Notes under the pieces: generated by a model
The model's input: only the letters and a program-made list of their open reading frames with translations
Told to the model about the DNA's origin: nothing
Databases searched by the model: none
Translations under genes and position numbers: made by a program
DNA from: Rubrobacter xylanophilus
Lineage (GTDB): Bacteria; Actinomycetota; Rubrobacteria; Rubrobacterales; Rubrobacteraceae
Length of the DNA: 64,000 bases
Direction: 5' to 3'
NCBI RefSeq assembly: GCF_007164525.1
Contig: NZ_AP019791.1
Coordinates: 607,501-671,500 of the forward strand
Part shown: positions 1 through 64,000 of the stretch, piece after piece
Position numbering within the stretch: the stretch's first letter is position 1
How the letters are laid out: each line of letters begins with the position of its first letter

Positions 1-716
<716 letters not shown>

Positions 717-802
717 GGTCTTTTCGCCGCTATGCAGTTCTCAAAGCCCAGAGAGCGCCTTCGCTCCTCTTTGCGGCTTTTACAAGTGAATATTTGAGAC
801 AA

Positions 803-910
<108 letters not shown>

Positions 911-914
<4 letters not shown>

Positions 915-936
915 ATTTTTTATTCCTCTTTTCAGG
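911..936 (+). terminator. Possible rRNA operon terminator (T-rich tail after 5S)
   Basis: Directly after the helix I 3' strand comes ATTTTTTATTCCTCTTTT. This is one of the few T-runs in a very GC-rich window. The closing 5S helix followed by U-rich RNA could release polymerase. There is no separate GC hairpin between the 5S and the T-run, so this is a weak call. Confidence 0.3.
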
Positions 937-937
937 G

Positions 938-2290
938 ATGCTCGAGCTGGGTAGCGACGTTCTGGTGGTTTTCCTCTCCGACTCGCACATCGGGGGGGAT
1001 CCGGGCTGCGACGGGTTCGAGTCGCCGGAGCGGCTGGAGTCTCTCTTTATGGAGCTCGCCGGGCGGGAGGGGCCGGTGGAGCTCGTCTTGGCCGGCGATT
1101 TCTTCGATTTCCTGCAGATCGGCGCGGTACCGGAGGGGAAGGACCGGGCCGCGCTGACGGTGGGGAGGCCCGAGTACGCCGGGATGTTCGCGGCGCTCCG
1201 GCGTCTTCGAGAGGGAGAGGGCAAGCGGGTGGTCTACCTGCCCGGGAACCACGACGCAGAGGTGTGGTGGAACCCCGCCGTCCGGCGGACGCTGCGGGAG
1301 GAGGGGCTCGTGGACGAGTTCGCATTCTCGTACCTGGCGGCGATGGATCCGGGGGACGGGCGGAGGCGGGTCGTCTACTGCGAGCACGGCAACCAGCTGG
1401 ACCCGGCGAACGCCGTGGGGGATTACGGGGACCGGCTGGACACCCCGCTCGGGCACCACGTGGTCACGGACTTCACGCGGAGGCTGGCGCCGATCGGCGA
1501 GGTTCCCGGCGGACTCGACCTCTCGGAGATAAAGATGGTCTACCCGCTGGTGGCGATACCGCGCTGGGTGCTGAGCCGCTTCTTCTACGCCCTGCTGTCC
1601 AAGGGCGGGCTCTACCTGCTGTTGCCGCTTCTGGTGGCGTATGCGGTGTATCGGAGCGCGGCGTACGTCGTATCCGTTTCACGGGGGCAAGGCGACGGTT
1701 TTCTCGCCAGCTACGAGGCACTGCCGGGGCTGCACTGGTTGTTTGCCGAGATATTCGGTTTCGCGGTGGTGGTCGCCGTCATCTTCGGGTTGGCCTTCTT
1801 CGCCTTCCGGCGGGCCGTGCGCAAGGCCGTGGGGGCGGTCGGCGGGGAGGGAGGAGATTACGACCCTGCGGGGGACTCGCGGAGGCGGATAGAAGGGATC
1901 CTCCGGGGGGAGGGGAGCCTGCCCATGAGTTCCTTCGGCGAGCCGGAGAGGATAGACGTCTTCGTCTCCGGGCACACCCACCTGCCCGCTCTGGAGGTGC
2001 TCGAGGAGAGGGGGCGGCGGAGGGTGGTCGTGAACTCCGGATGCTTTCTCAGGCAGTTGCGGCCCGTCGCTCCGATCACCCGCGAGCCGCCCGTCTTCGT
2101 CTCCCGGTTCGTGCTGACGCACGTGAGGATCTTCGCCCGTGAAGGGGAGCTGCGGGTGGAGCTGTGGGAGCATCCCAAGCCCGCCGAGCAGCGGCTCGGG
2201 TGGGTGGAGCGGCTGTTCGCCGCCGGGAGGCTCCCCGAGCAGCCGGAGGCGAAGGCTCGAGCCCGTATCAGGACGGCGGCGGTCGTTTAG
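938..2290 (+). CDS. Membrane-anchored calcineurin-like metallophosphatase
   Basis: This is a 450-residue protein with all metallophosphoesterase metal-ligand motifs: SDSHIGGD at residues 14-21, GDFFDF at 53-58, PGNHD at 102-106, EHGNQ at 149-153 and SGHTH at 344-348. Two hydrophobic segments (about 222-247 and 268-290) split the domain between the EHG and GHTH motifs, so the catalytic core is probably tethered to the membrane by an internal helical hairpin. A basic stretch (RRAVRK) follows the second helix. The family hydrolyses phosphomonoesters or diesters such as UDP-2,3-diacylglucosamine, but the substrate cannot be told here. The ATG lies right after the rRNA operon, with only a weak CAGGG as ribosome site. 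Confidence 0.85.
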   Translation: MLELGSDVLVVFLSDSHIGGDPGCDGFESPERLESLFMELAGREGPVELVLAGDFFDFLQIGAVPEGKDRAALTVGRPEYAGMFAALRRLREGEGKRVVYLPGNHDAEVWWNPAVRRTLREEGLVDEFAFSYLAAMDPGDGRRRVVYCEHGNQLDPANAVGDYGDRLDTPLGHHVVTDFTRRLAPIGEVPGGLDLSEIKMVYPLVAIPRWVLSRFFYALLSKGGLYLLLPLLVAYAVYRSAAYVVSVSRGQGDGFLASYEALPGLHWLFAEIFGFAVVVAVIFGLAFFAFRRAVRKAVGAVGGEGGDYDPAGDSRRRIEGILRGEGSLPMSSFGEPERIDVFVSGHTHLPALEVLEERGRRRVVVNSGCFLRQLRPVAPITREPPVFVSRFVLTHVRIFAREGELRVELWEHPKPAEQRLGWVERLFAAGRLPEQPEAKARARIRTAAVV

Positions 2291-2356
2291 TGGTAGTCTC
2301 TTTCCAGTCTGTTTTGTGTGACATCGGCGAGAGAAGAGCGAGGAGCCTGTTCGACC

Positions 2357-2749
2357 GTGACGACGAACGAGGAGCTTGACGAGCAGTTCATAGCCCGGCA
2401 GAGGCAGCGGCTTCTGGAGCTCCGGGAGGAGCTCCAGGAGATGACGCGGGGGATGGAGGAGGACCAGGCCTCCCGCGGGGAGGCCGAGGGAGACGCCTCG
2501 GAGCACGACCCCGGGGACATGAGCCACCAGATGTTCACCCGGGAGATGGACGCGACCGTGGGTCTCCAGGCGCGGCGGCGCCTGGAGGACGTGGAGCGGG
2601 CGCTCGAAAAGATCGAGGAGGGGACCTACGGCGTCTGCGACGATACCGGCGAGCCTATCCCGAGGGGCCGGCTGGAGGCCATGCCGGAGGCCATCCGCAC
2701 CGTGGAGGCCCAGCAGAGACACGACCGGACCCGGCGGCCTCCCCGCTGA
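2357..2749 (+). CDS. DksA/TraR-family protein with incomplete zinc finger
   Basis: From GTG 2357 this is a 130-residue acidic coiled-coil protein with a C-terminal DksA/TraR-like module. The family signature is clear in GTYGVCDDTGEPIP and RLEAMPEA, but only one cysteine of the usual C4 zinc site remains (C-D-D-T in place of CxxC, and no cysteine after the VEAQ helix). Other zinc-less members are known, so it probably still binds RNA polymerase or acts as a general-stress DksA-like factor, which is inference. An in-frame GTG at 2318 would add 13 residues. I prefer 2357 because AGGAG sits at 2341-2345. Confidence 0.75.
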   Translation: MTTNEELDEQFIARQRQRLLELREELQEMTRGMEEDQASRGEAEGDASEHDPGDMSHQMFTREMDATVGLQARRRLEDVERALEKIEEGTYGVCDDTGEPIPRGRLEAMPEAIRTVEAQQRHDRTRRPPR

Positions 2750-2834
2750 GGCCGTGCTTACCGAGATGCGGGGAGGCGTTCTCGCACAGCGGGTGCTCGC
2801 CGGCATAACCCGCCGGAGGGAGAGCTAGGGGCTC

Positions 2835-4019
2835 TTGCGGATCATTCTGTACACCGGCAAGGGAGGCGTCGGCAAGACCAGCGTGGCCGCCGCCACGGCG
2901 CTGAAGGCCGGGCGGCAGGGGAGGAAGGTGCTCGTGATGAGCACCGACCCGGCCCACTCGCTCTCCGACGCCTTCGACGAGCGGGTGGGGCCCGAACCGA
3001 AGGAGATGGCCCCGGGGGTGTGGGCGCAGGAGATGGATCACGGGCGGATCGTGGAGGAGCACTGGGCCGAGATCCGGGAGTACGTGACCACGCTCTTCGA
3101 GTGGCAAGGGGCCGAGGGGCTCGCGGCCGAGGAACTCGCCATGCTGCCCGGGATGGACGAGCTCTTCGGGTTGCTCATGGTGCGCCAGCACCACCGGGAG
3201 GCGCGCTACGACGCCCTCATCCTGGACGCGGCGCCCACCGGAGAGACCCTCAAGCTGCTGAGCCTGCCCGATCACGTGGGCTGGTACGTGGACAGGATAC
3301 TGCCCATAGAGCGTCGGGCCGCGGGGCTGGTCCGGCCGCTGGTCCGGCGGGCGAGGTCCCTTCCCCCCGTGCCCGAGGACAGTTTCTTCGGGGCCGTGAA
3401 GCGCTTCTACGAGGCGGTGGCCGGGGTGGAGGAGATCCTGACCGACCACCGGAACGCCTCCGTGCGGCTGGTGGTCAACGCGGAGAAGATGGTCATAGCC
3501 GAGGCCCGGCGGGCCTACACCTACCTGAACCTCTACGATTACGGGGTGGACGCGGTGGTGGTCAACCGGTTGCTGCCGGAGACGGTCTCCGACCCGTACT
3601 TCGGGTCGTGGAGGGAGGCCCAGGAGAGGCACATGAGCACGATCCGGGAGTCCTTCGCGCCGCTGCCCATCCTGACCGCCCGGCTCTTCGAGCGGGAGAT
3701 GTTCGGGGAGGAGGCCCTGCTCGCTCTGGCGGAGGACGTCTTCGATGGGGTGGAGGACCCGCTGGGGGTACTCTTCGCCGGGCGGTCGCACCGGATAGTC
3801 AGGGACGGCGGGGGCTACGAGGTGATCCTGAACCTGCCGCTCGCGCAGAAGGGGGACATAGAGCTCTCCAAGCGGGGTGCCGAGCTGCTCGTACGGGTGG
3901 GCGGCCAGCGGCGGAGCCTCCTCCTCCCCGACTCCGTGGCCCCGCTGCCCGCAGCCGGGGCCCGGGTGGAGGATGGTGCGCTCAGGATAAGGCTGGGAGG
4001 CGATGAGAGAGAGACGTAG
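2835..4019 (+). CDS. ArsA/Get3-family P-loop ATPase with C-terminal HSP20-like domain
   Basis: The protein has 394 residues and starts at TTG after GGAGGGAGAG. The deviant Walker A GKGGVGKTS is at residues 8-16. The switch region is MSTDPAHS, followed by the LDAAPTGETLKLL switch II region typical of ArsA ATPases. The last roughly 80 residues (YEVILNLPL onward) match the HSP20-like beta domain found at the end of many single-copy bacterial ArsA proteins. It lacks an obvious arsenite-binding cysteine set and has no arsB neighbour, so a role in targeting or handling membrane proteins or metal-independent client binding is more likely than arsenite efflux. The stop overlaps the next small ORF by 17 nt. 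Confidence 0.85.
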   Translation: MRIILYTGKGGVGKTSVAAATALKAGRQGRKVLVMSTDPAHSLSDAFDERVGPEPKEMAPGVWAQEMDHGRIVEEHWAEIREYVTTLFEWQGAEGLAAEELAMLPGMDELFGLLMVRQHHREARYDALILDAAPTGETLKLLSLPDHVGWYVDRILPIERRAAGLVRPLVRRARSLPPVPEDSFFGAVKRFYEAVAGVEEILTDHRNASVRLVVNAEKMVIAEARRAYTYLNLYDYGVDAVVVNRLLPETVSDPYFGSWREAQERHMSTIRESFAPLPILTARLFEREMFGEEALLALAEDVFDGVEDPLGVLFAGRSHRIVRDGGGYEVILNLPLAQKGDIELSKRGAELLVRVGGQRRSLLLPDSVAPLPAAGARVEDGALRIRLGGDERET

Positions 4020-4206
4020 GGAGGGGCGTGGCTCCCTGCTCGGTGTTGTGGCCTACCTGCTGGTTCCCGGCGAGCGTCGGGTGCGGGCCGCGGGGCACTT
4101 CAGGCGGGCCGGGGTCGAGGTCGTGCGCGGCCTCGGGGCGCTCGTGAAGCCCGCGCCCGGGGGAAAGGCCGGGGAGGAGCGCCGGCAGAGGATCGAGGTG
4201 GAGTAA
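4003..4206 (+). CDS. Small basic protein downstream of the ArsA-like ATPase (unknown)
   Basis: A 67-residue ORF starts at ATG inside the last codons of the ATPase gene, so it would be translationally coupled. It is rich in Arg, Gly and Val, with a short hydrophobic stretch (SLLGVVAYLL, residues 11-20) followed by an amphipathic RHFRRAGVEVVRGLGALV region. I do not recognise a family. The tight overlap and the presence of a second small cationic ORF just downstream argue that it is real. The GC-rich sequence can also produce such ORFs by chance. Confidence 0.45.
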   Translation: MRERRREGRGSLLGVVAYLLVPGERRVRAAGHFRRAGVEVVRGLGALVKPAPGGKAGEERRQRIEVE

Positions 4207-4213
4207 CGCCTGC

Positions 4214-4381
4214 TTGAGAAGGTTCGTGGCCAGGAAGGCGGGGGCGGTTCTGGGGCACCCGCGGGTTCGCGAGGTGCTGCGGGCGGCCGCTCCGGCGGCG
4301 CGGCGGGCGGCTGCGCACGGGGCGCGGGAGTTCGCCAGGAAGTTCGTGCAGGAGTACGCCCGGGAGCGCAGGAGGCGTTGA
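4214..4381 (+). CDS. Tiny Arg/Ala-rich amphipathic protein (unknown)
   Basis: This ORF of 55 residues starts at TTG, 7 nt after the previous stop. It is almost entirely Ala, Arg, Val, Phe and Glu and would form one long cationic amphipathic helix (REVLRAAAPAARRAAAHGAR, then FARKFVQEYARERRRR). It ends 14 nt before the pdxS promoter. No family is recognised. Together with the preceding ORF it forms a possible ATPase-plus-two-small-partners operon, which is speculative. Confidence 0.4.
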   Translation: MRRFVARKAGAVLGHPRVREVLRAAAPAARRAAAHGAREFARKFVQEYARERRRR

Positions 4382-4394
4382 GGGGCGGGGCCGT

Positions 4395-4423
4395 TTGGCG
4401 CTTCCGGCGGCCGGTAGTAAGAT
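4395..4423 (+). promoter_or_regulatory. Promoter of pdxS-pdxT-yebC
   Basis: A TTGGCG -35 box (4395-4400), a 17-bp spacer and a TAAGAT -10 box (4418-4423) make a good housekeeping-type promoter. Transcription would start near 4430, giving a leader of about 48 nt that ends with the AGGAGCGGAG ribosome site before the pdxS GTG. Confidence 0.55.
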
Positions 4424-4477
4424 ACCTTCGCGAGCGCATTCCCGGCGGAGACATCTCGTACAGGACAGGAGCGGAGC

Positions 4478-5374
4478 GTGGCTGAGAACGGACACATAAC
4501 CGGCACCTTCAGGGTCAAGAGCGGGATGGCCCAGATGCTCAAGGGCGGGGTCATCATGGACGTGGTCAATGCCGAGCAGGCCAAGATCGCCGAGGAGGCG
4601 GGGGCCGTGGCGGTGATGGCGCTGGAGAGGGTTCCGGCGGACATAAGGGCCCAGGGCGGTGTCGCACGGATGAGCGATCCGGAGAAGATCCTGGAGATCC
4701 AGGAGGCCGTCACCATCCCGGTGATGGCGAAGGTGCGCATCGGACACTTCGTGGAGGCCCAGATCCTGGAGGCCCTGGAGGTGGACTACATCGACGAGTC
4801 GGAGGTCCTCACCCCCGCCGACGAGAAGAACCACATAAACAAGTGGGACTTCAAGGTCCCCTTCGTGTGCGGGGCGACGAACCTCGGGGAGGCCTTGAGG
4901 CGGATCGGCGAGGGGGCGGCCATGATCCGCTCCAAGGGCGAGGCCGGGACCGGGAACGTGGTGGAGGCCGTCCGGCACATGCGGGAGATCGTGGGGGGCA
5001 TAAGGCGCCTGACCACCCTGGGACCCGAGGAGCTGATGGCCGAGGCCAAGACGCTGGGGGCTCCTTACGAGCTGGTGAAGTGGGTCGCGGAGAACGGGCG
5101 GCTGCCGGTGGTGCTCTTCACCGCCGGAGGAATAGCGACGCCCGCCGACGCCGCGCTGATGATGCAACTCGGGGCCGACGGGGTCTTCGTCGGCAGCGGC
5201 ATCTTCAAGAGCGAGGATCCGGCCCGGCGGGCTCGGGCGATAGTGAGGGCCACCACCCATTACGGGGACGCGAAGCTGATCGCCGAGGTGAGCCGGGGAC
5301 TCGGGGCGGCGATGGTGGGACGCGAGATGGGAGAACTCTCGGAGGGGGAACGGCTGGCCGCGCGTGGCTGGTAG
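4478..5374 (+). CDS. pdxS: Pyridoxal 5'-phosphate synthase, lyase subunit PdxS
   Basis: PdxS (298 residues) condenses ribose 5-phosphate, glyceraldehyde 3-phosphate and ammonia to PLP in the DXP-independent pathway. The fold is a TIM barrel. The ribose-binding lysine is K85 in [10 protein letters not shown]. The second swinging lysine is K153 in [11 protein letters not shown]. The phosphate sites appear in [13 protein letters not shown] and [11 protein letters not shown]. The start is GTG with AGGAGCGGAG upstream. The stop overlaps the pdxT start, so both subunits of the 12:12 synthase complex are made together. Confidence 0.98.
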
Positions 5375-5978
5375 GCGGAACGGACACGGGGAGGGGCGGA
5401 GGATCGGGGTCCTCGCCCTGCAGGGCGACTTCCGGGAGCACGTGGAGATCCTGGAGCGCCTCGGGGCCGAGCCGGTGGAGGTGCGGCACCCCGAGGACCT
5501 GCGGGGGCTCGACGGCCTGATCGTCCCCGGCGGCGAGTCCACGACCATCGGCAACCTTATGGTGCACTCCGGGATGCTCGACGCCATCCGGAGCTTCTTC
5601 TACCAGGGCGGCGCCGTTTGGGGCACGTGCGCCGGGATGGTGCTCGCCGCCTCCGCCACCACCGGCCCGAGCCAGCCGCTCCTCGGGATCATGAGCGCCC
5701 TGGTGGAACGCAACGGGTTCGGCCGGCAGGTGCACTCCTTCGAGGCCGACCTGGAGGTGAAGGGCTTCGACGGACCCTTCCGGGGGGTCTTCATCCGGGC
5801 CCCGTACTTCGAGGACGTCGGCCCCGGCGTGGAGGTGCTCGCCGAGATCGACGGCCGGGTGGTGGCCGCCCGGGCCGGAAAGGTGCTGGTTACGGCCTTC
5901 CACCCGGAGCTCACGGACGACACGCGGTTCCACGAGTACTTCTTACGGGAGGTGTGCGGATCGGATGAGCGGTCATAG
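5364..5978 (+). CDS. pdxT: PLP synthase glutaminase subunit PdxT
   Basis: This class-I glutaminase (204 residues) supplies ammonia to PdxS through an internal tunnel. The catalytic triad is visible: Cys89 in WGTCAGM, then His180 and Glu182 in AFHPE. The oxyanion motif PGGEST is at 55-60. The GTG start lies within the last codons of pdxS. It gives an N-terminal extension of about 12 residues (ending RRIG) relative to most PdxT proteins, so the true start may be a little later. The 3' end overlaps yebC by 14 nt. Confidence 0.97.
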
Positions 5979-6717
5979 CAAGTGGTCCACGATAAAGCGT
6001 AAGAAGGGCGCGATGGACGCCAAGCGGGGCGCCCTGTTCGCCAAGCTCTCACGGGCCATCACGGTCGCCGCCCGGGAGGGGGGAGGGGATCCAGACGCGA
6101 ACCCCGCTCTGGCGCTGGCCGTCCAGAAGGCGAAGGACGCCAACATGCCCAACGACAACATCCAGCGGGCGATAGACCGCGGGACGGGCGCGGGCTCCGA
6201 GGCGAGCGACTACGAGCACATAACCTACGAGGGCTACGCTCCTGGCGGGGTGGCAGTGATGGTCGAGGTGCTCACCGACAACCGGAACCGGGCGGCCTCG
6301 GACATCCGCTACATCTTCTCCAAGCACGGCGGCAAGCTCGGCACCTCGGGCTCGGTGGCCTACCTGTTCGAGCGGAAGGGTGTGATCCTGGTCCCCGCCG
6401 AGGCGGTGGGCGAGGAGGAGCTGATGGAGGCCGCGCTCGAGGCCGGAGCCGAGGACGTGGAGCTGGACGGCGACCACTGGCGGGTGACGACCGAGCCGAC
6501 GGAGTTCATGGCCGTCCGCCGGGGGCTGGAGGAGGCCGGCATCCGCTACGAGAACGCCCAGCTCTCCATGGAACCGATGAACACGGTAAAGCTGGACGCC
6601 TCCACCGCGAAACAGACCCTCCGCCTGATCGACGCCCTGGAGGAGAACGACGACGTGCAGGAGGTCTACGCCAACTTCGATATCTCCGAGGAAGTGATGG
6701 CGGAGGTCGCCGGCTGA
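5965..6717 (+). CDS. yebC: YebC/PmpR-family protein
   Basis: The 250-residue protein opens with the family signature [15 protein letters not shown] and shows the three-domain YebC layout, including [13 protein letters not shown] near residue 52. The family has been described both as transcriptional regulators and, more recently, as translation factors that help ribosomes through proline-rich stretches. Its ATG overlaps the end of pdxT, which ties its expression to the PLP operon. In many actinobacteria it sits in the same pdxS-pdxT-yebC-ruvC order. Here ruvC is about 1.6 kb away, interrupted by the TetR/SMR and cyclo-ligase genes. Confidence 0.95.
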
Positions 6718-6740
6718 GGGGGATGCAGAGCGCCTCGACC

Positions 6741-7061
6741 CTAGTGGGCGCCGGAGAGGTTGAGCAACATGACCCCGGCGATGATGAGCGCGAGCGCGAA
6801 GGCCTTCACCGCGGTCAGCTCCTCCCCGAAGAGCGCGACGCCAACGATCGCCACGAGCGCCGTGCCGAGCCCGGACCACACCGCGTAGGCCACCCCCACG
6901 TCCATCCTCTTGAGCACGAGGGCGAGCAGGTAGAAGCTCAGCCCGTAGAAGGCCGCGACCATGAGCGAGGGACCGAGGCGACTCAGACCCTCGGAGAGCT
7001 TGAGGCTGAACGTCCCCGCGACCTCAGCGGCTATGGCGCCGAGCAGGAGCAGCCAGCTCAA
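6741..7061 (-). CDS. Small multidrug resistance (SMR/EmrE-like) transporter
   Basis: This is a 106-residue protein with four hydrophobic helices filling nearly its whole length, as in EmrE. The essential membrane glutamate is E13 in AAEVAGT and the conserved tryptophan is W62 in AYAVWSGLG. Members export cationic drugs or guanidinium by proton antiport as dual-topology dimers. The TTG start overlaps the stop of the upstream TetR gene (TTGA), so the regulator and pump are one two-gene operon. Guanidinium exporter and quaternary-amine exporter subtypes cannot be separated by eye. Confidence 0.92.
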   Translation of the reverse strand: MSWLLLLGAIAAEVAGTFSLKLSEGLSRLGPSLMVAAFYGLSFYLLALVLKRMDVGVAYAVWSGLGTALVAIVGVALFGEELTAVKAFALALIIAGVMLLNLSGAH

Positions 7062-7615
7062 GCCCCCTCCTCTCCGGAGGCTAGCGAGAGCATCCTGCGG
7101 TAGACCTCCGCCCGCAGCTCCCCGGAAGGCGGCGCGAGCCCGAAGAGCTCCGAGAACCACAGCCCGTCGGCGGCGAGCCGCAGAAGGGTCGCCAGCGCCG
7201 GGTCCAGACCGTCGTCCTCCAGCCGTTCCTGCCACTCCCGGTAGCACCTCCTGAGCTCCTCGAGCAGCTCCCGGTTGGTCGCCGCAGCCGCCAGTATGCC
7301 CACCGGCTCTCCGGCGGCCTGTACCTCAGCCTCGGGCTCGAAGGTGGCACCCACGTACGCCCGAACCCACCGCCCGGCACCGGCTCTCTCCCGGGCGAGC
7401 CTGCCCGCCACGTCACGCTCGAAGTCCTCTATCCAGCGCATCACCATAGCCCCGACGAGCTCCTCCTTGCCGGAGAAGTGGTAGAGTAACCCGCCCTTGC
7501 TCACCCCGGCCTCCGCCGCAACCGCATCCAGCGTGAGCCGGGATACTCCATCCCGGGCGGCCAGCCGCTCGGCCGCCAGCAAAACCCTCCTCCTGGTGTC
7601 CGAAGAGCCTTCCAT
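7058..7615 (-). CDS. TetR-family repressor of the SMR pump
   Basis: This 185-residue regulator has an N-terminal TetR helix-turn-helix (RRRVLLAAERLAARDG, then LTLDAVAAEAGVSKGGLLYHF) and a helical ligand domain. The ATG at 7615 gives the usual short arm before the HTH. An upstream in-frame start would run into the operator and is rejected. A TATAGT -10 box lies 6 nt before the ATG with TTGGCT 18 bp upstream, so the mRNA is probably leaderless. The operator covers this promoter, which implies autorepression, with the pump induced by its substrate. Confidence 0.92.
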   Translation of the reverse strand: MEGSSDTRRRVLLAAERLAARDGVSRLTLDAVAAEAGVSKGGLLYHFSGKEELVGAMVMRWIEDFERDVAGRLARERAGAGRWVRAYVGATFEPEAEVQAAGEPVGILAAAATNRELLEELRRCYREWQERLEDDGLDPALATLLRLAADGLWFSELFGLAPPSGELRAEVYRRMLSLASGEEGA

Positions 7616-7620
7616 ACTGG

Positions 7621-7646
7621 TACTATACCGTCTGGACGGTACAGTA
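7621..7646. promoter_or_regulatory. TetR operator between divergent promoters
   Basis: A near-perfect 26-bp inverted repeat has the core TACCGTC-TG-GACGGTA at 7626-7641, extended outwards by TACT/AGTA with one mismatch. It overlaps the minus-strand -10 (TATAGT, 7627 to 7622), fills the spacer to the minus -35 (TTGGCT, 7651 to 7646), and covers a plausible plus-strand -10 (TACAGT, 7640-7645). Binding would shut off both the repressor/pump operon and the cyclo-ligase gene. Confidence 0.8.
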
Positions 7647-7667
7647 GCCAACACGGAGGTTTGTACA

Positions 7668-8261
7668 TTGGGCGAGGTAGGGGGGAGCAAGTCCGGGATA
7701 AGATCTGAGGTGCTGCGGCGGCGGGAGGCGCTGGGTGGTTTGCTGCGCGGGAGGCTGGGTGAAGAGATCCTGGGGCGGGTGAGGGGGCTGGAGGAGTACC
7801 GGGCGGCCGGGGTGGTGCTGGCCTATGCGGGGGTTGGGAGCGAGCTGGACACGGCGGGCTTTCTGCGGGGGGTGATCGGGAGCGGGAGGAGGCTCGTGCT
7901 GCCCCGGGTGAACCGGGAGGAGAGGAGGCTCGAGCTCTACGAGGTGGAGGATCCCGGTCGGGATCTCGTGCCCGGTGTGTGGGGGATACCGGAGCCGGAT
8001 CCCGAGCGCACCCGGCGCGTCGGGTTCGAGGAGGTGGAGTTCGTCCTGGTGCCCGGGGTGGCCTTCGACCGGCGCGGGGGGCGTCTCGGGCACGGGGCGG
8101 GCTACTACGACCGGCTGCTTGGTGGGGCCCGGTCACTGCCGCCGCTCGTCGGGGCGGCCTTCGAGGTGCAGATCGTCGAGTGTGTCCCCATGGAGCCCCA
8201 CGACGTCTTCGTGGACCTGGTGGTCACCGAGCGTGGGGTTTGGCATCGGGAGCGGCGGTGA
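7668..8261 (+). CDS. 5-formyltetrahydrofolate cyclo-ligase
   Basis: MTHFS (197 residues) converts 5-formyl-THF to 5,10-methenyl-THF using ATP. The C-terminal signature GRLGHGAGYYDRLL is intact, and the N-terminal basic helix (RSEVLRRREALGG) is typical. The start is TTG 7668, supported by CGGAGGT 7 nt upstream. Starts further upstream would read through the TetR operator and coding sequence. It is divergent from the TetR/SMR operon, sharing the operator region, and is about 90 nt upstream of ruvC. Confidence 0.92.
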   Translation: MGEVGGSKSGIRSEVLRRREALGGLLRGRLGEEILGRVRGLEEYRAAGVVLAYAGVGSELDTAGFLRGVIGSGRRLVLPRVNREERRLELYEVEDPGRDLVPGVWGIPEPDPERTRRVGFEEVEFVLVPGVAFDRRGGRLGHGAGYYDRLLGGARSLPPLVGAAFEVQIVECVPMEPHDVFVDLVVTERGVWHRERR

Positions 8262-8350
8262 GGAGGGCGTCTTGTGCCTGCGGGGCGGTCGCCGGGCCAC
8301 ATATAGCGGGTGATGCAGCCCGGTGGGGCAGGCGGTAACCTTAAAGGGAC

Positions 8351-8866
8351 ATGCTCACCACCGGCAAAAGGCAGGTAATCCTCGGGATAGACCCCGGCAC
8401 CGCCACCATGGGCTGGGGGGTGGTGCGGCAGGAGGGGAGCAGGCTGCGCTACGTGCAGCACGGGGCGATCACCACCCCTTCCGACTGGGAGATGCCGCGC
8501 CGGCTCGACCGGCTCTTCACCGGGGTCACCGAGCTCCTCCGGGGGTACCGACCCTCGGCGGTGGCGGTGGAGGAGCTCTTCTTCAACACCAACGTCACCA
8601 CCGCCATCACCGTGGGGCAGGCGCGGGGGGTCGCCCTGCTCGCCGCCTACCGGGCCGGGGTGGAAGTCTTCGGGTACACGCCGCTGCAGGTAAAGCAGGC
8701 CATCACCTCCTACGGTCGGGCGGACAAGCGGCAGGTGCAGGAGATGGTGCGGGCGCTGTTGGGGCTGCGGACCATCCCCCGGCCGGATGACGCGGCCGAC
8801 GGGCTCGCCGTAGCCATCTGCCACGCCTTCTCCCACCGGATGTCCGCCGCTGCGGGGGGTGGGTAA
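8351..8866 (+). CDS. ruvC: Holliday junction resolvase RuvC
   Basis: RuvC (171 residues) nicks Holliday junctions as a dimer after RuvAB branch migration. The four acidic metal ligands are D14 (GIDPG), E74 (VEELF), D147 and D150 (PDDAADGLA). The DNA-binding segment FNTNVTTAITVGQARG is intact. AAAGGGAC precedes the ATG closely, and a TAACCT -10 box at 8336-8341 suggests a very short leader. It heads the ruvC-ruvA-ruvB operon, with ruvA starting 28 nt after its stop. Confidence 0.97.
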   Translation: MLTTGKRQVILGIDPGTATMGWGVVRQEGSRLRYVQHGAITTPSDWEMPRRLDRLFTGVTELLRGYRPSAVAVEELFFNTNVTTAITVGQARGVALLAAYRAGVEVFGYTPLQVKQAITSYGRADKRQVQEMVRALLGLRTIPRPDDAADGLAVAICHAFSHRMSAAAGGG

Positions 8867-8894
8867 ACGGCGGTTCGTGCAGGATAATTGGAGC

Positions 8895-9491
8895 ATGATA
8901 GATCGGCTTCGCGGACAGCTGGTAGAGAAAGGCCCCGAGGGGGTCGTAGTGGACTGCGGGGGCGTCGGGTACCGGGCGGCGGTTCCGGTCTCCACGCTCC
9001 GGGCGTTGCCGGCGGTGGGGGAGGAGTGCGTGGTGCACACCCGGATGGTGGTGCGCGAGGACGCCATGCTCCTCTTCGGGTTCGCCACCCGAGAGGAGCG
9101 GGAGGCCTTCGACGCCCTCACCTCCGTCAGCAAGGTCGGGCCGCGGCTGGCGCTCGCCGTCCTCTCGGCGATGACGCCGGGGCAGGTGGCCGAGGCGGCG
9201 GCCCGGGGCGACGTGCGGAGGTTCGCCGCGGTGCCCGGGCTGGGCCGGAAGACCGCCGAGCGGCTGGTGCTGGAGCTCAAAGGTCGGGGGCTCGCCGCCG
9301 TCGGTGGCGGGGAGGAGCCCGGGGTCTCCGGCGGGGACGGCGGGGGCCCCTTCATGGAGGCCCGCGAGGCCCTCACCGGGCTCGGGTACTCCATCGAGGA
9401 GGCGGAGCGGGCCCTCCGGGACGTTCCACCGCAGGAGAGCGTAGAGCAGTACATCAAGGCCGCGCTCAGGAAGATAGGGGGCAGGCGCTAG
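8895..9491 (+). CDS. ruvA: Holliday junction branch-migration protein RuvA
   Basis: RuvA (198 residues) binds the four-way junction as a tetramer and loads RuvB. It has the N-terminal OB domain (MIDRLRGQLVEKG), two helix-hairpin-helix motifs (SVSKVGPRLALAVLS and AVPGLGRKTAERLVLEL) and the C-terminal RuvB-binding three-helix domain (REALTGLGYS). The ATG at 8895 matches the canonical N-terminus. A GTG 36 nt upstream in frame lies in the ruvC stop region and is less likely. RuvB begins one base after the stop. Confidence 0.97.
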   Translation: MIDRLRGQLVEKGPEGVVVDCGGVGYRAAVPVSTLRALPAVGEECVVHTRMVVREDAMLLFGFATREEREAFDALTSVSKVGPRLALAVLSAMTPGQVAEAAARGDVRRFAAVPGLGRKTAERLVLELKGRGLAAVGGGEEPGVSGGDGGGPFMEAREALTGLGYSIEEAERALRDVPPQESVEQYIKAALRKIGGRR

Positions 9492-10559
9492 ATGGAGGAG
9501 ATGGACGACTTCACCGTGCGCCGGGAAGAGCGCGAGGACATAACCGGGGCCGCCGGGCCGCCCGGGGATCGTCCGCTCGATCCGGAGGCCTTCGAGGAGG
9601 ACGACGAGCCAACGCTCCGGCCCCGGACGCTGGACGAGTTCGTCGGGCAGGAGCGGCTCAAGGAGAACCTCAGGATCTTCGTGGAGGCCGCCAGGCAGCG
9701 GGGGGAGCCGCTGGACCACATCCTCTTCGCCGGGCCTCCGGGGTTGGGTAAGACGTCGCTGTGCCGCATCCTCGCCGCCGAGATGGGGGTGGGGCTGCAG
9801 ACCACCAGCGGCCCCAGCCTCGAGCGGGCGGGGGACATGGCGGCGATCCTCACCTCCCTCGAGGAGGGGGATTTCCTGTTCATCGACGAGATCCACCGCC
9901 TCAACAGGCAGATCGAGGAGGTCCTCTACCCGGCGATGGAGGACTTCGCGATGGACATCGTGCTCGGGCAGGGTCCCTCGGCGCGGACCATCCGGATGGA
10001 TCTGCCGCGCTTCACCCTGGTGGGGGCGACAACGCGCACCGGGCTCATGACCAAGCCCCTTTTGGATCGGTTCGGCTTCTCGGCGCGGCTGGACTACTAC
10101 GAGCCGCACGAGCTCGAGAAGATCGTGGTGCGAAACGCGAAGATTCTGGGCGTGGAGATCACGGCCGGCGGAGCCCGGCAGCTCGCCCGGCGCAGCCGCG
10201 GCACGCCGCGGGTCGCAAACCGTTTGCTCAAGCGGGTGAGGGACTACGCCCAGGTGGTCGGCGACGGGGTCATAGACGAGGAGACGGCGAACGCTGCCCT
10301 GGAGATGCAGGGGGTGGACCATCTCGGGCTCGACCGGACCGACCGGGAGTACCTGAGTCTGATCATCGAGAAGTTCGACGGGGGGCCGGTGGGGGTCGGA
10401 ACGCTCTCCGTGGCGCTCGGGGAGGCGCGGGACACGGTGGAGGACGTCTACGAGCCTTACCTCCTGCAGAGCGGCCTCATCCAGCGCACGAGCCGGGGGC
10501 GGATCGCCACCCGGCACGCCTACGCCCACCTGGGATTCCCGGTGAGGGAGGGCGGCTGA
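9492..10559 (+). CDS. ruvB: Holliday junction helicase RuvB
   Basis: This AAA+ motor (355 residues) drives branch migration as a hexamer. Walker A GPPGLGKT is at 81-88, Walker B DEIH at 132-135, sensor 1 in LVGATTRTG and the arginine finger in LLDRFG near 193. A winged-helix domain ends the protein. The N-terminus carries an acidic extension of about 35 residues before [13 protein letters not shown], slightly longer than in most RuvB proteins. The start codon directly abuts the ruvA stop. Confidence 0.98.
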
Positions 10560-10572
10560 GGGGGAGGTGGCA

Positions 10573-10851
10573 ATGGCCGACGAGGGGAGGCCGGAGAGCC
10601 TCGAGGAGTGGCACGCCCGGGTGCCACGGGTTGCCGACGCGCTGCGGCGCGGCACCCGGGCGGTGATAACGACTTGGGGAGGGGCGGAGCTGGCCGGTCT
10701 CATCTGCGACCGGGACCAGAGCGGCCTGCTGGTGGACGTCCGGGAGCCTCGGGAGGAGGGCTCCGGCTACCTCTTCATCCCGTGGGGCAGCATCCAGCAG
10801 GTGCGCGTCCAGGAGGTGGCTCAGCGGAAGGTCAAGTACCTTCCGCCCTGA
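10573..10851 (+). CDS. Small conserved-looking protein after ruvB, possible Sm-like beta barrel
   Basis: This is a 92-residue protein with a helical N-terminus ([19 protein letters not shown]) and a beta-rich second half ([40 protein letters not shown]). That pattern resembles a small Sm-like or SH3-like barrel, but this is inference and no family is recognised. ATG 10573 is preferred over GTG 10567 because GGGGGAGG sits 6 nt before it. It is the last gene of the ruv operon, and its 3' end overlaps the convergent ilvD gene by 20 nt. Confidence 0.7.
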
Positions 10852-12541
10852 TGCGCTGCCAGTCCGGGGTGGTTACCGCCCCTTTGGAGGCGGAGGAGAC
10901 GAGAGCCGCGTACTTGGCCATGACTCCGGTCTTGAAGCGCGGCTCGGGCTCTCGCCAGCTGGCCAGGCGCTCCCGGATCTCCTCATCGGTCAGGTCCACG
11001 CTCAGGGTCCGGCCGTCGATGTCCACCGTGACCCTGTCCCCGTCGCGCAGGGCGGCTATCGGGCCGCCGTGGGCGGCCTCCGGGGCCACGTGGCCCACCA
11101 TCAGGCCCCGGGTGGCTCCCGAGAAGCGCCCGTCGGTCATGAGCGCCACGCTCTCGCCGAGCCCCTGCCCCACCAGCGCGGCGGTCACCCCGAGCATCTC
11201 CCGCATCCCGGGGCCGCCGCGCGGGCCTTCGTAGCGGATCACCACCACGTCTCCCTCCGAGATCCTGCCGGCCTGGACCGCCTCCATCGCCTGCTCCTCG
11301 GAGTCGAAGACCCGGGCCGGACCCTCGTGGCGGCGGCGGGTGTATCCGGCGACCTTCACCACGCAGCCCTCGGGGGCCAGGTTGCCCTTGAGGATCACCA
11401 AGCCGCCGCTCTCGCTCAAGGGACGGTCGGCGGAGAGGATCACCTCCTGCCCCGGACGCTCCCGGGCGTCCTCCACCTCCTCGGCGATGGTACGCCCGGT
11501 GACGGTGGGCTGGGAGCCGTCTATGAGGTTCGCCTCGAGCATCCGGGCACCCAGCAGCCGGGAGCCGCCGGCGCGGTCCATGTCCACCGCCGTGAAGCGG
11601 CCGCCGGGCTTGAGGTCGGCGATGATGGGGGTGCGGGAGCTGACCCGGTCGAAGTCGTCTATATCCAGCGGGACGCCCGCCTCCCGGGCCAAAGCGAGGA
11701 AGTGGAGCACCGCGTTGGTGGAACCGCCGGTGGCGGCCACGGAGGCTATGGCGTTCTCGAAGGCCGCGGGGCTGAGGAGGTCGGAGGGCTTGAGGTCCCG
11801 CTCCAGCAGGCGCATCACCAGCCGGCCTGCCTCCTCGCAGACCTCCTCCTTGCGGCCGTCCAGGGCGGGCGGGTCGGCGGAGCCGATGGGGGAGAGGCCC
11901 AGGAACTGGAGGGCCAGGGCCATGGTGTTCGCGGTGTACTGGCCGCCGCAGGCCCCGGCGCCCGGGCAGGCCCCCTCCTCCAGCTCCCGCAGCTCCTCGT
12001 CGCTCATCTTGCCCGCGGCGTGGGCCCCGACGCCCTCGAAGACGTCCTGGATGGTCACGTCGCGGCCCCTGAAGCGCCCCGGGGCTATGGAGCCGGAGTA
12101 GACGATCAGGCCGGGGACGTCGAGCCGGGCCAGCGCCATAGCCCCGGCGGGGATGGTCTTGTCGCAGCCGACCAGGATCACCATCGCGTCGAACATGTGG
12201 CCGCGCCCCACGAGCTCGATGGAGTCGGCGATCACCTCGCGCGAGACCAGAGAGGTCTTCATCCCCTCGGTGCCCATGGTGACGCCGTCGGAGATGGCGA
12301 TGGTGTTGAGCTCCATCGGGGTCCCTCCGGCCGCCCGGATTCCTTCCTTGACCTTCTCGGCCAGCCGGCGGTGGTTGTAGTTGCAGGGCATGGTCTCGAT
12401 CCAGGAGTGGGCCACGCCGACGATGGGTTTCTCGAGGTCCTCCCGGCTGTAGCCCATACCCAGCAGGTAGGAGCGCGCGGGGGCCCGATCCCGCCCCTCG
12501 AATACGATGCGGCTCCTGCGTCTGAGGTTCGTGGTCTCCAT
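10832..12541 (-). CDS. ilvD: Dihydroxy-acid dehydratase
   Basis: IlvD (569 residues) dehydrates dihydroxy acids in valine, leucine and isoleucine synthesis. Cys53, Cys126 and Cys198 ([26 protein letters not shown]) match the [2Fe-2S] type of enzyme, and K128 is the metal-site lysine. The ATG at 12541 follows GGGAGGGAAG. The open frame extends further upstream but has no family similarity there. A TATACT -10 box (minus strand, 12589 to 12584) is about 43 nt upstream. No other ilv gene is in the window, and I see no attenuator in the short leader. Confidence 0.97.
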
Positions 12542-12583
12542 TCTTCCCTCCCGCTCTCTGGTGCGTTCGGACGCGGCTTCCGG

Positions 12584-12593
12584 AGTATAGAAT
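12584..12593. promoter_or_regulatory. Overlapping divergent -10 boxes for ilvD and the VOC gene
   Basis: On the minus strand TATACT (12589 to 12584) serves ilvD. On the plus strand TAGAAT (12588-12593) lies exactly 7 nt before GTG 12601. The two -10 hexamers share two base pairs, so the two promoters cannot be occupied at once. Confidence 0.5.
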
Positions 12594-12600
12594 GAGGCGC

Positions 12601-12654
12601 GTGGAATCTCACGAGCGGTTGGTTGCTTCCCGCGAGAAAGGCGGTCTTGTGTGA
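12601..12654 (+). CDS. Candidate 17-residue leaderless leader peptide
   Basis: The ORF starts at GTG exactly 7 nt after a TAGAAT -10 box, the spacing of leaderless actinobacterial genes, and encodes [17 protein letters not shown]. Its TGA overlaps the ATG of the next gene (TGATG), so its translation could re-initiate into the VOC gene. No regulatory amino-acid run is evident. It could be a simple coupling leader rather than a functional peptide. Confidence 0.45.
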
Positions 12655-13157
12655 TGGAGACCGGGCGAATTCGGAACCGGGTGGATCCCCGGACCAGGAT
12701 AGGGCACGTGCACCTGAAGGTTGCCAACATAGAGCGTTCGCTGCGCTTCTACCGGGACATTCTGGGCTTCGAGGTGACGCAGTGGTACGGGGAGGAAGCG
12801 GTGTTTCTCTCCGCCGGAGGATATCACCACCACATCGGGCTGAACACGTGGGAGAGCAGAGGCGCTCCGCCCGCGCCCCGCAACGCCGCCGGCCTCTACC
12901 ACTTCGCCATCCTCTACCCGCAGCGCCGCGAGCTGGCGCGGGCGCTGCGGTGGCTCCTGGAGGCGGAGTACCCCATCGACGGCGCCTCCGACCACGGGGT
13001 CTCCGAGGCGATCTACCTGCGCGACCCCGACGGCAACGGGGTGGAGCTCTACTGCGACCGCCCGGAAGAGCAGTGGCCGCGCGACGCGGAGGGGAACCTG
13101 GCGATGGTGACCCGGCCGCTCGACGTGGAGGACCTGCTCGCCGAGCTGGGGCGGTGA
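12654..13157 (+). CDS. VOC-family (extradiol dioxygenase-like) protein
   Basis: This 167-residue protein is related to the N-terminal half of CatE-type catechol 2,3-dioxygenases. It has the VOC start [20 protein letters not shown], a second conserved histidine in YHFAIL and the final acidic ligand in [11 protein letters not shown]. The set H-H-E would bind one divalent metal. Family CatE proteins have two such modules (about 280 residues), so this is a single-module relative whose reaction cannot be assigned. ATG 12654 is chosen because GAGAAAGG lies upstream and it overlaps the leader-peptide stop. Confidence 0.85.
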
Positions 13158-13184
13158 GCGCTCCTCTCCGGGAGGGATGCGTTA

Positions 13185-13190
13185 TAGAAT
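13185..13190 (+). promoter_or_regulatory. Leaderless-type -10 box of the DUF2905 gene
   Basis: TAGAAT ends exactly 7 nt before GTG 13198, so transcription should begin at or next to the start codon. No Shine-Dalgarno sequence is placed correctly for that GTG, which fits leaderless initiation. Confidence 0.5.
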
Positions 13191-13197
13191 TTCCTCC

Positions 13198-13416
13198 GTG
13201 GGACTCGAGGGTATAGGCAGGCTTCTCATCGGGGCGGCGCTGGTTTTGTTCGTCCTCGGGGTGCTCTTCTTGCTCCTCGGGAGGTTCGGGCTCGACCGGC
13301 TGCCGGGGGACATCGTCGTCCGCCGGGGAAACTTCACGCTGTACTTCCCGATCGGGCTAATGATCCTGCTCTCCATCCTGGGCACCATAATCCTGAACCT
13401 CCTTTTCCGGCGTTAG
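13198..13416 (+). CDS. DUF2905 small membrane protein
   Basis: The protein has 72 residues with two hydrophobic helices separated by LGRFGLDRLPGDIVVRRGNFTLYFP, the highly conserved core of DUF2905. The function is unknown. GTG 13198 gives the usual family length and sits 7 nt after a TAGAAT box. An ATG at 13177 has GGGAGGG directly abutting it, which is too close to act as a ribosome site. In many bacteria DUF2905 genes sit beside ruv, queA and tgt genes, as here, with queA 3 nt downstream. Confidence 0.88.
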   Translation: MGLEGIGRLLIGAALVLFVLGVLFLLLGRFGLDRLPGDIVVRRGNFTLYFPIGLMILLSILGTIILNLLFRR

Positions 13417-13418
13417 GC

Positions 13419-14423
13419 ATGCGAACGGACGAGCTGGACTACGAGCTGCCACAGGAGCTCATCGCCCAGCGTCCCGCAGAGCCCCGGGACGCCTCGCGGC
13501 TGATGGTGGTCGACGTGCCCTCCCGGAAGATCTCGCACCACGTCTTCCGGGAGCTGCCGGGCTTCCTGCATCCGGGGGACGTGCTGGTGCTGAACGAGAC
13601 GAAGGTGATCCCGGCCCGCCTCTTCGCCTCCCGTCCCGGTGGCGGGGAGGTGGAGCTGTTGTTCCTCGGCGAGCGGGGCGGGGTGTGGGAGGCCCTGGCC
13701 CGCCCGAGCCGGAGGTTGCGGCCCGGGATGAGGCTCTTCGCCGGGGAGGGGGAGCCGCTCGAGGTCGTGAAGGAGCTCGGGGAGGGGCGCTGGCTCGTGC
13801 GCGGGCGCGACGTCGCCGGGCTGCTGGGGCGGGCCGGGAGGATGCCGCTGCCTCCCTACATCGAGCCCACCCCGGAGGCCGAGGCCTCCTACCAGACGGT
13901 CTACGCCCGCACGCCGGGCTCCGCCGCGGCCCCGACCGCCGGATTCCACTTCACCGAGCGGGTTCTGCGCGGGGTGGAGGAGTCCGGGGCCCGCATAGCC
14001 CGGGTCGTCCTCCACGTGGGCCTCGGCACCTTCGCCCCCGTGCGGGTCGAGCGGCTGGAGGACCACCGGATGCACCGGGAGTACTACGCGGTGCCCGAAG
14101 AGACCGCCCGGGCGGTGGAGGAGGCCGAAAGGGTCGTCGCCGTCGGGACGACGGTGGTCCGCACGCTGGAGAGCTGGGCGCGCAGCGGGGTGCGGGAGGG
14201 GGAGTCCGACCTCTTCATCTACCCCGGCTACGAGTGGCGGGCGGTGGACGCCCTGATCACGAACTTCCACCTCCCGCGCTCCACGCTGCTGGCGCTGGTG
14301 ATGAGCTTCGCCGGCAAGGAGCTGGTGCGCGAGGCGTACGAGGTGGCGGTGAGCGAGCGCTACCGCTTCTACTCGTTCGGGGACGCGATGCTGCTGGTGG
14401 GGGGTGGGAGGAGCCTGCGGTAG
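13419..14423 (+). CDS. queA: S-adenosylmethionine:tRNA ribosyltransferase-isomerase QueA
   Basis: QueA (334 residues) transfers the ribosyl group of SAM to preQ1 in tRNA to make epoxyqueuosine. Recognisable family blocks are DYELPQELIAQRPAEPRD at the N-terminus, LNETKVIPARL, AAPTAGFHFTERVL, HVGLGTFAPV and ITNFHLPRSTLLALV. Its length is normal. It lies just upstream of tgt, the preceding enzyme of the queuosine pathway, in the usual order. Confidence 0.98.
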   Translation: MRTDELDYELPQELIAQRPAEPRDASRLMVVDVPSRKISHHVFRELPGFLHPGDVLVLNETKVIPARLFASRPGGGEVELLFLGERGGVWEALARPSRRLRPGMRLFAGEGEPLEVVKELGEGRWLVRGRDVAGLLGRAGRMPLPPYIEPTPEAEASYQTVYARTPGSAAAPTAGFHFTERVLRGVEESGARIARVVLHVGLGTFAPVRVERLEDHRMHREYYAVPEETARAVEEAERVVAVGTTVVRTLESWARSGVREGESDLFIYPGYEWRAVDALITNFHLPRSTLLALVMSFAGKELVREAYEVAVSERYRFYSFGDAMLLVGGGRSLR

Positions 14424-14443
14424 GGGCACCGGTCTCCATAGCG

Positions 14444-15541
14444 GTGGAGGCAACCTGCGGAACGGCGCGCGCCGGCGTGCTCCGCACGCCCCACGGTGTT
14501 GTCGAGACCCCGACCTTCATGCCGGTGGGGACGAAGGGTACGGTGAAGGGGCTCTCGCCGCGGGATCTCGCGGAGGTCGGGGTCGGCATCGTCCTCGGCA
14601 ACACCTACCACCTCTACCTGCGGCCGGGGCCGGAGATAGTCCGGGAGGCGGGAGGCCTGCACGGCTTCACCGGCTGGAGGGGCCCGATGCTCACTGACTC
14701 GGGCGGCTACCAGGTCTTCTCGCTGGCCGGCATCCGGCGCCTCTCCGAGGAGGGGGTGGAGTTCACCTCCGTCTACGACGGTTCGGTGCACGCCTTCACC
14801 CCGGAGCTCGCCGTACGGGTTCAGGAGGCCCTGGGCGCGGACGTGGCGATGGTGCTGGACGAGTGCCCACCGGCGGAGGCCGACCGGGCCTACCACGCAG
14901 CCTCGCTGCGCCGGACGGCGCGGTGGGCGGCCCGCTGCAAGAAGGCCCACTCCCGGCCAGATCAGGCGCTCTTCGGGATCGTCCAGGGCGGGCTGTATCC
15001 GGAGCTGCGGGAGGAGAGCCTCCAGCGGACGCTGGAGCTGGATTTCGACGGGTACGCGGTGGGCGGGCTCTCGGTCGGCGAGCCGCGGGAGCGGATGCTG
15101 GAGGTCCTCTCCATGATCTCCCCCCGGCTCCCGCAGGACAGACCCCGGTACTTCATGGGGATCGGGGATCCGGTCGGGATCCTGGAGGTGATCTCGCTCG
15201 GCGTCGATATGTTCGATTGCGTCCTGCCCACCCGCCTGGCCCGTCACGGCACCGCCCTCACCTCGGAGGGTCGGCTGAACCTGAAGAACGCCCGCTACCG
15301 CCGGGATCTCGGTCCCCTGGACCCCGAATGCCCCTGCGAGGCGTGCACCGGCTTCAGCCGGGCCTACCTCTCGCACCTCATGCGGGAGAACGAGCTGCTC
15401 GGCCACCGGCTGGTGAGCCTGCACAACGTCTGCTTCGTCACCCGGCTCTGCCGGGAGGCCCGGCGGAGGATCCTCTCCGGTACCTACGGGGAGTGGATGC
15501 GCGACTGGATCTCCCGCTACACCGCCGCTAGAAGCGGGTGA
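14444..15541 (+). CDS. tgt: tRNA-guanine transglycosylase
   Basis: Tgt exchanges G34 for preQ1 in GUN-anticodon tRNAs. Conserved blocks are TPTFMPVGTKGTVK, GNTYHLYLRPG, LTDSGGYQVFSL, FGIVQGG, GGLSVGE and FDCVLPTRLARHG with the catalytic aspartate. The zinc site is C-P-C-E-A-C plus a histidine 24-26 residues later. The start is uncertain: the only usual start codon near the homologous N-terminus is GTG 14444 (365 residues), which is a few residues short. GGGAGGAG lies about 30 nt upstream, so a rare start near 14420-14438 is possible. It overlaps the convergent baeRF gene by 14 nt. Confidence 0.95.
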   Translation: MEATCGTARAGVLRTPHGVVETPTFMPVGTKGTVKGLSPRDLAEVGVGIVLGNTYHLYLRPGPEIVREAGGLHGFTGWRGPMLTDSGGYQVFSLAGIRRLSEEGVEFTSVYDGSVHAFTPELAVRVQEALGADVAMVLDECPPAEADRAYHAASLRRTARWAARCKKAHSRPDQALFGIVQGGLYPELREESLQRTLELDFDGYAVGGLSVGEPRERMLEVLSMISPRLPQDRPRYFMGIGDPVGILEVISLGVDMFDCVLPTRLARHGTALTSEGRLNLKNARYRRDLGPLDPECPCEACTGFSRAYLSHLMRENELLGHRLVSLHNVCFVTRLCREARRRILSGTYGEWMRDWISRYTAARSG

Positions 15542-16640
15542 GCCCCGCGAGCCCTCCGAGCTCCTCCCTCAGCTCCCCGGCGTTCTCCCCGCGGACGAAC
15601 TCTATCCCGGCGTCCCTGGACTCGGCGAGGTCGAGCAGTGCATCCGCCGCCCGTCGGGAGCGGGTCCTCCCCCCGCAGTAGGGGCATCCCCCGTCCTCCC
15701 GCGCCCGGTCGACGGCCAGCGAGCAGCTGTCGCACCACGCGACCTCCCCGGAGAACGGCCAGGGGACGATGAGCACGTGCACCCTACCCTCGGCGAGCGC
15801 CTCGAGGGTTTCCCGCATGCCGTAGACCCCCCGCTCGCGGGCCTGCGCGAGCAGGGCCCGCTCCTCCTCCCGCTCCAGCCGCTCCTCGAGCTCCGAGACC
15901 CGCCGGAGCACCTCCGCCTCCGAAGCACCGGTGGGCAGGTGCGCCCGACCGCCCACCAGCCGGGACACTTCGGAGGGGAGCGCCTCGGCGAAGGCCGCCG
16001 TGCGCTCCTCGGGGCCGGCCAGGATGAGGCGCTTTATCCCGAATTGGGCGACGAGGTCCCGGATCTCCTCGCCCAGCTCCTTGTAGAAGCGCCGGGTCTG
16101 CGCCTCCACCCGGCGCTCGAAGAGGTCCTGCGCCATGCCGCCCTGCGGGTTCGCCGAGGAGGGGGAGATGGTTATCTCACGCCACCCCGCCGTGTCGAAG
16201 ACGTTGGCCGCGCCGAGCTCCTCCTCGATCTGCCCGAGCGAGGTGATGAAGAAGCGGAACCTCTTGGCGTCCACGAGCACCACACCCGTGGGCTGATGCT
16301 CGTCGATGACGAGCTGGAGCGGCGCGAGGTGCGGCTCCCCCCAGAGGATCTCCTCCGGCATCTCGGTCTGCAGCAGAAGCGTCTCCGTCTCCCCCTCCCG
16401 GGAGGCGAAGAGCACGAGCGTCCGCCCCAGCCGCTGACGCGCTTCCACCTGCCGTAGTGCCGTTTCGGCGAGCCTCTTAGGGACCCCGAGCTCCTTGAGG
16501 GCGTCCTTGAGACGCAGGAGGTAGGCTTTGTTCCGGTTCTCGGGATCCGCCGGGTTGGTGTTGAGGTAGACGGAGAGCACCGGCTCCACGAAACCGCCGA
16601 CGCGGTCCTTTATCCTCCGCAGCTCCTCGAGGTTCAGCAT
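15528..16640 (-). CDS. Bacterial eRF1-type release-factor-family protein (baeRF) with GGQ-like loop and zinc ribbon
   Basis: This 370-residue protein shows the archaeo-eukaryotic release factor architecture described for bacterial baeRF families. The N-terminal domain is followed by a central domain (about 115-200) carrying NPQGGMAQDLFERRVEAQ at the place where eRF1 has its GGQ loop. Next come a coiled segment (245-270) and a C-terminal eL30-like domain that includes a C4 zinc ribbon (C303, C306, C319, C322). The relatives Vms1 and eRF1 cleave peptidyl-tRNA, so a ribosome-rescue role is plausible but unproven. The ATG follows a strong GGGAGGAGGG. The exact subfamily needs an HMM comparison. 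Confidence 0.75.
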   Translation of the reverse strand: MLNLEELRRIKDRVGGFVEPVLSVYLNTNPADPENRNKAYLLRLKDALKELGVPKRLAETALRQVEARQRLGRTLVLFASREGETETLLLQTEMPEEILWGEPHLAPLQLVIDEHQPTGVVLVDAKRFRFFITSLGQIEEELGAANVFDTAGWREITISPSSANPQGGMAQDLFERRVEAQTRRFYKELGEEIRDLVAQFGIKRLILAGPEERTAAFAEALPSEVSRLVGGRAHLPTGASEAEVLRRVSELEERLEREEERALLAQARERGVYGMRETLEALAEGRVHVLIVPWPFSGEVAWCDSCSLAVDRAREDGGCPYCGGRTRSRRAADALLDLAESRDAGIEFVRGENAGELREELGGLAGLTRF

Positions 16641-16745
16641 GCAACACCCTCCTCCCTCTTAAAGTAACTAGAGGAACGCCCGTGAACGAGTGCCCTCTCC
16701 GCCGATCCCCTGACAGGATACCCCTCCCAGAGGTTCTACGGGGGA

Positions 16746-16795
16746 GGGCGCCCCGCCGTCGTCTGGAGGGGGGATTGCCGAAGGGCGGGGCGCCC
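16746..16795. repeat. GC-only inverted repeat in the crp-baeRF intergenic region
   Basis: Arms GGGCGCCCCGCC (16746-16757) and GGCGGGGCGCCC (16784-16795) are perfect 12-bp complements around a 26-nt loop. The gap between the Crp/Fnr stop (16929) and the baeRF start (16640) is 288 nt with no convincing gene. This stem is its only clear structure. No T-run follows on either strand, so it is not a standard terminator. It could be a structured leader or a slow-release site. Confidence 0.5.
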
Positions 16796-16928
16796 GCAGC
16801 TGGCGGCTCCGGGGCGCACGCCCGCCGGAAGGGGCGGCCGATCCCCACCACGATGAGCCAGCGCACCGGGAATTGTCTCCTCTCGGGAGCCCGCCGTAAG
16901 CGTCCGGGGATACCCGCGGGCCACGCAC

Positions 16929-17642
16929 TCACGTATCCGGAGACACATGTCCTGCGAGCTTCCTCAGCAGCTCCGGGTCCCGCACTACGAGCCTCCTGTC
17001 AGAGACGGCGACCGCCCCGCTCTTCTGCAGCCTCCCGAGGGCCTTGGTCACCGCCTCTCGGTTGGCCCCGATCATGGAGCCCAGCTGGCGGTGGGTGTAG
17101 CGGAAGGGGATCCTGTACCCCTCCTGGGTGACGACCCCCTCCTGCTCGGCGAGGCGCGCAAGCAGCGCCGCGAGCCGCTCGGTGACGCCCCGAGAGGCCA
17201 TCTCGGCCAGCCGTTCCTCCCGGTCGCGCAGCCGCCGGCTGAGCAGCTCCACGAGCCGGATCCCCACCTCCGGGTGCTCCCTTATGAGGCGCCGCATCTC
17301 CTCCTTGCCGATCACCGAGACCTCCGCCGGCTCCAGCGCCTCCGCATACGCACCCTGCCGACTGCTCTCGGTGAGCGACGTCTCCCCGAAGATCGTTCCG
17401 GGACCCACCACCGCCAGGGTGAACTCCCGCCCACCGATGATCTTGTAGAGCCGTACCCTCCCCTCGTGCAAGAGAAACAGCCTGTCCGCCGGATCGCCGG
17501 GCGCGAAACACAACTCCCCCCGGTCCAGCCGAAAGGCCGCCAGACGCCAGTTGAGCCGCTCTATCTCCTCCCTCGGTAGCGGCTCCAGAACGTCCACGAG
17601 GGAGAGCCTGCGGGCCCGCTCTTCCCAGCGCCCAGAACGCAA
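16929..17642 (-). CDS. Crp/Fnr-family transcriptional regulator
   Basis: The protein has 237 residues. The N-terminal cyclic-nucleotide-binding-like beta roll includes FAPGDPADRLFLLHEGRVRLY and GTIFGETSLTE, in place of the canonical GELALL...R-A-A cAMP pocket. A long dimer helix follows, then a C-terminal Crp-type winged helix (YTHRQLGSMIGANREAVTKA). There are no N-terminal Fnr cysteines. The effector is unknown. The start is uncertain: TTG 17642 gives the full domain, and GTG 17595 is an alternative. It is divergent from the metallophosphoesterase-like gene across an AT-rich spacer. Confidence 0.88.
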   Translation of the reverse strand: MRSGRWEERARRLSLVDVLEPLPREEIERLNWRLAAFRLDRGELCFAPGDPADRLFLLHEGRVRLYKIIGGREFTLAVVGPGTIFGETSLTESSRQGAYAEALEPAEVSVIGKEEMRRLIREHPEVGIRLVELLSRRLRDREERLAEMASRGVTERLAALLARLAEQEGVVTQEGYRIPFRYTHRQLGSMIGANREAVTKALGRLQKSGAVAVSDRRLVVRDPELLRKLAGHVSPDT

Positions 17643-17820
17643 CCCCTACCCCACACCCCCGAAACCAACATCATTCGCCAATGGTTCCCTCTCTCGCTCC
17701 TCGTACCCGCATACTAACCCATACGCTCTTCGCTTTTCGCGCTACCACTTGTCTTTTGTGAATTTCAGTTTATTAAATATATTTACTTCAATTGCTGTAA
17801 TAGTGCAAAGGAGGTGGGTG
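17643..17820. promoter_or_regulatory. AT-rich divergent promoter region
   Basis: The stretch 17690-17815 is strikingly AT-rich for this window, with TTTATTAAATATATTTAC near 17769-17786. A TTGTCT box at 17749-17754 is followed 16-18 bp later by TATTAA/TTAAAT, a plausible promoter for the plus-strand gene. On the minus strand TAGTAT (17716 to 17711) could be the -10 of the Crp/Fnr gene. A lone CRP-like half site TGTGA is at 17756-17760. The region ends in a perfect AAAGGAGGTG ribosome site. Confidence 0.4.
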
Positions 17821-18510
17821 ATGCGGGAGAGGGTCGAAGAAGTGGTTGCCGCCTCTGGGACAAGGGGCGATATCGAGCGGGTTAGGAGGCTGCTCGGGGC
17901 TGCGAGGGAGCGTCACGAGGCGGATGCGGTGGTGCTCATCGGAGATCTCAGCCTCCGTGGGGAGGCGGAGGAGTACGCCGGGATTTTACGGGTACTTGGG
18001 GAGGCCAACATACCTGCCTTCTACGTACCGGGGCCGGGGGATGCTCCCTTCGGGCGGTATCTCAGGGAGGTCTACAACGCGGAGGTGGTCTTCCCGTTCC
18101 TGCACGGGGTGCACGGGAGCTTCGCCTTCGGGCCCGGGTATGTGCTGTTCGCCGGGATGGGTGGTGAAGTTGTGGACGGGGCGCGGCCGGAACGGGAGGA
18201 GGAGAGCGGGCTGCGCTATCCCGGGTGGGAGGTGGAGTACCGGCTCAAGGTGCTCCACGAGCTCAGGGACTACCAGCGGGTGTTTCTGTTCGGGACGCCG
18301 CCGGCGCACAAGGGCTTCGGTGAGGGTGGCAGCCAGACGCTTGCCGAGCTCGTCAAGACCCATTCGCCGCGGGTGGTGTTCGCGGGTGGGGAGGATTTCG
18401 CGTGTGAGGAGCTCGGCAGCTCGCTCGTGGTCTCGCCCGGGGCGCTCTCTGAGGGGCGGTATGCCGTGGTTCGGATCACGGGGAGGGAAGCCCGGGCGCA
18501 CGAGCTGTAG
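17821..18510 (+). CDS. Degenerate metallophosphoesterase-like protein
   Basis: The fold of small calcineurin-like phosphoesterases is recognisable over 229 residues (AVVLIGDLSLRGEAEEYAGI, IPAFYVPGPGD, VVSPGALSEGRYAVV). The metal ligands have eroded: the DxHG box reads G-T-R-G (residues 13-16), GNHD reads GPGD (71-74), and GHTH is replaced by GGED. Only GD at 41-42 is canonical. It is therefore likely a non-catalytic binding protein. The ATG is fixed by AAAGGAGGTG. Upstream in-frame sequence is AT-rich and non-coding. It precedes secDF, but a separate promoter lies between. Confidence 0.8.
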   Translation: MRERVEEVVAASGTRGDIERVRRLLGAARERHEADAVVLIGDLSLRGEAEEYAGILRVLGEANIPAFYVPGPGDAPFGRYLREVYNAEVVFPFLHGVHGSFAFGPGYVLFAGMGGEVVDGARPEREEESGLRYPGWEVEYRLKVLHELRDYQRVFLFGTPPAHKGFGEGGSQTLAELVKTHSPRVVFAGGEDFACEELGSSLVVSPGALSEGRYAVVRITGREARAHEL

Positions 18511-18533
18511 CGGTTTGGGTATGAGGGAGAGGA

Positions 18534-18560
18534 GGCTGGTGCTAGAATCTAGCACCAGCC
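18534..18560. promoter_or_regulatory. Perfect 27-bp palindrome with embedded -10 box upstream of secD
   Basis: Arms GGCTGGTGCTAGA and TCTAGCACCAGCC are perfect 13-bp complements around a single A, ending one base before the secD ATG. A TAGAAT -10 box (18543-18548) lies in the centre, which would put the transcription start about 6 nt before the ATG. No T-run follows. The geometry fits an operator that blocks the secDF promoter. An mRNA hairpin is less likely because most of it would not be transcribed from this promoter. Confidence 0.7.
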
Positions 18561-18561
18561 G

Positions 18562-20025
18562 ATGAACAGCACGCGCAACAACCTCATCATCCTCGGGCTG
18601 GTACTGGTGCTCATCGCGGTTTCGGCCTACCTGATCTTCATCCGCCAGCCCGTTGCGCGGGCCACGCAGCTCGGGCTGGACCTCAAGGGCGGGGTACGGG
18701 TGCAGCTCGAGGGGTACCAGAACGACGGCAGCGAGGTCACCCGCGAGGAGATGGAGCGGGCGGTGGAGATCATCCGCCAGCGGGTGGACAGCCTGGGGGT
18801 GACCGAGCCGGAGATCCGGCTGCAGGGCCAGAACCAGGTGCTGGTGGATCTCCCGGGCATCTCCGACCGCGACCGGGCCGTCGAGGTCATCGGGCGCACG
18901 GCCCAGCTCGGGTTCTACGAGGTTCTGGCCTTCGAGGAGCGTCCCGGGGTCTCCGAGGGGCGGGTGGACGAGGCCAAACGGGAGATCCGGGAGAGCCTGC
19001 GGCGGGACGACGTGTACAGGGAGGGGAAGACCAAGATCCTCTTCGAGGAGAGCCCGAGCCCGGACGGGCGGGGGGTATACGTCGCGGGGTACGTCGTCCG
19101 GGAGCATCCGGACATGACCGGTGATGCGGTCGAGAGTGCCAATCTGGGGCGCGATCCGGCGGGGCGGCTGCAGGTCGAGATAGACCTCACCGGTCGGGGA
19201 GGGGACCAGTTCTTCGACCTCACCCGCCAGATAGTGGATGGCGCGCTGGAGCGGGGCGAGCCCGGGACCGGGCGGCTCGCCATCGTGCTCGACCAGGACG
19301 TGGTCAGCGCGCCGGTGGTGGACGAACCGATCCCCGGCGGTCAGGTGGTCATCCAGAACACCAGCTCGCCCACGGGGCTGCCCGAGCAGGAGGCCCGGGA
19401 GCTCGAGATCGTTTTGCAGACCGGGGCGTTGCCGGTGAACATGCGGGTGCTCTCGGTGGAGACCATCGGGCCCACGCTGGGGACCGAGTCTCTGCGGAGC
19501 GGGCTCATCGCTGCCTTGGCGGGGTTCGGGCTCGTGTTGCTCTTTCTCCTCGCCATCTACCGGGCGCTCGGGGTGGTGGCCGGGCTTGCGCTGCTCATCT
19601 ACGCCTTCCTGTTGTGGGGGCTCATCGTGGCCATTCCCATAACCGTGACCCTGCCGGGGATCGCCGGGATCGTGCTCTCCGTAGGGGTGGCGGCGGATGC
19701 GAACATCGTGATCTTCGAGCGGATAAAGGAGGAGGTGCGGCGGGGCAAGACGCCGCGCACCGCGGTGCAGCTGGGCTACCAGAAGGGGTTCCGGGCGATC
19801 CTGGACGGCAACATCACCACGCTCATCACCGCCTTCATCCTGTTCGCCATGGCCAGCGCGCAGGTGCGGGGGTTCGCGGTGCTGCTGGCGATCGGCGTGG
19901 TGCTCTCCATGTTCACGGCGGTGGTGGTCACCCGTGCGCTGCTGGGGTTGCTCTCCAGCCGGGGCATCCATCTCTCTCCCGCCATGATGGGGGTCTCCAA
20001 GAAGAACCTCGCGGGGGCCCGCTAG
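18562..20025 (+). CDS. secD: Protein translocase subunit SecD
   Basis: SecD (487 residues) works with SecF and SecYEG, using proton motive force to pull preproteins across the membrane. It has an N-terminal TM helix (about 8-27), LGLDLKGGVRV in the first periplasmic domain, a large external domain, and five C-terminal TM helices. The C-terminal half carries the conserved LPGIAGIVLSVGVAADANIVIFERIKEE region. There is no Shine-Dalgarno sequence because the palindrome abuts the ATG, which is consistent with a very short leader. secF follows after one base. Confidence 0.97.
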   Translation: MNSTRNNLIILGLVLVLIAVSAYLIFIRQPVARATQLGLDLKGGVRVQLEGYQNDGSEVTREEMERAVEIIRQRVDSLGVTEPEIRLQGQNQVLVDLPGISDRDRAVEVIGRTAQLGFYEVLAFEERPGVSEGRVDEAKREIRESLRRDDVYREGKTKILFEESPSPDGRGVYVAGYVVREHPDMTGDAVESANLGRDPAGRLQVEIDLTGRGGDQFFDLTRQIVDGALERGEPGTGRLAIVLDQDVVSAPVVDEPIPGGQVVIQNTSSPTGLPEQEARELEIVLQTGALPVNMRVLSVETIGPTLGTESLRSGLIAALAGFGLVLLFLLAIYRALGVVAGLALLIYAFLLWGLIVAIPITVTLPGIAGIVLSVGVAADANIVIFERIKEEVRRGKTPRTAVQLGYQKGFRAILDGNITTLITAFILFAMASAQVRGFAVLLAIGVVLSMFTAVVVTRALLGLLSSRGIHLSPAMMGVSKKNLAGAR

Positions 20026-20026
20026 G

Positions 20027-20917
20027 GTGTTCGCCCGGGTGGACTTCGTCCGGCGCTGGAGGCTCTGGTTCGCCATCTCCGGGATCCTGCTCGCGGCGGG
20101 CATCCTGGCCATCGCGCTGGGGCGCCTGGAGTTCGGCATAGACTTCCAGGGCGGGGTGCAGTTCACCGCGACCGACGCCTCCCGGCAGCTGGACGAGGGG
20201 GAACTGCGCGACCGGCTGCCCTCCTTCGTGGAGCGGGAGGCCGTGATCCAGCGGCTCGGCGATAGCGGCTACGAGGTACGCACGCCCGTGCTCGACCGAC
20301 AGCAGACCAACCGGGTGCAGCGGTCCATGCAGGAAGCGCTCGGGGCCGAGGTCAGCGTCACCAGCGTGAGCCCCAGCTTCGGTGAGCAGGTTCGCGACCA
20401 GGCGCTCCAGGCGGTCGCGGCCGCGCTCCTGATCATCGTTTTCTTCATCACCATCCGCTACGAGTTCGCCTTCGCGCTGGCGGCGATGGCGGCGCTGGTG
20501 CACGACATCCTGATGACCGTGGGTTTCTATGCCATCGTGGGGCGGGAGGTCAATTTGGTGACCGTGGTCGCGGTCTTGACCGTGCTGGGTTACTCGCTCT
20601 ACGACACCGTCATCATCTTCGACAGGATTCGGGAGAACTCCCCGAGCGTCGGCTACAACCGACGGCGCTTCGACGAGGTCATCAACACCTCCATCCGGCA
20701 GGTCATCCGGCGTTCGATCTACACCTCGGTCTCGACCCTCATCCCGGTAACGGCCCTCCTGATCTTCGGCCGCTCCACGCTGGCGGATTTCGCCTTCGCG
20801 TTGCTGGTCGGGATTGCGGCGGGGACCTACAGCTCCATCTTCATAGCCTCACCGGTCCTCTCGCTGTACAAGGCGTGGCGGGCGGGGAAGCTGGGATCTG
20901 CGACGCGCGCGGCCTAG
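20027..20917 (+). CDS. secF: Protein translocase subunit SecF
   Basis: SecF (296 residues) is the second half of the SecDF export motor. It has a first TM helix (about 15-31), the conserved EFGIDFQGGVQF beta region, and a cluster of TM helices containing ALVHDILMTVGFYA and LTVLGYSLYDTVIIFDRIREN. Its GTG start lies one base after the secD stop. The protein is of normal length and ends before a small gap containing a new promoter (TACTAT near 20926). Confidence 0.97.
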   Translation: MFARVDFVRRWRLWFAISGILLAAGILAIALGRLEFGIDFQGGVQFTATDASRQLDEGELRDRLPSFVEREAVIQRLGDSGYEVRTPVLDRQQTNRVQRSMQEALGAEVSVTSVSPSFGEQVRDQALQAVAAALLIIVFFITIRYEFAFALAAMAALVHDILMTVGFYAIVGREVNLVTVVAVLTVLGYSLYDTVIIFDRIRENSPSVGYNRRRFDEVINTSIRQVIRRSIYTSVSTLIPVTALLIFGRSTLADFAFALLVGIAAGTYSSIFIASPVLSLYKAWRAGKLGSATRAA

Positions 20918-20972
20918 GGGACCGCGTACTATCATGTAGGGCTACGGCTCTCACCGGAGGAGGTTTTTGCGT

Positions 20973-21386
20973 ATGCGCGGAACGATCGGCGAGGCGCTGG
21001 AGCGCCTCATCCTGCTGCAGATAGGGGCTGCTGCGGCGACTCGGGACAAGGTGGAGGAGATCGTGGAGCGCCTGGTCGAGCAGGGGCGGGTCGAACGCGA
21101 GGAGGGCCGCACGCTGGTGGACCAGGTGCTCCGGCGCGCCCGGGAGCGCTCTTCCGGCGCCCGCTCGCTCGTGGACTCTTCGATGCAGCAGGGGCTCAGG
21201 AGCGCGGGGCTCCCAACCCGGGAGGATTACGAGGACCTGCTCTTCCGGGTCGAGCAGCTCGAGCACCGGGTGCGGATGCTGGAGGGGCGTTCATCGGAGC
21301 CTCCGTCGGCCGGAGGACCAGAGGGCGTGACCGGTCCCGGCGGTGAGCCGCCGCGGGAGGGGCCTGAGACCCCGCCCGGGCTCTAG
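20973..21386 (+). CDS. Phasin/PhaF-like coiled-coil protein
   Basis: This 137-residue protein begins with a helical region (TIGEALERLILLQIGAAAATRDKVEEIVERLVEQG) like the first part of polyhydroxyalkanoate granule-associated proteins. A second coiled coil (DYEDLLFRVEQLEHRVRMLE) and a Pro/Gly-rich tail follow. It may act as a membrane- or granule-associated adaptor. No PHA synthase is in the window, so the name describes similarity only. ATG 20973 is chosen because GGAGGAGG is 9 nt upstream. TTG 20967 is too close to it. It probably forms an operon with the ABC1 kinase downstream. Confidence 0.65.
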   Translation: MRGTIGEALERLILLQIGAAAATRDKVEEIVERLVEQGRVEREEGRTLVDQVLRRARERSSGARSLVDSSMQQGLRSAGLPTREDYEDLLFRVEQLEHRVRMLEGRSSEPPSAGGPEGVTGPGGEPPREGPETPPGL

Positions 21387-21413
21387 GCCCACACCGGCGC
21401 CTGCCGCGGGGAG

Positions 21414-23066
21414 ATGGGCGGGAGGTCCGGCAACCTGCGGCGGTTCGCCCAGATCGGGCGGGTGCTCGTCCGCCACGGGTTTGGCTTCGTCTTCGACGCC
21501 CGACGGGAGCGTCGCGAGGAGCGCGGGCTGCAGGAGGTGCTCGCCCCGAGCTTCGGGGTGCGGCTGCGCCGGGCTCTCGACGACCTCGGTCCGACCTTCG
21601 TGAAGTTCGGTCAGCTCCTCTCCACCCGCTCGGATATCCTGCCCGAGAGTGTGCTCTCCGAGCTCCAGAAGCTGCAGGACACCGTGGCCCCCATGCCTCC
21701 TGGCGTGGCACGGGCCATAGTGGAGCGCGAGCTCGGGGTGCCGCTGGAGAGGATCTTCGAGAGCTTCGACCCCGAGCCGCTGGGCTCCGCGAGTATCGGG
21801 CAGGTGCACCGGGCGGTACTCAGGGACGGCGGCGGAGTGGTGGCGGTCAAGGTGCAGCGACCGGAGGCCCGGCCGCGGGTGGAGTCGGATCTGGAGCTCA
21901 TGCACGAGCTCGCGGACTTCATAGACCGGAGGTTCGGCGAGCGGATCTTCGTGGACGTACGGGGGCTCGTGGCCGAGTTTGAGGGCGTGATCCGCCGGGA
22001 GCTGGACTATGCGGCCGAGGCCGAGAACGCCCGCCGGTTTCGGGCCAACTTCGCGGGGAGCCGGGTGAAGATCCCGGCGGTCTACACGGAGCTCTCCACC
22101 TCCCGGGTGCTTACGCTGGAGTACGTGGAGGGAACCCGTTTCTACGCCATCCGCCCGCTCCTGCTCAGGCCCTCCGAGCGGCGGCGGGTGGCCGAACTGG
22201 GGGCGGAGGCTATCTTCCGGATGGCCTTCGAGCACGGCTTCTTCCACGGCGACCCGCACCCGGGCAACCTCATCCTCACCCCCGGGGGCGACCTCGCGCT
22301 GCTGGACTTCGGGATGGTGGGCTTTCTGAGCCGGGGAGACATAGACGCCCTGGGGCGGCTGTTCGTGGCGGTCATCGACCGTGATGCACCCGCGGTGCTC
22401 GTGGGGCTCGAAGAGCTCGGCGTGCAGTACGCGCCAGAGGTGCGGACGGAGCTGGTCCAGGAGATCGGGGAGTTCCTGCACAAGTACTCCGGGCTCTCCG
22501 TTGGAGAGGTGACCCTCGGTCAAGCGCTCTCCGAGCTGGTCTCGCTGGCCCGGCGCTACCGGCTGCGGGTGCCGCCGGTCTTCCCCCTGCTGACCAAGGC
22601 GCTGGTGACCGCCGAGGGGATTGCGCGCTCCATCGACCCCACCCTCAACGTCTACGAGGTGGCCCGGCCCTACGCCCGGCGGCTGCTCGTCGAGCGCTAC
22701 AGGCCGGCCGCCGTCCGGGAGGCGCTGCAGGAGCGGGCGCTGGAGTACGCCCGCTACGCGGAGGACTACCCGGAGCAGGTCCGGCAGCTCCTCTCCGAGC
22801 TGGCCGACGGCGAGCTGGAGGTGCGGCTGCGGCACCGGGGACTGGACAACCTCGCCGGAGAGGTGGACGTGCTCGCCAACCGGCTTGTCTTCGCGGTGGT
22901 CACCGGGGCGCTCATCGTCGGCTCCTCCGTCCTCGGGGCCTTCGAACTGGGCGGACCCACCGTCCCCTACGTCGGGGTGCCGCTCGTGAGCTTCCTCGGC
23001 TTCAGCCTCGCCCTCGTGCTCGCCTCGGTGGTGCTCGTCATCATCTTCCGCTCCGGTCGGCTGTGA
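21414..23066 (+). CDS. ABC1/UbiB-family atypical kinase
   Basis: UbiB/AarF/COQ8-like protein (550 residues). The family hallmark KxGQ is FVKFGQLLSTR at 62-72. The alanine-rich loop GSASIGQVHRA replaces a P-loop, with the catalytic lysine in VVAVKVQRP. HGDPHPGN and DFGMVG are the catalytic and metal-binding motifs. Two TM helices end the protein (VFAVVTGALIVGSS and FLGFSLALVLASVVLVII). Family members support isoprenoid-quinone synthesis or lipid homeostasis. There are no quinone-synthesis neighbours here, but the upstream phasin-like gene is 27 nt away. Confidence 0.92.
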   Translation: MGGRSGNLRRFAQIGRVLVRHGFGFVFDARRERREERGLQEVLAPSFGVRLRRALDDLGPTFVKFGQLLSTRSDILPESVLSELQKLQDTVAPMPPGVARAIVERELGVPLERIFESFDPEPLGSASIGQVHRAVLRDGGGVVAVKVQRPEARPRVESDLELMHELADFIDRRFGERIFVDVRGLVAEFEGVIRRELDYAAEAENARRFRANFAGSRVKIPAVYTELSTSRVLTLEYVEGTRFYAIRPLLLRPSERRRVAELGAEAIFRMAFEHGFFHGDPHPGNLILTPGGDLALLDFGMVGFLSRGDIDALGRLFVAVIDRDAPAVLVGLEELGVQYAPEVRTELVQEIGEFLHKYSGLSVGEVTLGQALSELVSLARRYRLRVPPVFPLLTKALVTAEGIARSIDPTLNVYEVARPYARRLLVERYRPAAVREALQERALEYARYAEDYPEQVRQLLSELADGELEVRLRHRGLDNLAGEVDVLANRLVFAVVTGALIVGSSVLGAFELGGPTVPYVGVPLVSFLGFSLALVLASVVLVIIFRSGRL

Positions 23067-23084
23067 GGGGCCGCCGGTCCGGAC

Positions 23085-23093
23085 TGTTATAAT
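23085..23093 (+). promoter_or_regulatory. Leaderless extended -10 promoter of rsh
   Basis: TGTTATAAT is a consensus -10 with an extended TGn element. The hexamer TATAAT (23088-23093) ends exactly 7 nt before the rsh ATG. No Shine-Dalgarno is present in the intervening CCCCCCG. Confidence 0.7.
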
Positions 23094-23100
23094 CCCCCCG

Positions 23101-25329
23101 ATGGAAGCCGCAAGTACACGGGGACGGGTGAGGGGCGCGGCCGGACCGCCGGTCACCATCTCCTCGCTTCTGGAGAAGGTGCTCGGCTACTGGCCCGACC
23201 AGAGCGCCGAGGAGCTCATCGCCGAAGCGTACAACCTGGCGCACGCCGCCCACCGGGGGCAGCGGCGCCGGAGTGGCGAGCCCTTCATCCTGCACCCGCT
23301 GGCCACCGCGGACATTCTCGCCGACCTCAGGATGGACCCCACCACCATAGCCGCGGCGCTGCTGCACGACGTTCTGGAGGACACCGGGGTGAGCAAGGAC
23401 GAGCTCGCGGAGAGGTTCGGCGGGGAGGTGGCCGACATCGTGGATGGGGTCACCAAGCTCAAGCGTCTCCCGAGCGGGAATCTGGAGGAGGCACAGGCCG
23501 AGTCTCTGCGGAAGATGATCGTCGCGATGAGCCGGGACGTGCGCGTGATCATCATCAAGCTCGCCGACCGGCTGCACAACATGCGCACCCTCGAGTACCT
23601 CAAGCGCGAGACCCAGCTTGAGAAGGCCACCGAGACGCTCGAGATCTACGCCCCGCTGGCGCACCGCCTCGGGATCTACTCGCTCAAGTGGGAGCTCGAG
23701 GATCTGGCGTTCGCCACCCTCCACCCCCGGCGCTACGAGGAGATAAAGCGGCTGGTGGCCGCCCGGCGGGACGAGCGGGAGGCGTTCATCAGCGCGCGGG
23801 CCGCCGAGCTCAAACGTTATCTCTCGGAGGCCGGGATAGAGGCCGAGGTCAAGGGGCGGGTCAAGCACTTCTACTCCATCTACAACAAGATGGTCCGCCG
23901 CAACAAAGAGTTCAACGAGATCTACGACCTGGCGGGCCTCAGGGTCATCGTGGACTCGGTGCGCGACTGCTACGGGGCGCTCGGCGTGATCCACTCCGTC
24001 TGGAAGCCGATCCCCGGGCGTTTCAAGGACTACATCGCGATGCCCAAGTTCAACATGTACCAGTCGCTGCACACCACGGTCATGTCCAACGAGGGCAAGC
24101 TGCTGGAGATCCAGATTCGCACCGAGGAGATGGATCGCACCGCCGAGTACGGCATCGCCGCGCACTGGATGTACAAGGAGGGGGTCGGCGAGAACGGGCG
24201 CGCGGACCGGCTGGCCTGGCTGAAGAGCATGATGGAGTGGCAGCAGGAGACCTCCAGCGCGCTGGAGTTCATGGAGGCGCTCAAGGGCGAGCTCGGGGCC
24301 GACGAGGTCTACGTCTTCACCCCCAAGGGGGACGTCATAAGCCTGCCCTCCGGGGCCACCCCGATAGACTTCGCCTACCACGTGCACACCGAGGTCGGCC
24401 ACCGCTGCATCGGGGCGAAGGTGAACGGCAGGATCGTCCCGCTGGACTCGGAGCTGGTCTCCGGTGACCGGGTGGAGATCATCACCGGCAAGTCGGCGAG
24501 TCCCTCCCGCGACTGGCTCTCGGTGGTCAGGAGCGGCCGGGCGCGCAACAAGATCCGGCAGTACTTCAACAAGGCCGACCGGGAGGAGAACCTGGCTTCG
24601 GGGCGGGAGAAGGTGATGGAGCTGCTCAAGAAGCGGCACCTGAACAACGTCCCGCACGAGGTGCTGGAGGAGGTCGCCGCGGACTCGAACTACCAGAGCC
24701 TCGAAGACCTGTTCGCCGCCGTGGGGCAGGGCGCCCTCTCGGCGGAGAACGTTGTGCACCGGGTGGCCGAGCGGGTGGAGCCCCCGGAGGAGGAGAGCGC
24801 GCCGCGCAGCCCGGCCCTCGCTCCGCTGCCGCTCCCGGACGATGGCCGGCCGGACGAGGAGACCGGGGTGCGGGTGATCGGGGCGAGCGGCATCCTGACC
24901 CGGCTGGCGCGCTGCTGCACCCCGATGCCCGGCGACGAGATCGTGGGCTACGTCTCGCTGGGGCGGGGGGTGGTGGTTCACGCCGCCGGCTGCCCCAACG
25001 CCCGCGCGCTGCGGGAGCGCGACCCGGACCGCTTCGTCGAGGTGGAGTGGGCCGTGGGCGACGGTAGGCTCTTCACGGTGGAGCTGATGGTCGAGGCGCT
25101 GGACAGGATGCACCTTTTGCGCGACATCACCGCGACCATCTCCGATTCGGGCGTGAGCATCCTCTCCGCCCGGGTGGACACCATCGAGGAGCGCACCGCC
25201 CTCAGCCGCTTCGCCTTCCGGGCGGCGAGCGCCCAACACGTGGAGGAGATCATCCGGAAGGTGCGCGCGATCCCGGACGTCTACGACGTCTACCGGGTCT
25301 CGCGCGACGGCACACCGATCGAGAGGTAG
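23101..25329 (+). CDS. Bifunctional (p)ppGpp synthetase/hydrolase Rsh
   Basis: This long RelA/SpoT homologue (742 residues) makes and degrades (p)ppGpp. The hydrolase HD domain is intact (H51, H65, H89-D90, and E93-D94 in LLHDVLEDT). The synthetase domain has EIYDLAGLRVIVDS, GRFKDYIAMPK and NMYQSLHTTV. A TGS domain (VYVFTPKGDVISLPSGATPIDFAY), a zinc/helical region with CCTPMPGD and a C-terminal ACT domain follow. Both active sites look functional, as is usual for the single Rsh of actinobacteria. Initiation appears leaderless. Confidence 0.97.
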   Translation: MEAASTRGRVRGAAGPPVTISSLLEKVLGYWPDQSAEELIAEAYNLAHAAHRGQRRRSGEPFILHPLATADILADLRMDPTTIAAALLHDVLEDTGVSKDELAERFGGEVADIVDGVTKLKRLPSGNLEEAQAESLRKMIVAMSRDVRVIIIKLADRLHNMRTLEYLKRETQLEKATETLEIYAPLAHRLGIYSLKWELEDLAFATLHPRRYEEIKRLVAARRDEREAFISARAAELKRYLSEAGIEAEVKGRVKHFYSIYNKMVRRNKEFNEIYDLAGLRVIVDSVRDCYGALGVIHSVWKPIPGRFKDYIAMPKFNMYQSLHTTVMSNEGKLLEIQIRTEEMDRTAEYGIAAHWMYKEGVGENGRADRLAWLKSMMEWQQETSSALEFMEALKGELGADEVYVFTPKGDVISLPSGATPIDFAYHVHTEVGHRCIGAKVNGRIVPLDSELVSGDRVEIITGKSASPSRDWLSVVRSGRARNKIRQYFNKADREENLASGREKVMELLKKRHLNNVPHEVLEEVAADSNYQSLEDLFAAVGQGALSAENVVHRVAERVEPPEEESAPRSPALAPLPLPDDGRPDEETGVRVIGASGILTRLARCCTPMPGDEIVGYVSLGRGVVVHAAGCPNARALRERDPDRFVEVEWAVGDGRLFTVELMVEALDRMHLLRDITATISDSGVSILSARVDTIEERTALSRFAFRAASAQHVEEIIRKVRAIPDVYDVYRVSRDGTPIER

Positions 25330-25341
25330 CAGGGGGGAAGC

Positions 25342-25920
25342 TTGGCCGAGATCGAGCGGGTTGCCGTCTCCTTCGACGGCCTTGAGGTCAACTCCTACGT
25401 CGTGCACGCCCCGGAGGGCGAGGTGATCGTCGACGCCGGCGCGGAGCCGGAGAGGATCCTGGAGCGGCTGCGGGGCGAGGCGCTGGCCATCCTCGTCACC
25501 CACGGTCACGCGGACCACATCGGGGCGCTGGAGGAGGTGCGCCGCGCCACGGGCGCCCCCGTCTACATGCACCCGGCCGACGCCGAACCCGCGGGGGTGG
25601 CGGGCTACGGCTCGCTGGAGGACGGTCGTCTCCTCCAGCTCGGGGGGGAGGGCTTCCGGGTGCTGCACACCCCCGGGCACTCGCCGGGCTCGGTGACCTT
25701 CGTCGTCGGCGAGGACCAGCTGGTGGGCGACCTGATCCTGCCGGGCAGCGTGGGCCGCACGGACCTCCCCGGCGCCTCCTGGGAGGAGATAGAGCTCTCG
25801 CTGCGCAAGGTCATGTCCCTGTGGTCGGAGAGGACCCGGCTGTACTGCGGGCATGGGCCGGTGCTCTCGGCGGCGCGGGAGCTGGAGACCAATCCCTACC
25901 TCCCGCCGGAGGTGCCATGA
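25342..25920 (+). CDS. Metallo-beta-lactamase-fold hydrolase (glyoxalase II-like)
   Basis: This 192-residue hydrolase has the metal motif THGHADHIG (H54, H56, D58, H59), then HTPGHSPGS and the late GHGP histidine, giving two metal sites. It is close to glyoxalase II-like thioesterases, but the substrate is not defined. It starts at TTG after GGGGGGAAG. Its stop overlaps the hisS ATG (ATGA). The order rsh-MBL-hisS is common in Gram-positive genomes. Confidence 0.9.
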   Translation: MAEIERVAVSFDGLEVNSYVVHAPEGEVIVDAGAEPERILERLRGEALAILVTHGHADHIGALEEVRRATGAPVYMHPADAEPAGVAGYGSLEDGRLLQLGGEGFRVLHTPGHSPGSVTFVVGEDQLVGDLILPGSVGRTDLPGASWEEIELSLRKVMSLWSERTRLYCGHGPVLSAARELETNPYLPPEVP

Positions 25921-27197
25921 GCCACCGGCGTCCCAAGGGCACCTACGACGTCTACCCGGGAGACCCCTCCCGGCAGGAACCGCACGAGCGCCCCGACCTC
26001 TGGGATCGCCTCTACGACGCTGTGCGCGACCTCTTCCGACGCTACGGGTACGCCGAGGTCAGGACCCCGGTCTTCGAGGAGGCCGAGCTCTTCGTCCGGA
26101 GCACCGGGGAGACCTCGGACATCGTGCGCAAGGAGATGTTCGTCTTCCGGGACAAGGGGGGCAGAGAGCTCGCCCTGCGCCCGGAGGGCACCGCCGGGGT
26201 GGTGCGCGCCTACGTGGAGCACGGCCTGTACAAGCTCGCCCAGCCGGTGAAGATGTGGTACTTCGGGCCGATGTTCCGCCACGAGCGCCAGCAGAAGGGC
26301 CGCTACCGGCAGCACACCCAGATAGGGGCCGAGGTGCTCGGCTCCGACGACCCGCTCGTCGACGTGGAGGTCATAGCGCTGCTCTACGCGATCCACCGCT
26401 CCGCCGGGGTGCGCAAGGAGGTGATCCACCTGAACAACCTGGGGGACGTGGAGACCCGCCGGCGCTACGTCCCGGAGCTCCGGGCGTTCCTGGAGCGGCA
26501 CCGCTCGGAGCTGGACCCGGACTCGGTGGCCCGGATAGAGACGAACCCCCTCAGGACCTTCGACTCGAAGGATCCGAACACCCGGGCCGTCCTGCAGGAG
26601 GCCCCCCTGATCGGGGAGTACCTGAGCGAGGAGGCCTCGGCGTATCTGAAGGCCGTGCGGGAGGGGCTCGAAGCCCTCGGCATCCCCCACGTCCTCGACG
26701 AGCGGCTGGTACGGGGGCTGGACTACTACACCTCGACGGTCTTCGAGGCCAAGAGCCCGGTCCTCGGGGCGCAGGACACCGTCGGGGCGGGGGGACGCTA
26801 CAACCGGCTGGTGGAGGAGCTGGGCGGGCCGGACATGCCGGGGATAGGCTTCGGGACGGGGGTGGAGCGCATCCTCCTCGCCGCCGAGGCCGGAGGCGGA
26901 GAGAGCGCCCTGGACGCTTTCTTCGTGACCCTGACCCCCGAGGCCCGGCTTCCGGCGCTGCGGCTGGCCGAGGCGCTGCGGGCGGAGGGGCTCTCCTGCG
27001 AGCTGGACTACGCGGGCCGCAGCCCGAAGGGGCAGTTTCGGCAGGCCGACCGCGCGGGGGCCTCCTACGCGGTGGTGCTGGGTGAGGAGGAACTCTCGGG
27101 GGGGTTCTGCACCGTGCGCGACATGGAGAGCGGCGAGGAACGGCGGGTCTCCGTTGCGGAGGGGCCGGAGGAGCTGCTGCGGGCCGTAGCCGGGTAG
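25917..27197 (+). CDS. hisS: Histidyl-tRNA synthetase
   Basis: This class II synthetase (426 residues) shows RPKGTYDVYPGD at the N-terminus, motif 2 in FGPMFRHERQQKGRYRQ, the histidine-specific signatures RGLDYYTSTVFE and GAGGRYNRLVEELGG, and motif 3 in GIGFGTGVERILL. The anticodon-binding domain follows. The ATG overlaps the stop of the MBL gene. The start 96 nt upstream in the same frame is rejected because it would lie entirely within the preceding gene. Confidence 0.98.
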   Translation: MSHRRPKGTYDVYPGDPSRQEPHERPDLWDRLYDAVRDLFRRYGYAEVRTPVFEEAELFVRSTGETSDIVRKEMFVFRDKGGRELALRPEGTAGVVRAYVEHGLYKLAQPVKMWYFGPMFRHERQQKGRYRQHTQIGAEVLGSDDPLVDVEVIALLYAIHRSAGVRKEVIHLNNLGDVETRRRYVPELRAFLERHRSELDPDSVARIETNPLRTFDSKDPNTRAVLQEAPLIGEYLSEEASAYLKAVREGLEALGIPHVLDERLVRGLDYYTSTVFEAKSPVLGAQDTVGAGGRYNRLVEELGGPDMPGIGFGTGVERILLAAEAGGGESALDAFFVTLTPEARLPALRLAEALRAEGLSCELDYAGRSPKGQFRQADRAGASYAVVLGEEELSGGFCTVRDMESGEERRVSVAEGPEELLRAVAG

Positions 27198-27198
27198 G

Positions 27199-27939
27199 AT
27201 GGGACAGGCGGAGATCCCGCAGGAGCTCGCCGGCGCCTTGCGGAGCGCCCACGCGGTTGCCGCCCTCACCGGCTCCGGGGTCTCCGCGGAGAGCGGGGTG
27301 CCCACCTTTCGCGACGCCCAGACTGGCCTGTGGGAGCGCTTCGATCCGCAGGAGCTGGCCACGCCGGAGGCTTTCTCGCGTGACCCGAAGCTGGTCTGGG
27401 AGTGGTACTCCTGGCGGCGCGGGCTGGTCGCGCGGGCGGAGCCGAACCCCGCCCACAGGACGCTGGCGGAGCTAGAGCGGCGCGTGCCGCGCTTCACCCT
27501 CATCACCCAGAACGTGGACGGACTGCACCGGCGGGCCGGGAGCGAGAACGTGATCGAGCTGCACGGCAACATCCTGCGCACGGTGTGTTCCGCCGAGCGG
27601 ATCCCCCGGGAGCCCGGGGAGGGTTCCCCGCCGCGCTGCCCGCACTGCGGCGCCCCGCTGCGTCCGGACGTGGTCTGGTTCGGGGAGGCGCTTCCGCCGG
27701 GGGCCCTGGAGGAGGCCTCCGAGGCGGCCCGTGGCTGCGAGCTGTTTCTGTGCGTCGGCACCTCGGGCCTGGTCTACCCGGCGGCCGGGCTGCCCCGCGA
27801 AGCGTCCGAAGCCGGAGCGCTGCTCGTGGAGATAAACCCGGAGCGGACACCCCTCACCCCCCTCGCAGACTTCGTGCTGTGCGGCCGGGCCGGGGAGGTG
27901 CTCCCGGCGCTGTTCACGGCGGCCTTCCCCGGGGGCTAG
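27199..27939 (+). CDS. Sirtuin NAD-dependent deacylase (CobB-type)
   Basis: The 246-residue protein has the NAD-binding motifs ALTGSGVSAESGVPTFRD and TQNVDGLHRRAG, the catalytic His122 in ELHGN and the FGE motif. Y70 and R73 (WEWYSWRR) match the Tyr/Arg pair that lets SIRT5 and CobB remove succinyl or malonyl groups. The zinc site is incomplete: C130 is followed by S-A-E (E133 in place of cysteine), while C147 and C150 remain. It starts one base after hisS. Substrates are unknown. Confidence 0.9.
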   Translation: MGQAEIPQELAGALRSAHAVAALTGSGVSAESGVPTFRDAQTGLWERFDPQELATPEAFSRDPKLVWEWYSWRRGLVARAEPNPAHRTLAELERRVPRFTLITQNVDGLHRRAGSENVIELHGNILRTVCSAERIPREPGEGSPPRCPHCGAPLRPDVVWFGEALPPGALEEASEAARGCELFLCVGTSGLVYPAAGLPREASEAGALLVEINPERTPLTPLADFVLCGRAGEVLPALFTAAFPGG

Positions 27940-28653
27940 CGGCGGGGGAGCTTGCGTCACCGGGGCTTCGAGGTTCTAAAGGGCGGTGAAGACGATTCCC
28001 CGGCGCGCCTTCGTGGCGTTATCGTCGCTTCGATCCTGCTGAACGCCCGGGAAGGCGCGATGCTCGAGACGGCAGGAAGCGTAACTCTCGCTGCGGGGAG
28101 GCTCCCGATGCCTTCGGGGCGCTCTCCGTGGGCGTCTTCGCGGTGGAGCAGCTCTCAGGGTGTGGGCGTGCGCCGCCGGTGAGGGGACTCCCACCCGGTG
28201 TGGGGGAGGGTGCGCTCCGCGCTTACCCCGCTCGCCCTCGTGAACCCCTCGCCATCTTGACCTTCTACTTCTCGTCCCTCTTCGCCGCCGACCTGCGCTC
28301 CCTGCGGCTGTCGTGGCGGATGATCCGCCGGCGGTGCGAGGAGCTCCTGATCTCACTGACCGCGGGCGCGGCGCTGCTCGTCCAGCTCCGGGCCTTCTCC
28401 AGCCCCCGGCAGTGATGTGGTGGGCGGTGCAGGGACCCGGATTGCGGTCGTGTACGCCCGCTCTGCAAACTGCTCGCCGGGGTCCCACCCTCGGTTGGGT
28501 AATGTTCGCCCTGCCGGCGGGCGTCCCTCTGGACGGCCTGCCGGGGGGAGTCCGAACGGTTGGAGACGTCGGGTCGCCTGCGCGACGAGCGGCCTCCGGC
28601 GTGATATCTTCACCAGGAACGGTTCTTCTTTCCAGATGAGGGAGGACGGCTGG
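27940..28653. other. 700-bp region without a recognisable gene
   Basis: Open frames exist on both strands but none has a credible ribosome site plus family similarity. The best plus-strand frame (28128-28415) ends in a basic, hydrophobic segment (FYFSSLFAADL, then RMIRRRCEELLISL). Minus-strand frames are Arg/Pro/Ser-rich GC artefacts. A stem CTCCCAC/GTGGGGGAG occurs near 28188-28208 without a T-run. At the right end, TATCTT (28605-28610) is a plausible -10 for the next gene. I see no tRNA, riboswitch or mobile-element signature. Confidence 0.5.
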
Positions 28654-29349
28654 ATGAAGGTGAAGATGCTGGATCACATAGCGCTCTACATGAACGACCG
28701 CGACGCCGCCGCGGACCTCCTGCTCTCCGGCCTCGGTTTCCACGTGATCGACCGCACCGACCGCTACACCCTCGTCGGTGCCGGGGGGCGCCTGGGGAAG
28801 CTGACGCTCTTCGACGCCCCGGAGGGGAGGACCTCGGCCCCGGGGGTCCTGGAGCGCATAGAGATCCGGGTCTCCGACCCGGAGGCCGCCGCCGGGCGGC
28901 TCCCCGCGGGGACCGACCCCGAGCTGCGCGACGGGGCGGTGCACTTCACCGGCCCGGAGGGGCTGCGGTTCGCGCTCGTCCGCGGCGAGGGGGAGTTCGC
29001 GGAGTACGACCTCGCCGGCGCCGTCCTGCGCTCGGGAGATCCCGACGGATCGGCCCGGGGCTTCGTCGAGATGGGCTTCTCCTCCGCCGGGGAGCCTGCG
29101 GCGGTCGAGGCGGGCGGCTACCGGCTGCGCCTGACGGGGCCGGCCCCGGAGCGGCCGGAGTGCGACCAGCTCTACCACCTCGGCTGCCTGGTGGACTCCG
29201 CGGAGCAGCATCGTAAGGAGGCGAAGGAGAAGGGCCTCGAGATACAGGACTGGGTCGAGGGCCCGAACACCCTGGCGGTCTTCGTCCGCGGCCCCGAGGA
29301 CGTGAGCGTAGAGTACGTGGAGCACAAGCCCACCTTCTCCCTGGTCTAG
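28654..29349 (+). CDS. VOC-superfamily protein (two modules)
   Basis: This 231-residue protein has two glyoxalase/bleomycin-resistance-like halves. The first opens MLDHIALYMNDRDAAADLLLSGLGF. The second has QLYHLGCLVDS and ends DVSVEYVEHKP. Candidate metal ligands are the His in DHIALY, the His in YHLGCL and the final Glu in VEYVEH. The reaction is unknown. ATG 28654 is chosen because GAGGGAGG is 8 nt upstream. The frame stays open further upstream without similarity. The following flavoprotein starts 14 nt after its stop. Confidence 0.8.
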   Translation: MKVKMLDHIALYMNDRDAAADLLLSGLGFHVIDRTDRYTLVGAGGRLGKLTLFDAPEGRTSAPGVLERIEIRVSDPEAAAGRLPAGTDPELRDGAVHFTGPEGLRFALVRGEGEFAEYDLAGAVLRSGDPDGSARGFVEMGFSSAGEPAAVEAGGYRLRLTGPAPERPECDQLYHLGCLVDSAEQHRKEAKEKGLEIQDWVEGPNTLAVFVRGPEDVSVEYVEHKPTFSLV

Positions 29350-29363
29350 GAGCCGCTCTCTAC

Positions 29364-30680
29364 ATGCGGCTCCTGGTCGCCGGCGGTGGTCTGGGCGGGC
29401 TCGTCGCCGCCGCGCGGGCTCTTGAGCTCGGGGCCGCGGTCACCCTCCTGGAGAAGGGGGACCACCCTGGGGGCTCCTTCGTCTACTCCAGCGGCTACGT
29501 CTGGTCCTACAGGGATCTTCCGACCTTCCGCCGGGAGGCGCCCGGCGGGGACCCCGCCCTGCAGGCGCTCGTGCTGGAGCGGCTGCAGGACGCGATCGGG
29601 TGGCTGGAGGCGCGGGGAGGGGTGCTCCTCTCCCGGGAGACCGGCAACCCCCTGACCTTCGGGGCCCGCTTCGACCCGGAACCGACCGCCGCCGCGCTCA
29701 CCGACCGGGTGGAATCCGGCGGCGGCCAGCTGCTCCTGCGGCACGCCCTGCGGAGGCTGCTGCGCGACGGGCGTGTCCGCGGAGCCCTTGTGGAGTGGGA
29801 AGGCGGTCGGGGCGAGGAGGCGGCCGACGCCGTCGTCCTCGCCACCGGGGGCTTCGCCGCCAACCCCGAGCTCGTCCAGAGGTACGTACTCCACGGCCCG
29901 GGCCGGCTGCTGTTGCGGGCTCACCCTTGGAGCACCGGCGACGGCTTTCTCGCCGCGCTTGCGGCCGGGGCCCGGCCCAGCACCGGCCTCGACGAGTTCT
30001 ACGGCCGCAACCTTCCGGCCCCGCCGGCCCGCTTCGGGCCCAAGCTCTTCGTGGAGGTCTCGCAGCTCTACGGGCGGTACGCCGTGGCGGTCAACCTGGA
30101 GGGCGTCCGCTACGCCGACGAGGCCGCCGACTGGTCCGAGACGGCGCTCGTCCGGGCCACCGCCCACCAGCCCCGCCAGAGGGCCTGGTACCTGCTGGAC
30201 GCGGCGGCGTTGCGGCGGCGCGTCCGGGAGCGGAGCGTGGGGGAGATGGTCGAGACCGCCCGCCGGGTCGGGGGGACCGTCCTGCGGGCCGGGAGCCTCG
30301 AGGAGCTCGCCGGCCTCCTCGGGGAGCGCGGGCTCCCCGAGGAGCGGCTCCTGCGGACACTGCACGGCTACAACGCGGCGGCCGCGGCGGGCCGGGCGGC
30401 GGAGCTCAGGCCCCCGCGCAGCGGCGAGGCGCCGGTTCTGAAGGAGCCGCCCTTCACCGCGGTCGAGGTTGCCCCGTCCATAACCCACACCATAGGCGGC
30501 CTCGCCGTGGACGAGGGAGGACGGGTTCTGGAGGACGGCGGAAGGCCCGTAAGGGGGTTGTACGCCGCCGGGGTCGAGGTGGGCGGGATCGCGACGGGCG
30601 GGTACGCCAGCGGGCTCGCCGCGGCGCTCGTCCTCGGCCTGGTGAGCGCCGAGACCGCCGTCGCAGAGGGGCCGGCCTAG
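29364..30680 (+). CDS. FAD-dependent oxidoreductase (fumarate reductase flavoprotein-like)
   Basis: This is a 438-residue FAD_binding_2-type protein. The N-terminal dinucleotide motif GGGLGGLVAAARALE and the acidic ribose ligand (TLLEKGDHPGGS) bind FAD. AVVLATGGFAANPEL and the C-terminal GLYAAGVEVGGIATGGYASGLAAA are family blocks. It resembles soluble fumarate reductase or 3-ketosteroid-dehydrogenase-like enzymes, but the substrate is unknown. It lies in an operon with the VOC protein. Its stop overlaps that of the convergent GCS2 gene by 4 nt. Confidence 0.85.
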   Translation: MRLLVAGGGLGGLVAAARALELGAAVTLLEKGDHPGGSFVYSSGYVWSYRDLPTFRREAPGGDPALQALVLERLQDAIGWLEARGGVLLSRETGNPLTFGARFDPEPTAAALTDRVESGGGQLLLRHALRRLLRDGRVRGALVEWEGGRGEEAADAVVLATGGFAANPELVQRYVLHGPGRLLLRAHPWSTGDGFLAALAAGARPSTGLDEFYGRNLPAPPARFGPKLFVEVSQLYGRYAVAVNLEGVRYADEAADWSETALVRATAHQPRQRAWYLLDAAALRRRVRERSVGEMVETARRVGGTVLRAGSLEELAGLLGERGLPEERLLRTLHGYNAAAAAGRAAELRPPRSGEAPVLKEPPFTAVEVAPSITHTIGGLAVDEGGRVLEDGGRPVRGLYAAGVEVGGIATGGYASGLAAALVLGLVSAETAVAEGPA

Positions 30681-31777
30681 AGGGTAGGGGCGGTCTTCTC
30701 GGCGAGGTAGTCCACCACGCTCTTCAGCGACCCCTCCCTCTCCAGGAACGCCCGCTGGCGTTCGGCGCCGGTGCCGGAGCGGGAGATCTCCAGCACCCCC
30801 TCCAGCTCGGCCTCGCATCCCAGCTCGCCGGCCACCGGTCGCAGGGCGGTCACCAGCTCCTCCGCGGCCCTGCGGGCCGGGACGGTCCGCTCGCCGCGGA
30901 AGTCGTAGAGTTCGGCCTCCAGGCCGTAGCGGGTCGCACGCCACTTGTTCTCCTCGGTGAGCAGCGGGTCTTCGGGTTCGAACTCCTCCGCGGCGGCGGC
31001 CAGGCACTGGGCGAGGGCGGCGAGCGCCACGGTGCGGCCGGGGTCCGTCTGGGCGTCTGGGGCGCGCAGCTCCACGGTGCCCAGCTTCGGGTGGGGTCTC
31101 ACGTCCCACCAGCAGAAGGTGTAGTCCCGGATGCTCCCGGCCCGTACCAGCCGATCCACGTGGGCCTCGAATTCCTCCCAGGAGCCGAAACGGGGCGGCA
31201 GACCGGAGCGGGGGATGAGGCCGAAGACCTTCGCGCGGACCGAGGCCAGCCGGGTGTCGCGGCCCTCCCAGAACGGAGAGTTCGCCGCGAGCGCTATGAA
31301 CAGCGGCACGTGCCGGGCCAGCGCCGAGACCGCCCGCACCGCCCGCTCGCCGTCCGGCACCGCGACGTGCACGTGCAGGCCGTAGATCGCCTGCATCCTC
31401 GCCGGCCAGCCCATCTCCTCGTCCACCTTCCGGTAGCGGGGCTTGCCGGTGATGGGCTGCTCGGCCGCCGGGCTGAAGGGGTGAGCCCCGGCGGAGACGA
31501 GCCGGGCGCCGGACTCCTCGGCGAGCCTCCGCACCCGGGCCCGCAGCCCGGGCAGGGCCCGGGCGAGCTCCGCGACCGAGGCGTAGACCGGGGTGCGCAC
31601 CTCCAGGCACGAGGCCGAGAGCTCCGAGGCCAGCGTGTCGTCCGGCAGATCCCCTGCACCGGCCGCCAGCAGCCGCTCTATGGCCGGGGTCAGCTCCCGC
31701 GTGCGGGGATCGGTCAGCTGGAACTCCTCCTCTATCCCCACGGTGTATGGGGGCGAGGCTCCAAAGCTGGTCTGCAC
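30677..31777 (-). CDS. Glutamate-cysteine ligase type 2 (GCS2/YbdK-like) carboxylate-amine ligase
   Basis: This GCS2-family enzyme (366 residues) has the family N-terminus VGIEEEFQLTDP, the GLHVHVAVPDGE block, and NKWRATRYGLEAEL, all typical of YbdK-like ligases. The family joins glutamate to amines such as cysteine. Whether this organism makes glutathione, mycothiol or another product cannot be read here. It starts at GTG with GGGAGG/AAAGG upstream, 28 nt after the aspS stop, so it is probably co-transcribed with aspS. Confidence 0.9.
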   Translation of the reverse strand: MQTSFGASPPYTVGIEEEFQLTDPRTRELTPAIERLLAAGAGDLPDDTLASELSASCLEVRTPVYASVAELARALPGLRARVRRLAEESGARLVSAGAHPFSPAAEQPITGKPRYRKVDEEMGWPARMQAIYGLHVHVAVPDGERAVRAVSALARHVPLFIALAANSPFWEGRDTRLASVRAKVFGLIPRSGLPPRFGSWEEFEAHVDRLVRAGSIRDYTFCWWDVRPHPKLGTVELRAPDAQTDPGRTVALAALAQCLAAAAEEFEPEDPLLTEENKWRATRYGLEAELYDFRGERTVPARRAAEELVTALRPVAGELGCEAELEGVLEISRSGTGAERQRAFLEREGSLKSVVDYLAEKTAPTL

Positions 31778-31805
31778 CCTTTCTGCGCCTCCCTGGTTTC
31801 TCTCT

Positions 31806-33617
31806 CTAAGGGGTCTTCCGATCCGGAGGGAGGCGCAGGCTTATGTGCAGCTCCTCGAGCTGCTCCTCGCTCACCGGGCTCGGGGCGTCCATCATCTCGT
31901 CGCGGGCGGCCTGGGTCTTCGGAAAGGCCATCACCTCCCGGATGTTCGGCTCGTCCCGCAGGAGCATCACCAGTCGGTCGATGCCGGGGGCTATCCCCCC
32001 GTGGGGCGGGGCCCCGTAGCGAAAGGCCCTGAGCAGCGTCCCGAACCTCCTCTCGGCCTCCTCTGCATCGATCCCGATGATCGAGAAGACCTTCTGCTGC
32101 AGGTCCGGGCGGTGGATCCTGATGCTCCCGGAGGCCAGCTCCACCCCGTTGGCCACCAGGTCGTAGAGCTGGCCCGTCACCGCGAGCGGGTCGGTGTCCA
32201 GGAGGGGTATGTCCTCCTCCCGCGGCATGGTGAACATGTGGTGCATCGGCTCTATGCGCCCCTCCTCCTCGTTGTACTCGAAGAGGGGGAAGTCCGTGAT
32301 CCAGCAGAACGCCAGCGCGTCGCGGTCGGCGAGCCCGAGCCGGTCGCGCAGGTGGAGCCGCAGGCGCCCCAGGCTCTCGAAGACCACCGGGTCGCGGTCG
32401 GCGACGAAGAACATCCAGTCCCCGGGCCGGGCGCCGAGCGCCTCCCGCAGCGCCGCCTGCTCCTCGGTCGAGAAGAACTTGGCCACGGGACCCTTGAGGC
32501 CGTTCTCCTCGACCCGGAGGTAGGCCAGCCCACGCGCCCCGCCCTCCCGGGCGATCTCGGTGAGTTCGTCCAGCTCCCGGCGGCTCAGGTTCCCGAGGCC
32601 GCCCGCGGCCAGCCCGCGCACCGAGCCCCCGGAATCGACGGCGTTGCGGAAGACCTTGAACTCCGAGGTGCGCGCCAGCTCCGAGACGTCCCGCAGCTCC
32701 AGACCGAAGCGGAGGTCCGGCTTGTCGCTCCCGAAGCGCTCCATCGCCTCCGCGTAGGTGAGGCGCGGGAACGGTTTGAAGAGCACCCGTTTCTCCGTCA
32801 GCCGCTCCACGATCTCCGTGTAGAGCACCTCGATGAGGTCGAGGATCTCCTCCTGCGTCGTGTAGCTCATCTCCAGGTCGAGCTGGGTGTGCTCCGGCTG
32901 CCGGTCGCCGCGCTGGTCCTCGTCGCGCAGCGCGCGGGCTATCTGGAAGTAGCGCTCGAAACCCGCGACCATCAAAAGCTGCTTGAACTGCTGCGGCGAC
33001 TGCGGCAGGGCGTAGAACTGTCCGGGGTAGAGCCGGGAGGGGACCAGGTAGTCCCGCGCCCCCTCGGGGGTGGACCTGGTGAGCAGCGGGGTCTCCACCT
33101 CCACGAAGTCCCGCTCGGCGAGGTAGCGGCGGATGTACTTCACGACCCTGTCGCGGAACAGGATGTTCTCCCGCATCCGCTCCCGCCGCAGGTCCAGATA
33201 CCGGTAGCGCAGGCGGGTCAGCTCGTCCACCGGACGCTCCCGGTCTATCTCGAAGGGCGGGGTCTCGGAGGCGTTGAGCACCCTGAGGGCGCTGGCCTCC
33301 ACCTCTATCTCGCCGGTGGGGAGCTCCGGGTTCTCGTTGCCCTCGGGGCGGCGGACGACCTCGCCATCCACCGAGATGGACCACTCCGGCCTGAGGCGCT
33401 CGGCCTCGGCGAAGGTTTCGCCGCGCTCCGGGTTGAAGGTGACCTGGGTTATCCCCCAGCGGTCCCGGAGGTCCACGAAGATCAGGCCGCCGTGGTCCCG
33501 GCGGCGGTGTACCCAGCCGGCGAGCCGCACCCGCTCCCCGACGTGGCTAGCGCGCAGCTCCCCGGCGGTGTGTGTCCTGTAGGGGTTGGTGGCGGTACGG
33601 TGCAAAGCTTCTCCCAT
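31806..33617 (-). CDS. aspS: Aspartyl-tRNA synthetase, predicted non-discriminating (Asp/Asn)
   Basis: This bacterial-type AspRS (603 residues) has an N-terminal OB anticodon domain (GWVHRRRDHGGLIF), motif 2 (RALRDEDQRGDRQPEH), the bacterial GAD insertion near residues 290-415 and motif 3 (GIAPGIDRLVMLL). His42 in RRRDHGG occupies the position where a His marks tRNA-Asp/Asn non-discriminating enzymes and a Leu marks discriminating ones. That predicts an indirect Asn-tRNA route through GatCAB. The ATG start has AAGGAG directly adjacent. TTG 33605 is an alternative with better spacing. Confidence 0.97.
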   Translation of the reverse strand: MGEALHRTATNPYRTHTAGELRASHVGERVRLAGWVHRRRDHGGLIFVDLRDRWGITQVTFNPERGETFAEAERLRPEWSISVDGEVVRRPEGNENPELPTGEIEVEASALRVLNASETPPFEIDRERPVDELTRLRYRYLDLRRERMRENILFRDRVVKYIRRYLAERDFVEVETPLLTRSTPEGARDYLVPSRLYPGQFYALPQSPQQFKQLLMVAGFERYFQIARALRDEDQRGDRQPEHTQLDLEMSYTTQEEILDLIEVLYTEIVERLTEKRVLFKPFPRLTYAEAMERFGSDKPDLRFGLELRDVSELARTSEFKVFRNAVDSGGSVRGLAAGGLGNLSRRELDELTEIAREGGARGLAYLRVEENGLKGPVAKFFSTEEQAALREALGARPGDWMFFVADRDPVVFESLGRLRLHLRDRLGLADRDALAFCWITDFPLFEYNEEEGRIEPMHHMFTMPREEDIPLLDTDPLAVTGQLYDLVANGVELASGSIRIHRPDLQQKVFSIIGIDAEEAERRFGTLLRAFRYGAPPHGGIAPGIDRLVMLLRDEPNIREVMAFPKTQAARDEMMDAPSPVSEEQLEELHISLRLPPDRKTP

Positions 33618-33691
33618 CTCCTTCTGCTGGCAGCTCCGACTCGTCTCTCTGGCCGCTTCGCCGCGGCCCGCCGTTGCGCCGCTTTTTCGTG

Positions 33692-33708
33692 CGTGCTAAG
33701 TTAGCACG
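33692..33708. repeat. 17-bp palindrome in the aspS/lipoprotein divergent region
   Basis: CGTGCTAA-G-TTAGCACG is a perfect inverted repeat about 75 nt upstream of aspS. TTCGTG just before it could also pair with CACGAA at its right end, giving two alternative registers. The minus-strand TAACTT within it resembles a -10 box for aspS. It is probably a promoter-overlapping operator. No protein partner can be named. Confidence 0.5.
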
Positions 33709-33779
33709 AAATCCCGGCCGGGGACGTCCCCGCTCACACGCCGGCGACCGCGAGGAGAGATTCTATCCGGAGAGACGGG

Positions 33780-34733
33780 CTGCGAAAGCTGATCGTCGTT
33801 TTGTCCGCGGTCTTTCTCCTGGTGTCTCCGTCTCTGGCCTGCGGCGGTGGGGAGCCGGCTACGCCCGGGGCGTCCACCACCTCCCCGGAAGGCGCTGTAC
33901 GGGGGGAGGAGGTCTCTGGGGGCGGCGGGGCGGAGGCCACGGAGCAGATCCCCTTTGCCTTGAACCTGCAGCAGCCCGTCCCCCCCGATTTCCGGGCGGC
34001 CTACCAGCGGCGGGCCCGGATCGCGGTGACCTTCTACGACACGGGACAGGATCCCTTCTACCCGCAGGGGCTGGAGGTGGACGCTCTGGTGCGCGGCTAC
34101 ATGGAGCGGCTGCGCGCCGAGTATCCGACGATAGAGTTCTTCTCCTACGACATCTCCGAGCCGGGGACGGCCCGGGTGAGCGAGGATCTGGATCCCGGTC
34201 AGTACGGGACCCTCGCCGCCCAGCTGGGGGTCGGATACACTCCGTGGGTGGCGACGCTGGCGCCCAGCGGGGACGCCTACGTCATCCTGAACGTCTTCCA
34301 GGGTTACACCCCCCAGCCGGTGCTCAGCCAGGCGCTCTTCGAGCTCAGCTCGGTGGAGGTGGAGGACAACACCAGCGACCTGGACGTGACGCTGGAGCGG
34401 GTGACGCTCACCCGGGCGGGCGGCGGCATCGAGTACTTCACGGTGCGCAACCGGGGATCGGAGCCGGTGCAGCTGCAGGGGTTCTCGCTGCGGGTGATGG
34501 ACCCGGAGACCGGGGAGGTGGGCCCGGACTCGCCGGGGGTGGTCGTAAACCAGCGGCTGACGCTGCAGCCGGGCGAGAGCGCCTCGCTGGGGAGGGGCCC
34601 GGAGGTGACGGACGGTGCGGGCCGGCCCGTCGACGGGACCTTCGAGGGCGGCCAGCGGCTCGAGCTCGCCCCCGGCGACCAGCTGGCGCTTCTGGACCCG
34701 GGCGGGGCGGTGGCCGCCACGACGACCGTCTGA
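33780..34733 (+). CDS. Lipoprotein with thioredoxin-like and lamin-tail-like domains, CTG start
   Basis: Starting at CTG 33780 the protein (317 residues) has an ideal lipoprotein signal: MRKLIVVLSAVFLLVSPSLA followed by Cys21. No ATG, GTG or TTG upstream in frame gives a signal peptide. A low-complexity Gly/Glu linker (about 22-55) leads to a thioredoxin-like fold (IAVTFYDTGQDPF, VGYTPWVATLAPSG) without a CxxC, so it is not a redox enzyme. The C-terminal half (about 205-317) is a beta-rich lamin-tail-like domain (IEYFTVRNRGSEPVQLQGF). A weak TTCTAT -10 lies upstream. Confidence 0.75.
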   Translation: MRKLIVVLSAVFLLVSPSLACGGGEPATPGASTTSPEGAVRGEEVSGGGGAEATEQIPFALNLQQPVPPDFRAAYQRRARIAVTFYDTGQDPFYPQGLEVDALVRGYMERLRAEYPTIEFFSYDISEPGTARVSEDLDPGQYGTLAAQLGVGYTPWVATLAPSGDAYVILNVFQGYTPQPVLSQALFELSSVEVEDNTSDLDVTLERVTLTRAGGGIEYFTVRNRGSEPVQLQGFSLRVMDPETGEVGPDSPGVVVNQRLTLQPGESASLGRGPEVTDGAGRPVDGTFEGGQRLELAPGDQLALLDPGGAVAATTTV

Positions 34734-34741
34734 AAGCGCCG

Positions 34742-34769
34742 CTGACATTTGCCCGCCGTAAGTTAAACT
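34742..34769 (+). promoter_or_regulatory. Leaderless promoter of the cysteine desulfurase operon
   Basis: A CTGACA -35 (34742-34747), a 16-bp spacer and a TAAACT -10 (34764-34769) are followed by exactly 7 nt and then ATG 34777. There is no Shine-Dalgarno in AGACCCG, so initiation is probably leaderless. Confidence 0.65.
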
Positions 34770-34776
34770 AGACCCG

Positions 34777-35946
34777 ATGACCGCGGAGAAGAGCGCAGTA
34801 TACCTGGACAACGCCGCCACCACCCCTCTGGACGAGCGGGTGCTCGGGGCCATGCTCGAGGGCCTGAGGGGGCTGCGCGGCAACCCCTCGGCGCTGCACG
34901 CCCCGGGGGCCGACGCCCGGGAGGCGATAGAGGAGGCCCGGGAGGGGGTGGCCGCCCTGATAGGTGCCTCCCCCGAGGAGGTGGTCTTCACCTCCGGCGG
35001 GACCGAGGCGGACAACCTGGCCCTCTTCGGGCTAGCCCGTTCCGCCCCGTCCCACAAGCGGCACGCGGTGATCTCGCGGGTCGAGCACCCGGCGGTGCGG
35101 GAAGCCGGGCGGCGGCTGGAGGCCGAAGGCTTCGAGGTCACCTGGCTCGGGGTGGATGGGTACGGGCTGGTGGACCCGGGGGCATTCGAGGCGGCGCTCC
35201 GGGAGGACACGGCGTTCGCCGCGGTGATCTGGGCTAGCGACGAGGTCGGCAGCGTCCAGCCGGTGGGGGAGCTGGCGGCGGCGTGTGCGGAGCGCGGCGT
35301 TCGCTTCCACGCCGACGCCGTGCAGGCGGCCGGACGGCTCCCGGTTGACGTGGGGGAGGTGCCGGTGAGCACGCTGGCCCTCTCCGCCCACAAGCTCTAC
35401 GGGCCGCAGGGGGTGGGGGCTCTCTACGTGCGGGAGGGCGCTGAGCTCTCCCCCCTCGTCCTGGGCGCCGGCCAGGAGCGGGGTCTGCGCAGCGGCACCG
35501 AGAACGTCGCGGCCATCGCCGGGTTCGGGGTCGCGGCCCGGCTCGCGGCCGGAGAGCTGGAGGAGCGGGCCCGCCACGAGCGCGCGCTGCGGGACAGGAT
35601 CCTCGCCGGCGTCCGGGAGATGGAGGGCATCCGGGTCAACGGGCATCCCAGGGAGCGGCTGCCGAACAACGTGCACCTGACGGTCGAGGGGGTGGAGGCC
35701 GAGGGGCTCGTGCTCTTCCTCGACGCGCTGGGGTACGCCGTCGGCAGCGGCGCTTCCTGCTCCTCCGGCGGCCACAAGGCCTCCCCCGTCCTGCTGGCGA
35801 TGGGTCTCGGCGAGCGCGAGGCCTTCTCCTCGATCAGGGTCAGCGTGGGCAAGGACAATACTCCCGAGGAGATCGACGGCTTTCTTGCGGCCTTCCGTCA
35901 GGCCGTCGGCCGGCTGCGCGAGCTCTCCCCACTGCAGGCGGGGTGA
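34777..35946 (+). CDS. Cysteine desulfurase (NifS/IscS class)
   Basis: This PLP enzyme (389 residues) takes sulfur from cysteine as a persulfide. Landmarks are LDNAATTP at the N-terminus, His104 over the PLP ring, Lys206 binding PLP (SAHKLYGPQG), and the mobile-loop Cys328 in GSGASCSSGG. The usual VNNEIG block reads ASDEVG, so Asp155 replaces the Asn that normally contacts the PLP phenolic oxygen. It lies 3 nt upstream of the IscU-like::MnmA fusion, which makes it the likely sulfur donor for 2-thiouridine. Confidence 0.95.
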   Translation: MTAEKSAVYLDNAATTPLDERVLGAMLEGLRGLRGNPSALHAPGADAREAIEEAREGVAALIGASPEEVVFTSGGTEADNLALFGLARSAPSHKRHAVISRVEHPAVREAGRRLEAEGFEVTWLGVDGYGLVDPGAFEAALREDTAFAAVIWASDEVGSVQPVGELAAACAERGVRFHADAVQAAGRLPVDVGEVPVSTLALSAHKLYGPQGVGALYVREGAELSPLVLGAGQERGLRSGTENVAAIAGFGVAARLAAGELEERARHERALRDRILAGVREMEGIRVNGHPRERLPNNVHLTVEGVEAEGLVLFLDALGYAVGSGASCSSGGHKASPVLLAMGLGEREAFSSIRVSVGKDNTPEEIDGFLAAFRQAVGRLRELSPLQAG

Positions 35947-35949
35947 GGG

Positions 35950-37419
35950 ATGCCCGAGCGCTACGGTCCGCGGGTCATTGAGCACCTGGTCAACCCCCGC
36001 AACGCCGGTGAGGTCTCCGGGCCCTCCGGTGTCGGCGAGGCCGGGAACGCTGCCTGCGGGGATCAGGTACGCTTCACCCTCGCCGTGGGAGAGGACCTGC
36101 GCCTGGAGGAGGTGCGCTACCGGGCCTACGGGTGCGCCGCCTGCATAGCCGCGGGTTCGGCGCTCGCGGAGCTCGTCGAGGGCCGGACCATCATCGGGGC
36201 GGCCCGCGTCTCGCGGGGGGAGCTCCAGGAGGCGCTCGGCGGGCCGCTCCCGCCGGGCAAGGAGCACGGCGTGACCCTGGCGCTCGACGCGCTGCACCGG
36301 GCCTTCGAGGACTACTGGAGCCGACAGGGGGACGCGCTGCTCGCCGGAGACGGCTTCGGGGACGGAAGCGGCGGGCGGCGGGGGGTCGTCGCCGCGATGA
36401 GCGGCGGGGTGGATTCCGCCGTCACCGCGCTGTTGCTCAAGGAGCGGGGTTACGAGGTGGTGGCGGTGACCTTCCGGCTGCACGACGGGGAGCCGGGCAG
36501 CCGGTCTTGCTGCTCGCCGGACACCGTGCTCTTCGCCCGGGAGACGGCCCACCAGATGGGCATCCCGCACTTCACCCTCAACCTCAGGGAGCTCTTCGAC
36601 CGGCGGGTCATGCGGGACTTCGTCGGGTCCTACGCCGCCGGCAGGACCCCCAACCCCTGCGTGGCCTGCAATGCCCACGTCAAGTTCCACGCGGCGGCCT
36701 TCCTCGCCGACCGGCTGGGGCTGCGGCACGTGGCCACCGGGCACTACGCCCGGGTGGGGGAAGGGCCGTGCCTGGAGCGTCCGGAGGACGGGCGCAAGGA
36801 CCAGACCTACGTCCTCTGGCCTGTCCCGCGGGAGCTGCTCGGGCGCACCATCTTCCCGCTCGGGGACTACCGCAAGGACGAGGTGCGCAGGATGGCCGAG
36901 GAGCGGGGGCTCGCCGTGGCCCGGACGCCCGAGAGCCAGGACATCTGCTTCATCCCCGACGGGGACTACCGCTCCTTTGTCCGGCGCCGGGTCAGGAGCG
37001 AGCCCGGGGAGATCGTGGACCGGCGGGGGCGGGTGCTGGGTCGCCACGCGGGGGTCGTGAACTTCACCGTAGGGCAGCGGCGGGGGCTCGGGGTCTCCGC
37101 CTCCACCCCGCTGTACGTGACCGAGGTGCGGCCGGAGAGCCGGCAGGTGGTGGTCGGGAGCCGGCGGGAGCTGGAGGTGCGCGAGGTGCTCGTGCGCTCG
37201 GCCAACTGGTTCCTGGACCCGCGGGAGGCCGCGCTCGTGCAGGTGCGCTACAACAGCGAGCCGGTCCCCTGCGAGGTGGAGAGGGGCGGGGACGGCTGGG
37301 AGGTGCGGCTGCTCGAGCCGGTCTTCGGGGTCGCGCCCGGGCAGTCCGCGGTGTTCTACACGCGGGATGGGACGAAGGTGGTGGGCGGCGGCATCATCGC
37401 CCGGCGGGACGCTGCTTGA
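35950..37419 (+). CDS. mnmA: Fusion of an IscU-like scaffold domain with tRNA 2-thiouridylase MnmA
   Basis: The protein has 489 residues. Residues 1-125 are an IscU/NifU-N domain (RVIEHLVNPRNAG, GNAACGDQV with C36/D38, YGCAACIAAGSALAEL with C62 and an extra C65). The third scaffold cysteine is lost: LPPGKEHGV has Gly107 where IscU has Cys106. After a Gly-rich linker (about 132-143) comes a full MnmA: the PP-loop SGGVDSA at 151-157, PNPCVACN with Cys237/Cys240, and DICFIP with Cys333. MnmA thiolates U34 of Lys, Glu and Gln tRNAs. Its desulfurase partner is the adjacent upstream gene. The RBS is GAGGG before the ATG. Confidence 0.95.
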   Translation: MPERYGPRVIEHLVNPRNAGEVSGPSGVGEAGNAACGDQVRFTLAVGEDLRLEEVRYRAYGCAACIAAGSALAELVEGRTIIGAARVSRGELQEALGGPLPPGKEHGVTLALDALHRAFEDYWSRQGDALLAGDGFGDGSGGRRGVVAAMSGGVDSAVTALLLKERGYEVVAVTFRLHDGEPGSRSCCSPDTVLFARETAHQMGIPHFTLNLRELFDRRVMRDFVGSYAAGRTPNPCVACNAHVKFHAAAFLADRLGLRHVATGHYARVGEGPCLERPEDGRKDQTYVLWPVPRELLGRTIFPLGDYRKDEVRRMAEERGLAVARTPESQDICFIPDGDYRSFVRRRVRSEPGEIVDRRGRVLGRHAGVVNFTVGQRRGLGVSASTPLYVTEVRPESRQVVVGSRRELEVREVLVRSANWFLDPREAALVQVRYNSEPVPCEVERGGDGWEVRLLEPVFGVAPGQSAVFYTRDGTKVVGGGIIARRDAA

Positions 37420-37431
37420 GGAGGTGGGGTT

Positions 37432-37821
37432 TTGGAGTTGTTCGTCGAGCTCATGAAAGGTCTGCTGTACGCGGGGATCGCTGCGGCCTTCTTTCTGCTG
37501 GCGTGGGCGTTTTTCAGGCTGGCGAGGATCTTCTCGGCCGCCGAGAGGAGCCTCAGGGAGATCTCCGAGCAGGTCGTGCCGCTCATCGGGAAGACCCACA
37601 CCACCGTCGACAACATCAACAGCCAGCTCTCGCAGCTCGACGAGGCGGTCGGGGACGTGGCCGGGATAACGGACGAGCTGGACCAGACGACCACGGTCAT
37701 AACCCGGGGCGTGAGGGGCGGGGTCATCCGGCTCTCCTCGGCCACCGCCGGGCTCTCGCGGGGCATCAGCGCGTTCCTTGGCACCAGGGCACCGGAGCAG
37801 AAGGGAGGGCGAAGAGAGTGA
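37432..37821 (+). CDS. DUF948 (YtxG-like) membrane-anchored protein
   Basis: The protein has 129 residues. One N-terminal TM helix (about 8-30, LLYAGIAAAFFLLAWAFFRL) is followed by a long helical DUF948 region (SLREISEQVVPLIGKTHTTVDNINSQL). It resembles Bacillus YtxG, a general-stress protein under SigB control. The TTG start follows GAGGAGGTGG. Its stop overlaps the GTG of the next, YtxH-like gene. The role is unknown. The position directly upstream of an RsbW-like protein and a SigB/F-type sigma factor supports a stress link. Confidence 0.85.
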   Translation: MELFVELMKGLLYAGIAAAFFLLAWAFFRLARIFSAAERSLREISEQVVPLIGKTHTTVDNINSQLSQLDEAVGDVAGITDELDQTTTVITRGVRGGVIRLSSATAGLSRGISAFLGTRAPEQKGGRRE

Positions 37822-38096
37822 AGGGCTGGGGCAAGGTGCTGACCGGGGTGCTTCTCGGGGTGGCGGGCACCGTCTACGCGACCAACGAGGAGGTGCGCCG
37901 GAGGTTGCCCGGGGCGGCCCGGGACCTGCCGGAGATCCTGCGGCGGCGCTTCCAGAGCGCGGTGGCCGCGGCCCGGGAAGCCTCCGAGAGCCGGCGGGAG
38001 GAGATCCTGCGCGAGCTGCGGGCCCGGGAGGAGGCCTCCGGGCGGGTCTCGCCGAACGGCGGGGGGGCGTCTGCGCGCGACGGGGAGGGGAGATGA
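37818..38096 (+). CDS. YtxH-like small protein
   Basis: The protein has 92 residues with a short glycine-rich hydrophobic N-terminus (VLTGVLLGVAGTVYATNEEVR) and a charged helical C-terminal region, the usual YtxH layout. It begins at a GTG overlapping the DUF948 stop (GTGA) and ends in an ATGA overlap with the next gene. In Bacillus subtilis, ytxG and ytxH are neighbours in the SigB regulon, and the same pair is seen here. Confidence 0.75.
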   Translation: MKGWGKVLTGVLLGVAGTVYATNEEVRRRLPGAARDLPEILRRRFQSAVAAAREASESRREEILRELRAREEASGRVSPNGGGASARDGEGR

Positions 38097-38371
38097 GCCC
38101 CGGGCAGACCGAGTATACCTACCTGCGGGTGCCGCCCGTCGCCGACCTGCGGGCGTGCGTGGGGCTCGTGCTGGCCGGGATGGCCGCGCGGGCCAGGATA
38201 GGCGTCGGGGGGCTGGAGGAGGCCGTGGAGCTTCTGGAGGGGTTTCATTCCGAGAGCGCTCCCACCAGCTTTCGCTTCGCGGTCTCCGGGGACACGGTCA
38301 TCGCCGAGGTCGAGGAGCCTTCGGAGGACGGGGGGAGCCGCTGGCGCACCGTGGTGGAGCTGGTCTCGTGA
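38093..38371 (+). CDS. Mini RsbW-like (anti-sigma-type) protein lacking the ATP site
   Basis: The 92 residues follow the outline of RsbW/SpoIIAB: EYTYLRVPPVADLRACVGLVLAGMAARARIGVGGLEEAVELLEGF corresponds to the first strand and helices, and FRFAVSGDTVIAEVEEP to the next strands. The N-box (EACTNAxxH in RsbW) is absent, replaced by LLEGFHSESAP, and the later G1/G2 boxes are missing. It therefore probably cannot bind ATP or act as a kinase. Its stop overlaps the sigma-factor GTG, which suggests a direct partner of that sigma factor. The similarity is by eye. Confidence 0.55.
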   Translation: MSPGQTEYTYLRVPPVADLRACVGLVLAGMAARARIGVGGLEEAVELLEGFHSESAPTSFRFAVSGDTVIAEVEEPSEDGGSRWRTVVELVS

Positions 38372-39144
38372 GCAGCGGCTACCCGCGGCCCGACAAGGCG
38401 CGGACGCGGCGGCTGCTGGAGCGTTATCACCGGGAAGGCGACCGGCAGGCCCGGGAGCAGGTCATCCAGGAGCAGCTGCCGCTCGCCGAGTTTCTGGCGC
38501 GCAAGTTCGCCGGGCGGGGTGAGCCGCTGGAGGATCTGGTGCAGGTGGCTTCCGTGGGGCTCATAAAGGCGGTGGACCGGTTCGACGTGGACCGGAACAT
38601 CGAGTTCTCCACCTACGCCACGCCCAACATCCTCGGGGAGATAAAGCGCCACTTCCGGGACAAGGGCTGGGCCATGCGGGTGCCGCGGGGGCTGCAGGAG
38701 CTCAGGCAGGCGGTGAAGGAGGCGATCCGCGAGGAGACGGTGAAGACCGGCCGCTCACCGACCATGGACGAGCTCGCCGAGCGGCTGGAGACGGACGTGG
38801 AGAGCGTGGCCGAGGCGCTCACGCTGGGGCGGGCTTACAACACGGCAAGCCTGGACGCCCCCATAAGCCAGGACGACGCCGAGGGGGACACCATCATGGA
38901 CCTGCAGGCCGACGAGAACCAGCCCATAGAGGGCATCGAGGACAAGCTCTTGTTGCAGGAGGCGATGCGCGGGCTGCGGGAGCAGCAGCGGGAGATCCTG
39001 CGGCTGCGGTTCAACGAGGGGAAGACCCAGACGGAGATCGCCGAGCGGATAGGGGTCAGCCAGATGCACGTTTCGCGGCTTTTGCGGCGGGCGCTGGCCG
39101 ACCTGCGGCGCTCGCTCTCCGAGATGGAGCACGAGCGGCACTAG
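38368..39144 (+). CDS. RNA polymerase sigma factor of the SigB/SigF/SigG type
   Basis: This group 3 sigma factor (258 residues) has region 2 (LEDLVQVASVGLIKAVDRFD, and FSTYATPNILGEIKRHFRDKGW), region 3 (TVKTGRSPTMDELAERLE) and a region 4 helix-turn-helix (KTQTEIAERIGVSQMHVSRLLRR). The GWAMRVPRGLQEL segment is diagnostic of the SigB/F/G class. It is the last gene of the YtxG-YtxH-mini-RsbW operon and starts at GTG overlapping the upstream stop. No RsbV-type antagonist is in the window. Confidence 0.95.
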   Translation: MSSGYPRPDKARTRRLLERYHREGDRQAREQVIQEQLPLAEFLARKFAGRGEPLEDLVQVASVGLIKAVDRFDVDRNIEFSTYATPNILGEIKRHFRDKGWAMRVPRGLQELRQAVKEAIREETVKTGRSPTMDELAERLETDVESVAEALTLGRAYNTASLDAPISQDDAEGDTIMDLQADENQPIEGIEDKLLLQEAMRGLREQQREILRLRFNEGKTQTEIAERIGVSQMHVSRLLRRALADLRRSLSEMEHERH

Positions 39145-39179
39145 AAAACGACCACCGGAAAAGTACAATACCCCAGAGC

Positions 39180-41828
39180 ATGGAGCACATGAAGAGCGCC
39201 GAGATACGCCGCAGGTTCCTGGACTTCTTCGCCGAGCGGGACCACAGGATCTACCCGAGCTCCTCCCTGATCCCGCACAACGACCCCACCGTGCTCCTGA
39301 CCACGGCCGGGGTCCAGCAGTTCATCCCGTACTTTCTGGGGCAGGAGAAGCCGCCCCACCCCCGGGCGGCGAGCGTCCAGAAGTGCTTCCGGACCCAGGA
39401 TCTGGAGGAGGTGGGCGATCCCAGCCACCTCACCTTCTTCGAGATGCTCGGGAACTTCTCCTTCGGCGACTACTTCAAGAAAGAGGCCATCGGGTGGGCC
39501 TGGGAGTTTCTGACCGAGGGGCTCGGCATCCTCCCCGAGCGGCTGTGGGTCACCATCTTCGAGGGCGACGAGGATGCTCCCGAGGACCTTGAAGCCAAGA
39601 GGTTCTGGATGGAGGTGGGGGTGCCGGAGCACAGGATCTTCGGGCTCCCCAAGTCCGAGAACTGGTGGGGACCTGTCGGTGAGACCGGTCCCTGCGGCCC
39701 CTGCTCGGAGATCTACTACGACTACGGCGAGGAGTTCGGCCGGGGGGATCCCCTGCGGGATCCTCGCTTCGGTCCCGGCGGCGAGGAGGGCGACGCCCGC
39801 TTTCTGGAGGTGTGGAACCTGGTCTTCAACCAGTACGAGCAGCTGCGGGACGGGAGTTTGCGGCCGCTGGAGCAGACCGGGATAGACACCGGGATGGGGC
39901 TCGAGCGGATCGCGGCGGTCATGCAGGGGGTGCGCTCGGTCTACGAGACCGACCTCTACGCTCCGGTCATCGAGCGGGCCCGGGAGTACACCGGCGTCGG
40001 GCTCGGCGACGGGGAGGTCACCGACCGGGCGCTGCGCATCCTCGCGGACCACGCCCGGGGGATGGCCTTTCTCATCGCCGACGGGGTCCGGCCGGGCAAC
40101 CAGCGGCGGGAGTACGTGCTGCGGAGGATCATCCGGCGGGCCACCCGCGAGGCCTACGGGCGCTTCGGGCTCGACGCCGAAAAGATCGCCTCGCTTGCCG
40201 AGACCGTCGCCGACTACATGGGCGGTTTCTGGGGCGAGCTGCGTGAGGCGCGAGAGGAGATCCGGCGGGTCGTCAGGAGCGAGGCCGCCCGGTTCATAGA
40301 CATCTACCACTCCGGGATGCGCCTGCTTGAGGAGGAGATCTCCAGGCTCGAGGGTGGGCAGTTCCCGGGCGAGGTGGCCTTCACGCTGCACGACACCTAC
40401 GGTTTTCCGGTGGAGGTGACCCGGGAGGTGCTCGCCGAGCGCGGGATCTCGCTGGACGAGGCCGGCTTCCGCCGGGCGATGGAGCGGCAGCGGGAGCGGG
40501 CGCGGGAGGCGCTGGAGGGGCACGAGCGGGCGGTGGCCGCCTTCCGCGACATGGAGATAAAGAGCCGCTTCGTCGGCTACGAGCGGGAGCAGGTGGAGAC
40601 CAGGATACTCGCGGTCGAGCCCGTCCCGGACGCCGAGGGAGAGCTCTACCTCGTCCTGGAGGAGAACCCGTTCTACGCCACCGGCGGCGGGCAGGTGGCG
40701 GACACCGGTTGGATCTCCTCGGAGAGCGGGCAGCTGGAGGTCGTCGACGCCATCCCCGCCGGGGACTACCAGGTGCTGCGGGCGAGGGTGGAGCGCGGCG
40801 ACTTCCGGGTCGGGGACGAGGTGGTCGCCTCCATAAACCGGGTGCGGCGCCAGCAGATAGAGGCCAACCACACCGCCACACACATCCTGCACTGGGCGTT
40901 GCGGGCGGTTCTGGGCAAGGAGGTGGTGCAGGCCGGGAGCTACGTCGGGCCCGACCGGCTGCGCTTCGACTACCGCTACTCGGGACGGGTCACCGAGGAG
41001 GATCTGTCCCGCATCCAGGAGCTGTGCCTGCTCAAGATCACCGAGAACCAGCCCGTCCGCTACTACACCACCACGCTGGAGGAGGCCCGCAAGCTCGGGG
41101 CCATCATGCTCTTCGGGGAGAAGTACGGGGAGCTGGTGCGGGTGGTGGAGGTAGACGGTTTCTCGCGCGAGCTGTGCGGCGGGACCCACGTCCGGGGCAC
41201 GGCGGAGATAGGGGCGTTCAAGATCATCTCCAACCGCAAGCACGGCGCCGATCTCTACAGGATCGAGGTTCTGACCGGCCGGGAGGCGCTCTACTACCTC
41301 ACGCGGGTCACCGAGACCGCTGAGCGGCTGGCGGCCGACCTGCGGCTCCCCAGGGTTGAGGAGCTTCCGGAGGCGGTGGGCAGGCTGCGCGAGGAGCTGC
41401 GGGAGGTTCGCGAGGAGCTGCGCCGGCAGGTGCTCGAGAGAGGGCTCGAGGAGATCGGCTCGCTGGTGGAGAACGCTGAGGCCATAGACGGGACGAAGGT
41501 GGTCACCGGCCGGGTGGCCGCCGCGGACGTGAAGGACCTTCGCCAGCTCTCGGACGACGTCAGGAACCGGATCGGGGGGCCGGCTGCGGTGGTGCTGGCG
41601 GCCGACCTGAACGGCAAGGCGGTGCTGGTGGCCAACTTCCACCCGGAGGTCTCCAGGCGGGTAAAGGCCGGGGACGTGGTCCGGGAGGCCGCCGGGGTCC
41701 TCGGCGGCGGCGGTGGCGGCAGCCCGACCATGGCCCAGGCGGGGGGCGGCAACCTGGAGGCGATCCCCGCGGCTCTGGAGCGGGTGCGGCAGATCCTGAG
41801 CCGCGAGCTCTCCGGCAGCGGGGGGTGA
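39180..41828 (+). CDS. alaS: Alanyl-tRNA synthetase
   Basis: This full-length AlaRS (882 residues) has the class II catalytic domain (MKSAEIRRRFLDFF, FFEMLGNFSFGDYFKKEA, GPCSEIYYD), the tRNA-recognition helices, the editing domain with the zinc-type NHTATHILHWALR (around 563) and CGGTHVRGTAEIG (around 667), and the C-Ala domain (GGGGSPTMAQAGG). A TACAAT -10 box at 39164-39169 leaves at most a 3-nt leader. Its stop overlaps the ruvX start (GTGA). Confidence 0.98.
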   Translation: MEHMKSAEIRRRFLDFFAERDHRIYPSSSLIPHNDPTVLLTTAGVQQFIPYFLGQEKPPHPRAASVQKCFRTQDLEEVGDPSHLTFFEMLGNFSFGDYFKKEAIGWAWEFLTEGLGILPERLWVTIFEGDEDAPEDLEAKRFWMEVGVPEHRIFGLPKSENWWGPVGETGPCGPCSEIYYDYGEEFGRGDPLRDPRFGPGGEEGDARFLEVWNLVFNQYEQLRDGSLRPLEQTGIDTGMGLERIAAVMQGVRSVYETDLYAPVIERAREYTGVGLGDGEVTDRALRILADHARGMAFLIADGVRPGNQRREYVLRRIIRRATREAYGRFGLDAEKIASLAETVADYMGGFWGELREAREEIRRVVRSEAARFIDIYHSGMRLLEEEISRLEGGQFPGEVAFTLHDTYGFPVEVTREVLAERGISLDEAGFRRAMERQRERAREALEGHERAVAAFRDMEIKSRFVGYEREQVETRILAVEPVPDAEGELYLVLEENPFYATGGGQVADTGWISSESGQLEVVDAIPAGDYQVLRARVERGDFRVGDEVVASINRVRRQQIEANHTATHILHWALRAVLGKEVVQAGSYVGPDRLRFDYRYSGRVTEEDLSRIQELCLLKITENQPVRYYTTTLEEARKLGAIMLFGEKYGELVRVVEVDGFSRELCGGTHVRGTAEIGAFKIISNRKHGADLYRIEVLTGREALYYLTRVTETAERLAADLRLPRVEELPEAVGRLREELREVREELRRQVLERGLEEIGSLVENAEAIDGTKVVTGRVAAADVKDLRQLSDDVRNRIGGPAAVVLAADLNGKAVLVANFHPEVSRRVKAGDVVREAAGVLGGGGGGSPTMAQAGGGNLEAIPAALERVRQILSRELSGSGG

Positions 41829-42247
41829 GCCCTTCCGGCGGCCGGGTGGTGGCCCTGGATCTGGGCGAGGTCTGGACGGGCGTCGCCGTCTCCGACCCCA
41901 CCGGGACCCTCGCGCGGCCGCTGGAGGTCGTGAGGACCGGGGAGCTCGACGGTCTGCTGCGGCGGCTCGTCCGCGAGGAGGGGGTGAGGGAGGTTTTGGT
42001 CGGGATGCCGCGGACGCTGCGGGGGGAGAGGGGCTTTCAGGCGCGGCGGGTCTCGGATAGACTGTGCGCGCTGAGGGCCACCTTCCCGGAGGTCCGCTTC
42101 GTGGAGTGGGACGAACGGCTCACCACGAAGGTGGCCTCCGGAATGCTTCGCGAGGGTCGCGGGCGGGGGAGACGCCGGGAGCGGGTGGACCATATCGCGG
42201 CGGCCCGGATGCTGCAGGAGTACCTCGAGCTGGGAGGGGGCGCTTGA
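41825..42247 (+). CDS. ruvX: YqgF/RuvX-type RNase H-fold protein
   Basis: The 140-residue protein has the RNase H-like first strand VVALDLGEVWTGVAVSD, VGMPRTLRGERG, WDERLTTKVA and VDHIAAARMLQEYL, all characteristic of YqgF. The family acts in pre-16S rRNA 5' processing and has been called a putative Holliday junction resolvase. The order alaS-ruvX-mltG-aroE is the standard one. GTG start and TTG (mltG) start are both in 4-nt overlaps. Confidence 0.95.
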   Translation: MSPSGGRVVALDLGEVWTGVAVSDPTGTLARPLEVVRTGELDGLLRRLVREEGVREVLVGMPRTLRGERGFQARRVSDRLCALRATFPEVRFVEWDERLTTKVASGMLREGRGRGRRRERVDHIAAARMLQEYLELGGGA

Positions 42248-43356
42248 GGCGCTACAACAGACGCAGGGCGGAGGACTGGGAAGAGCTGGAGGCCCGGCTC
42301 GACGCCATAGGCGCGCGGTCTTCCTCCAAGCGTCGCCGCAAGAAGCGCCGCTCCGGGAGGCCGCTGGTGGGGCTGTTGCTCCTCGCGGGGGTGCTGGCGG
42401 TGATCTACGCGATCTTCGCCGCCGCCACGGGCGGCGGCGAGGCCGGGGCGGAGCCGGTGGAGATCCGGGTCTCCAGAGGAGACACTCTCTCCGGGGTCGC
42501 CGAGCGGCTGGAGGAGAAGGGGGTCATCGGGAGCGCCTTCCTCTTCAAGCTGGAGGCCCGACTGGAGGGCAAGAGCGCGGCCATAAAGCCCGGGGAGTAC
42601 ACCTTCCGGCCCGGGGAGGACGACGACAGGATCCTTGCGCGTCTCACCGCAGGTCAGGCCGCCCCGACCTTCACCGTGACCATTCCGGAGGGGCTGACCC
42701 TGCAGCAGACCGCCCAGCGGGTCGCCCGAGCGAGCAGCGGTGACATCACGGTCGAGGAGTTCGAGCGGGCCGCCCGGAGCACCGACTACCCCTACGCCTT
42801 CCTCAGGGATCCCGCCATAAAGACCACGGAAGGGTTTCTGTTCCCCAAAAAATATGAGTTCGAGAAGGGCGCGACGGCCCGGCAGGTCGTCGACCGGCTT
42901 CTGGAGCAGTACCTTCTTGAGACGCAGGGTTTGGACATAGAGGGGGCCAGGGAGCGGCTCAACCTCACCGAGTACGAGCTGGTGATCACCGCCTCCCTCA
43001 TCGAGCGGGAGGCGGCGAACCCGCAGGAGAAGCCGCTCATAGCCTCCGTGATCTACAACCGGCTGCGGGAGGGGATGCCGCTGCAGATCGACGCCACAGT
43101 ACAGTACGCCCGCGGGGAGCCCAAGGCCAACCTCTCGCTGGAGGATCTGGAGATCGACTCACCCTACAACACCTACCAGCATCCCGGGCTGCCTCCGGGG
43201 CCGATCTGCAGCCCGAGCCTGAGCTCCCTGCAGGCTGCGGTGAACCCGGCCGATACGGACTACCTCTACTACGTGCTCAAGCGGGGCGGCGAGGAACACT
43301 TCTTCACCTCCGACTACGACGAGTTCCTCCGCGCCAAGGAGGCGGCGGGGCTCTAG
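42244..43356 (+). CDS. mltG: Endolytic murein transglycosylase MltG (YceG-like)
   Basis: MltG (370 residues) cleaves nascent glycan strands in the membrane. It has a basic cytoplasmic tail (KRRRKKRRSGRP), one TM helix (about 41-60), a LysM-like subdomain (RVSRGDTLSGVAERLEEKGV) and the catalytic YceG domain with the essential glutamate E254 in TASLIEREA, plus QIDATVQYARG and SPYNTYQHPGLPPGPI. It starts at a TTG that overlaps the ruvX stop. Confidence 0.95.
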   Translation: MRRYNRRRAEDWEELEARLDAIGARSSSKRRRKKRRSGRPLVGLLLLAGVLAVIYAIFAAATGGGEAGAEPVEIRVSRGDTLSGVAERLEEKGVIGSAFLFKLEARLEGKSAAIKPGEYTFRPGEDDDRILARLTAGQAAPTFTVTIPEGLTLQQTAQRVARASSGDITVEEFERAARSTDYPYAFLRDPAIKTTEGFLFPKKYEFEKGATARQVVDRLLEQYLLETQGLDIEGARERLNLTEYELVITASLIEREAANPQEKPLIASVIYNRLREGMPLQIDATVQYARGEPKANLSLEDLEIDSPYNTYQHPGLPPGPICSPSLSSLQAAVNPADTDYLYYVLKRGGEEHFFTSDYDEFLRAKEAAGL

Positions 43357-43357
43357 G

Positions 43358-44212
43358 GTGCTCGTGCCGAGGATAGACGGCGAAACCACCCTGGTTGGCC
43401 TCGTCGGCCATCCGGTGTCCCACAGCCTCAGCCCGCGGATGCACAACGCCTCTTTCGCCGCGCTCGGGCTCAACTACGTCTACGTGCCGCTGGACGTGCG
43501 GCCGGAGGGGCTGGAGGCTGCAGTGAGGGGACTCGGGGCGTTGGGCTTCCGGGGCTTCAACGTCACCATGCCCCACAAGGAGGGGGTCTGCGCTCTGGTG
43601 GACCGTCTGGACGAGGCTGCCCGGGTCTCTGGGGCGGTGAACACCGTGGTCCTTGAGGAGGACGGTGTGCTTTTGGGCATGAACACCGACGGGAGCGGGT
43701 TCCTGCTCGCCTGCAGGGAGTCTGGTATAGACCCGGCCGGGAAGGTCGTACTCGTGGCCGGTGCGGGAGGGGCGGCGGCCGCCGTGGCGGTGGCGCTGCT
43801 CCGGGAGGGGGTTGCCGGGCTGAGGATAGCCAACCGGAGCCCGGAGCGTGCCGAGCGGCTGCGGGAGCGGCTCGGGGAGAAGGGGAGGCGGGTGGAGGTC
43901 TTCCCCCTCTCCCGGGTCGAGGAGGCGGCCGAGGGGGCGCACATCCTGGTGAACGCCACCTACCTCGGCATGCACGAAGGGGATCCGCTGCCCTTCCCGG
44001 AGGGAATGCTCCGGGAGGGAGTCGTCGTCTTCGACGCCGTCTACAGGCCGGGGAGGGGCACCGCCCTCGTCCGGGCTGCCCGGGAGCGCGGCCTGGTGGC
44101 GGTTTCCGGGGAGCTCATGCTCCTCTACCAGGGCGTGGAGGCCCAGAGGGTCTGGACCGGCGTGGACCCCGACGTCGGGGCGATGCGCCGGGCGCTCTCC
44201 GGGGGCGGGTAG
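43358..44212 (+). CDS. aroE: Shikimate dehydrogenase
   Basis: AroE (284 residues) reduces 3-dehydroshikimate with NADPH. It shows the substrate motif HPVSHSLSPRMHN, the catalytic lysine in NVTMPHKEGV, the aspartate in GMNTDGSGF, the nucleotide-binding loop AGAGGAAAAVA, and NRSPERAERL, where an Arg pair prefers NADP. It starts at GTG one base after mltG. No other aro gene is adjacent. Confidence 0.96.
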   Translation: MLVPRIDGETTLVGLVGHPVSHSLSPRMHNASFAALGLNYVYVPLDVRPEGLEAAVRGLGALGFRGFNVTMPHKEGVCALVDRLDEAARVSGAVNTVVLEEDGVLLGMNTDGSGFLLACRESGIDPAGKVVLVAGAGGAAAAVAVALLREGVAGLRIANRSPERAERLRERLGEKGRRVEVFPLSRVEEAAEGAHILVNATYLGMHEGDPLPFPEGMLREGVVVFDAVYRPGRGTALVRAARERGLVAVSGELMLLYQGVEAQRVWTGVDPDVGAMRRALSGGG

Positions 44213-44249
44213 GAGCGTTTTTACGTAGAGCGAATATGCGGAGGCTGCG

Positions 44250-44924
44250 TTGGCGTTCTTCAGAAAACTCGGGGATCGGGTCGTGGGCGCGCCCTCGATA
44301 CTCTCGGCGGACTTCGCGCACCTCGCCGACGAGGTGGAGCGGGCCCGCCGGGGCGGGGCCGAGCTCGTGCACTTCGACGTCATGGACAACCACTTCGTCC
44401 CCAACCTCACCGTGGGACCCGCGGTGGCCGCCTCGCTCGTCGCGGCCACCGACCTTCCGGTCGACGCCCACCTGCAGGTGGAGAACCCCGACTCGCTCAT
44501 CCCCGCGTTCATAGAGGCCGGGGTGGCCAGCATCTCCGTGCAGGTTGAGGCCGCGACCCACCTGCACCGGACGCTCGACATGATCAGGGAGGGTGGCTGC
44601 GAGGCCGGGGTCGCCCTCAACCCCACAACCCCTCCCGAGATGCTCGGCTGGGCCCTGCCCTACCTGGACTACGTGCTGGTGATGAGCGTCAACCCCGGGT
44701 TTGGGGGGCAGAGGTTCATCCCCGAGATGGTGGAGAAGGTCCGGCGCATCAGGGAGATGTGCGACCTCCCGGTCGAGGTGGACGGGGGGATCACGGCCCG
44801 GACCGCCCCGCTCATGGTCGAGGCCGGGGCGCAGGTGCTCGTGGCCGGCTCTGCCGTCTACCGCGGCGACCCGGCCGTGGAGATGCGCAGGATCATAGAG
44901 GCCGGCCGGGCCGCGCGGGGTTGA
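44250..44924 (+). CDS. rpe: Ribulose-phosphate 3-epimerase
   Basis: This TIM-barrel epimerase (224 residues) interconverts ribulose 5-phosphate and xylulose 5-phosphate. Landmarks are APSILSADFAHL, HFDVMDNHFVPNLTVGP, DAHLQVENPD, VMSVNPGFGGQRF and VEVDGGI, with the catalytic aspartates in HFDVMD and VEVDGG. DNHF and HLQVE replace the more usual DGxF and HLMIE. It starts at TTG after GCGGAGG. Ribulose 5-phosphate is the direct substrate of the DHBP synthase encoded in the rib operon just downstream. Confidence 0.96.
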   Translation: MAFFRKLGDRVVGAPSILSADFAHLADEVERARRGGAELVHFDVMDNHFVPNLTVGPAVAASLVAATDLPVDAHLQVENPDSLIPAFIEAGVASISVQVEAATHLHRTLDMIREGGCEAGVALNPTTPPEMLGWALPYLDYVLVMSVNPGFGGQRFIPEMVEKVRRIREMCDLPVEVDGGITARTAPLMVEAGAQVLVAGSAVYRGDPAVEMRRIIEAGRAARG

Positions 44925-44925
44925 G

Positions 44926-44954
44926 TTGTCGCCCGGCGCGGCGTGTGGTAGTTT
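44926..44954 (+). promoter_or_regulatory. Promoter of the riboflavin operon
   Basis: A TTGTCG -35 (44926-44931), a 17-bp spacer and a TAGTTT -10 (44949-44954) place the start near 44961, just upstream of the FMN riboswitch. The -35 begins 2 nt after the rpe stop codon. Confidence 0.6.
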
Positions 44955-44965
44955 TGCAGCGGTAA

Positions 44966-45110
44966 CTTTCGGGGGCGGGTGGAATTCCCGCACCGGCGGT
45001 GAGCCCGGCTTCTCTACGGAGCCCGGGGAGCCCGCGACCCCCCGCCTGCGCGGGGGTGGAGCCGGTGAGAATCCGGCGCCGACGGTGATAGTCCGGATGG
45101 GAGAAAGGAA
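44966..45110 (+). ncRNA. FMN riboswitch (RFN element)
   Basis: The sequence follows the RFN consensus: TTCGGGGGCGGGTGGAATTC, CCGGCGGTGAGCCC, AGCCCGCGACCC, GGAGCCGGTGAGAATCCGG, GCCGACGGTGATAGTCCGG and ATGGGAGAAAGG. The P1 helix pairs CTTTC (44966-44970) with GAAAG (45103-45107), which is part of the AAAGGAAG ribosome site of ribD. FMN binding should therefore hide the Shine-Dalgarno and stop translation. No terminator hairpin follows. The variable arm near 45035-45055 is a GC-rich hairpin. Confidence 0.95.
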
Positions 45111-45113
45111 GTC

Positions 45114-46247
45114 TTGGCACGCGAGAAGTCCTTCATGGATCTCGCCCGCGACCTCGCCGAGCGCGGGCGTTACACGGCGGCACCGAACCCGCTCGTCGGG
45201 GCGGTCGTGGTGCGCGATGGGACCGTCGTTGGCGAGGGCTGGCATGTGCGTCCCGGCGAGGAGCACGCCGAAGCCATGGCCCTGCGGCGGGCCGGGCCCG
45301 CGGCCCGCGGGGCGACCATGTACGTCACCCTCGAGCCCTGCAACCACCACCTCAGGACGCCCGGGCCGCCGTGTGCCGAGGCAGTGCTCCGGGCCGGCAT
45401 CCGGCGGCTGGTCGTCGGGCACGTGGATCCCAACCCCCGGGTGAACGGCCGCAGTCTCCGGAGGCTGCGGGAGGCCGGGGTGGAGGTCGAGGTTCTCGAC
45501 GATCCGGTCTTCGAGCTGCAGAACGAGAGGTTCTTCTTCGCGATGCGCGAGGGGCGACCCTTCGTGCACCTCAAGCTGGCGGTGACGCTGGACGGCAGGA
45601 TCGCCGCCTCCGGCGGCGACTCGCGGTGGGTCACCGGATCCGAGGCCCGGCTGCGGGCCCACGCCCTGCGGGCGGAGGCCGGGGCGGTGTTGATCGGCGC
45701 CGGTACGATGCGGGCCGACGACCCGCTGCTCACCCCGCGGGGCCTGCCCGAGGAGCCCCCGCGGGTGCTGCGGGCCGTTCTGGACCCGCGCCTGACCATC
45801 CCGGAGTCCTCGCGGCTGGTGAGCACCGCCGCCGAATGGCCGCTGGTGGTGTTCTGCGGGGAGGGGGTCTCCCCGCAGAGGAGGCAGCGGCTCGAGGCCG
45901 CCGGGGTCGCGGTGGAGGTGGTGCCGGCCGGCGAGGAGGGACTCGACCTGGGGGTCGTTCTGGAGCGGCTACGGGTTCGGGGGACGAGCGGGGTGCTCGT
46001 CGAGGGCGGCGGAGAGACCGCCCGGCGGTTTCTGGCCGATGGTCTGGTCGACAAGGTGACGCTCTTCTACGCCCCGAAGCTGGTGGGGGCCGACGGGGTG
46101 CCCGTGGTCGGCGGGCTGGGGGTCGGGAAGATGGCCGAGGCGCTGCGCTTCTCCTTCGCCGGCGTGGAGAGGCTCGGCGAGGATCTCGCTGTGACGCTGT
46201 ATCCGTACAGGAGCGAGGAAGGAAGGGATGTTCACCGGGCTGGTTGA
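45114..46247 (+). CDS. ribD: Riboflavin biosynthesis deaminase/reductase RibD
   Basis: This bifunctional enzyme (377 residues) has an N-terminal cytidine-deaminase-like domain with the zinc site HAEAM and LEPCNHH...PPCAEAV, and a C-terminal reductase domain (HLKLAVTLDGRIA, SRWVTG, LLTPRGLP, GVLVEGGGETA). The deaminase loop reads LRTPGPPC, one residue longer than the common GRTPPC. It starts at TTG within reach of AAAGGAAG, the element masked by the riboswitch. The 3' end overlaps ribE by 20 nt. Confidence 0.97.
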   Translation: MAREKSFMDLARDLAERGRYTAAPNPLVGAVVVRDGTVVGEGWHVRPGEEHAEAMALRRAGPAARGATMYVTLEPCNHHLRTPGPPCAEAVLRAGIRRLVVGHVDPNPRVNGRSLRRLREAGVEVEVLDDPVFELQNERFFFAMREGRPFVHLKLAVTLDGRIAASGGDSRWVTGSEARLRAHALRAEAGAVLIGAGTMRADDPLLTPRGLPEEPPRVLRAVLDPRLTIPESSRLVSTAAEWPLVVFCGEGVSPQRRQRLEAAGVAVEVVPAGEEGLDLGVVLERLRVRGTSGVLVEGGGETARRFLADGLVDKVTLFYAPKLVGADGVPVVGGLGVGKMAEALRFSFAGVERLGEDLAVTLYPYRSEEGRDVHRAG

Positions 46248-46863
46248 GGAGGTGGGCCGGGTCGTGGGGGTCGGGGAGGGAGGGATGCGCTCCCTCTGCG
46301 TCGCGGCGCGAAAGGTGCTCGAGGGAACCCGGGAGGGCGACTCGATCGCCGTCAACGGGGTGTGTCTCACCGTGGAGTGGAGGGACGGTGAGGTGCTGGC
46401 GTTCAACGCCATGCCCGAAACCCTCAGGAGGACGGCTCTCGGCGGGCTGCGTCCCGGGAGCCCCGTCAACCTGGAGCGGGCCATGCCCGCCGGGGGGCGG
46501 TTCGGGGGGCATTTCGTGCAGGGGCACGTGGACGGGGTGGGGGAGGTTCTCGACGTCAGGCCCGAGGGCGGGGCGGAGATCTGGACCTTCCGCGCTCCGG
46601 AGAGCGTGCTGCGCTACACGGTGGAGAAGGGGAGCATCTGCGTCGACGGGATAAGCCTCACCGTCGTCTCGGTGAAAGAGAACTCGTTCACCGTCTCCAT
46701 CTTGCCGCAGACTAAAGAGAGTACCAACCTCGAGGAACTGGAGGTCGGAGAGAGGGTGAACCTGGAGGCGGATCTGATCGGCAAGTACGTCGAGCGGCTG
46801 CTGCCGCAGGCTGTCAAGTCGTCTGGTGGTTTCGAGAGGAGCGTGGATCGGGATGCCGTTTAG
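46228..46863 (+). CDS. ribE: Riboflavin synthase, alpha subunit
   Basis: RibE (211 residues) dismutates two 6,7-dimethyl-8-ribityllumazines to riboflavin. It shows the two repeated lumazine-binding barrels, MFTGLVEEVGRV...SIAVNGVCLTV and GHFVQGHVDGVGEV...SICVDGISLTVVSV, and a C-terminal trimerisation helix. The ATG lies inside the end of ribD after GGAAGGG. The last codons overlap the ribBA start. Confidence 0.97.
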   Translation: MFTGLVEEVGRVVGVGEGGMRSLCVAARKVLEGTREGDSIAVNGVCLTVEWRDGEVLAFNAMPETLRRTALGGLRPGSPVNLERAMPAGGRFGGHFVQGHVDGVGEVLDVRPEGGAEIWTFRAPESVLRYTVEKGSICVDGISLTVVSVKENSFTVSILPQTKESTNLEELEVGERVNLEADLIGKYVERLLPQAVKSSGGFERSVDRDAV

Positions 46864-48055
46864 CCCGGTAGAGGAGATCATCGAGGAGATAAGAGCCGGC
46901 AGGATGGTCATCGTCTGCGACGACGAGGACCGCGAGAACGAGGGCGACCTCACCGTAGCGGCGGAGCTCGTCACCCCCGAGCACATCAACTTCATGGCCA
47001 AGTACGGCAGGGGGCTCATCTGCCTGCCGATGGCCGAGGAGCTCATAGAGCGCCTGCAGATCCCGGAGATGGTGCGCCACAACTCCTCGAGGCTCGGCAC
47101 CGCCTTCACGGTCTCCATAGAGGCCCGGGAGGGGATCTCCACGGGGATCTCGGCGGCCGACAGGGCGCACACCTGCAGGGTTGCGGTCTCCGACGAGGCG
47201 GGGCCTGAGGACATAGTGATGCCGGGGCACGTCTTTCCTTTGAAGGCCAGGAGGGGAGGGGTTCTGCAGCGGCCGGGGCAGACGGAGGCTGCGGTGGACC
47301 TGGCGCGCCTTGCGGGGCTCAAGCCCGCCGGGGTGATCTGCGAGGTGATGAAGGACGACGGGACGATGGCCCGGGTGCCGGATCTGGAGCGCTTCTCCAG
47401 GGAGCACGGCATAAAGATGGTCACCGTCGCCCAGATCATCGAGTATCGCCGGGCCTACGAGACCCAGGTGCACTGCGCCGCCCAGACCCGCCTGCCCACG
47501 CCCTTCGGGGAGTTCCGGCTCAGGGCCTACGAGAACGACGTCGACGAGCTCACCCACCTGGCGCTGATCATGGGCGAGCCCGAGGGCAAGGAGGAGGTGC
47601 TGGTCAGGATCCACTCGGCCTGCCTGACGGGGGATGCGCTGCACTCGCTGCGGTGCGACTGCGGGGAGCAGCTGAGATCGGCCATGGAGCGCGTCGCCGC
47701 CGAGGGCGAGGGGGTCATCGTCTACATGCAGCAGGAGGGCCGGGGGATCGGGCTCCTGAACAAGATGAAGGCCTACCACCTGCAGGACGAGGGCCTGGAC
47801 ACCGTGGAGGCCAACCAGAAGCTCGGGCTGGCCCCGGACCTCAGGGACTACGGGATAGCCGCCCAGATCCTCAAGGACCTGGGCCTGGAGAAGATCCGCC
47901 TGCTCACCAACAACCTGACCAAGGTGGTGGGGCTGCAGGGCTTCGGGTTGGCCATCAGCGAGCGCGTCCCGATAGAGGTGCCGCCGAACGGCCACAACGA
48001 GCGCTACCTGCGCACCAAGCGGGAGAAGCTCAACCACATTCTCAAGGAGGTCTGA
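46853..48055 (+). CDS. ribBA: Bifunctional DHBP synthase/GTP cyclohydrolase II
   Basis: RibBA (400 residues) makes both riboflavin precursors. The N-terminal half is 3,4-dihydroxy-2-butanone 4-phosphate synthase ([11 protein letters not shown] acidic loop, [32 protein letters not shown]). The C-terminal half is GTP cyclohydrolase II with the zinc cysteines in [18 protein letters not shown] and [17 protein letters not shown] 46853 lies within the ribE tail. A GTG 27 nt upstream in frame is less likely. The ribH ATG overlaps its stop. Confidence 0.97.
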
Positions 48056-48597
48056 TGGAGCGCTCCGGACGCGTGAGGCACATAGAGGGTCACCTCTCGG
48101 CCGCCGGACGTTCCTTCGGCATCGTGGCCTCCCGGTTCAACGACTTCGTCGTCCGGCGGCTTCTGGAGGGGGCGCTGGAGGCCATAGAACGCCACGGGGG
48201 CGACCTCGAGTCCGTGGAGGTGGCCTGGGTTCCGGGCTCCTACGAGATACCGCTGGCCGCAAAGAAGATGGCCCTCTCGGGACGCTACGACGCGGTGATC
48301 TGCCTCGGCGCCGTCATCCGGGGCGCCACCGCCCACTTCGACTACGTGGCGGGCGGGGCGGCGAGTGGGATCTCCGCCGCCGCGCTGGAGAGCGGGGTGC
48401 CGGTCATCTTCGGGGTGATCACCACCGACACCATCGAACAGGCAGTCGAGCGGGCCGGCACGAAGCTGGGGAACAAGGGCTTCGAGGCCGCCGTGAGTGC
48501 CATGGAGATGGCCGACCTCATGCCCCGCCTGGCGGGCGGGGCGGAGGATCTCAGGCCCCGGCGGCCGGAACCGGCCGGACGGCCTTCTGGACCTTGA
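48055..48597 (+). CDS. ribH: 6,7-dimethyl-8-ribityllumazine synthase
   Basis: RibH (180 residues) forms the lumazine from DHBP and the ribitylaminopyrimidine. It has [65 protein letters not shown] and the [17 protein letters not shown] helix. The catalytic histidine is in TAHFDY. The tail ([16 protein letters not shown]) is longer than usual, and its codons are the antisense of the rpmB 3' end. The start overlaps the ribBA stop (TGATG). Confidence 0.97.
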
Positions 48598-48766
48598 AAC
48601 CCTTAAGACACGAGGTGCAGACCCACACCTTCCTGGTGGCGCCACCCTCCTGGATCCTGACCTTCTGGAGGTTCGGGTTCCAGCGCCGCCGGGTGGCCCG
48701 CAGCGAGTGGCTGCGCGCGTTGCCGAAGCTCGGACCCTTTCCGCACGAATAACAAACTTTCGCCAC
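48551..48766 (-). CDS. rpmB: 50S ribosomal protein L28, zinc-binding form
   Basis: This is the 71-residue L28 with [30 protein letters not shown] and [13 protein letters not shown]. Both CxxC pairs are present (the C+ form), so no zinc-free paralogue pattern is seen here. It starts at GTG with TAGGAGAG upstream. It overlaps the 3' end of ribH by 47 bp on the opposite strand. It is divergent from fakA across 147 nt that hold promoters for both genes. Confidence 0.96.
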
Positions 48767-48913
48767 GAGAACTCTCCTATGCTAGGATACCGCTCAACAG
48801 CCCTGGTCCCCGGTGAGTTCCGGATGCCCGGGAACCGGCGGAAAATTGTACCAGATATTCGGGGGCTGCGGCCCGGAGGTTGATGGAGAGGGATTGACGG
48901 CGGCAGGAACGGT

Positions 48914-50503
48914 GTGGCGGTGACGGTAAGGCTGGCGTTCATCGTGGCTGCGGCGCACGCGGCCCTGAAGGCCCAGGCGGCCCGGATAAACGAGCTCAAC
49001 GTCTACCCGGTTCCAGACGGGGACACCGGGACCAACATGCTGCTCACGCTGGAGAGCGTGCTCAAGGAGACCTCGGGTCGCTCCTACGATTCGGTGGAGG
49101 CCGCGGTGAAGGCCGGGGCCCGGGCGGCGCTCATGGGGGCGCGGGGGAACTCCGGGGTCATACTGTCGCAGATGATAAGGGGCGCCTGCGAGGTGCTGGC
49201 GCGGAGGACGACTTTCACCGCCGAGGACTTCGCGGCGGCGCTCGAGGGTGCCGAGCGGCGGGCGTACGCCTCCATCCGCCAGCCGGTGGAGGGGACGATG
49301 CTGACCGTGATCCGGGACGCCGCCCGCGCCGCCCGCGAGGCCCTCAAGGAGAAGGGAGCGGATCTGCCGACGGTGATCCGGGCGGCGGCGCGGGAGGCCC
49401 ACGCCTCGGTGCGCAGGACCCCCCAGCTTTTGGGGGTTCTCCGGGAGGCCGGGGTGGTGGATGCCGGGGGGTTGGGGGTGGCGGTGATCCTGGACGGTCT
49501 CTACGCCTGCGTGAGCGGCAAGCGGGTCGAGGAGGAGGAATCCGCCCCGGAGGAGGGCGGCGCTCCGGACCTCGAGGCCATACACGCCGCCGAGGAGGCG
49601 TGGGGCTACTGCACCGAGTTCTTCGTCAACGGCTTCTCCGGGGACCCGCGGGAGCTCGAGGAGTGGATGCACGGGGCGGGCAAGAGCGTTCTCGTCGTCG
49701 CCGACGAGGATCTGGTAAAGGTCCACCTGCACACCCAGGACCCCGGCCGCGCCCTCTCCTATGCTTCCGGCTACGGCAGGCTCTCCGGGGTGAAGGTCGA
49801 GGACATGGAGGCGCAGGTCCGTTCCCGCAGCGAGGAGGAGGTTCCGGCGCGGGAGCTCGCGGTGGTGGCCGCCAGTCGCGGGGAGGGCAACCGCGGGATG
49901 TTCGAGGCCATGGGGGTTCTCGTGGTGGAGGGCGGCCAGGGGGCCAACCCCAGCGCCGCCGATCTGCTGCGGGCCGTGGAGCGCAGCGGTGCGCGGGAGG
50001 TGGTCCTGTTGCCCAACAACAAGAACATCGTCCCCACCGCGGAGCAGGTCGCGGAGATGTCCGAGGCGCGGGTGCACGTCCTGCCGACGACGAGCATCGC
50101 GGCCGGGCTCGCCACCATGGTCGGCTACGACCCGGAGGGGGAGCCCGAGGAGGTGGTGGGAGAGATGCGCGAGATACTCCAGGGGTTGCGTTGTGCGGAG
50201 ATCACCCGCGCGGTGCGTAGCGCCCGGGTGGAAGGGCGCAAGGTGCCCGAGGGGGCGTTCATCGGGTTGCTCGACGGCGCTCTCGTCGCGGTGGGTGAGA
50301 GCGTGGAGGAGGCAGCCGTTCAGGTCTGCCGCACCCTCGTGGAGGACGGGGCGGAGATCGTCACCCTGCTGTGCGGCGAGGGTCTGGAAGAGGAGGAGCT
50401 TGGGCGACTGCTCGAGAGGGTGCGCGGGCTGGACGAGGAGCTCGAGGTCGAGGTGAAGCGGGGCGGGCAGCCCCTCTACCCGCTGCAGGTGGTGGCCGAA
50501 TGA
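48914..50503 (+). CDS. DhaL-domain fatty acid kinase FakA-like protein
   Basis: This 529-residue protein has an N-terminal DhaL ATP-binding domain (ELNVYPVPDGDTGTNMLLT, with the metal-binding aspartates in VPDGDTG; MGARGNSGVILSQ) and the FakA middle and C-terminal domains (WGYCTEFFVNG, VKVHLHTQDPG, VVLLPNNKNIVPTAEQ, VHVLPTTSIAAGLATM). FakA phosphorylates fatty acids held by FakB (DegV) proteins. The next gene is a DegV protein in ATGA overlap, and plsX lies 5 kb downstream. The GTG start follows a weak AGGAAC. Confidence 0.92.
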   Translation: MAVTVRLAFIVAAAHAALKAQAARINELNVYPVPDGDTGTNMLLTLESVLKETSGRSYDSVEAAVKAGARAALMGARGNSGVILSQMIRGACEVLARRTTFTAEDFAAALEGAERRAYASIRQPVEGTMLTVIRDAARAAREALKEKGADLPTVIRAAAREAHASVRRTPQLLGVLREAGVVDAGGLGVAVILDGLYACVSGKRVEEEESAPEEGGAPDLEAIHAAEEAWGYCTEFFVNGFSGDPRELEEWMHGAGKSVLVVADEDLVKVHLHTQDPGRALSYASGYGRLSGVKVEDMEAQVRSRSEEEVPARELAVVAASRGEGNRGMFEAMGVLVVEGGQGANPSAADLLRAVERSGAREVVLLPNNKNIVPTAEQVAEMSEARVHVLPTTSIAAGLATMVGYDPEGEPEEVVGEMREILQGLRCAEITRAVRSARVEGRKVPEGAFIGLLDGALVAVGESVEEAAVQVCRTLVEDGAEIVTLLCGEGLEEEELGRLLERVRGLDEELEVEVKRGGQPLYPLQVVAE

Positions 50504-51315
50504 CCACCGCCGTGGTCACCGACTCCACCACGAGCCTCCTCCCCGGTTACGAGGAGCGTCCGGACCTGCGGGTCGTGCCGCTCACCTTCCACTTCGGGCC
50601 GGACGAGACCTACACGGACAAGGTGGACCTCACCGACGAGGAGTTCTACCGGCGGTTGCGGGAGGCCAGGGAGTTTCCCACCACCTCCCAACCCTCCACG
50701 GGAGCCTTCGTCGAGGCCTACGAGGCGCTCGATGCCTACGACGACATACTCGTCCTGACCATCTCGCGGGCCTTCAGCGGCACCTACGACTCGGCGGTCG
50801 CCGCGGCCCAGATGGTCGATCGGCGGGTGGAGGTCGTCGACACCCGGAGCGCGGAGATGGGCTCGGGGCTCGTGCTGCGGGAGGCGATCCGGGCCATAGA
50901 CGAAGGGGCCAGCTTCGAGGAGGTGCGCCGGGCGGCCGAGGCCGCGGTCCGGCGGGTGAGGGTGTTCTTCGCGGTCGGGACCCTCGAATACCTGGCCAAG
51001 AGCGGCCGGATCGGCCGGGCCCAGCGGCTGGTAGGCACCGCGCTGGATATCCGGCCGGTGCTCACGATCCGGGAAGGAGAGGTCGTGCCTTTCAAGCGGA
51101 CCAGGGGTCGGCGGCGGCAGATGGAGACCATAGCCGAGCAGCTGCGCCCGGCGATCGAGGAGGGACGGACGCTGTTCTTCGGTCACGTCGACGCTCGGGA
51201 CACCCTGGAGGAGCTGGGCAGGAAACTCGGGATCGGGGACATGCTGGTGGCCAGGATCGGCGGCGTCGTCGGGTGCCACGTGGGACCCGGGGCGTATGGC
51301 GTGGCCTTCCTCTAG
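50500..51315 (+). CDS. DegV/FakB family fatty-acid-binding protein
   Basis: DegV-family protein (271 residues) with VVTDSTTSLLPGY, the fatty-acid-binding block FPTTSQPSTGAFVEAYE, LTISRAFSGTYDSAV and the C-terminal GPGAYGVAFL. FakB proteins bind a fatty acid and present its carboxylate to FakA. It directly follows and overlaps the fakA-like gene, so the two most likely form the kinase. Its last 20 nt overlap recG. Confidence 0.92.
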   Translation: MTTAVVTDSTTSLLPGYEERPDLRVVPLTFHFGPDETYTDKVDLTDEEFYRRLREAREFPTTSQPSTGAFVEAYEALDAYDDILVLTISRAFSGTYDSAVAAAQMVDRRVEVVDTRSAEMGSGLVLREAIRAIDEGASFEEVRRAAEAAVRRVRVFFAVGTLEYLAKSGRIGRAQRLVGTALDIRPVLTIREGEVVPFKRTRGRRRQMETIAEQLRPAIEEGRTLFFGHVDARDTLEELGRKLGIGDMLVARIGGVVGCHVGPGAYGVAFL

Positions 51316-53428
51316 ACGGGGGCTGGGGGCAGCGGCGCGGAGCACGCTGCCGGATCTCCGCCGGAGGCCGGTGAACGAACTGCCGGGCGTGGGGCCCCGG
51401 ATAGAGCGGGCGCTCGGGGAGCTCGGCATCTCCTCGCTCGCCGACCTCATCACCCACTACCCCTCCCGCCACGAGGATCTCTCCAACGTCCGGAAGATCT
51501 CCGAGCTGCGGGTGGGGGAGCGGGCCACCGTCCTGGCACGGGTGACGGGCACCCGGCCCGTCGGCCGGCCCGTCCGGGGCCGGTATCCGGGGTTTACTGC
51601 CCAGCTCTACGACGGTACCGGCTACATCCCCGCCGTCGTGTGGGGACGCCACTGGCTGCAGGGGCAGCTCGTTCCCGGCGCCCGGGTGGTGGCGTCGGGG
51701 GAGGTTCAGCGGCGCTACGGGATACAGCTCGCCGTCCGGAACATCGAGCTGTTGGACGGCGAGGAGGGGAACGCGGGGCCTCACGCGGGGCGCTTCGTGC
51801 CCGTCTACCCGGCCAACCGGCACATCCCGCCGCGCAGGATCAGAACCCTCGTCCACCGGGCGCTGTCTTTGGCGGGCAGGATACTCGACCCTCTCCCGGC
51901 AGGTCTGCTCGCCCGGCAGAGGTTGCCGGCGCTCCACGACGCCATCCACGAGATGCACTTCCCCCACGACCGGCGCTCGCTGCAGGCCGCGATGCGGCGC
52001 CTGGTCTTCCAGGAGCTCTTCCTGATCCAGGCGGCTCTGGCCGCCCGCAAGGCCCACGCCGCCCGCTACGAGAGGGGGCGCTCCCACGCCGGCGACGGCT
52101 CGCTGCTGAACCCCTACCTGGAGGGGCTGCCCTTCGGCTTCACCAAAGCCCAGCAGCGGGTGCTGGAGGAGATCCTCCGGGACATGCGCTCCGAGAGGCC
52201 CATGCGCCGCCTGCTTCAGGGTGACGTGGGCAGCGGCAAGACCGCGGTCGCCGTCGCCGCCCTCCTCACCGCCGTGGAGGCCGGGGGGCAGGGGGCGCTC
52301 ATGGCTCCCACCGAGGTGCTTGCCGAGCAGCACTACCTCTCCATCTCCGGCGCCCTGGCGGATCTGCCCGTGAGGGTTGTCCTGCTCACCGGCTCGCAGG
52401 GGGCCGCCCGGCGGCGCGAGGCGCTCGAAGCCTTGCGCTCGGGGGAGGCCCAGATCGCCGTGGGCACCCACGCCCTCATCCAGAAGGAGGTGGACTTCAG
52501 GGACCTCTCGCTCGTGGTCGTCGACGAGCAGCACCGCTTCGGGGTGGGCCAGCGGACCACCATCCGGGAGAAGGGGCGGACGCCGGACACCCTGATCATG
52601 ACGGCTACCCCCATCCCGCGCACCCTCTCGCTCACCCTCTACGGAGATCTCGAGGTTTCGGTCATCGACGAGCTGCCGCCCGGGCGCAAGCCGGTGCAGA
52701 CCCGCCTGGTGCCGCTCGCACGTCGCGAGGAGGCCTACGAAGAGGTCCGGCGGGAGCTCGAGAAAGGCCGGCAGGCGTACGTGATCTGTCCGCTCGTCGA
52801 GGAGTCCGAGGCCCTGGAGGAGGTGCGGGCCGCCGAGGAGCTCTACGAGGAGCTGCGGCGGGAGATCTTCCCGGGGCGCAGCGTCGGCCTCTTGCACGGC
52901 CGGATGCGCCCGCAGGAGAAGCGGGAGGCGATGGCCGCCTTCCGGGAAGGTGAGACGGAGGTGCTCGTCGCGACCGTGGTGGTCGAAGTGGGAGTGGACG
53001 TCCCCAACGCCAGCGTCATCGTCATCGAGGGGGCCGAACGCTTCGGTCTCTCCCAGCTGCACCAGCTGCGGGGGCGCGTCTGCCGGGGAACCCACCCCCC
53101 GAAGTGCCTCCTCGTCGCCGACCCCGCCACCGAGGAGGCCGGGCGGCGCCTCGAGGCCCTCGTCGAGCACCAGGACGGTTTCCGGCTCTCCGAGGTGGAC
53201 CTGGCGATCCGGGGCGAGGGTACCCTCTTCGGCAGCCGCCAGAGCGGGGTCCCGGACCTCAAGGTCGCCAAGCTCCTGCGCGACGTGGAGATCCTTGTCG
53301 AGGCCCGCCGCGAGGCCTTCGACCTCGTCGCCGGCGACCCTTCCCTCCGTGATCCCCTCCACCGTCCGCTCCGGCGCGAGATCCGCGAGGTGCTCGGCCA
53401 CGACGTGGAGTGGCTGTTCAGGGAATGA
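51296..53428 (+). CDS. recG: ATP-dependent DNA helicase RecG
   Basis: RecG (710 residues) remodels stalled replication forks. It has an N-terminal wedge domain (LPGVGPRIERALGELGI, then the OB fold RATVLARVTG), Walker A GDVGSGKTAVA near 305-315, motif II DEQH near 408-411, TATPIPRTL, and the RecG-specific HQLRGRVCRG. Cys596 replaces the first glycine of the usual GRVGRG in motif VI. The ATG lies inside degV, and the stop overlaps rsmD (ATGA). Confidence 0.97.
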   Translation: MAWPSSRRGLGAAARSTLPDLRRRPVNELPGVGPRIERALGELGISSLADLITHYPSRHEDLSNVRKISELRVGERATVLARVTGTRPVGRPVRGRYPGFTAQLYDGTGYIPAVVWGRHWLQGQLVPGARVVASGEVQRRYGIQLAVRNIELLDGEEGNAGPHAGRFVPVYPANRHIPPRRIRTLVHRALSLAGRILDPLPAGLLARQRLPALHDAIHEMHFPHDRRSLQAAMRRLVFQELFLIQAALAARKAHAARYERGRSHAGDGSLLNPYLEGLPFGFTKAQQRVLEEILRDMRSERPMRRLLQGDVGSGKTAVAVAALLTAVEAGGQGALMAPTEVLAEQHYLSISGALADLPVRVVLLTGSQGAARRREALEALRSGEAQIAVGTHALIQKEVDFRDLSLVVVDEQHRFGVGQRTTIREKGRTPDTLIMTATPIPRTLSLTLYGDLEVSVIDELPPGRKPVQTRLVPLARREEAYEEVRRELEKGRQAYVICPLVEESEALEEVRAAEELYEELRREIFPGRSVGLLHGRMRPQEKREAMAAFREGETEVLVATVVVEVGVDVPNASVIVIEGAERFGLSQLHQLRGRVCRGTHPPKCLLVADPATEEAGRRLEALVEHQDGFRLSEVDLAIRGEGTLFGSRQSGVPDLKVAKLLRDVEILVEARREAFDLVAGDPSLRDPLHRPLRREIREVLGHDVEWLFRE

Positions 53429-53967
53429 GGGTGATCTCCGGGGAGGCCCGCGGCGTCCGGCTCGCCCCCGCCCCCAGGGGCGTCCGTCCCACCTCCGACC
53501 GGGTGCGGGAGAGCCTCTTCAACGCCCTCGGCCAGTTCTTCGAGGGCGGGGAGGTGCTGGACCTCTACGCCGGAACCGGCGCCCTCGGCATCGAGGCCCT
53601 CAGCCGCGGCTGCCACCGGGCCACCTTCGTGGAGAAAAACCCCCGAGCCGCCGCGACCATCCGGGAGAACCTCAAGAGGACCGGCCTCGAAGGGCGGGCC
53701 CGGGTCGTCGTGGGCGACGCCGTGCGGGAGATGGAGCGCCTCCGGCGCGATGGCAAGGTATTCAATTTGATCTTCGCGGACCCTCCGTATAGAATCGCGG
53801 CTACCGGGGCGGAGGGGCTTCTGAGGCGTGCCGAGGCCCTGCTCGCCCCTGGCGGACGTTTTATACTGGAGAGCGGCGAGGAGCCGGCGCTGGCAGAGAA
53901 AAAAGGAGAGACGCGCCGCTACGGCGGCACGTTCGTCACCATCTTCGAGAGGTCCGAGGCAAAGTGA
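53425..53967 (+). CDS. rsmD: 16S rRNA (guanine966-N2)-methyltransferase RsmD
   Basis: RsmD (180 residues) methylates G966 of 16S rRNA. It has MRVISGEARGVRLAPAPRGVRPTSDRVRESLFN at the N-terminus, the SAM loop LDLYAGTGALGIEALSRG and the catalytic FADPPYR. ATG 53425 overlaps the recG stop. A start 15 nt upstream is in frame but has no support. Its stop overlaps the coaD GTG. The pair rsmD-coaD is common across bacteria. Confidence 0.96.
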   Translation: MRVISGEARGVRLAPAPRGVRPTSDRVRESLFNALGQFFEGGEVLDLYAGTGALGIEALSRGCHRATFVEKNPRAAATIRENLKRTGLEGRARVVVGDAVREMERLRRDGKVFNLIFADPPYRIAATGAEGLLRRAEALLAPGGRFILESGEEPALAEKKGETRRYGGTFVTIFERSEAK

Positions 53968-54458
53968 ACGTTGCGATCTGTCCCGGAAGCTTCGACCCCA
54001 TAACCACCGGACACCTGGACGTGATCCGGCGGGCGGCGAAGCTCTTCGACCACGTGGTGGTGGCGGTGGGCAGCAACCTCCGCAAGCAGCCCCGGCTTCC
54101 GGCCGCCGAGCGGGCCCGGCTCATCGAGAAGGTCGTCGCGGACCTCGAGAACGTCTCCGTGGAGGTCATGGAGGGGTTGCTCGTGGACTTCGCCCGCGAG
54201 CAGGGGGCGCGGGTAGTGGTCAAGGGGTTGCGGGCCGTCTCGGACTTCGAGTCCGAGTTCGAGCAGGCGCAGCTCAACCGGACCCTCTACCCGGAGCTGG
54301 AGACCGTCTTTATAATGTCCGCTTCGCAACACAGCTTCCTCTCCTCCAGCGCGGTCAGGGAGATAGCCGCGCTCGGCGGTGACGTGCGCGGGTTGGTGCC
54401 GGACGGGATACTCGAGACCGTCCGGCAGATATACTCCCGCTCGGACGGTAAGATATAG
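53964..54458 (+). CDS. coaD: Phosphopantetheine adenylyltransferase
   Basis: CoaD (164 residues) makes dephospho-CoA from ATP and 4'-phosphopantetheine. It carries the nucleotidyltransferase signature GSFDPITTGHLDVIRRA (T/HxGH), RLIEKVV, KGLRAVSDFESEFEQA and the ISSS-like FLSSSAVREIA. The start is GTG overlapping the rsmD stop. The CoA it supplies feeds acyl carrier protein maturation for the fab cluster downstream. Confidence 0.97.
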   Translation: MNVAICPGSFDPITTGHLDVIRRAAKLFDHVVVAVGSNLRKQPRLPAAERARLIEKVVADLENVSVEVMEGLLVDFAREQGARVVVKGLRAVSDFESEFEQAQLNRTLYPELETVFIMSASQHSFLSSSAVREIAALGGDVRGLVPDGILETVRQIYSRSDGKI

Positions 54459-54488
54459 GGACTATACGGCGATGAAGGACAGGTTGGG

Positions 54489-54947
54489 ATGGACGTACTG
54501 GTGCTGATAGACAGGCTGGAGGAGCTGGTGGAGGAGGCCAGGAGCTTCCCCGGCTTCGGCAACACGGCTATGATCGACCGGGACGCCGCCTTCGACATCA
54601 TAGACCAGATGCGCCAGACGATCCCCGAGGAGCTCAAGCAGGCGCGCTGGATCGTCAAGGAGCGCCAGGCGATGCTCGACGAGGCGCGCAGCGAGAGCGA
54701 CCGCATCATCCGGATGGCCCAGGAGGAGGCCGAGAGGATCACCTCCGAGGAGGAGATCCTCAAGCGCGCCGAGAAGCGCAGCGCGGAGATCATGGAGGAG
54801 GCCCGCCGCCGGGAACGGGAGATCCGGCTCGGCGCCGAGGATTACGCCGACGAGGTGCTCGCCAACCTGGAGGAGAACCTGGCCCGTCTGCTGGAGGCCG
54901 TGCAGCGGGGGCGCTCGAAGCTGCAGGGCGTCCAGGAAGAGCAGTGA
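54489..54947 (+). CDS. SepIVA/DivIVA-like coiled-coil protein
   Basis: This is a 152-residue, almost fully helical acidic coiled coil. It opens MDVLVLIDRLEELVEEARSF and contains IDRDAAFDIIDQMRQTIPEELKQARWIV, then a long EEAERITSEEEILKRAEKR region. Mycobacteria encode a similar coiled-coil septation factor (SepIVA) next to a DUF177 gene and rnc. Here it also precedes a DUF177 (yceD) gene. By synteny it may organise polar growth or septation. AGGACAGG precedes the ATG. Confidence 0.75.
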   Translation: MDVLVLIDRLEELVEEARSFPGFGNTAMIDRDAAFDIIDQMRQTIPEELKQARWIVKERQAMLDEARSESDRIIRMAQEEAERITSEEEILKRAEKRSAEIMEEARRREREIRLGAEDYADEVLANLEENLARLLEAVQRGRSKLQGVQEEQ

Positions 54948-54949
54948 GA

Positions 54950-54955
54950 TAGAAT
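54950..54955 (+). promoter_or_regulatory. Leaderless -10 box of yceD-rpmF
   Basis: TAGAAT ends exactly 7 nt before the ATG of yceD and begins 2 nt after the upstream stop. There is only a weak AAGGG between. Confidence 0.5.
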
Positions 54956-54962
54956 AAGGGCC

Positions 54963-55421
54963 ATGAACGAGTTGATCTTTCTCCGGCGTCCCGGCGCCGA
55001 GGTCGGCGAGCAGCGCGAGTACCGCTCCACCTTCGAGGTCGAGCCCTTCGACCTGCACGGCCGCCACCACGAGGTGACGGACGCCGAGGCGGAGGTTACG
55101 GTCACCCGGCTCTCGGACGGGGTGCATCTGGACCTCGAGGTGCGCGCCACGGTGCACACCACCTGCGATCGGACCCTGCAGCCGGTGGAGCTTCCCATGC
55201 GCTTCGGGGATTCGGAGTTCGTCTCCCGCCCGAACGACGAGGAGCTCGCCGTGAAGGACTGGATGCTGGACGTGCCCGGTTATGCCCGGCGCGCGTTGCC
55301 GACCGAGATTCCGATGCAGGTCTTCGCCCCCGGCACCGAGCCGGTGCGTCCCGCGGACGAGGAAGAGGAGCTGGACCCCCGATGGAGCGGGCTCCGGGGC
55401 CTCTTCGGGCCGGACCGGTAG
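54963..55421 (+). CDS. yceD: YceD/DUF177 family protein
   Basis: This 152-residue DUF177 protein (EVEPFDLHGRHHEVTDAEAEVTVTRL; LEVRATVHTTCDRTLQPVE; the acidic EEEELDPRW) lies directly before rpmF, as in most bacteria. The family is implicated in 23S rRNA maturation and large-subunit assembly. Only the THTTCDR-type cysteine of the usual CxRC motif is seen. Transcription can begin at its own start codon. Confidence 0.92.
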   Translation: MNELIFLRRPGAEVGEQREYRSTFEVEPFDLHGRHHEVTDAEAEVTVTRLSDGVHLDLEVRATVHTTCDRTLQPVELPMRFGDSEFVSRPNDEELAVKDWMLDVPGYARRALPTEIPMQVFAPGTEPVRPADEEEELDPRWSGLRGLFGPDR

Positions 55422-55457
55422 GATAGTTGTCGACGAGAACACCAGGAGGTAGCTTTC

Positions 55458-55643
55458 ATGGCCGTACCCAAGAAGAAGACCTCGCGAGCCCGCAGGGACC
55501 GGCGCCGCTCGCACCACGCTCTGCGGGGCCCGGGGATGGTGGCCTGTCCGAACTGCGGCGAGATGCGCCTGCCCCACCGGGTCTGCCCCGAGTGCGGCTA
55601 CTACAAGGGGCGCACGGTCGTCGCCGTGGAGGCCGTAGAGTAG
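55458..55643 (+). CDS. rpmF: 50S ribosomal protein L32, zinc-binding form
   Basis: L32 (61 residues) has the basic N-terminus [20 protein letters not shown] and the zinc ribbon [20 protein letters not shown] (two CxxC). AGGAGGT is 8 nt before the ATG. It sits between yceD and plsX, the classical yceD-rpmF-plsX-fab order. Confidence 0.97.
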
Positions 55644-55671
55644 CCGCGTCCGCCCCGCTCTCCTTCCTGCG

Positions 55672-56679
55672 GTGCGCATCGCGGTAGACGCTCTTGGCGG
55701 CGACAACGCGCCGCAGGAGATCGTCGCCGGCACGCTGTCCGCCGCCCGCCGGCTTCCGGGGGCGAACTTCGTGCTGGTGGGAGAACCCGGCGTGATTGGC
55801 CCGTTGCTCGAGAGGGCTCCCCGGAACGTGGCTCTGCAGGCTTCGGGTGGTGCCGTCCGGATGGACGAGGAGCCCGCGACGGCTCTCCGCTCGCGACCCG
55901 ACGCGAGCGTCTCCGTAGCCGCCCGGCTGCTTCGCTCCGGGGAGGCCGACGCCCTCTTCTCCGCCGGCAACACCGGTGCGACGGTGGCGGCGGCGCTGCT
56001 GCACCTCGGAAGGATCGAGGGCTGCCGCCGGCCGGCCATAGCCACCGTGCTGCCCTTCTCGCACCCCACCCTGCTGCTGGACGTGGGGGCGACGGTGGCC
56101 TGCCGGGCGCAGGACCTGCTGAATTTCGCTATCCTTGGCAGCGTGTTCGCGAAGCGTTATCTCGAGACTGAGGGCGCGCCCCGCGTGGGCCTGCTGAACG
56201 TCGGTGAGGAGCCCGGCAAGGGGCACGACCTCGCCCGGGAGGCTCACCGGCTCATCGCCGAGAGCCCGCAGATAGCCTTCGTCGGCAACGTGGAGGGCCG
56301 GGACCTCGGCTCGGGCAAGGCCGACGTGGTGGTCACCGACGGCTTCACCGGCAACGCCGTCCTCAAGACCGCAGAGGGGGTGGCCCGCGAGTGCCTGCGG
56401 CTCGTCAGGGACGCGCTCTACGGAAGCCTCGTCGGGCGGGTCGCGGCCCTCGCTGCTCGTCCCCGGCTGCTTGCGGTCAGGGACCAGGTGGACCCGGAGA
56501 ACTACGGGGGCTCTTTCCTGCTCGGCGTGAGGGGACCCGTGGTCATCGGGCACGGCAACTCGACCGCCCGCGGGGTCGAGAACGCCCTGGTTGGGATCGT
56601 GCGTGCGGGCGGCGGTCTGGTGTACGAGTTAGAAGCGGTCCTCTCGCGCCGGCAGACCGTCCGCGAGGAGGGGGCTTGA
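55672..56679 (+). CDS. plsX: Phosphate acyltransferase PlsX
   Basis: PlsX (335 residues) interconverts acyl-ACP and acyl-phosphate for phospholipid synthesis. It shows [81 protein letters not shown] and [13 protein letters not shown]. It starts at GTG. The acyl-phosphate it uses is also the product of the FakA/FakB pair encoded upstream. Its stop overlaps the fabH TTG. Confidence 0.97.
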
Positions 56680-57623
56680 ACCGCGCCTACGGCAAGATGC
56701 TCGGGGTCGGCCGGGCGCTGGGGAGCCGGGTGGTGACTAACCGGGATCTCGAGGCCGTGCTGGACACGAGCGACGAGTGGATCTCGACCCGCACCGGCAT
56801 AAAGGAGCGCCGCTTCGTCGCCGGGGGGGAGAACTGCGTCACCCTGGCCGTCGAGGCCTCGCGGCGGGCGCTGGAGCACGCCGGCGTCCCGGGCTCCTCC
56901 GTGGACCTGATCGTCTGCGCGACCTCTACCAACCCCGAGTCCATGCCCTCCGTGGCCTGCCTCGTGGGGGAGGCCGTCGGTGCGGCGGGAGCGGGGGCGA
57001 TGGACATCTCCGCCGCCTGCGCGGGCTTCTCCTACGCGGCTTCGGTCGCCGGGTCCATGCTCGCCTCCGGCATCGCAAGCCGCGTGCTGCTCGTGGGGGC
57101 CGACGAGATGACCTCCATCGTGGACGTCAGAGATCGCTCCACCGGCATCCTCTTCGGCGATGGGGCCGGGGCCGTGGTCCTCGACCGCGGGGACGGGAGC
57201 TCCGGCTTTGTGGACCACATCCTCGGGGCCGACGGGCGCATGGCCCCGCTTGGCAGGGCCGGACACCCGGGCGACGGCAGGAGGCCGCTCTACCAGAACG
57301 GGCGCGAGATCTTCCGCTTCGCCGTCCGGATGTTCCCCGAGATGGTGGAGAAGATCATGGCCCGCAACGGCATCTCGCCCGATGAGGTGCAGTACATCAT
57401 CCCGCATCAGGCAAATGCACGCATAATACAGGCGGCGTCCCGCAAGCTGGAGGTTCCGGAGGAGAAGCTGGTGGTGAACGTGGACCGCTTCGGCAACACT
57501 TCGGCGGCCAGCATCCCGCTCTCCTACCCGGACATCTACGACGGGCTGGAGCCGGGGAGGTACATCATCACGGTGGGCTTCGGTTTCGGGCTCACCTGGG
57601 CGGCAAACCTGTACAGGATCTAG
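56676..57623 (+). CDS. fabH: 3-oxoacyl-ACP synthase III
   Basis: FabH (315 residues) starts fatty acid chains by condensing an acyl-CoA primer with malonyl-ACP. The catalytic triad is Cys115 ([11 protein letters not shown]), His244 ([10 protein letters not shown]) and Asn274 ([13 protein letters not shown]). TTG overlaps the plsX stop (TTGA). The frame open further upstream is antisense-like shadow within plsX. The protein has the length of branched-chain-type bacterial FabH enzymes. Primer preference cannot be read by eye. Confidence 0.97.
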
Positions 57624-57650
57624 GGTACCGGAACGGAGAGGGGGGATGCT

Positions 57651-58472
57651 TTGGCAGGCAGGCTGGCTGTGGTGTTCCCGGGGCAGGGCACCTCGGGTGA
57701 GCAGGCCGGGGGCGAGGCGTGGGAGCTGGCCCGCGGCCGCGCGGCGGGTGACGAGGTGCCCTACCAGCTGCGGGTCTTCGCTGCGTCGATGGATCTCTTC
57801 AGCGGGCTCCGGGGGTCGGGGGTGTGGCCAGACGTGGTGTCCGGGCACTCTCTCGGGGAGTACGCCGCCGCCGTGGCGGCGGGGAGTCTCGGGTTGGAGG
57901 ATGCGGTGGAGCTCGTGGCCGAGAGGGACCGGCTGATGACGCTGGCCTCCCGGAAAAACCCGGGCGTCATGGTCGCGGTGGTGGGTGTGGATCCCGGCGA
58001 GGTCTCCCGGGCCGCCGAGGAGACCGAGGGGGTGGTGGTGGCGGCCAACTTCAACAGTCCCCGGCAGACCGTGATCTCGGGGGAGCCTGGGGCCGTGGAG
58101 GCGGCGGCCGGCAAGGTCGGGGGGCGGAAGATCCGGCTGAACGTCGCCGGGGCCTTCCACTCTCCGCTCATGCGGGAGGCTGCTCTCGAGATGGAGGGCC
58201 TCCTCGCCGGGGTGACCTTCCGGGATCCGGAGGTGCCGATGATCAGCGGTGCCGACGGGTCGGTGCTCGAGAGGGGGGAGGAGGTGCGGCTCGCGCTGCA
58301 GCGTCAGATGCTCTCCCCCGTGCGGTGGGTGGCCGTGGTCGAGCGGATGGTGGAGCTTGGGGTTCGGGAGGTCGTCGAGGCTGGGGAGGACGGGACCCTC
58401 ACCCGGATGCTCCGGGACTTCCGGAGAAAAGATCTGCGGGGGAGGCGAGCGGGGGAGGTGATCTCTGCGTGA
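57651..58472 (+). CDS. fabD: Malonyl-CoA:ACP transacylase
   Basis: FabD (273 residues, at the short end for the family) moves malonyl groups from CoA to ACP. It has the N-terminal FPGQG, the nucleophile Ser67 in [10 protein letters not shown], His170 in AGAFHSPLM and [13 protein letters not shown]. The N-terminal helix region between FPGQG and GHSLG is compressed compared with E. coli FabD. It starts at TTG after GGAGAGGGGGG. The stop overlaps fabZ (GTGA). Confidence 0.95.
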
Positions 58473-58921
58473 GGGCGCCGCTGGGACCGGCCGAGATCCG
58501 CGAGCTCATCCCGCACCGCTATCCCTTCCTGCTGGTCGACAGGATCGAAGAGCTCGAGCCCGGCGTCCGGGCGGTGGGTGTCAAGTGCGTGACCCAGAAC
58601 GAGCCCTTCTTCCAGGGGCACTTTCCGGACTACCCGGTCATGCCCGGGGTGCTCATCGTGGAGGCCATGGCGCAGGTCGGGGCCGTGGGGGTCATGGCGG
58701 TGGAGAAGTACCGCCGGAAGCTCGCGCTCTTCGCCGGAATAGACGGGGTCCGGTTCAGGAGGCAGGTCGTGCCCGGGGACGTGCTCCGGATGGAGGTCGA
58801 GATAGGCAACCTCAGGGGCCGGGTGGGGCGCGGCCGGGGACGGGCCTTCGTGGGCGGGGAGCGGGCGTGCGAGGCGGAGCTCATGTTCGCGTTCGCCGAG
58901 AGGAGGGAGGAGAGCCGATGA
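58469..58921 (+). CDS. fabZ: 3-hydroxyacyl-ACP dehydratase FabZ
   Basis: This hot-dog-fold dehydratase (150 residues) has [16 protein letters not shown] and the catalytic pair His51 and Glu65 in [20 protein letters not shown]. Its length and sequence favour FabZ over FabA. No fabB partner is present to support an isomerase role. GTG overlaps the fabD stop and the stop overlaps fabG (ATGA). Confidence 0.96.
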
Positions 58922-59664
58922 TAGCCGAAGGGAGGGTCGCGATCGTCACCGGGGGAGGCAGGGGCATCGGGCGGGCGGTCGCCGAGCGGCTCGCGCGAGA
59001 GGGGGCCCAGGTGGCGCTCTCCTACCGCTCCAACGACGCCGCCGCCGAGGAGACGGCGGAGCTGGTGCGCGGGGCGGGGGTCCGCTGCGAGCTCTTCAAG
59101 GGAGACGTCGCCTCCTCCGAAGAAGTGAAGGCCCTCTTCGAGGGGGTGAACGAGGCCTTCGGCAGGCTGGACATCCTCGTCAACAACGCGGGCATAACCC
59201 GGGACAACATCATGCTGCAGATGAAGGAGGAGGAGTTCGACGAGGTGCTCAGGACCAACCTCAGGGGCACCTACCTCTGCACCCGGGCGGCGCTGCGGCC
59301 CATGCTGCGGGCGCGGTGGGGGAGGATAATCAACATCAGCAGCGTCGTTGGGCTCGTGGGCAACGCCGGACAGGCCAACTACGCCGCCTCCAAGGCCGGG
59401 ATCATCGGCTTCACCAAGAGCGTTGCCCGGGAGGTGGCCCAGCGGGGCATCACCGTCAACGCCGTGGCCCCCGGGTACGTGGAGACCGAGCTGACCGGGA
59501 GCCTGCCGGAGGAGATAAAGCGGGGCATCCTCGGTCAGACGCCGGCCGGACGCTTCGGGGAGCCCGGGGAGGTCGCCGAGGTCGTCGCCTTCCTCGCCGG
59601 GGAGGGGGCCGGTTACGTCACCGGGCAGACCATCGCCGTCGACGGCGGCATGACCATGCACTAG
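58918..59664 (+). CDS. fabG: 3-oxoacyl-ACP reductase FabG
   Basis: This short-chain dehydrogenase (248 residues) has the NADPH loop TGGGRGIG at 11-18, NNAGIT at 89-94, the catalytic Ser142, Tyr155 and Lys159 ([14 protein letters not shown]), and the C-terminal [17 protein letters not shown]. Its place between fabZ and acpP supports the fatty-acid role over a generic SDR. The ATG overlaps the fabZ stop. Confidence 0.96.
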
Positions 59665-59676
59665 CGCAATTTGAGT

Positions 59677-59682
59677 TACACT
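59677..59682 (+). promoter_or_regulatory. -10 box upstream of acpP
   Basis: TACACT lies 58 nt before the acpP start. Exactly 7 nt after it is an ATG opening a 3-codon ORF (M-P-A-stop). The acpP leader would thus begin with a minimal leaderless ORF and end with AGGAGAGGAGAAGG. No FapR-type operator is visible. Confidence 0.4.
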
Positions 59683-59740
59683 ACGCGCTATGCCAGCATG
59701 AGTAAGTAGGGAGTATCTGTAGGACAGGAGAGGAGAAGGT

Positions 59741-59986
59741 TTGGATCGCGAAGAGATACTGCAGAAGATCCAGGAGATAACCGCCGACCGCCTCGGCGTC
59801 GACGAGAGCGAGGTCACCCCCGAGGCCTCCTTCAGGGAGGATCTGGAGGCCGACTCGCTCGATCTCGTCGAGCTCATCATGGAGCTCGAGGAGGCCTTTG
59901 GGATGGAGATCCCGGACGAGGAGGCCGAGAAGATCACCACCGTCGAGGAGGCCGTCGACTACGTGGTGGAGCACCAGACCGCGTGA
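59741..59986 (+). CDS. acpP: Acyl carrier protein
   Basis: ACP (81 residues), strongly acidic, has the phosphopantetheine serine Ser39 in [13 protein letters not shown]. It carries growing acyl chains between the Fab enzymes. It starts at TTG after a strong AGGAGAGGAGAAGG site, which would allow the high expression ACP needs. Its stop overlaps the fabF GTG. Confidence 0.98.
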
Positions 59987-61230
59987 GCTCCACCGGCAAC
60001 GGCCACGCGCTCATAACGGGCCTCGGTGCGGTCACCCCGCTGGGCAGCGGGGCGGAGAACTTCTGGGACGCCGCCCTGCACGGCAAGAGCGGCATCGGCG
60101 AGATCACGCTCTTCGACCCCTCGCCCTATCCGTCCCGGATCGCCGGGGAGTGCCGGGACTTCGACCCGACCGACTACATGAGCCGCAAGGAGGCCCGCCG
60201 GATGGACCGCTACGGTCAGTTCGGCGTGGCGGCCGGGATCGAGGCGGCCCAGCACGCGGGCATCGTGGACATCGTCCGCAGGCGGCCCGAGCGGGTGGCG
60301 ATCGTCATCGGCAGCGGGATCGGCGGGATCTCCACCTGGGAGCGCGAGTACCGGGTGCTGCACGAGCGCGGCCCGGGGAGGGTGAGCCCCTTCCTGATCA
60401 CGATGATGGTCCCCAACATGGCAGCCGGTCAGCTGGCGATCATGCTGGGGGCCACCGGTCCGACCCAGTGTCCGGTCCTGGCCTGCGCCACCGGCGGCGA
60501 GGCGATAGCCGAGGGGCTGGAGCTCATCCGGCGGGGCGACGCCGACGTGGTCATAGCGGGCTCTTCGGAGGCCCCGATCACGCCGCTCTCCATGGCGGGC
60601 TTCTGCGCGATCCGGGCGGTGAGCCGCCGCAACGAGGAGCCCCACCGGGCGAGCCGGCCCTTCGACGCCGACCGGGACGGCTTCGTGATGAGCGAGGGTG
60701 CGGGAGCGATGGTGCTCGAGAGCCCGGAGCACGCCGAGCAGCGGGGCGCCGAGCCCATAGCCGCCGTGGCGGGGTACGGCCGGACGACCGACGCCTACCA
60801 CGTGACCGCCCCCGACGAGCAGGGACGCGGCGTGGAGCGGGCCATCCGGCTGGCGCTCGAGGATGCGGGGATGTCCCCGGAGGAAGTCGGACACGTCAAC
60901 GCCCACGCCACGGCCACCCCCACCGGCGACGGCCCCGAGACCCGGGCCATCGCCCGGGTGGTACCGCACGCCCACGTCTCCGGGACGAAGTCCATGACCG
61001 GACACTCCTTCGGCGCCGTGGGGACCACCGAGGGGATAATGTGCGCGCTCGCGCTCAAGCACAAGGTGGTCCCGCCGACCATCAACCTGGAGAACGTCGC
61101 CGACGATTGCGAGCGGCTGAACTACGTGGGGCCCGAGGCCCGCGAGGTGCCGGACCTCAAGGGCGCCATCTCCAACTCCATGGGGTTCGGCGGGCACAAC
61201 GTGGTTGTGGCGTTCAGGAGCGTGGAATAG
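59983..61230 (+). CDS. fabF: 3-oxoacyl-ACP synthase II
   Basis: FabF (415 residues) extends acyl chains. The catalytic Cys168 ([12 protein letters not shown]), His308 ([11 protein letters not shown]) and His341 ([12 protein letters not shown]) are intact, and Lys336 precedes the second histidine. The GFGGHN C-terminal loop is present. The GTG start overlaps the acpP stop. No enoyl-ACP reductase gene is in this cluster, so that step is encoded elsewhere. Confidence 0.97.
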
Positions 61231-61246
61231 TAACATAGCAACCGGA

Positions 61247-61906
61247 ATGTCTATAAAAGAGCTCATAGAGATACTGCCCGATCCGCTGCGCAAGCGCGCT
61301 CTGACCCACCCGAGCGTCGCCGACCCCTATCACTCGAACGGCAGGCTGGAGTTCCTCGGCGACTCGATCCTGAACCACCGGGTGGCGGAGCTGGTCTTCC
61401 ACAGCTACCCGGAGCTCCTGGAGGGAGACCTCACCCGCATCCGGGCTCACCTGGTCCGGAAGTCCTTCCTGGCCTCCGTCGGCCGGAGCGAGGGGCTGGA
61501 GGAGATGATCGAGAGCTCCGTGATAAACGACTCGGTGATCGCCGACACCGTGGAGGCGATCATCGGTGCTGCCTACCTCATAGACAAGGAGCTGGTCCTC
61601 AGGACCATAGACGAGATCTTCAACCCGGCCGAGGTGGACACCGACGAGCTGAGGGACTGGAAGACGCTCCTGCAGGAGACGCTGCAGGCCGAGGGGCTCC
61701 GGCCGACCTACCGGGTGATCTCGAAACAGGGCCCGCCCCACCGCCCGGTCTTCATCTCCGGCGTCTCGGTGGACGGCGAGGAGGTGGCCACCGGAAGAGG
61801 CAGCTCCATCAAGCAGAGCGAGCAGGCCGCCGCCCGGGCCGCCCTCGAGATCCTCGGCGTCAGACCGCTGCCGCGCTCACCCGTCGAGGTCCACGTCGGG
61901 GCCTGA
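61247..61906 (+). CDS. rnc: Ribonuclease III
   Basis: RNase III (219 residues) cleaves double-stranded RNA, including pre-rRNA. The nuclease signature GRLEFLGDSILN and DSVIADTVEAIIGAAYL hold the catalytic acidic residues. The dsRNA-binding domain (DWKTLLQETLQAEGLRPTY; GSSIKQSEQAAARAALEIL) is complete. ATG 61247 is preferred. A TAACAT box at 61231-61236 suggests a near-leaderless transcript, and no clear Shine-Dalgarno is present. smc follows after about 100 nt. Confidence 0.96.
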   Translation: MSIKELIEILPDPLRKRALTHPSVADPYHSNGRLEFLGDSILNHRVAELVFHSYPELLEGDLTRIRAHLVRKSFLASVGRSEGLEEMIESSVINDSVIADTVEAIIGAAYLIDKELVLRTIDEIFNPAEVDTDELRDWKTLLQETLQAEGLRPTYRVISKQGPPHRPVFISGVSVDGEEVATGRGSSIKQSEQAAARAALEILGVRPLPRSPVEVHVGA

Positions 61907-62008
61907 GAGGTCCCGACCTCTTTCCTCCGTGGGGGCTCGGTGAACGCCCGTTTGCTGGGCTTTTCCCGTGCCTTCGGCCTCGACGTTGCGTACAATGGTC
62001 CGCCGTAG

Positions 62009-64000
62009 ATGCTCTCTGCGATCTACATCAAGGGCTTCAAGACCTTCGCGCGGCCGGTACGGATGCCGCTCGGGCCGGGGGTCACGGCGATCGTGGGGCC
62101 CAACGGCTCGGGCAAGAGCAACATAACCGACGCGGTGCTCTTCGCGCTTGGGGAGCAGAGCCCGGGTGTGTTGCGGGCGGGGGGGATGGCGGATTTGATC
62201 TTCGCCGGCTCGGAGTCGCTCCCCGCCGCGAACGCTGCGGAGGTCACGCTCGTTCTGGACAACGCAGGCGGTGAGATTTCGCTGCCCCACCGGGAGATTG
62301 CGATCTCCCGCCGGATCTCCCGCGACGGGAGGACGGAGTACCGGGTGGCCGGAGCCAGGGCCCGGCTGGCGGACGTGCGGGCCGTGGCCGGCGAGGCCGG
62401 GCTGGGGAGGCACAGCATCCTGCGGCAGGGGGCCGTGGACGCGATCGTGGCCGGAGGGGCTGCGGCCTGCCGGCAGGCTCTCGAAGAGGCCGCCGGACTC
62501 GGCGTCTACCGGCGCCGGAGGAGCGCCGCCGCCCGCCGGCTGGAGAACGCAGCCCGGCAGCTGGAGCAGACCCGGCAGCTCGAAGCCGGCCTCGCCGAGC
62601 AGCTGCGCCGGATAGAGCGCGAGGCCGAGGCCGCCCGAGAGTACCGACGTCTGGAGGCCCGCTACAGGGAGCTCTCGCTCGCGCGGCTCCATCGGGAGGC
62701 AGCCGGCGGCCGGGAGGAGCGGTCGCGTCGCCGGCTGGAGGAGGCCGAGTCCCACATCCGCGAGCTCGCCTCTCGGAAAGAGCAACTGGAGGCAGAGGAG
62801 GACCGTCTCGGCGGGCGGATCGGTGCTCTGGAGAGGAATCTGCGCAGCACCGAGGCCGTGCTCGGCAGGCTGGAGGAGATCTCTGAGGAGCTCCGGTCGG
62901 TGGTCGGATTGTTGGATCGCAGCATATTCAGGGCCGGCGAAGTTCACGGGCGGCGGTCCGGGCGCGAGAGGACCGTCGAGAGACTGAGGGCGGGGCTGGA
63001 GCGCTTGGAAGAGGAGGTCTCCCGGATCGAGGAAGAGCTCTCCGTCGCCGAGGAGCGGCAGCAGCGGCTGCACTGGGAGGCGGATCGCCGCCGGGAGGAG
63101 GCCGATGCCGCGCGCCGTTTGGGGGAGGATCTCGCCGCCGAGCACGGCCGGGCCCGGGCGGAGCTGGAGGCCCTCCGGACCCGGCTCGCGCAGCTCCGCT
63201 CCGTAGGGGAGAGGGCGCCCTTCGGCGAGCGGGAGCTCGAGCGCCTCGCGGACCTCGTGGGCTCCGTGGAGAGGGCGGGGCCGGGAGAGAAGGCTCCGGT
63301 GGCCGCCATCGGAGCCCTGCGCCGTCGGCTGGAGGAACTCGGCCGCGAGGCCAGTCGGCGGGAAGGCGCCCTCGCGGCCGCGACCGGCAGGATCGAGGCT
63401 CGGATCCGCTCCCTCCGCCGCGCGGCTGGGGGTCGCCGCGGACCGCGGCCGCGACTGCACCAGGTGATCCGGGCCCGCCCCGGTTTCGAGCTGGCGGTGG
63501 AGGCCGCGCTCGGCGAGCTCGCCGGTGGTCTCCTCGCCCGAGACGTCGGCGAGGGGGTGGAACTTCTCTCTAGCTCGGAGCGCGTGAGCGTACGGCTCGA
63601 CGCCGAGGGACTCGCCGGGCACGGTCCGGCCTCCGGCGTCCCGCTGCTCCGCTGCGTGGAGATCCTGGACCCCGCCTACGCCGACGCCGTGGAACGGCTG
63701 CTCGGCGGGGTGTACGTGGTGGAGGATCCAGTCATGGACCGCCCGACGAACGGGTGCGTGGCCGTGACCCGCGGCGGCCTCCGGCTTACCAGGACCAGCG
63801 TGAGCCTCCCCGACGGAAGTGGGGTCTTCGAGCGCGAGGCGCGCCTGGCCAGGGAGGAGGCTCTGCTCGAGGAGCTCGTGCGGGGGCCCGGCGCCGCCCT
63901 GCGTTCCCTGCGCCGGGAGCTCTCGGCGGCCGGTGAGAGGCTCGCTGCCCTGGAGGACCTCGCCGGGAGGCTCTCGGCGGTCCGCGGCCGGGCTTCCTCC
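62009..64000 (+). CDS. smc: Chromosome condensation ATPase SMC (3' end outside window)
   Basis: The reading frame is open to the window edge for 664 codons. The N-terminal head has IKGFKTFARPV, Walker A GPNGSGKSN at 30-38 and the Q-loop block LGEQSPGVLRAGGMADLIFAG. The GLGRHSILRQGAVDAIV region follows, then a long Glu/Arg-rich coiled coil (about 170-475). The hinge begins near residue 483 (HQVIRARPGFELAVEAALG), and the returning coil starts after about 605. The signature motif and Walker B would lie outside. A TACAAT -10 (61991-61996) leaves only about 5 nt of leader before the ATG. Confidence 0.95.
   Translation, partial: MLSAIYIKGFKTFARPVRMPLGPGVTAIVGPNGSGKSNITDAVLFALGEQSPGVLRAGGMADLIFAGSESLPAANAAEVTLVLDNAGGEISLPHREIAISRRISRDGRTEYRVAGARARLADVRAVAGEAGLGRHSILRQGAVDAIVAGGAAACRQALEEAAGLGVYRRRRSAAARRLENAARQLEQTRQLEAGLAEQLRRIEREAEAAREYRRLEARYRELSLARLHREAAGGREERSRRRLEEAESHIRELASRKEQLEAEEDRLGGRIGALERNLRSTEAVLGRLEEISEELRSVVGLLDRSIFRAGEVHGRRSGRERTVERLRAGLERLEEEVSRIEEELSVAEERQQRLHWEADRRREEADAARRLGEDLAAEHGRARAELEALRTRLAQLRSVGERAPFGERELERLADLVGSVERAGPGEKAPVAAIGALRRRLEELGREASRREGALAAATGRIEARIRSLRRAAGGRRGPRPRLHQVIRARPGFELAVEAALGELAGGLLARDVGEGVELLSSSERVSVRLDAEGLAGHGPASGVPLLRCVEILDPAYADAVERLLGGVYVVEDPVMDRPTNGCVAVTRGGLRLTRTSVSLPDGSGVFEREARLAREEALLEELVRGPGAALRSLRRELSAAGERLAALEDLAGRLSAVRGRASS

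Follow-up and report, generated by a model that had tools for sequence, protein, structure and literature searches.

An IscU-type domain fused to the tRNA thiolase MnmA in Rubrobacter and other Actinomycetota, a candidate sulfur-delivery module

Both the route by which sulfur reaches the tRNA thiolase MnmA and the involvement of an Fe-S cluster are disputed (PMC11784392). In B. subtilis (YrvO-MnmA, PMC5372745) and M. tuberculosis (iscS-trmU, PMC10848736), a desulfurase is encoded next to mnmA and sulfur passes directly from desulfurase to MnmA, with neither a Tus relay nor an IscU domain. In the clostridial iscR-iscS-iscU-trmU operon (C. perfringens cpe1786-1783, PMC2940859), the desulfurase, scaffold and thiolase are separate genes, and the scaffold is a standard three-cysteine IscU with His that serves general Fe-S assembly. 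MnmA proteins of the Thermus type (C-type; Shigi 2020, as cited in PMC11784392 and PMC8584467) carry a CC-CxxC-C motif set, are expected to hold a [4Fe-4S] cluster and have no fused scaffold; the bound cluster has been shown only for the Thermus protein (PMC8584467). The Fe-S dependence of E. coli MnmA, invoked in a preliminary description of the present locus, has indeed been reported but is contested (PMC11784392).

Here we describe a locus of Rubrobacter xylanophilus in which a single gene joins an IscU-type domain to a complete MnmA. It lies in a 64,000-nucleotide stretch of the genome (hereafter the window). The locus has the same three activities in the same order as the clostridial operon and the CC-CxxC-C set of the Thermus type. 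Like the YrvO-type abridged pathway, it has an adjacent desulfurase (3-nt gap); unlike that pathway, its MnmA bears a fused IscU domain. The genome does not have the TusE of the Tus-dependent E. coli s2U34 pathway: PF04358 gave no match in the complete genome, while the E. coli control was positive.

The fusion gene, its neighbours and its distribution

The fusion occupies one open frame on the + strand (35950..37419; its parts and the desulfurase gene below lie on this strand), starting with ATG and encoding 489 amino acids plus the stop codon. Profile searches bore out the preliminary reading of both frame and domains. Residues 1-128 (35950..36333) form the IscU-type domain, supported by the Pfam NifU_N profile (99.6 bits over residues 5-127), the fold match and dN/dS. 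A linker follows (residues 129-142, 36334..36375), which is weakly constrained and falls in a low-confidence part of the AlphaFold2 model. The remainder, residues 143-489 (36376..37419 including the stop codon), is a complete C-type MnmA by NCBIfam NF001138 (382 bits; cut-off 284) and by fold match. The MnmA domains PF03054, PF20259 and PF20258, all above cut-off, cover residues 146-483, and the PP-loop SGGVDS is present. From this curated score, the Pfam domains and the PP-loop, the MnmA part is assigned as a tRNA 2-thiouridine(34) synthase.

The C-type motif set is complete, comprising the CC motif C187-C188 (36508..36513, by motif comparison), the CxxC motif C237-x2-C240 (36658..36669) and C333 (36946..36948), which is matched through the DICF motif to the catalytic Cys199 of E. 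coli MnmA. C237, C240 and C333 are invariant in 12 of 12 diverse fusions; all fused MnmAs that we read are of the CxxC type, and nearly all have the CC motif. By analogy, a [4Fe-4S] cluster probably sits at the active site C237/C240/C333. The Fe-S link suggested in the preliminary description is thus plausible, since the Thermus member of the CC-CxxC-C type requires [4Fe-4S] (PMC11784392, PMC8584467).

An AlphaFold2 model of the fusion (60 related sequences) reached a mean pLDDT of 94.4 and a pTM of 0.92. Its N-terminal part has the IscU fold (Z 20-22), matching A. fulgidus IscU 4eb5_C (Z 22.2, 2.1 Å over 132 residues) and E. coli IscU 3lvl_A (Z 20.0); the remainder matches the TrmU/MnmA structures 2hma (Z 40.7) and 2det_A (Z 39.8). 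As MnmA makes up only ~70% of the chain and yet the pTM is high, the model suggests that the IscU domain occupies a defined position on MnmA.

Immediately upstream lies a class-I (IscS/NifS-like) cysteine desulfurase of 389 amino acids (34777..35946), which scores 415 bits with TIGR03402 NifS, under the equivalog cut-off of 530.75, and 356 bits with PRK14012 IscS. Its TGA is followed by GGG and then by the ATG of the fusion, which confirms the 3-nt gap given in the preliminary description. Conserved flanking genes, shared by several actinobacterial families, encode a DUF4232-type protein upstream of the desulfurase (33801-34733) and, on the downstream side of the fusion, a DUF948 protein (37432-37821).

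The complete genome carrying the window measures 3.02 Mb, and a Rubrobacter MAG (metagenome-assembled genome) matches at 91% identity. Intact fusions were found in 18 Rubrobacteraceae genomes; in four Rubrobacteraceae genomes the IscU and MnmA parts are separate adjacent genes, each with a start codon of its own, and in some cases stop and start overlap briefly. We then scanned 396 actinobacterial genomes, accepting only matches that ran uninterrupted over both domains. Such matches occurred in at least 62 genomes from at least 10 families, and reading 56 loci bore out the single frames. This breadth disposes of the concern that the fusion might be absent from related genomes. Named records with relatives of the fusion come from Rubrobacter, Thermoleophilia, Thermoleophilaceae and Solirubrobacterales. 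In families f1, f14, f21, f27, f29 and f39 the gene order is aspS - fusion - (DUF948) - (sigma factor) - alaS - ruvX, the bracketed genes being absent from some loci. Beside the fusion of L075, L078, L089 and L093 (f49, f68), the opposite strand encodes a divergent second protein, 28-30% identical to MnmA over the first part of the latter.

No fusion was found in 299 Clostridia-group genomes: among the matches listed, each two-domain match contained at least one stop, which indicates adjacent genes instead of a fusion. Most of the Clostridia-group loci read have the order iscS-iscU-mnmA with a normal three-cysteine IscU, and the actinobacterial family f18 shows the same unfused order. One pattern-limited scan that sampled phyla beyond Actinomycetota and the Clostridia group returned no fusion. 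In the MnmA tree the fused proteins fall in two groups, and a single origin of the fusion is not rejected (AU p 0.28). The simplest history runs from iscS-iscU-mnmA to the fusion, followed by later fissions, domain loss (L111) and disappearance of the adjacent iscS.

The altered scaffold site and the probable sulfur donors

In free human ISCU2, Fe is held by Cys69, Asp71, Cys95 and His137; persulfide is accepted specifically by Cys138, and in complex with the desulfurase a cysteine of the desulfurase loop joins the metal (PMC11021402). The equivalents in the fusion are C36 and D38 (C36-G37-D38, 36055..36063), C62 (aligned with Cys95; 36133..36144 together with an extra cysteine, C65) and H106 (His137), which is followed by G107 in place of Cys138 (36265..36270). 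All six residues stand where the preliminary description had placed them, and the loss of the third scaffold cysteine is confirmed: C36 and C62 are there, but the three-cysteine assembly site is incomplete. The domain scores 107.3 with TIGR03419 (cut-off 187.9), 75.0 with TIGR01999 (cut-off 192.4) and 44.8 with the SufU profile TIGR01994 (cut-off 92.5), and the position of the fourth SufU ligand Cys is Gly. Below these curated cut-offs and with its acceptor cysteine lost, the Rubrobacter domain is, judged by its sequence, not a standard scaffold.

Nor is the domain a decaying passenger in Rubrobacter. Comparing the window gene with two close Rubrobacter relatives, we obtained dN/dS values for the IscU domain (0.174 and 0.181) close to those for the MnmA part (0.170 and 0.148), so that purifying selection acts on both alike; the linker, of only 13-14 codons, gave 0.57 and 0.95.

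Across families f1, f14, f29 and f39, C36, D38, C62 and H106 are invariant in all 43 aligned fusions, and position 107 is Gly or Ala in every one; five named Thermoleophilia-type records agree with this pattern. Read against ISCU2, this group retains the metal site but no longer has the acceptor. Elsewhere the site has changed differently. C36, D38, C62 and C107 are kept and His106 is replaced in f27, f49 and one of two f68 sequences, while the other f68 sequence additionally has no C36; the single f57 sequence, whose alignment is uncertain there, keeps three cysteines and has no His. Erosion is deeper in f21 (D38, C62 and the third cysteine lost), f5 (D38 and the third cysteine lost) and f24 (one sequence, all ligands lost), and fused genomes with these eroded sites also encode an unfused IscU that scores high against the family. 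In f21, C62 is replaced by Ser and D38 by Ala or Val in L067, L069, L070, L072, L090 and L094, and one tested genome also carries a separate high-scoring IscU. IscU K103 is required for IscS binding (PMC2854127). Its equivalent is Lys or Arg in all aligned f1, f14, f27, f39, f49 and f68 fusions and basic in most f5 fusions; this position (K104) is non-basic in most f29 fusions and in f21.

The adjoining desulfurase is the likely sulfur donor in Rubrobacter, and one adjoins the fusion in all Rubrobacteraceae loci read. In L117, a Rubrobacter MAG, the adjacent IscS frame (L117:1476-2648) has one in-frame stop, a sequencing error or a pseudogene. We also considered an adjacent IscS as the universal partner and rejected it: among fused loci, adjacency is limited to Rubrobacteraceae and f57. 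A class-I desulfurase is encoded elsewhere in f14, f21, f27, f5, f49, f68 and f24 (1-2 genomes tested per family), and none was found in four fused f29/f39 genomes, 96-97% complete (e.g. L071, L080, L081, L100). In these four the best desulfurase match, 28-33% identical, lies beside SufU and is SufS, the only desulfurase found there. The three-part thiolation system of the preliminary description therefore stands as a compact sulfur route beside the desulfurase, but it does not generalize beyond Rubrobacteraceae and f57; in the other fused families the desulfurase is non-adjacent.

MnmA is single copy in the Rubrobacter genome. As to a free-standing scaffold, the other point raised in the preliminary description, no IscU exceeds the curated ISC cut-off, but a SufU is present beside SufS. 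The further NifU_N proteins are a second SufU-like three-cysteine protein and a cysteine-poor relative, and one TusA-family protein is encoded. Judging from the NifU_N, TusE and TusA content of the genome, general Fe-S assembly appears to proceed via SUF, and the fusion locus appears to be a separate tRNA-thiolation unit. The cysteine-poor relative (141 aa, L004:1471-1893; in its own genome C1, around 252086-252442) has most of its Cys ligands replaced (GEGDTIS, RTRNATLG) and directly follows a gene for a rhodanese-type sulfurtransferase.

A possible sulfur-docking module and its alternatives

We hypothesize, giving the idea an even chance, that the IscU-derived domain is not a cluster-building scaffold but a dedicated metal-assisted sulfur-docking and transfer module for its own MnmA. 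The analysis establishes the fusion, how widespread it is, the conserved site and the selective constraint; metal binding, docking and each step of sulfur transfer are inferred. A single metal ion, Zn or Fe, would be bound by C36/D38/C62/H106, and the domain would dock on a cysteine desulfurase; for Rubrobacter this would be the IscS-like product of the gene immediately upstream. The metal would then pull out the persulfide-bearing Cys loop of the desulfurase. As the residue at the position of the usual acceptor (ISCU2 Cys138) is Gly or Ala, the sulfur would not be committed to Fe-S assembly and could reach C237/C240/C333 in the active site of MnmA, either directly or by way of C36 or C62. Such a module would most likely stand in for a Tus relay.

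Several observations speak for this module: the IscU fold and family, the purifying selection shared with MnmA, invariant C36/D38/C62/H106 with Gly or Ala at 107, a basic residue at the K103 equivalent, the adjacent desulfurase of Rubrobacteraceae and the absence of TusE. The defined position on MnmA that the high pTM suggests also fits. A fused acceptor domain would make sense in f29/f39, with only SufS beside SufU, since class-II desulfurases depend on SufE/SufU-type partners (PMC8300815). Against it, several fused families (f21, f5, f24) have lost ligands, so the chemistry would not be universal; K104 is non-basic in most f29 fusions and in f21; and one TusA-family protein is present. A model of the desulfurase and the fusion as one chain, with the TGA read as Trp purely as a modelling device, gave a pTM of 0.69, a low-confidence Cys loop and no confident docking. 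In f2 and f36, moreover, MnmA lies beside IscS without an IscU domain, as in B. subtilis and M. tuberculosis, making the domain one solution among several.

The fusion could be thought an artefact, two neighbouring genes joined through a frame error, given the four Rubrobacteraceae genomes with separate genes. The chance of this is negligible. The split versions have start codons of their own, many independent genomes carry the fusion as an open frame, both parts show low dN/dS, and the same uninterrupted frame in 18 Rubrobacteraceae genomes excludes the frameshift or assembly error that the preliminary description had named as a caveat. Its own proposal of a persulfide relay through C62 and C65 within the domain has fared poorly. 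Both cysteines are present in the window protein and in 26 of the 29 Rubrobacteraceae sequences checked, but the close Rubrobacter relative L117 has Ser at position 65, as does L058, L026 has Thr, and among the aligned fusions C65 occurs in no other fused family. The relay is thus unsupported, and we regard it as very improbable.

Two further readings, both unlikely in our view, concern what the domain does for MnmA. Were it only to tether MnmA to the desulfurase or to tRNA, with no chemistry of its own and with structural or inherited cysteines, the persistence of the f21, f5 and f24 fusions without a full ligand set would be explained, as would the separate intact IscU in some of these genomes; the absolute conservation of C36/D38/C62/H106 in f1, f14, f29 and f39, however, exceeds what a tether needs. 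Still a little less probable is that the domain assembles or passes on an Fe-S cluster and so loads the [4Fe-4S] of its own MnmA. Such a role is conceivable because the MnmA half is C-type, the type for which [4Fe-4S] is required in Thermus (PMC8584467), and C36, D38, C62 and C107 are all present in L075 and in the fusions of f27 and f49. But the largest groups have no cysteine to accept sulfur for cluster building; the remaining fused families have lost His, and f21, f5 and f24 more than that, and a lost ligand weakens the reading. The Rubrobacter domain also lies under every curated scaffold cut-off, and many C-type MnmAs have no fused scaffold.

Returning to the sulfur-docking module, we tentatively extend it, with well under even confidence: loss of the acceptor cysteine and fusion may have turned a scaffold into a metal-gated persulfide presenter, which would open the desulfurase loop and leave the sulfur free for tRNA thiolation. 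The fused sites would then form a natural series of ISCU variants across deep Actinomycetota, along three routes: some kept the His without the Cys, others the Cys without the His, and others again lost several or all of the ligands.

Significance and comparison with described systems

In Rubrobacter and many other deep-branching actinobacteria, the altered site suggests a scaffold converted into a private sulfur-delivery module for tRNA. With metal ligands kept and the acceptor cysteine lost, the fusion sets apart two roles, metal binding and persulfide acceptance, that a single scaffold normally combines, and the altered site could reveal how sulfur is steered to tRNA and away from cluster assembly. 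As a covalent acceptor-plus-thiolase unit conserved in several actinobacterial families, it lends itself to study with a single purified protein plus its desulfurase.

In the open-licence literature searched we found no published description of an IscU/NifU-MnmA fusion. The domains and the pathway are known; the coupling is widespread, the active-site change informative and the combination apparently undescribed. The zinc-dependent sulfur-transfer protein SufU (PMC4934914) resembles the fused domain in its IscU fold and Cys/Asp/Cys metal site, whereas the fused domain is ISC-type in sequence, has His instead of the fourth cysteine and has no SufU insertion. The nearest published idea is the N-terminal domain proposed for Plasmodium/apicomplexan MnmA (PMC10219651), likewise of the sulfur-acceptor type and thought by its describers to take sulfur from a desulfurase for the MnmA domain. 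That proposed domain is SufE-like, belongs to SUF, is placed in the apicoplast and was recognized via fold modelling; the Rubrobacter fusion, in contrast, is bacterial, and its IscU domain is clearly of the ISC type and has conserved metal-site residues.

Follow-up and report, generated by a model that had tools for sequence, protein, structure and literature searches.

A mini-RsbW lacking ATP-binding boxes overlaps a SigB-type sigma factor gene across the class Rubrobacteria

RsbW/SpoIIAB is the textbook example of a partner switch that depends on ATP. In the 64,000-nucleotide stretch of DNA analysed in the current study (hereafter the window), a SigB/SigF/SigG-type sigma factor gene is directly preceded by a gene for an RsbW-like protein of 92 amino acids (the mini-RsbW, or mini), and no RsbV/STAS gene is present within the four-gene cluster to which both belong (Table 1). 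The locus raises the question of what such a reduced protein may do for its sigma factor.

In the window genome (3.02 Mb, Rubrobacter-like) the four open reading frames are arranged in tandem with three 4-nt overlaps, GTGA, ATGA and GTGA, confirming the arrangement described in a previous, sequence-only reading of this DNA. That reading took the fourth gene to encode a SigB/F-type sigma factor, and rightly so, as the product scores 269.1 bits over regions 2-4 against TIGR02980 of NCBIfam (cut-off 234.35) and is the sole SigB/F/G match above cut-off in the genome, the next best reaching 154 bits. The mini-sigma overlap is the only widely conserved one of the three: in 26 of 27 relatives an in-frame start codon of the sigma gene shares an NTGA with the mini stop codon, while the other two junctions are gaps in many of them. 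Downstream of the sigma gene, alaS-ruvX follows in those relatives with sufficiently long contigs. A scan of the window for the SigF-type promoter pattern GTTT-N12-17-GGGTA yielded one match (17454-17478), which is at chance level and unrelated to the sigma locus. On the upstream side, a cysteine desulfurase gene (34777-35946) directly precedes the IscU-MnmA fusion gene, in whose product an N-terminal IscU/NifU_N scaffold domain (NifU_N, residues 5-127) is joined to the tRNA 2-thiouridylase MnmA (residues 146-483), a fusion that is kept in many Rubrobacteria loci.

Table 1. Features of the mini-RsbW locus (positions in the window)
Feature	Position	Strand	Details and basis
IscU-MnmA fusion gene, upstream of the cluster	35950-37419	+	Pfam/NCBIfam domains
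DUF948 (YtxG-like) membrane protein	37432..37821	+	TTG start, 129 aa; weak PF06103 match
YtxH-like small protein	37818..38096	+	GTG start, 92 aa; by position and outline
Mini-RsbW	38093..38371	+	ATG start, 92 aa; family, fold and profile evidence
SigB/SigF/SigG-type sigma factor	38368..39144	+	GTG start, 258 aa; TIGR02980
GTGA shared by the mini stop codon and the sigma start codon	38368..38371	+	Sequence; putative translational coupling
alaS, housekeeping gene with the cluster upstream of it	39180..41828	+	alaS-ruvX order in relatives

Neither Pfam nor NCBIfam holds a model covering the mini: the window protein has no match in either database, a Pfam scan of all 28 family members returned nothing meaningful, and the open-access literature on Rubrobacter SigB or degenerate RsbW contains nothing on it. 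The family was assembled from the ORFs that immediately precede sigma factor genes related to that of the window, with no RsbW included, and the alignment of its 28 sequences has 19 invariant columns. Whole-genome searches of 39 Rubrobacteria genomes located the mini in 36, among them all 22 of the good ones, and as a rule once per genome; in 396 genomes of the phylum beyond the class only weak matches inside long ORFs were obtained, none of them convincing. With dN/dS values of approximately 0.07-0.33 between close pairs, the mini is under purifying selection across the class. When PDB sequences were searched with the family profile (hmmsearch), only low-complexity matches to TPR-like designs were obtained, and these were rejected.

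The sequence-only reading had described the mini as a minimal RsbW remnant, staking this in advance on the GHKL fold and suggesting a profile-profile comparison with RsbW, and both analyses now speak in its favour. AlphaFold2, applied to the RsbW-free family alignment, models the mini with a mean pLDDT of 91.6 and with the predicted elements beta8-13, alpha22-33, alpha41-49, beta58-65, beta68-76 and beta82-91, that is, a beta1-alpha1-(short)alpha2-beta-beta-beta topology corresponding to the RsbW core without helix 3 and lid. When this model was compared to the PDB using Foldseek, RsbW and SpoIIAB were retrieved first (best 6m36, E 1.4e-3, prob 1.0), while in VIA-align ranks 1-10 were occupied by RsbW, SpoIIAB, UsfX and Rv1364c (Z 8.9-7.1, 82-88 residues, rmsd 2.5-3.8), followed by an unrelated chain at Z 5.7. 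Z values of 7-9 would by themselves be modest, moderately above background, and the RsbW-type assignment is made because one family fills the top structure ranks and an independent profile result agrees. In hhalign, the mini profile, whose diversity is low (Neff 2.3), matched sigma-linked RsbW-like proteins with P 8.9e-6 over 77 columns and a set of 14 degenerate sigma-linked RsbW-like proteins with P 5e-5 over 71 columns. None of 150 column shuffles reached either score (best 21.5 versus 36.0 and 18.6 versus 31.8), and the reversed profile gave no match. Since the class's own unlinked full RsbW gave no signal (P 0.28), the mini groups with the sigma-linked RsbW proteins; by predicted fold and profile it is an RsbW homologue.

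The mini shares with RsbW and SpoIIAB (6m36, 1l0o, 1thn) the fold core beta1-alpha1-alpha2-beta-beta...beta, including the beta1/alpha1 dimer elements, and the placement of its gene immediately before that of a SigB/SigF sigma. It differs from them in length (92 versus about 140-160 aa), in the absence of the N, G1 and G2 boxes, the ATP lid, helix 3 and the catalytic Glu, in an invariant Gly at the place of Arg23/20, and in the absence of an RsbV gene at the locus. The N-box Asn and the G1 and G2 boxes are missing from the four minis tabulated as well as from the family alignment, in line with the earlier observation of an RsbW outline without the N-box and the later ATP boxes. In Bacillus subtilis RsbW, Arg23, Asp42, Lys44 and Glu49 contact RsbV, and beta1/alpha1 constitute the homodimer interface (PMC7340262). 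The corresponding places in the mini alignment are taken by Gly, Glu, Val and a variable residue, respectively, of which the Gly (Gly24, 38162-38164) is invariant in all 28 minis. Furthermore, the mini retains half of helix 2 and nothing of helix 3; its best-conserved part is formed by the beta1/alpha1 dimer elements. As the ATP and contact features that define RsbW are lacking, the mini is not filed as an RsbW kinase; it may still act like an anti-sigma.

In the classical pair, Arg20 of the anti-sigma pairs with Asp148 of SigF. We infer that this Asp corresponds to the D within SPED of 1l0o chain C. It lies opposite the region to which SpoIIAA Glu21 and the anti-sigma Arg bind (PMC7340262). 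In the window sigma, Ser146 (38803-38805) stands at its place, and the column holds Ser in 21, Gly in three and Asn in two of the 26 Rubrobacteria sigmas examined, being mostly Asp or Glu in outgroup sigmas, whose RsbW retain the Arg. Arg and acid are lost in parallel, and the joint disappearance of both sides of the old contact would fit a rewired pair and, equally, a contact that has been dropped. In the sigma tree the Rubrobacteria sigmas form a single clade (support 100) whose position is weakly supported, its neighbour (L050, from a Thermoleophilia MAG) being a long branch, and the tree is not used for any conclusion here.

Sigma-linked RsbW-like proteins outside the class form a graded series. 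Clostridiales relatives encoded immediately upstream of such a sigma possess the N-box and G boxes. Degenerate RsbW-like proteins of Actinomycetota, UBP9 and Armatimonadota (L041-L051, L188-L201) are, like the mini, encoded directly upstream of a SigBFG-type sigma (44-53% identity) and have lost the N-box Asn in all those listed. These proteins measure 135-143 aa in L042, L045, L048 and L049, 129-149 aa in L041, L043, L044, L046 and L051, and about 123-132 aa in the actinobacterial family f18; neither the N-box Asn nor a clear G1 is present in these sets, and Arg23, Asp42, Lys/Arg44 and Glu49 are retained. Unlike the mini, the degenerate set thus keeps the contact residues as well as helix 3 at 123-149 aa, and in some of its loci (L041, L042, L051) a STAS gene lies upstream. 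The same range of lengths, with contact residues kept, extends over L188-L201 (families f18, f49, f68 and f4 of the Actinomycetota) and L041-L051, whose proteins, absent from the literature found, are likely to be ATP-free anti-sigmas. As to gene order, that of the window (DUF948-YtxH-RsbW-like-sigma-alaS) recurs outside the class in a MAG labelled Bacillota (Centralia_MAG_97, L073), where the RsbW-like protein is full-length and longer than the mini. Family f18 shares the DUF948 neighbourhood in an operon of the form DUF948-RsbW-like(123 aa)-sigma, and the L050 locus reads DUF948-YtxH-sigma-alaS, with no RsbW-like ORF in the approximately 0.4 kb between YtxH and sigma.

As judged from these alignments, the mini is an RsbW that has been reduced twice. 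The first reduction, common to many sigma-linked RsbW-like proteins in the Actinomycetota, removed the N, G1 and G2 boxes, with the sigma/RsbV contact residues retained, and with these boxes the use of ATP and kinase activity would be lost. The second, observed in Rubrobacteria alone, took away helix 3, one half of helix 2 and Arg23, Asp42, Lys44 and Glu49, and with them the RsbV-responsive surface. Strand beta1, helix alpha1 and a sheet are left, the first two making up the homodimer interface in RsbW. On balance we favour the interpretation that the mini is a co-translated, ATP-independent, putative sigma-binding (anti-sigma) subunit, a cut-down version of the RsbW of an ancestral RsbW-SigB pair. 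In such a scheme the mini would be made together with the sigma factor via the stop-start overlap, dimerise through beta1/alpha1, and hold and inhibit the sigma independently of ATP; release of the sigma would then be governed by the mini:sigma ratio, by turnover or by some ligand rather than by RsbV partner switching.

That an anti-sigma encoded next to its sigma can do without kinase activity has a precedent in RsbW1 of Mycobacterium smegmatis, whose gene adjoins sigF (PMC7693655). Mycobacterial UsfX/RsbW1 (8jzt, 8ih8) resembles the mini, itself sigma-linked and devoid of ATP boxes, in the replacement of the N-box Asn (absent in M. tuberculosis UsfX, where the Arg is kept) and in sharing its genome with a separate kinase-type RsbW and with STAS proteins encoded at other loci; in M. 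smegmatis the kinase is the unlinked RsbW2, which possesses the N, G1 and G2 motifs and does not bind SigF (PMC7693655). RsbW1 is, however, full length, retains the Arg/Asp/Glu contacts and is switched by RsfA/RsfB (PMC7693655), a surface that the mini lacks.

RsiG is a helical c-di-GMP-binding protein with a fold unrelated to that of RsbW. As the c-di-GMP-dependent anti-sigma of WhiG, also present in Rubrobacter, it provides a non-RsbV sigma switch in the same genus (PMC8325347).

The absence of any known switch residue in the mini, the strict translational coupling to its sigma and its persistence across the class would also suit a chaperone or accessory subunit, which would bind the sigma factor to stabilise, fold or load it without inhibition. 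We regard this as unlikely, given the descent of the mini from an anti-sigma lineage and the fact that no RsbW relative is, to our knowledge, known to act in this manner.

It had also been stated that neither the ATP nor the RsbV element of the classical switch is present. This holds at the locus and fails genome-wide: a genome search revealed two full RsbW proteins, both encoded away from the sigma locus, and four STAS_2 proteins above the cut-off, and the classical switch is therefore missing from the locus only. The first RsbW gene (L001/L092) is situated beside a STAS gene, while the second (L002, C1:2515659-2516108) encodes a protein with the Arg, the Glu and the N and G boxes and is found in 34 of the 39 genomes of the class. 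The latter has no sigma or STAS neighbour and is conserved class-wide between genes that, from their sequences, appear slipin-like and trehalose-synthase-like. The window sigma factor could have an unlinked full RsbW as its true anti-sigma. The mini might alternatively be an antagonist which pairs with the unlinked full RsbW, spoils its sigma-binding dimer and so frees the sigma, a role in keeping with the conservation of its beta1/alpha1 dimer elements and with the co-occurrence of the full RsbW noted above. RsbW3 of M. smegmatis, which antagonises RsbW1, probably via heterodimerisation, is the precedent proposed there (PMC7693655); like the mini, it is an RsbW relative devoid of kinase activity and possibly working through dimerisation, but it comprises 194 aa, is not sigma-linked and does not bind SigF (PMC7693655). 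Such an antagonist appears distinctly unlikely, since the mini profile matches sigma-linked RsbW-like proteins and not the unlinked RsbW family, the stop-start overlap joins the mini to the sigma and not to the unlinked RsbW, and the partner sigma is without the acid that would meet the Arg of the latter.

In view of the many motifs lost, and of an overlap that could serve sigma translation alone, the mini might be a relic without a present role that persists within a housekeeping operon for the sake of sigma translation; its invariant columns, class-wide dN/dS values and confident, compact fold render this very improbable.

The remaining neighbours had been likened to the ytxG-ytxH pair of the Bacillus SigB regulon, a likeness that would stem from shared domains. 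The DUF948-like protein matches PF06103 with E 5e-7 and 30.2 bits, below the curated cut-off of 37.2; the YtxH-like protein has no Pfam or NCBIfam match and resembles YtxH in position, length and outline only. In the majority of Rubrobacteria loci its ORF keeps its place behind DUF948. Among 30 actinobacterial DUF948 loci, 25 have an alaS gene within 1.5 kb, mostly without such a sigma. In genus g11, mnmA is directly followed by mini-sigma-alaS, and no DUF948 was detected by whole-genome search with the window protein in its three good genomes (G025-G027, 96-99% complete). Four loci of this genus (L114, L119, L120 and L040) have DUF948 and YtxH missing between mnmA and the mini, with mini-sigma kept. 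As the DUF948-alaS linkage is general and g11 does without DUF948, the YtxG-like protein is an old alaS neighbour and not a required partner, and it probably lies outside the sigma module. Regulation of the mini by this membrane-anchored protein, as suggested from the adjacent and overlapping genes of the window genome, is for these same reasons scarcely credible.

Returning to the mini as a putative sigma-binding subunit, we propose more tentatively, as a possibility rather than an expectation, that the SigB-type sigma of Rubrobacteria is placed under a minimal RsbW core without ATP or an RsbV-responsive surface, i.e. a switchless and possibly constitutive subunit, fixed in the class, with a kinase-competent RsbW persisting unlinked. 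If true, such a class-wide descendant of RsbW, reduced to the dimer core, would reveal what portion of the fold suffices to hold a sigma factor, and the natural graded series of full RsbW, box-less RsbW and mini would provide a means to test when control by ATP and by RsbV was lost.
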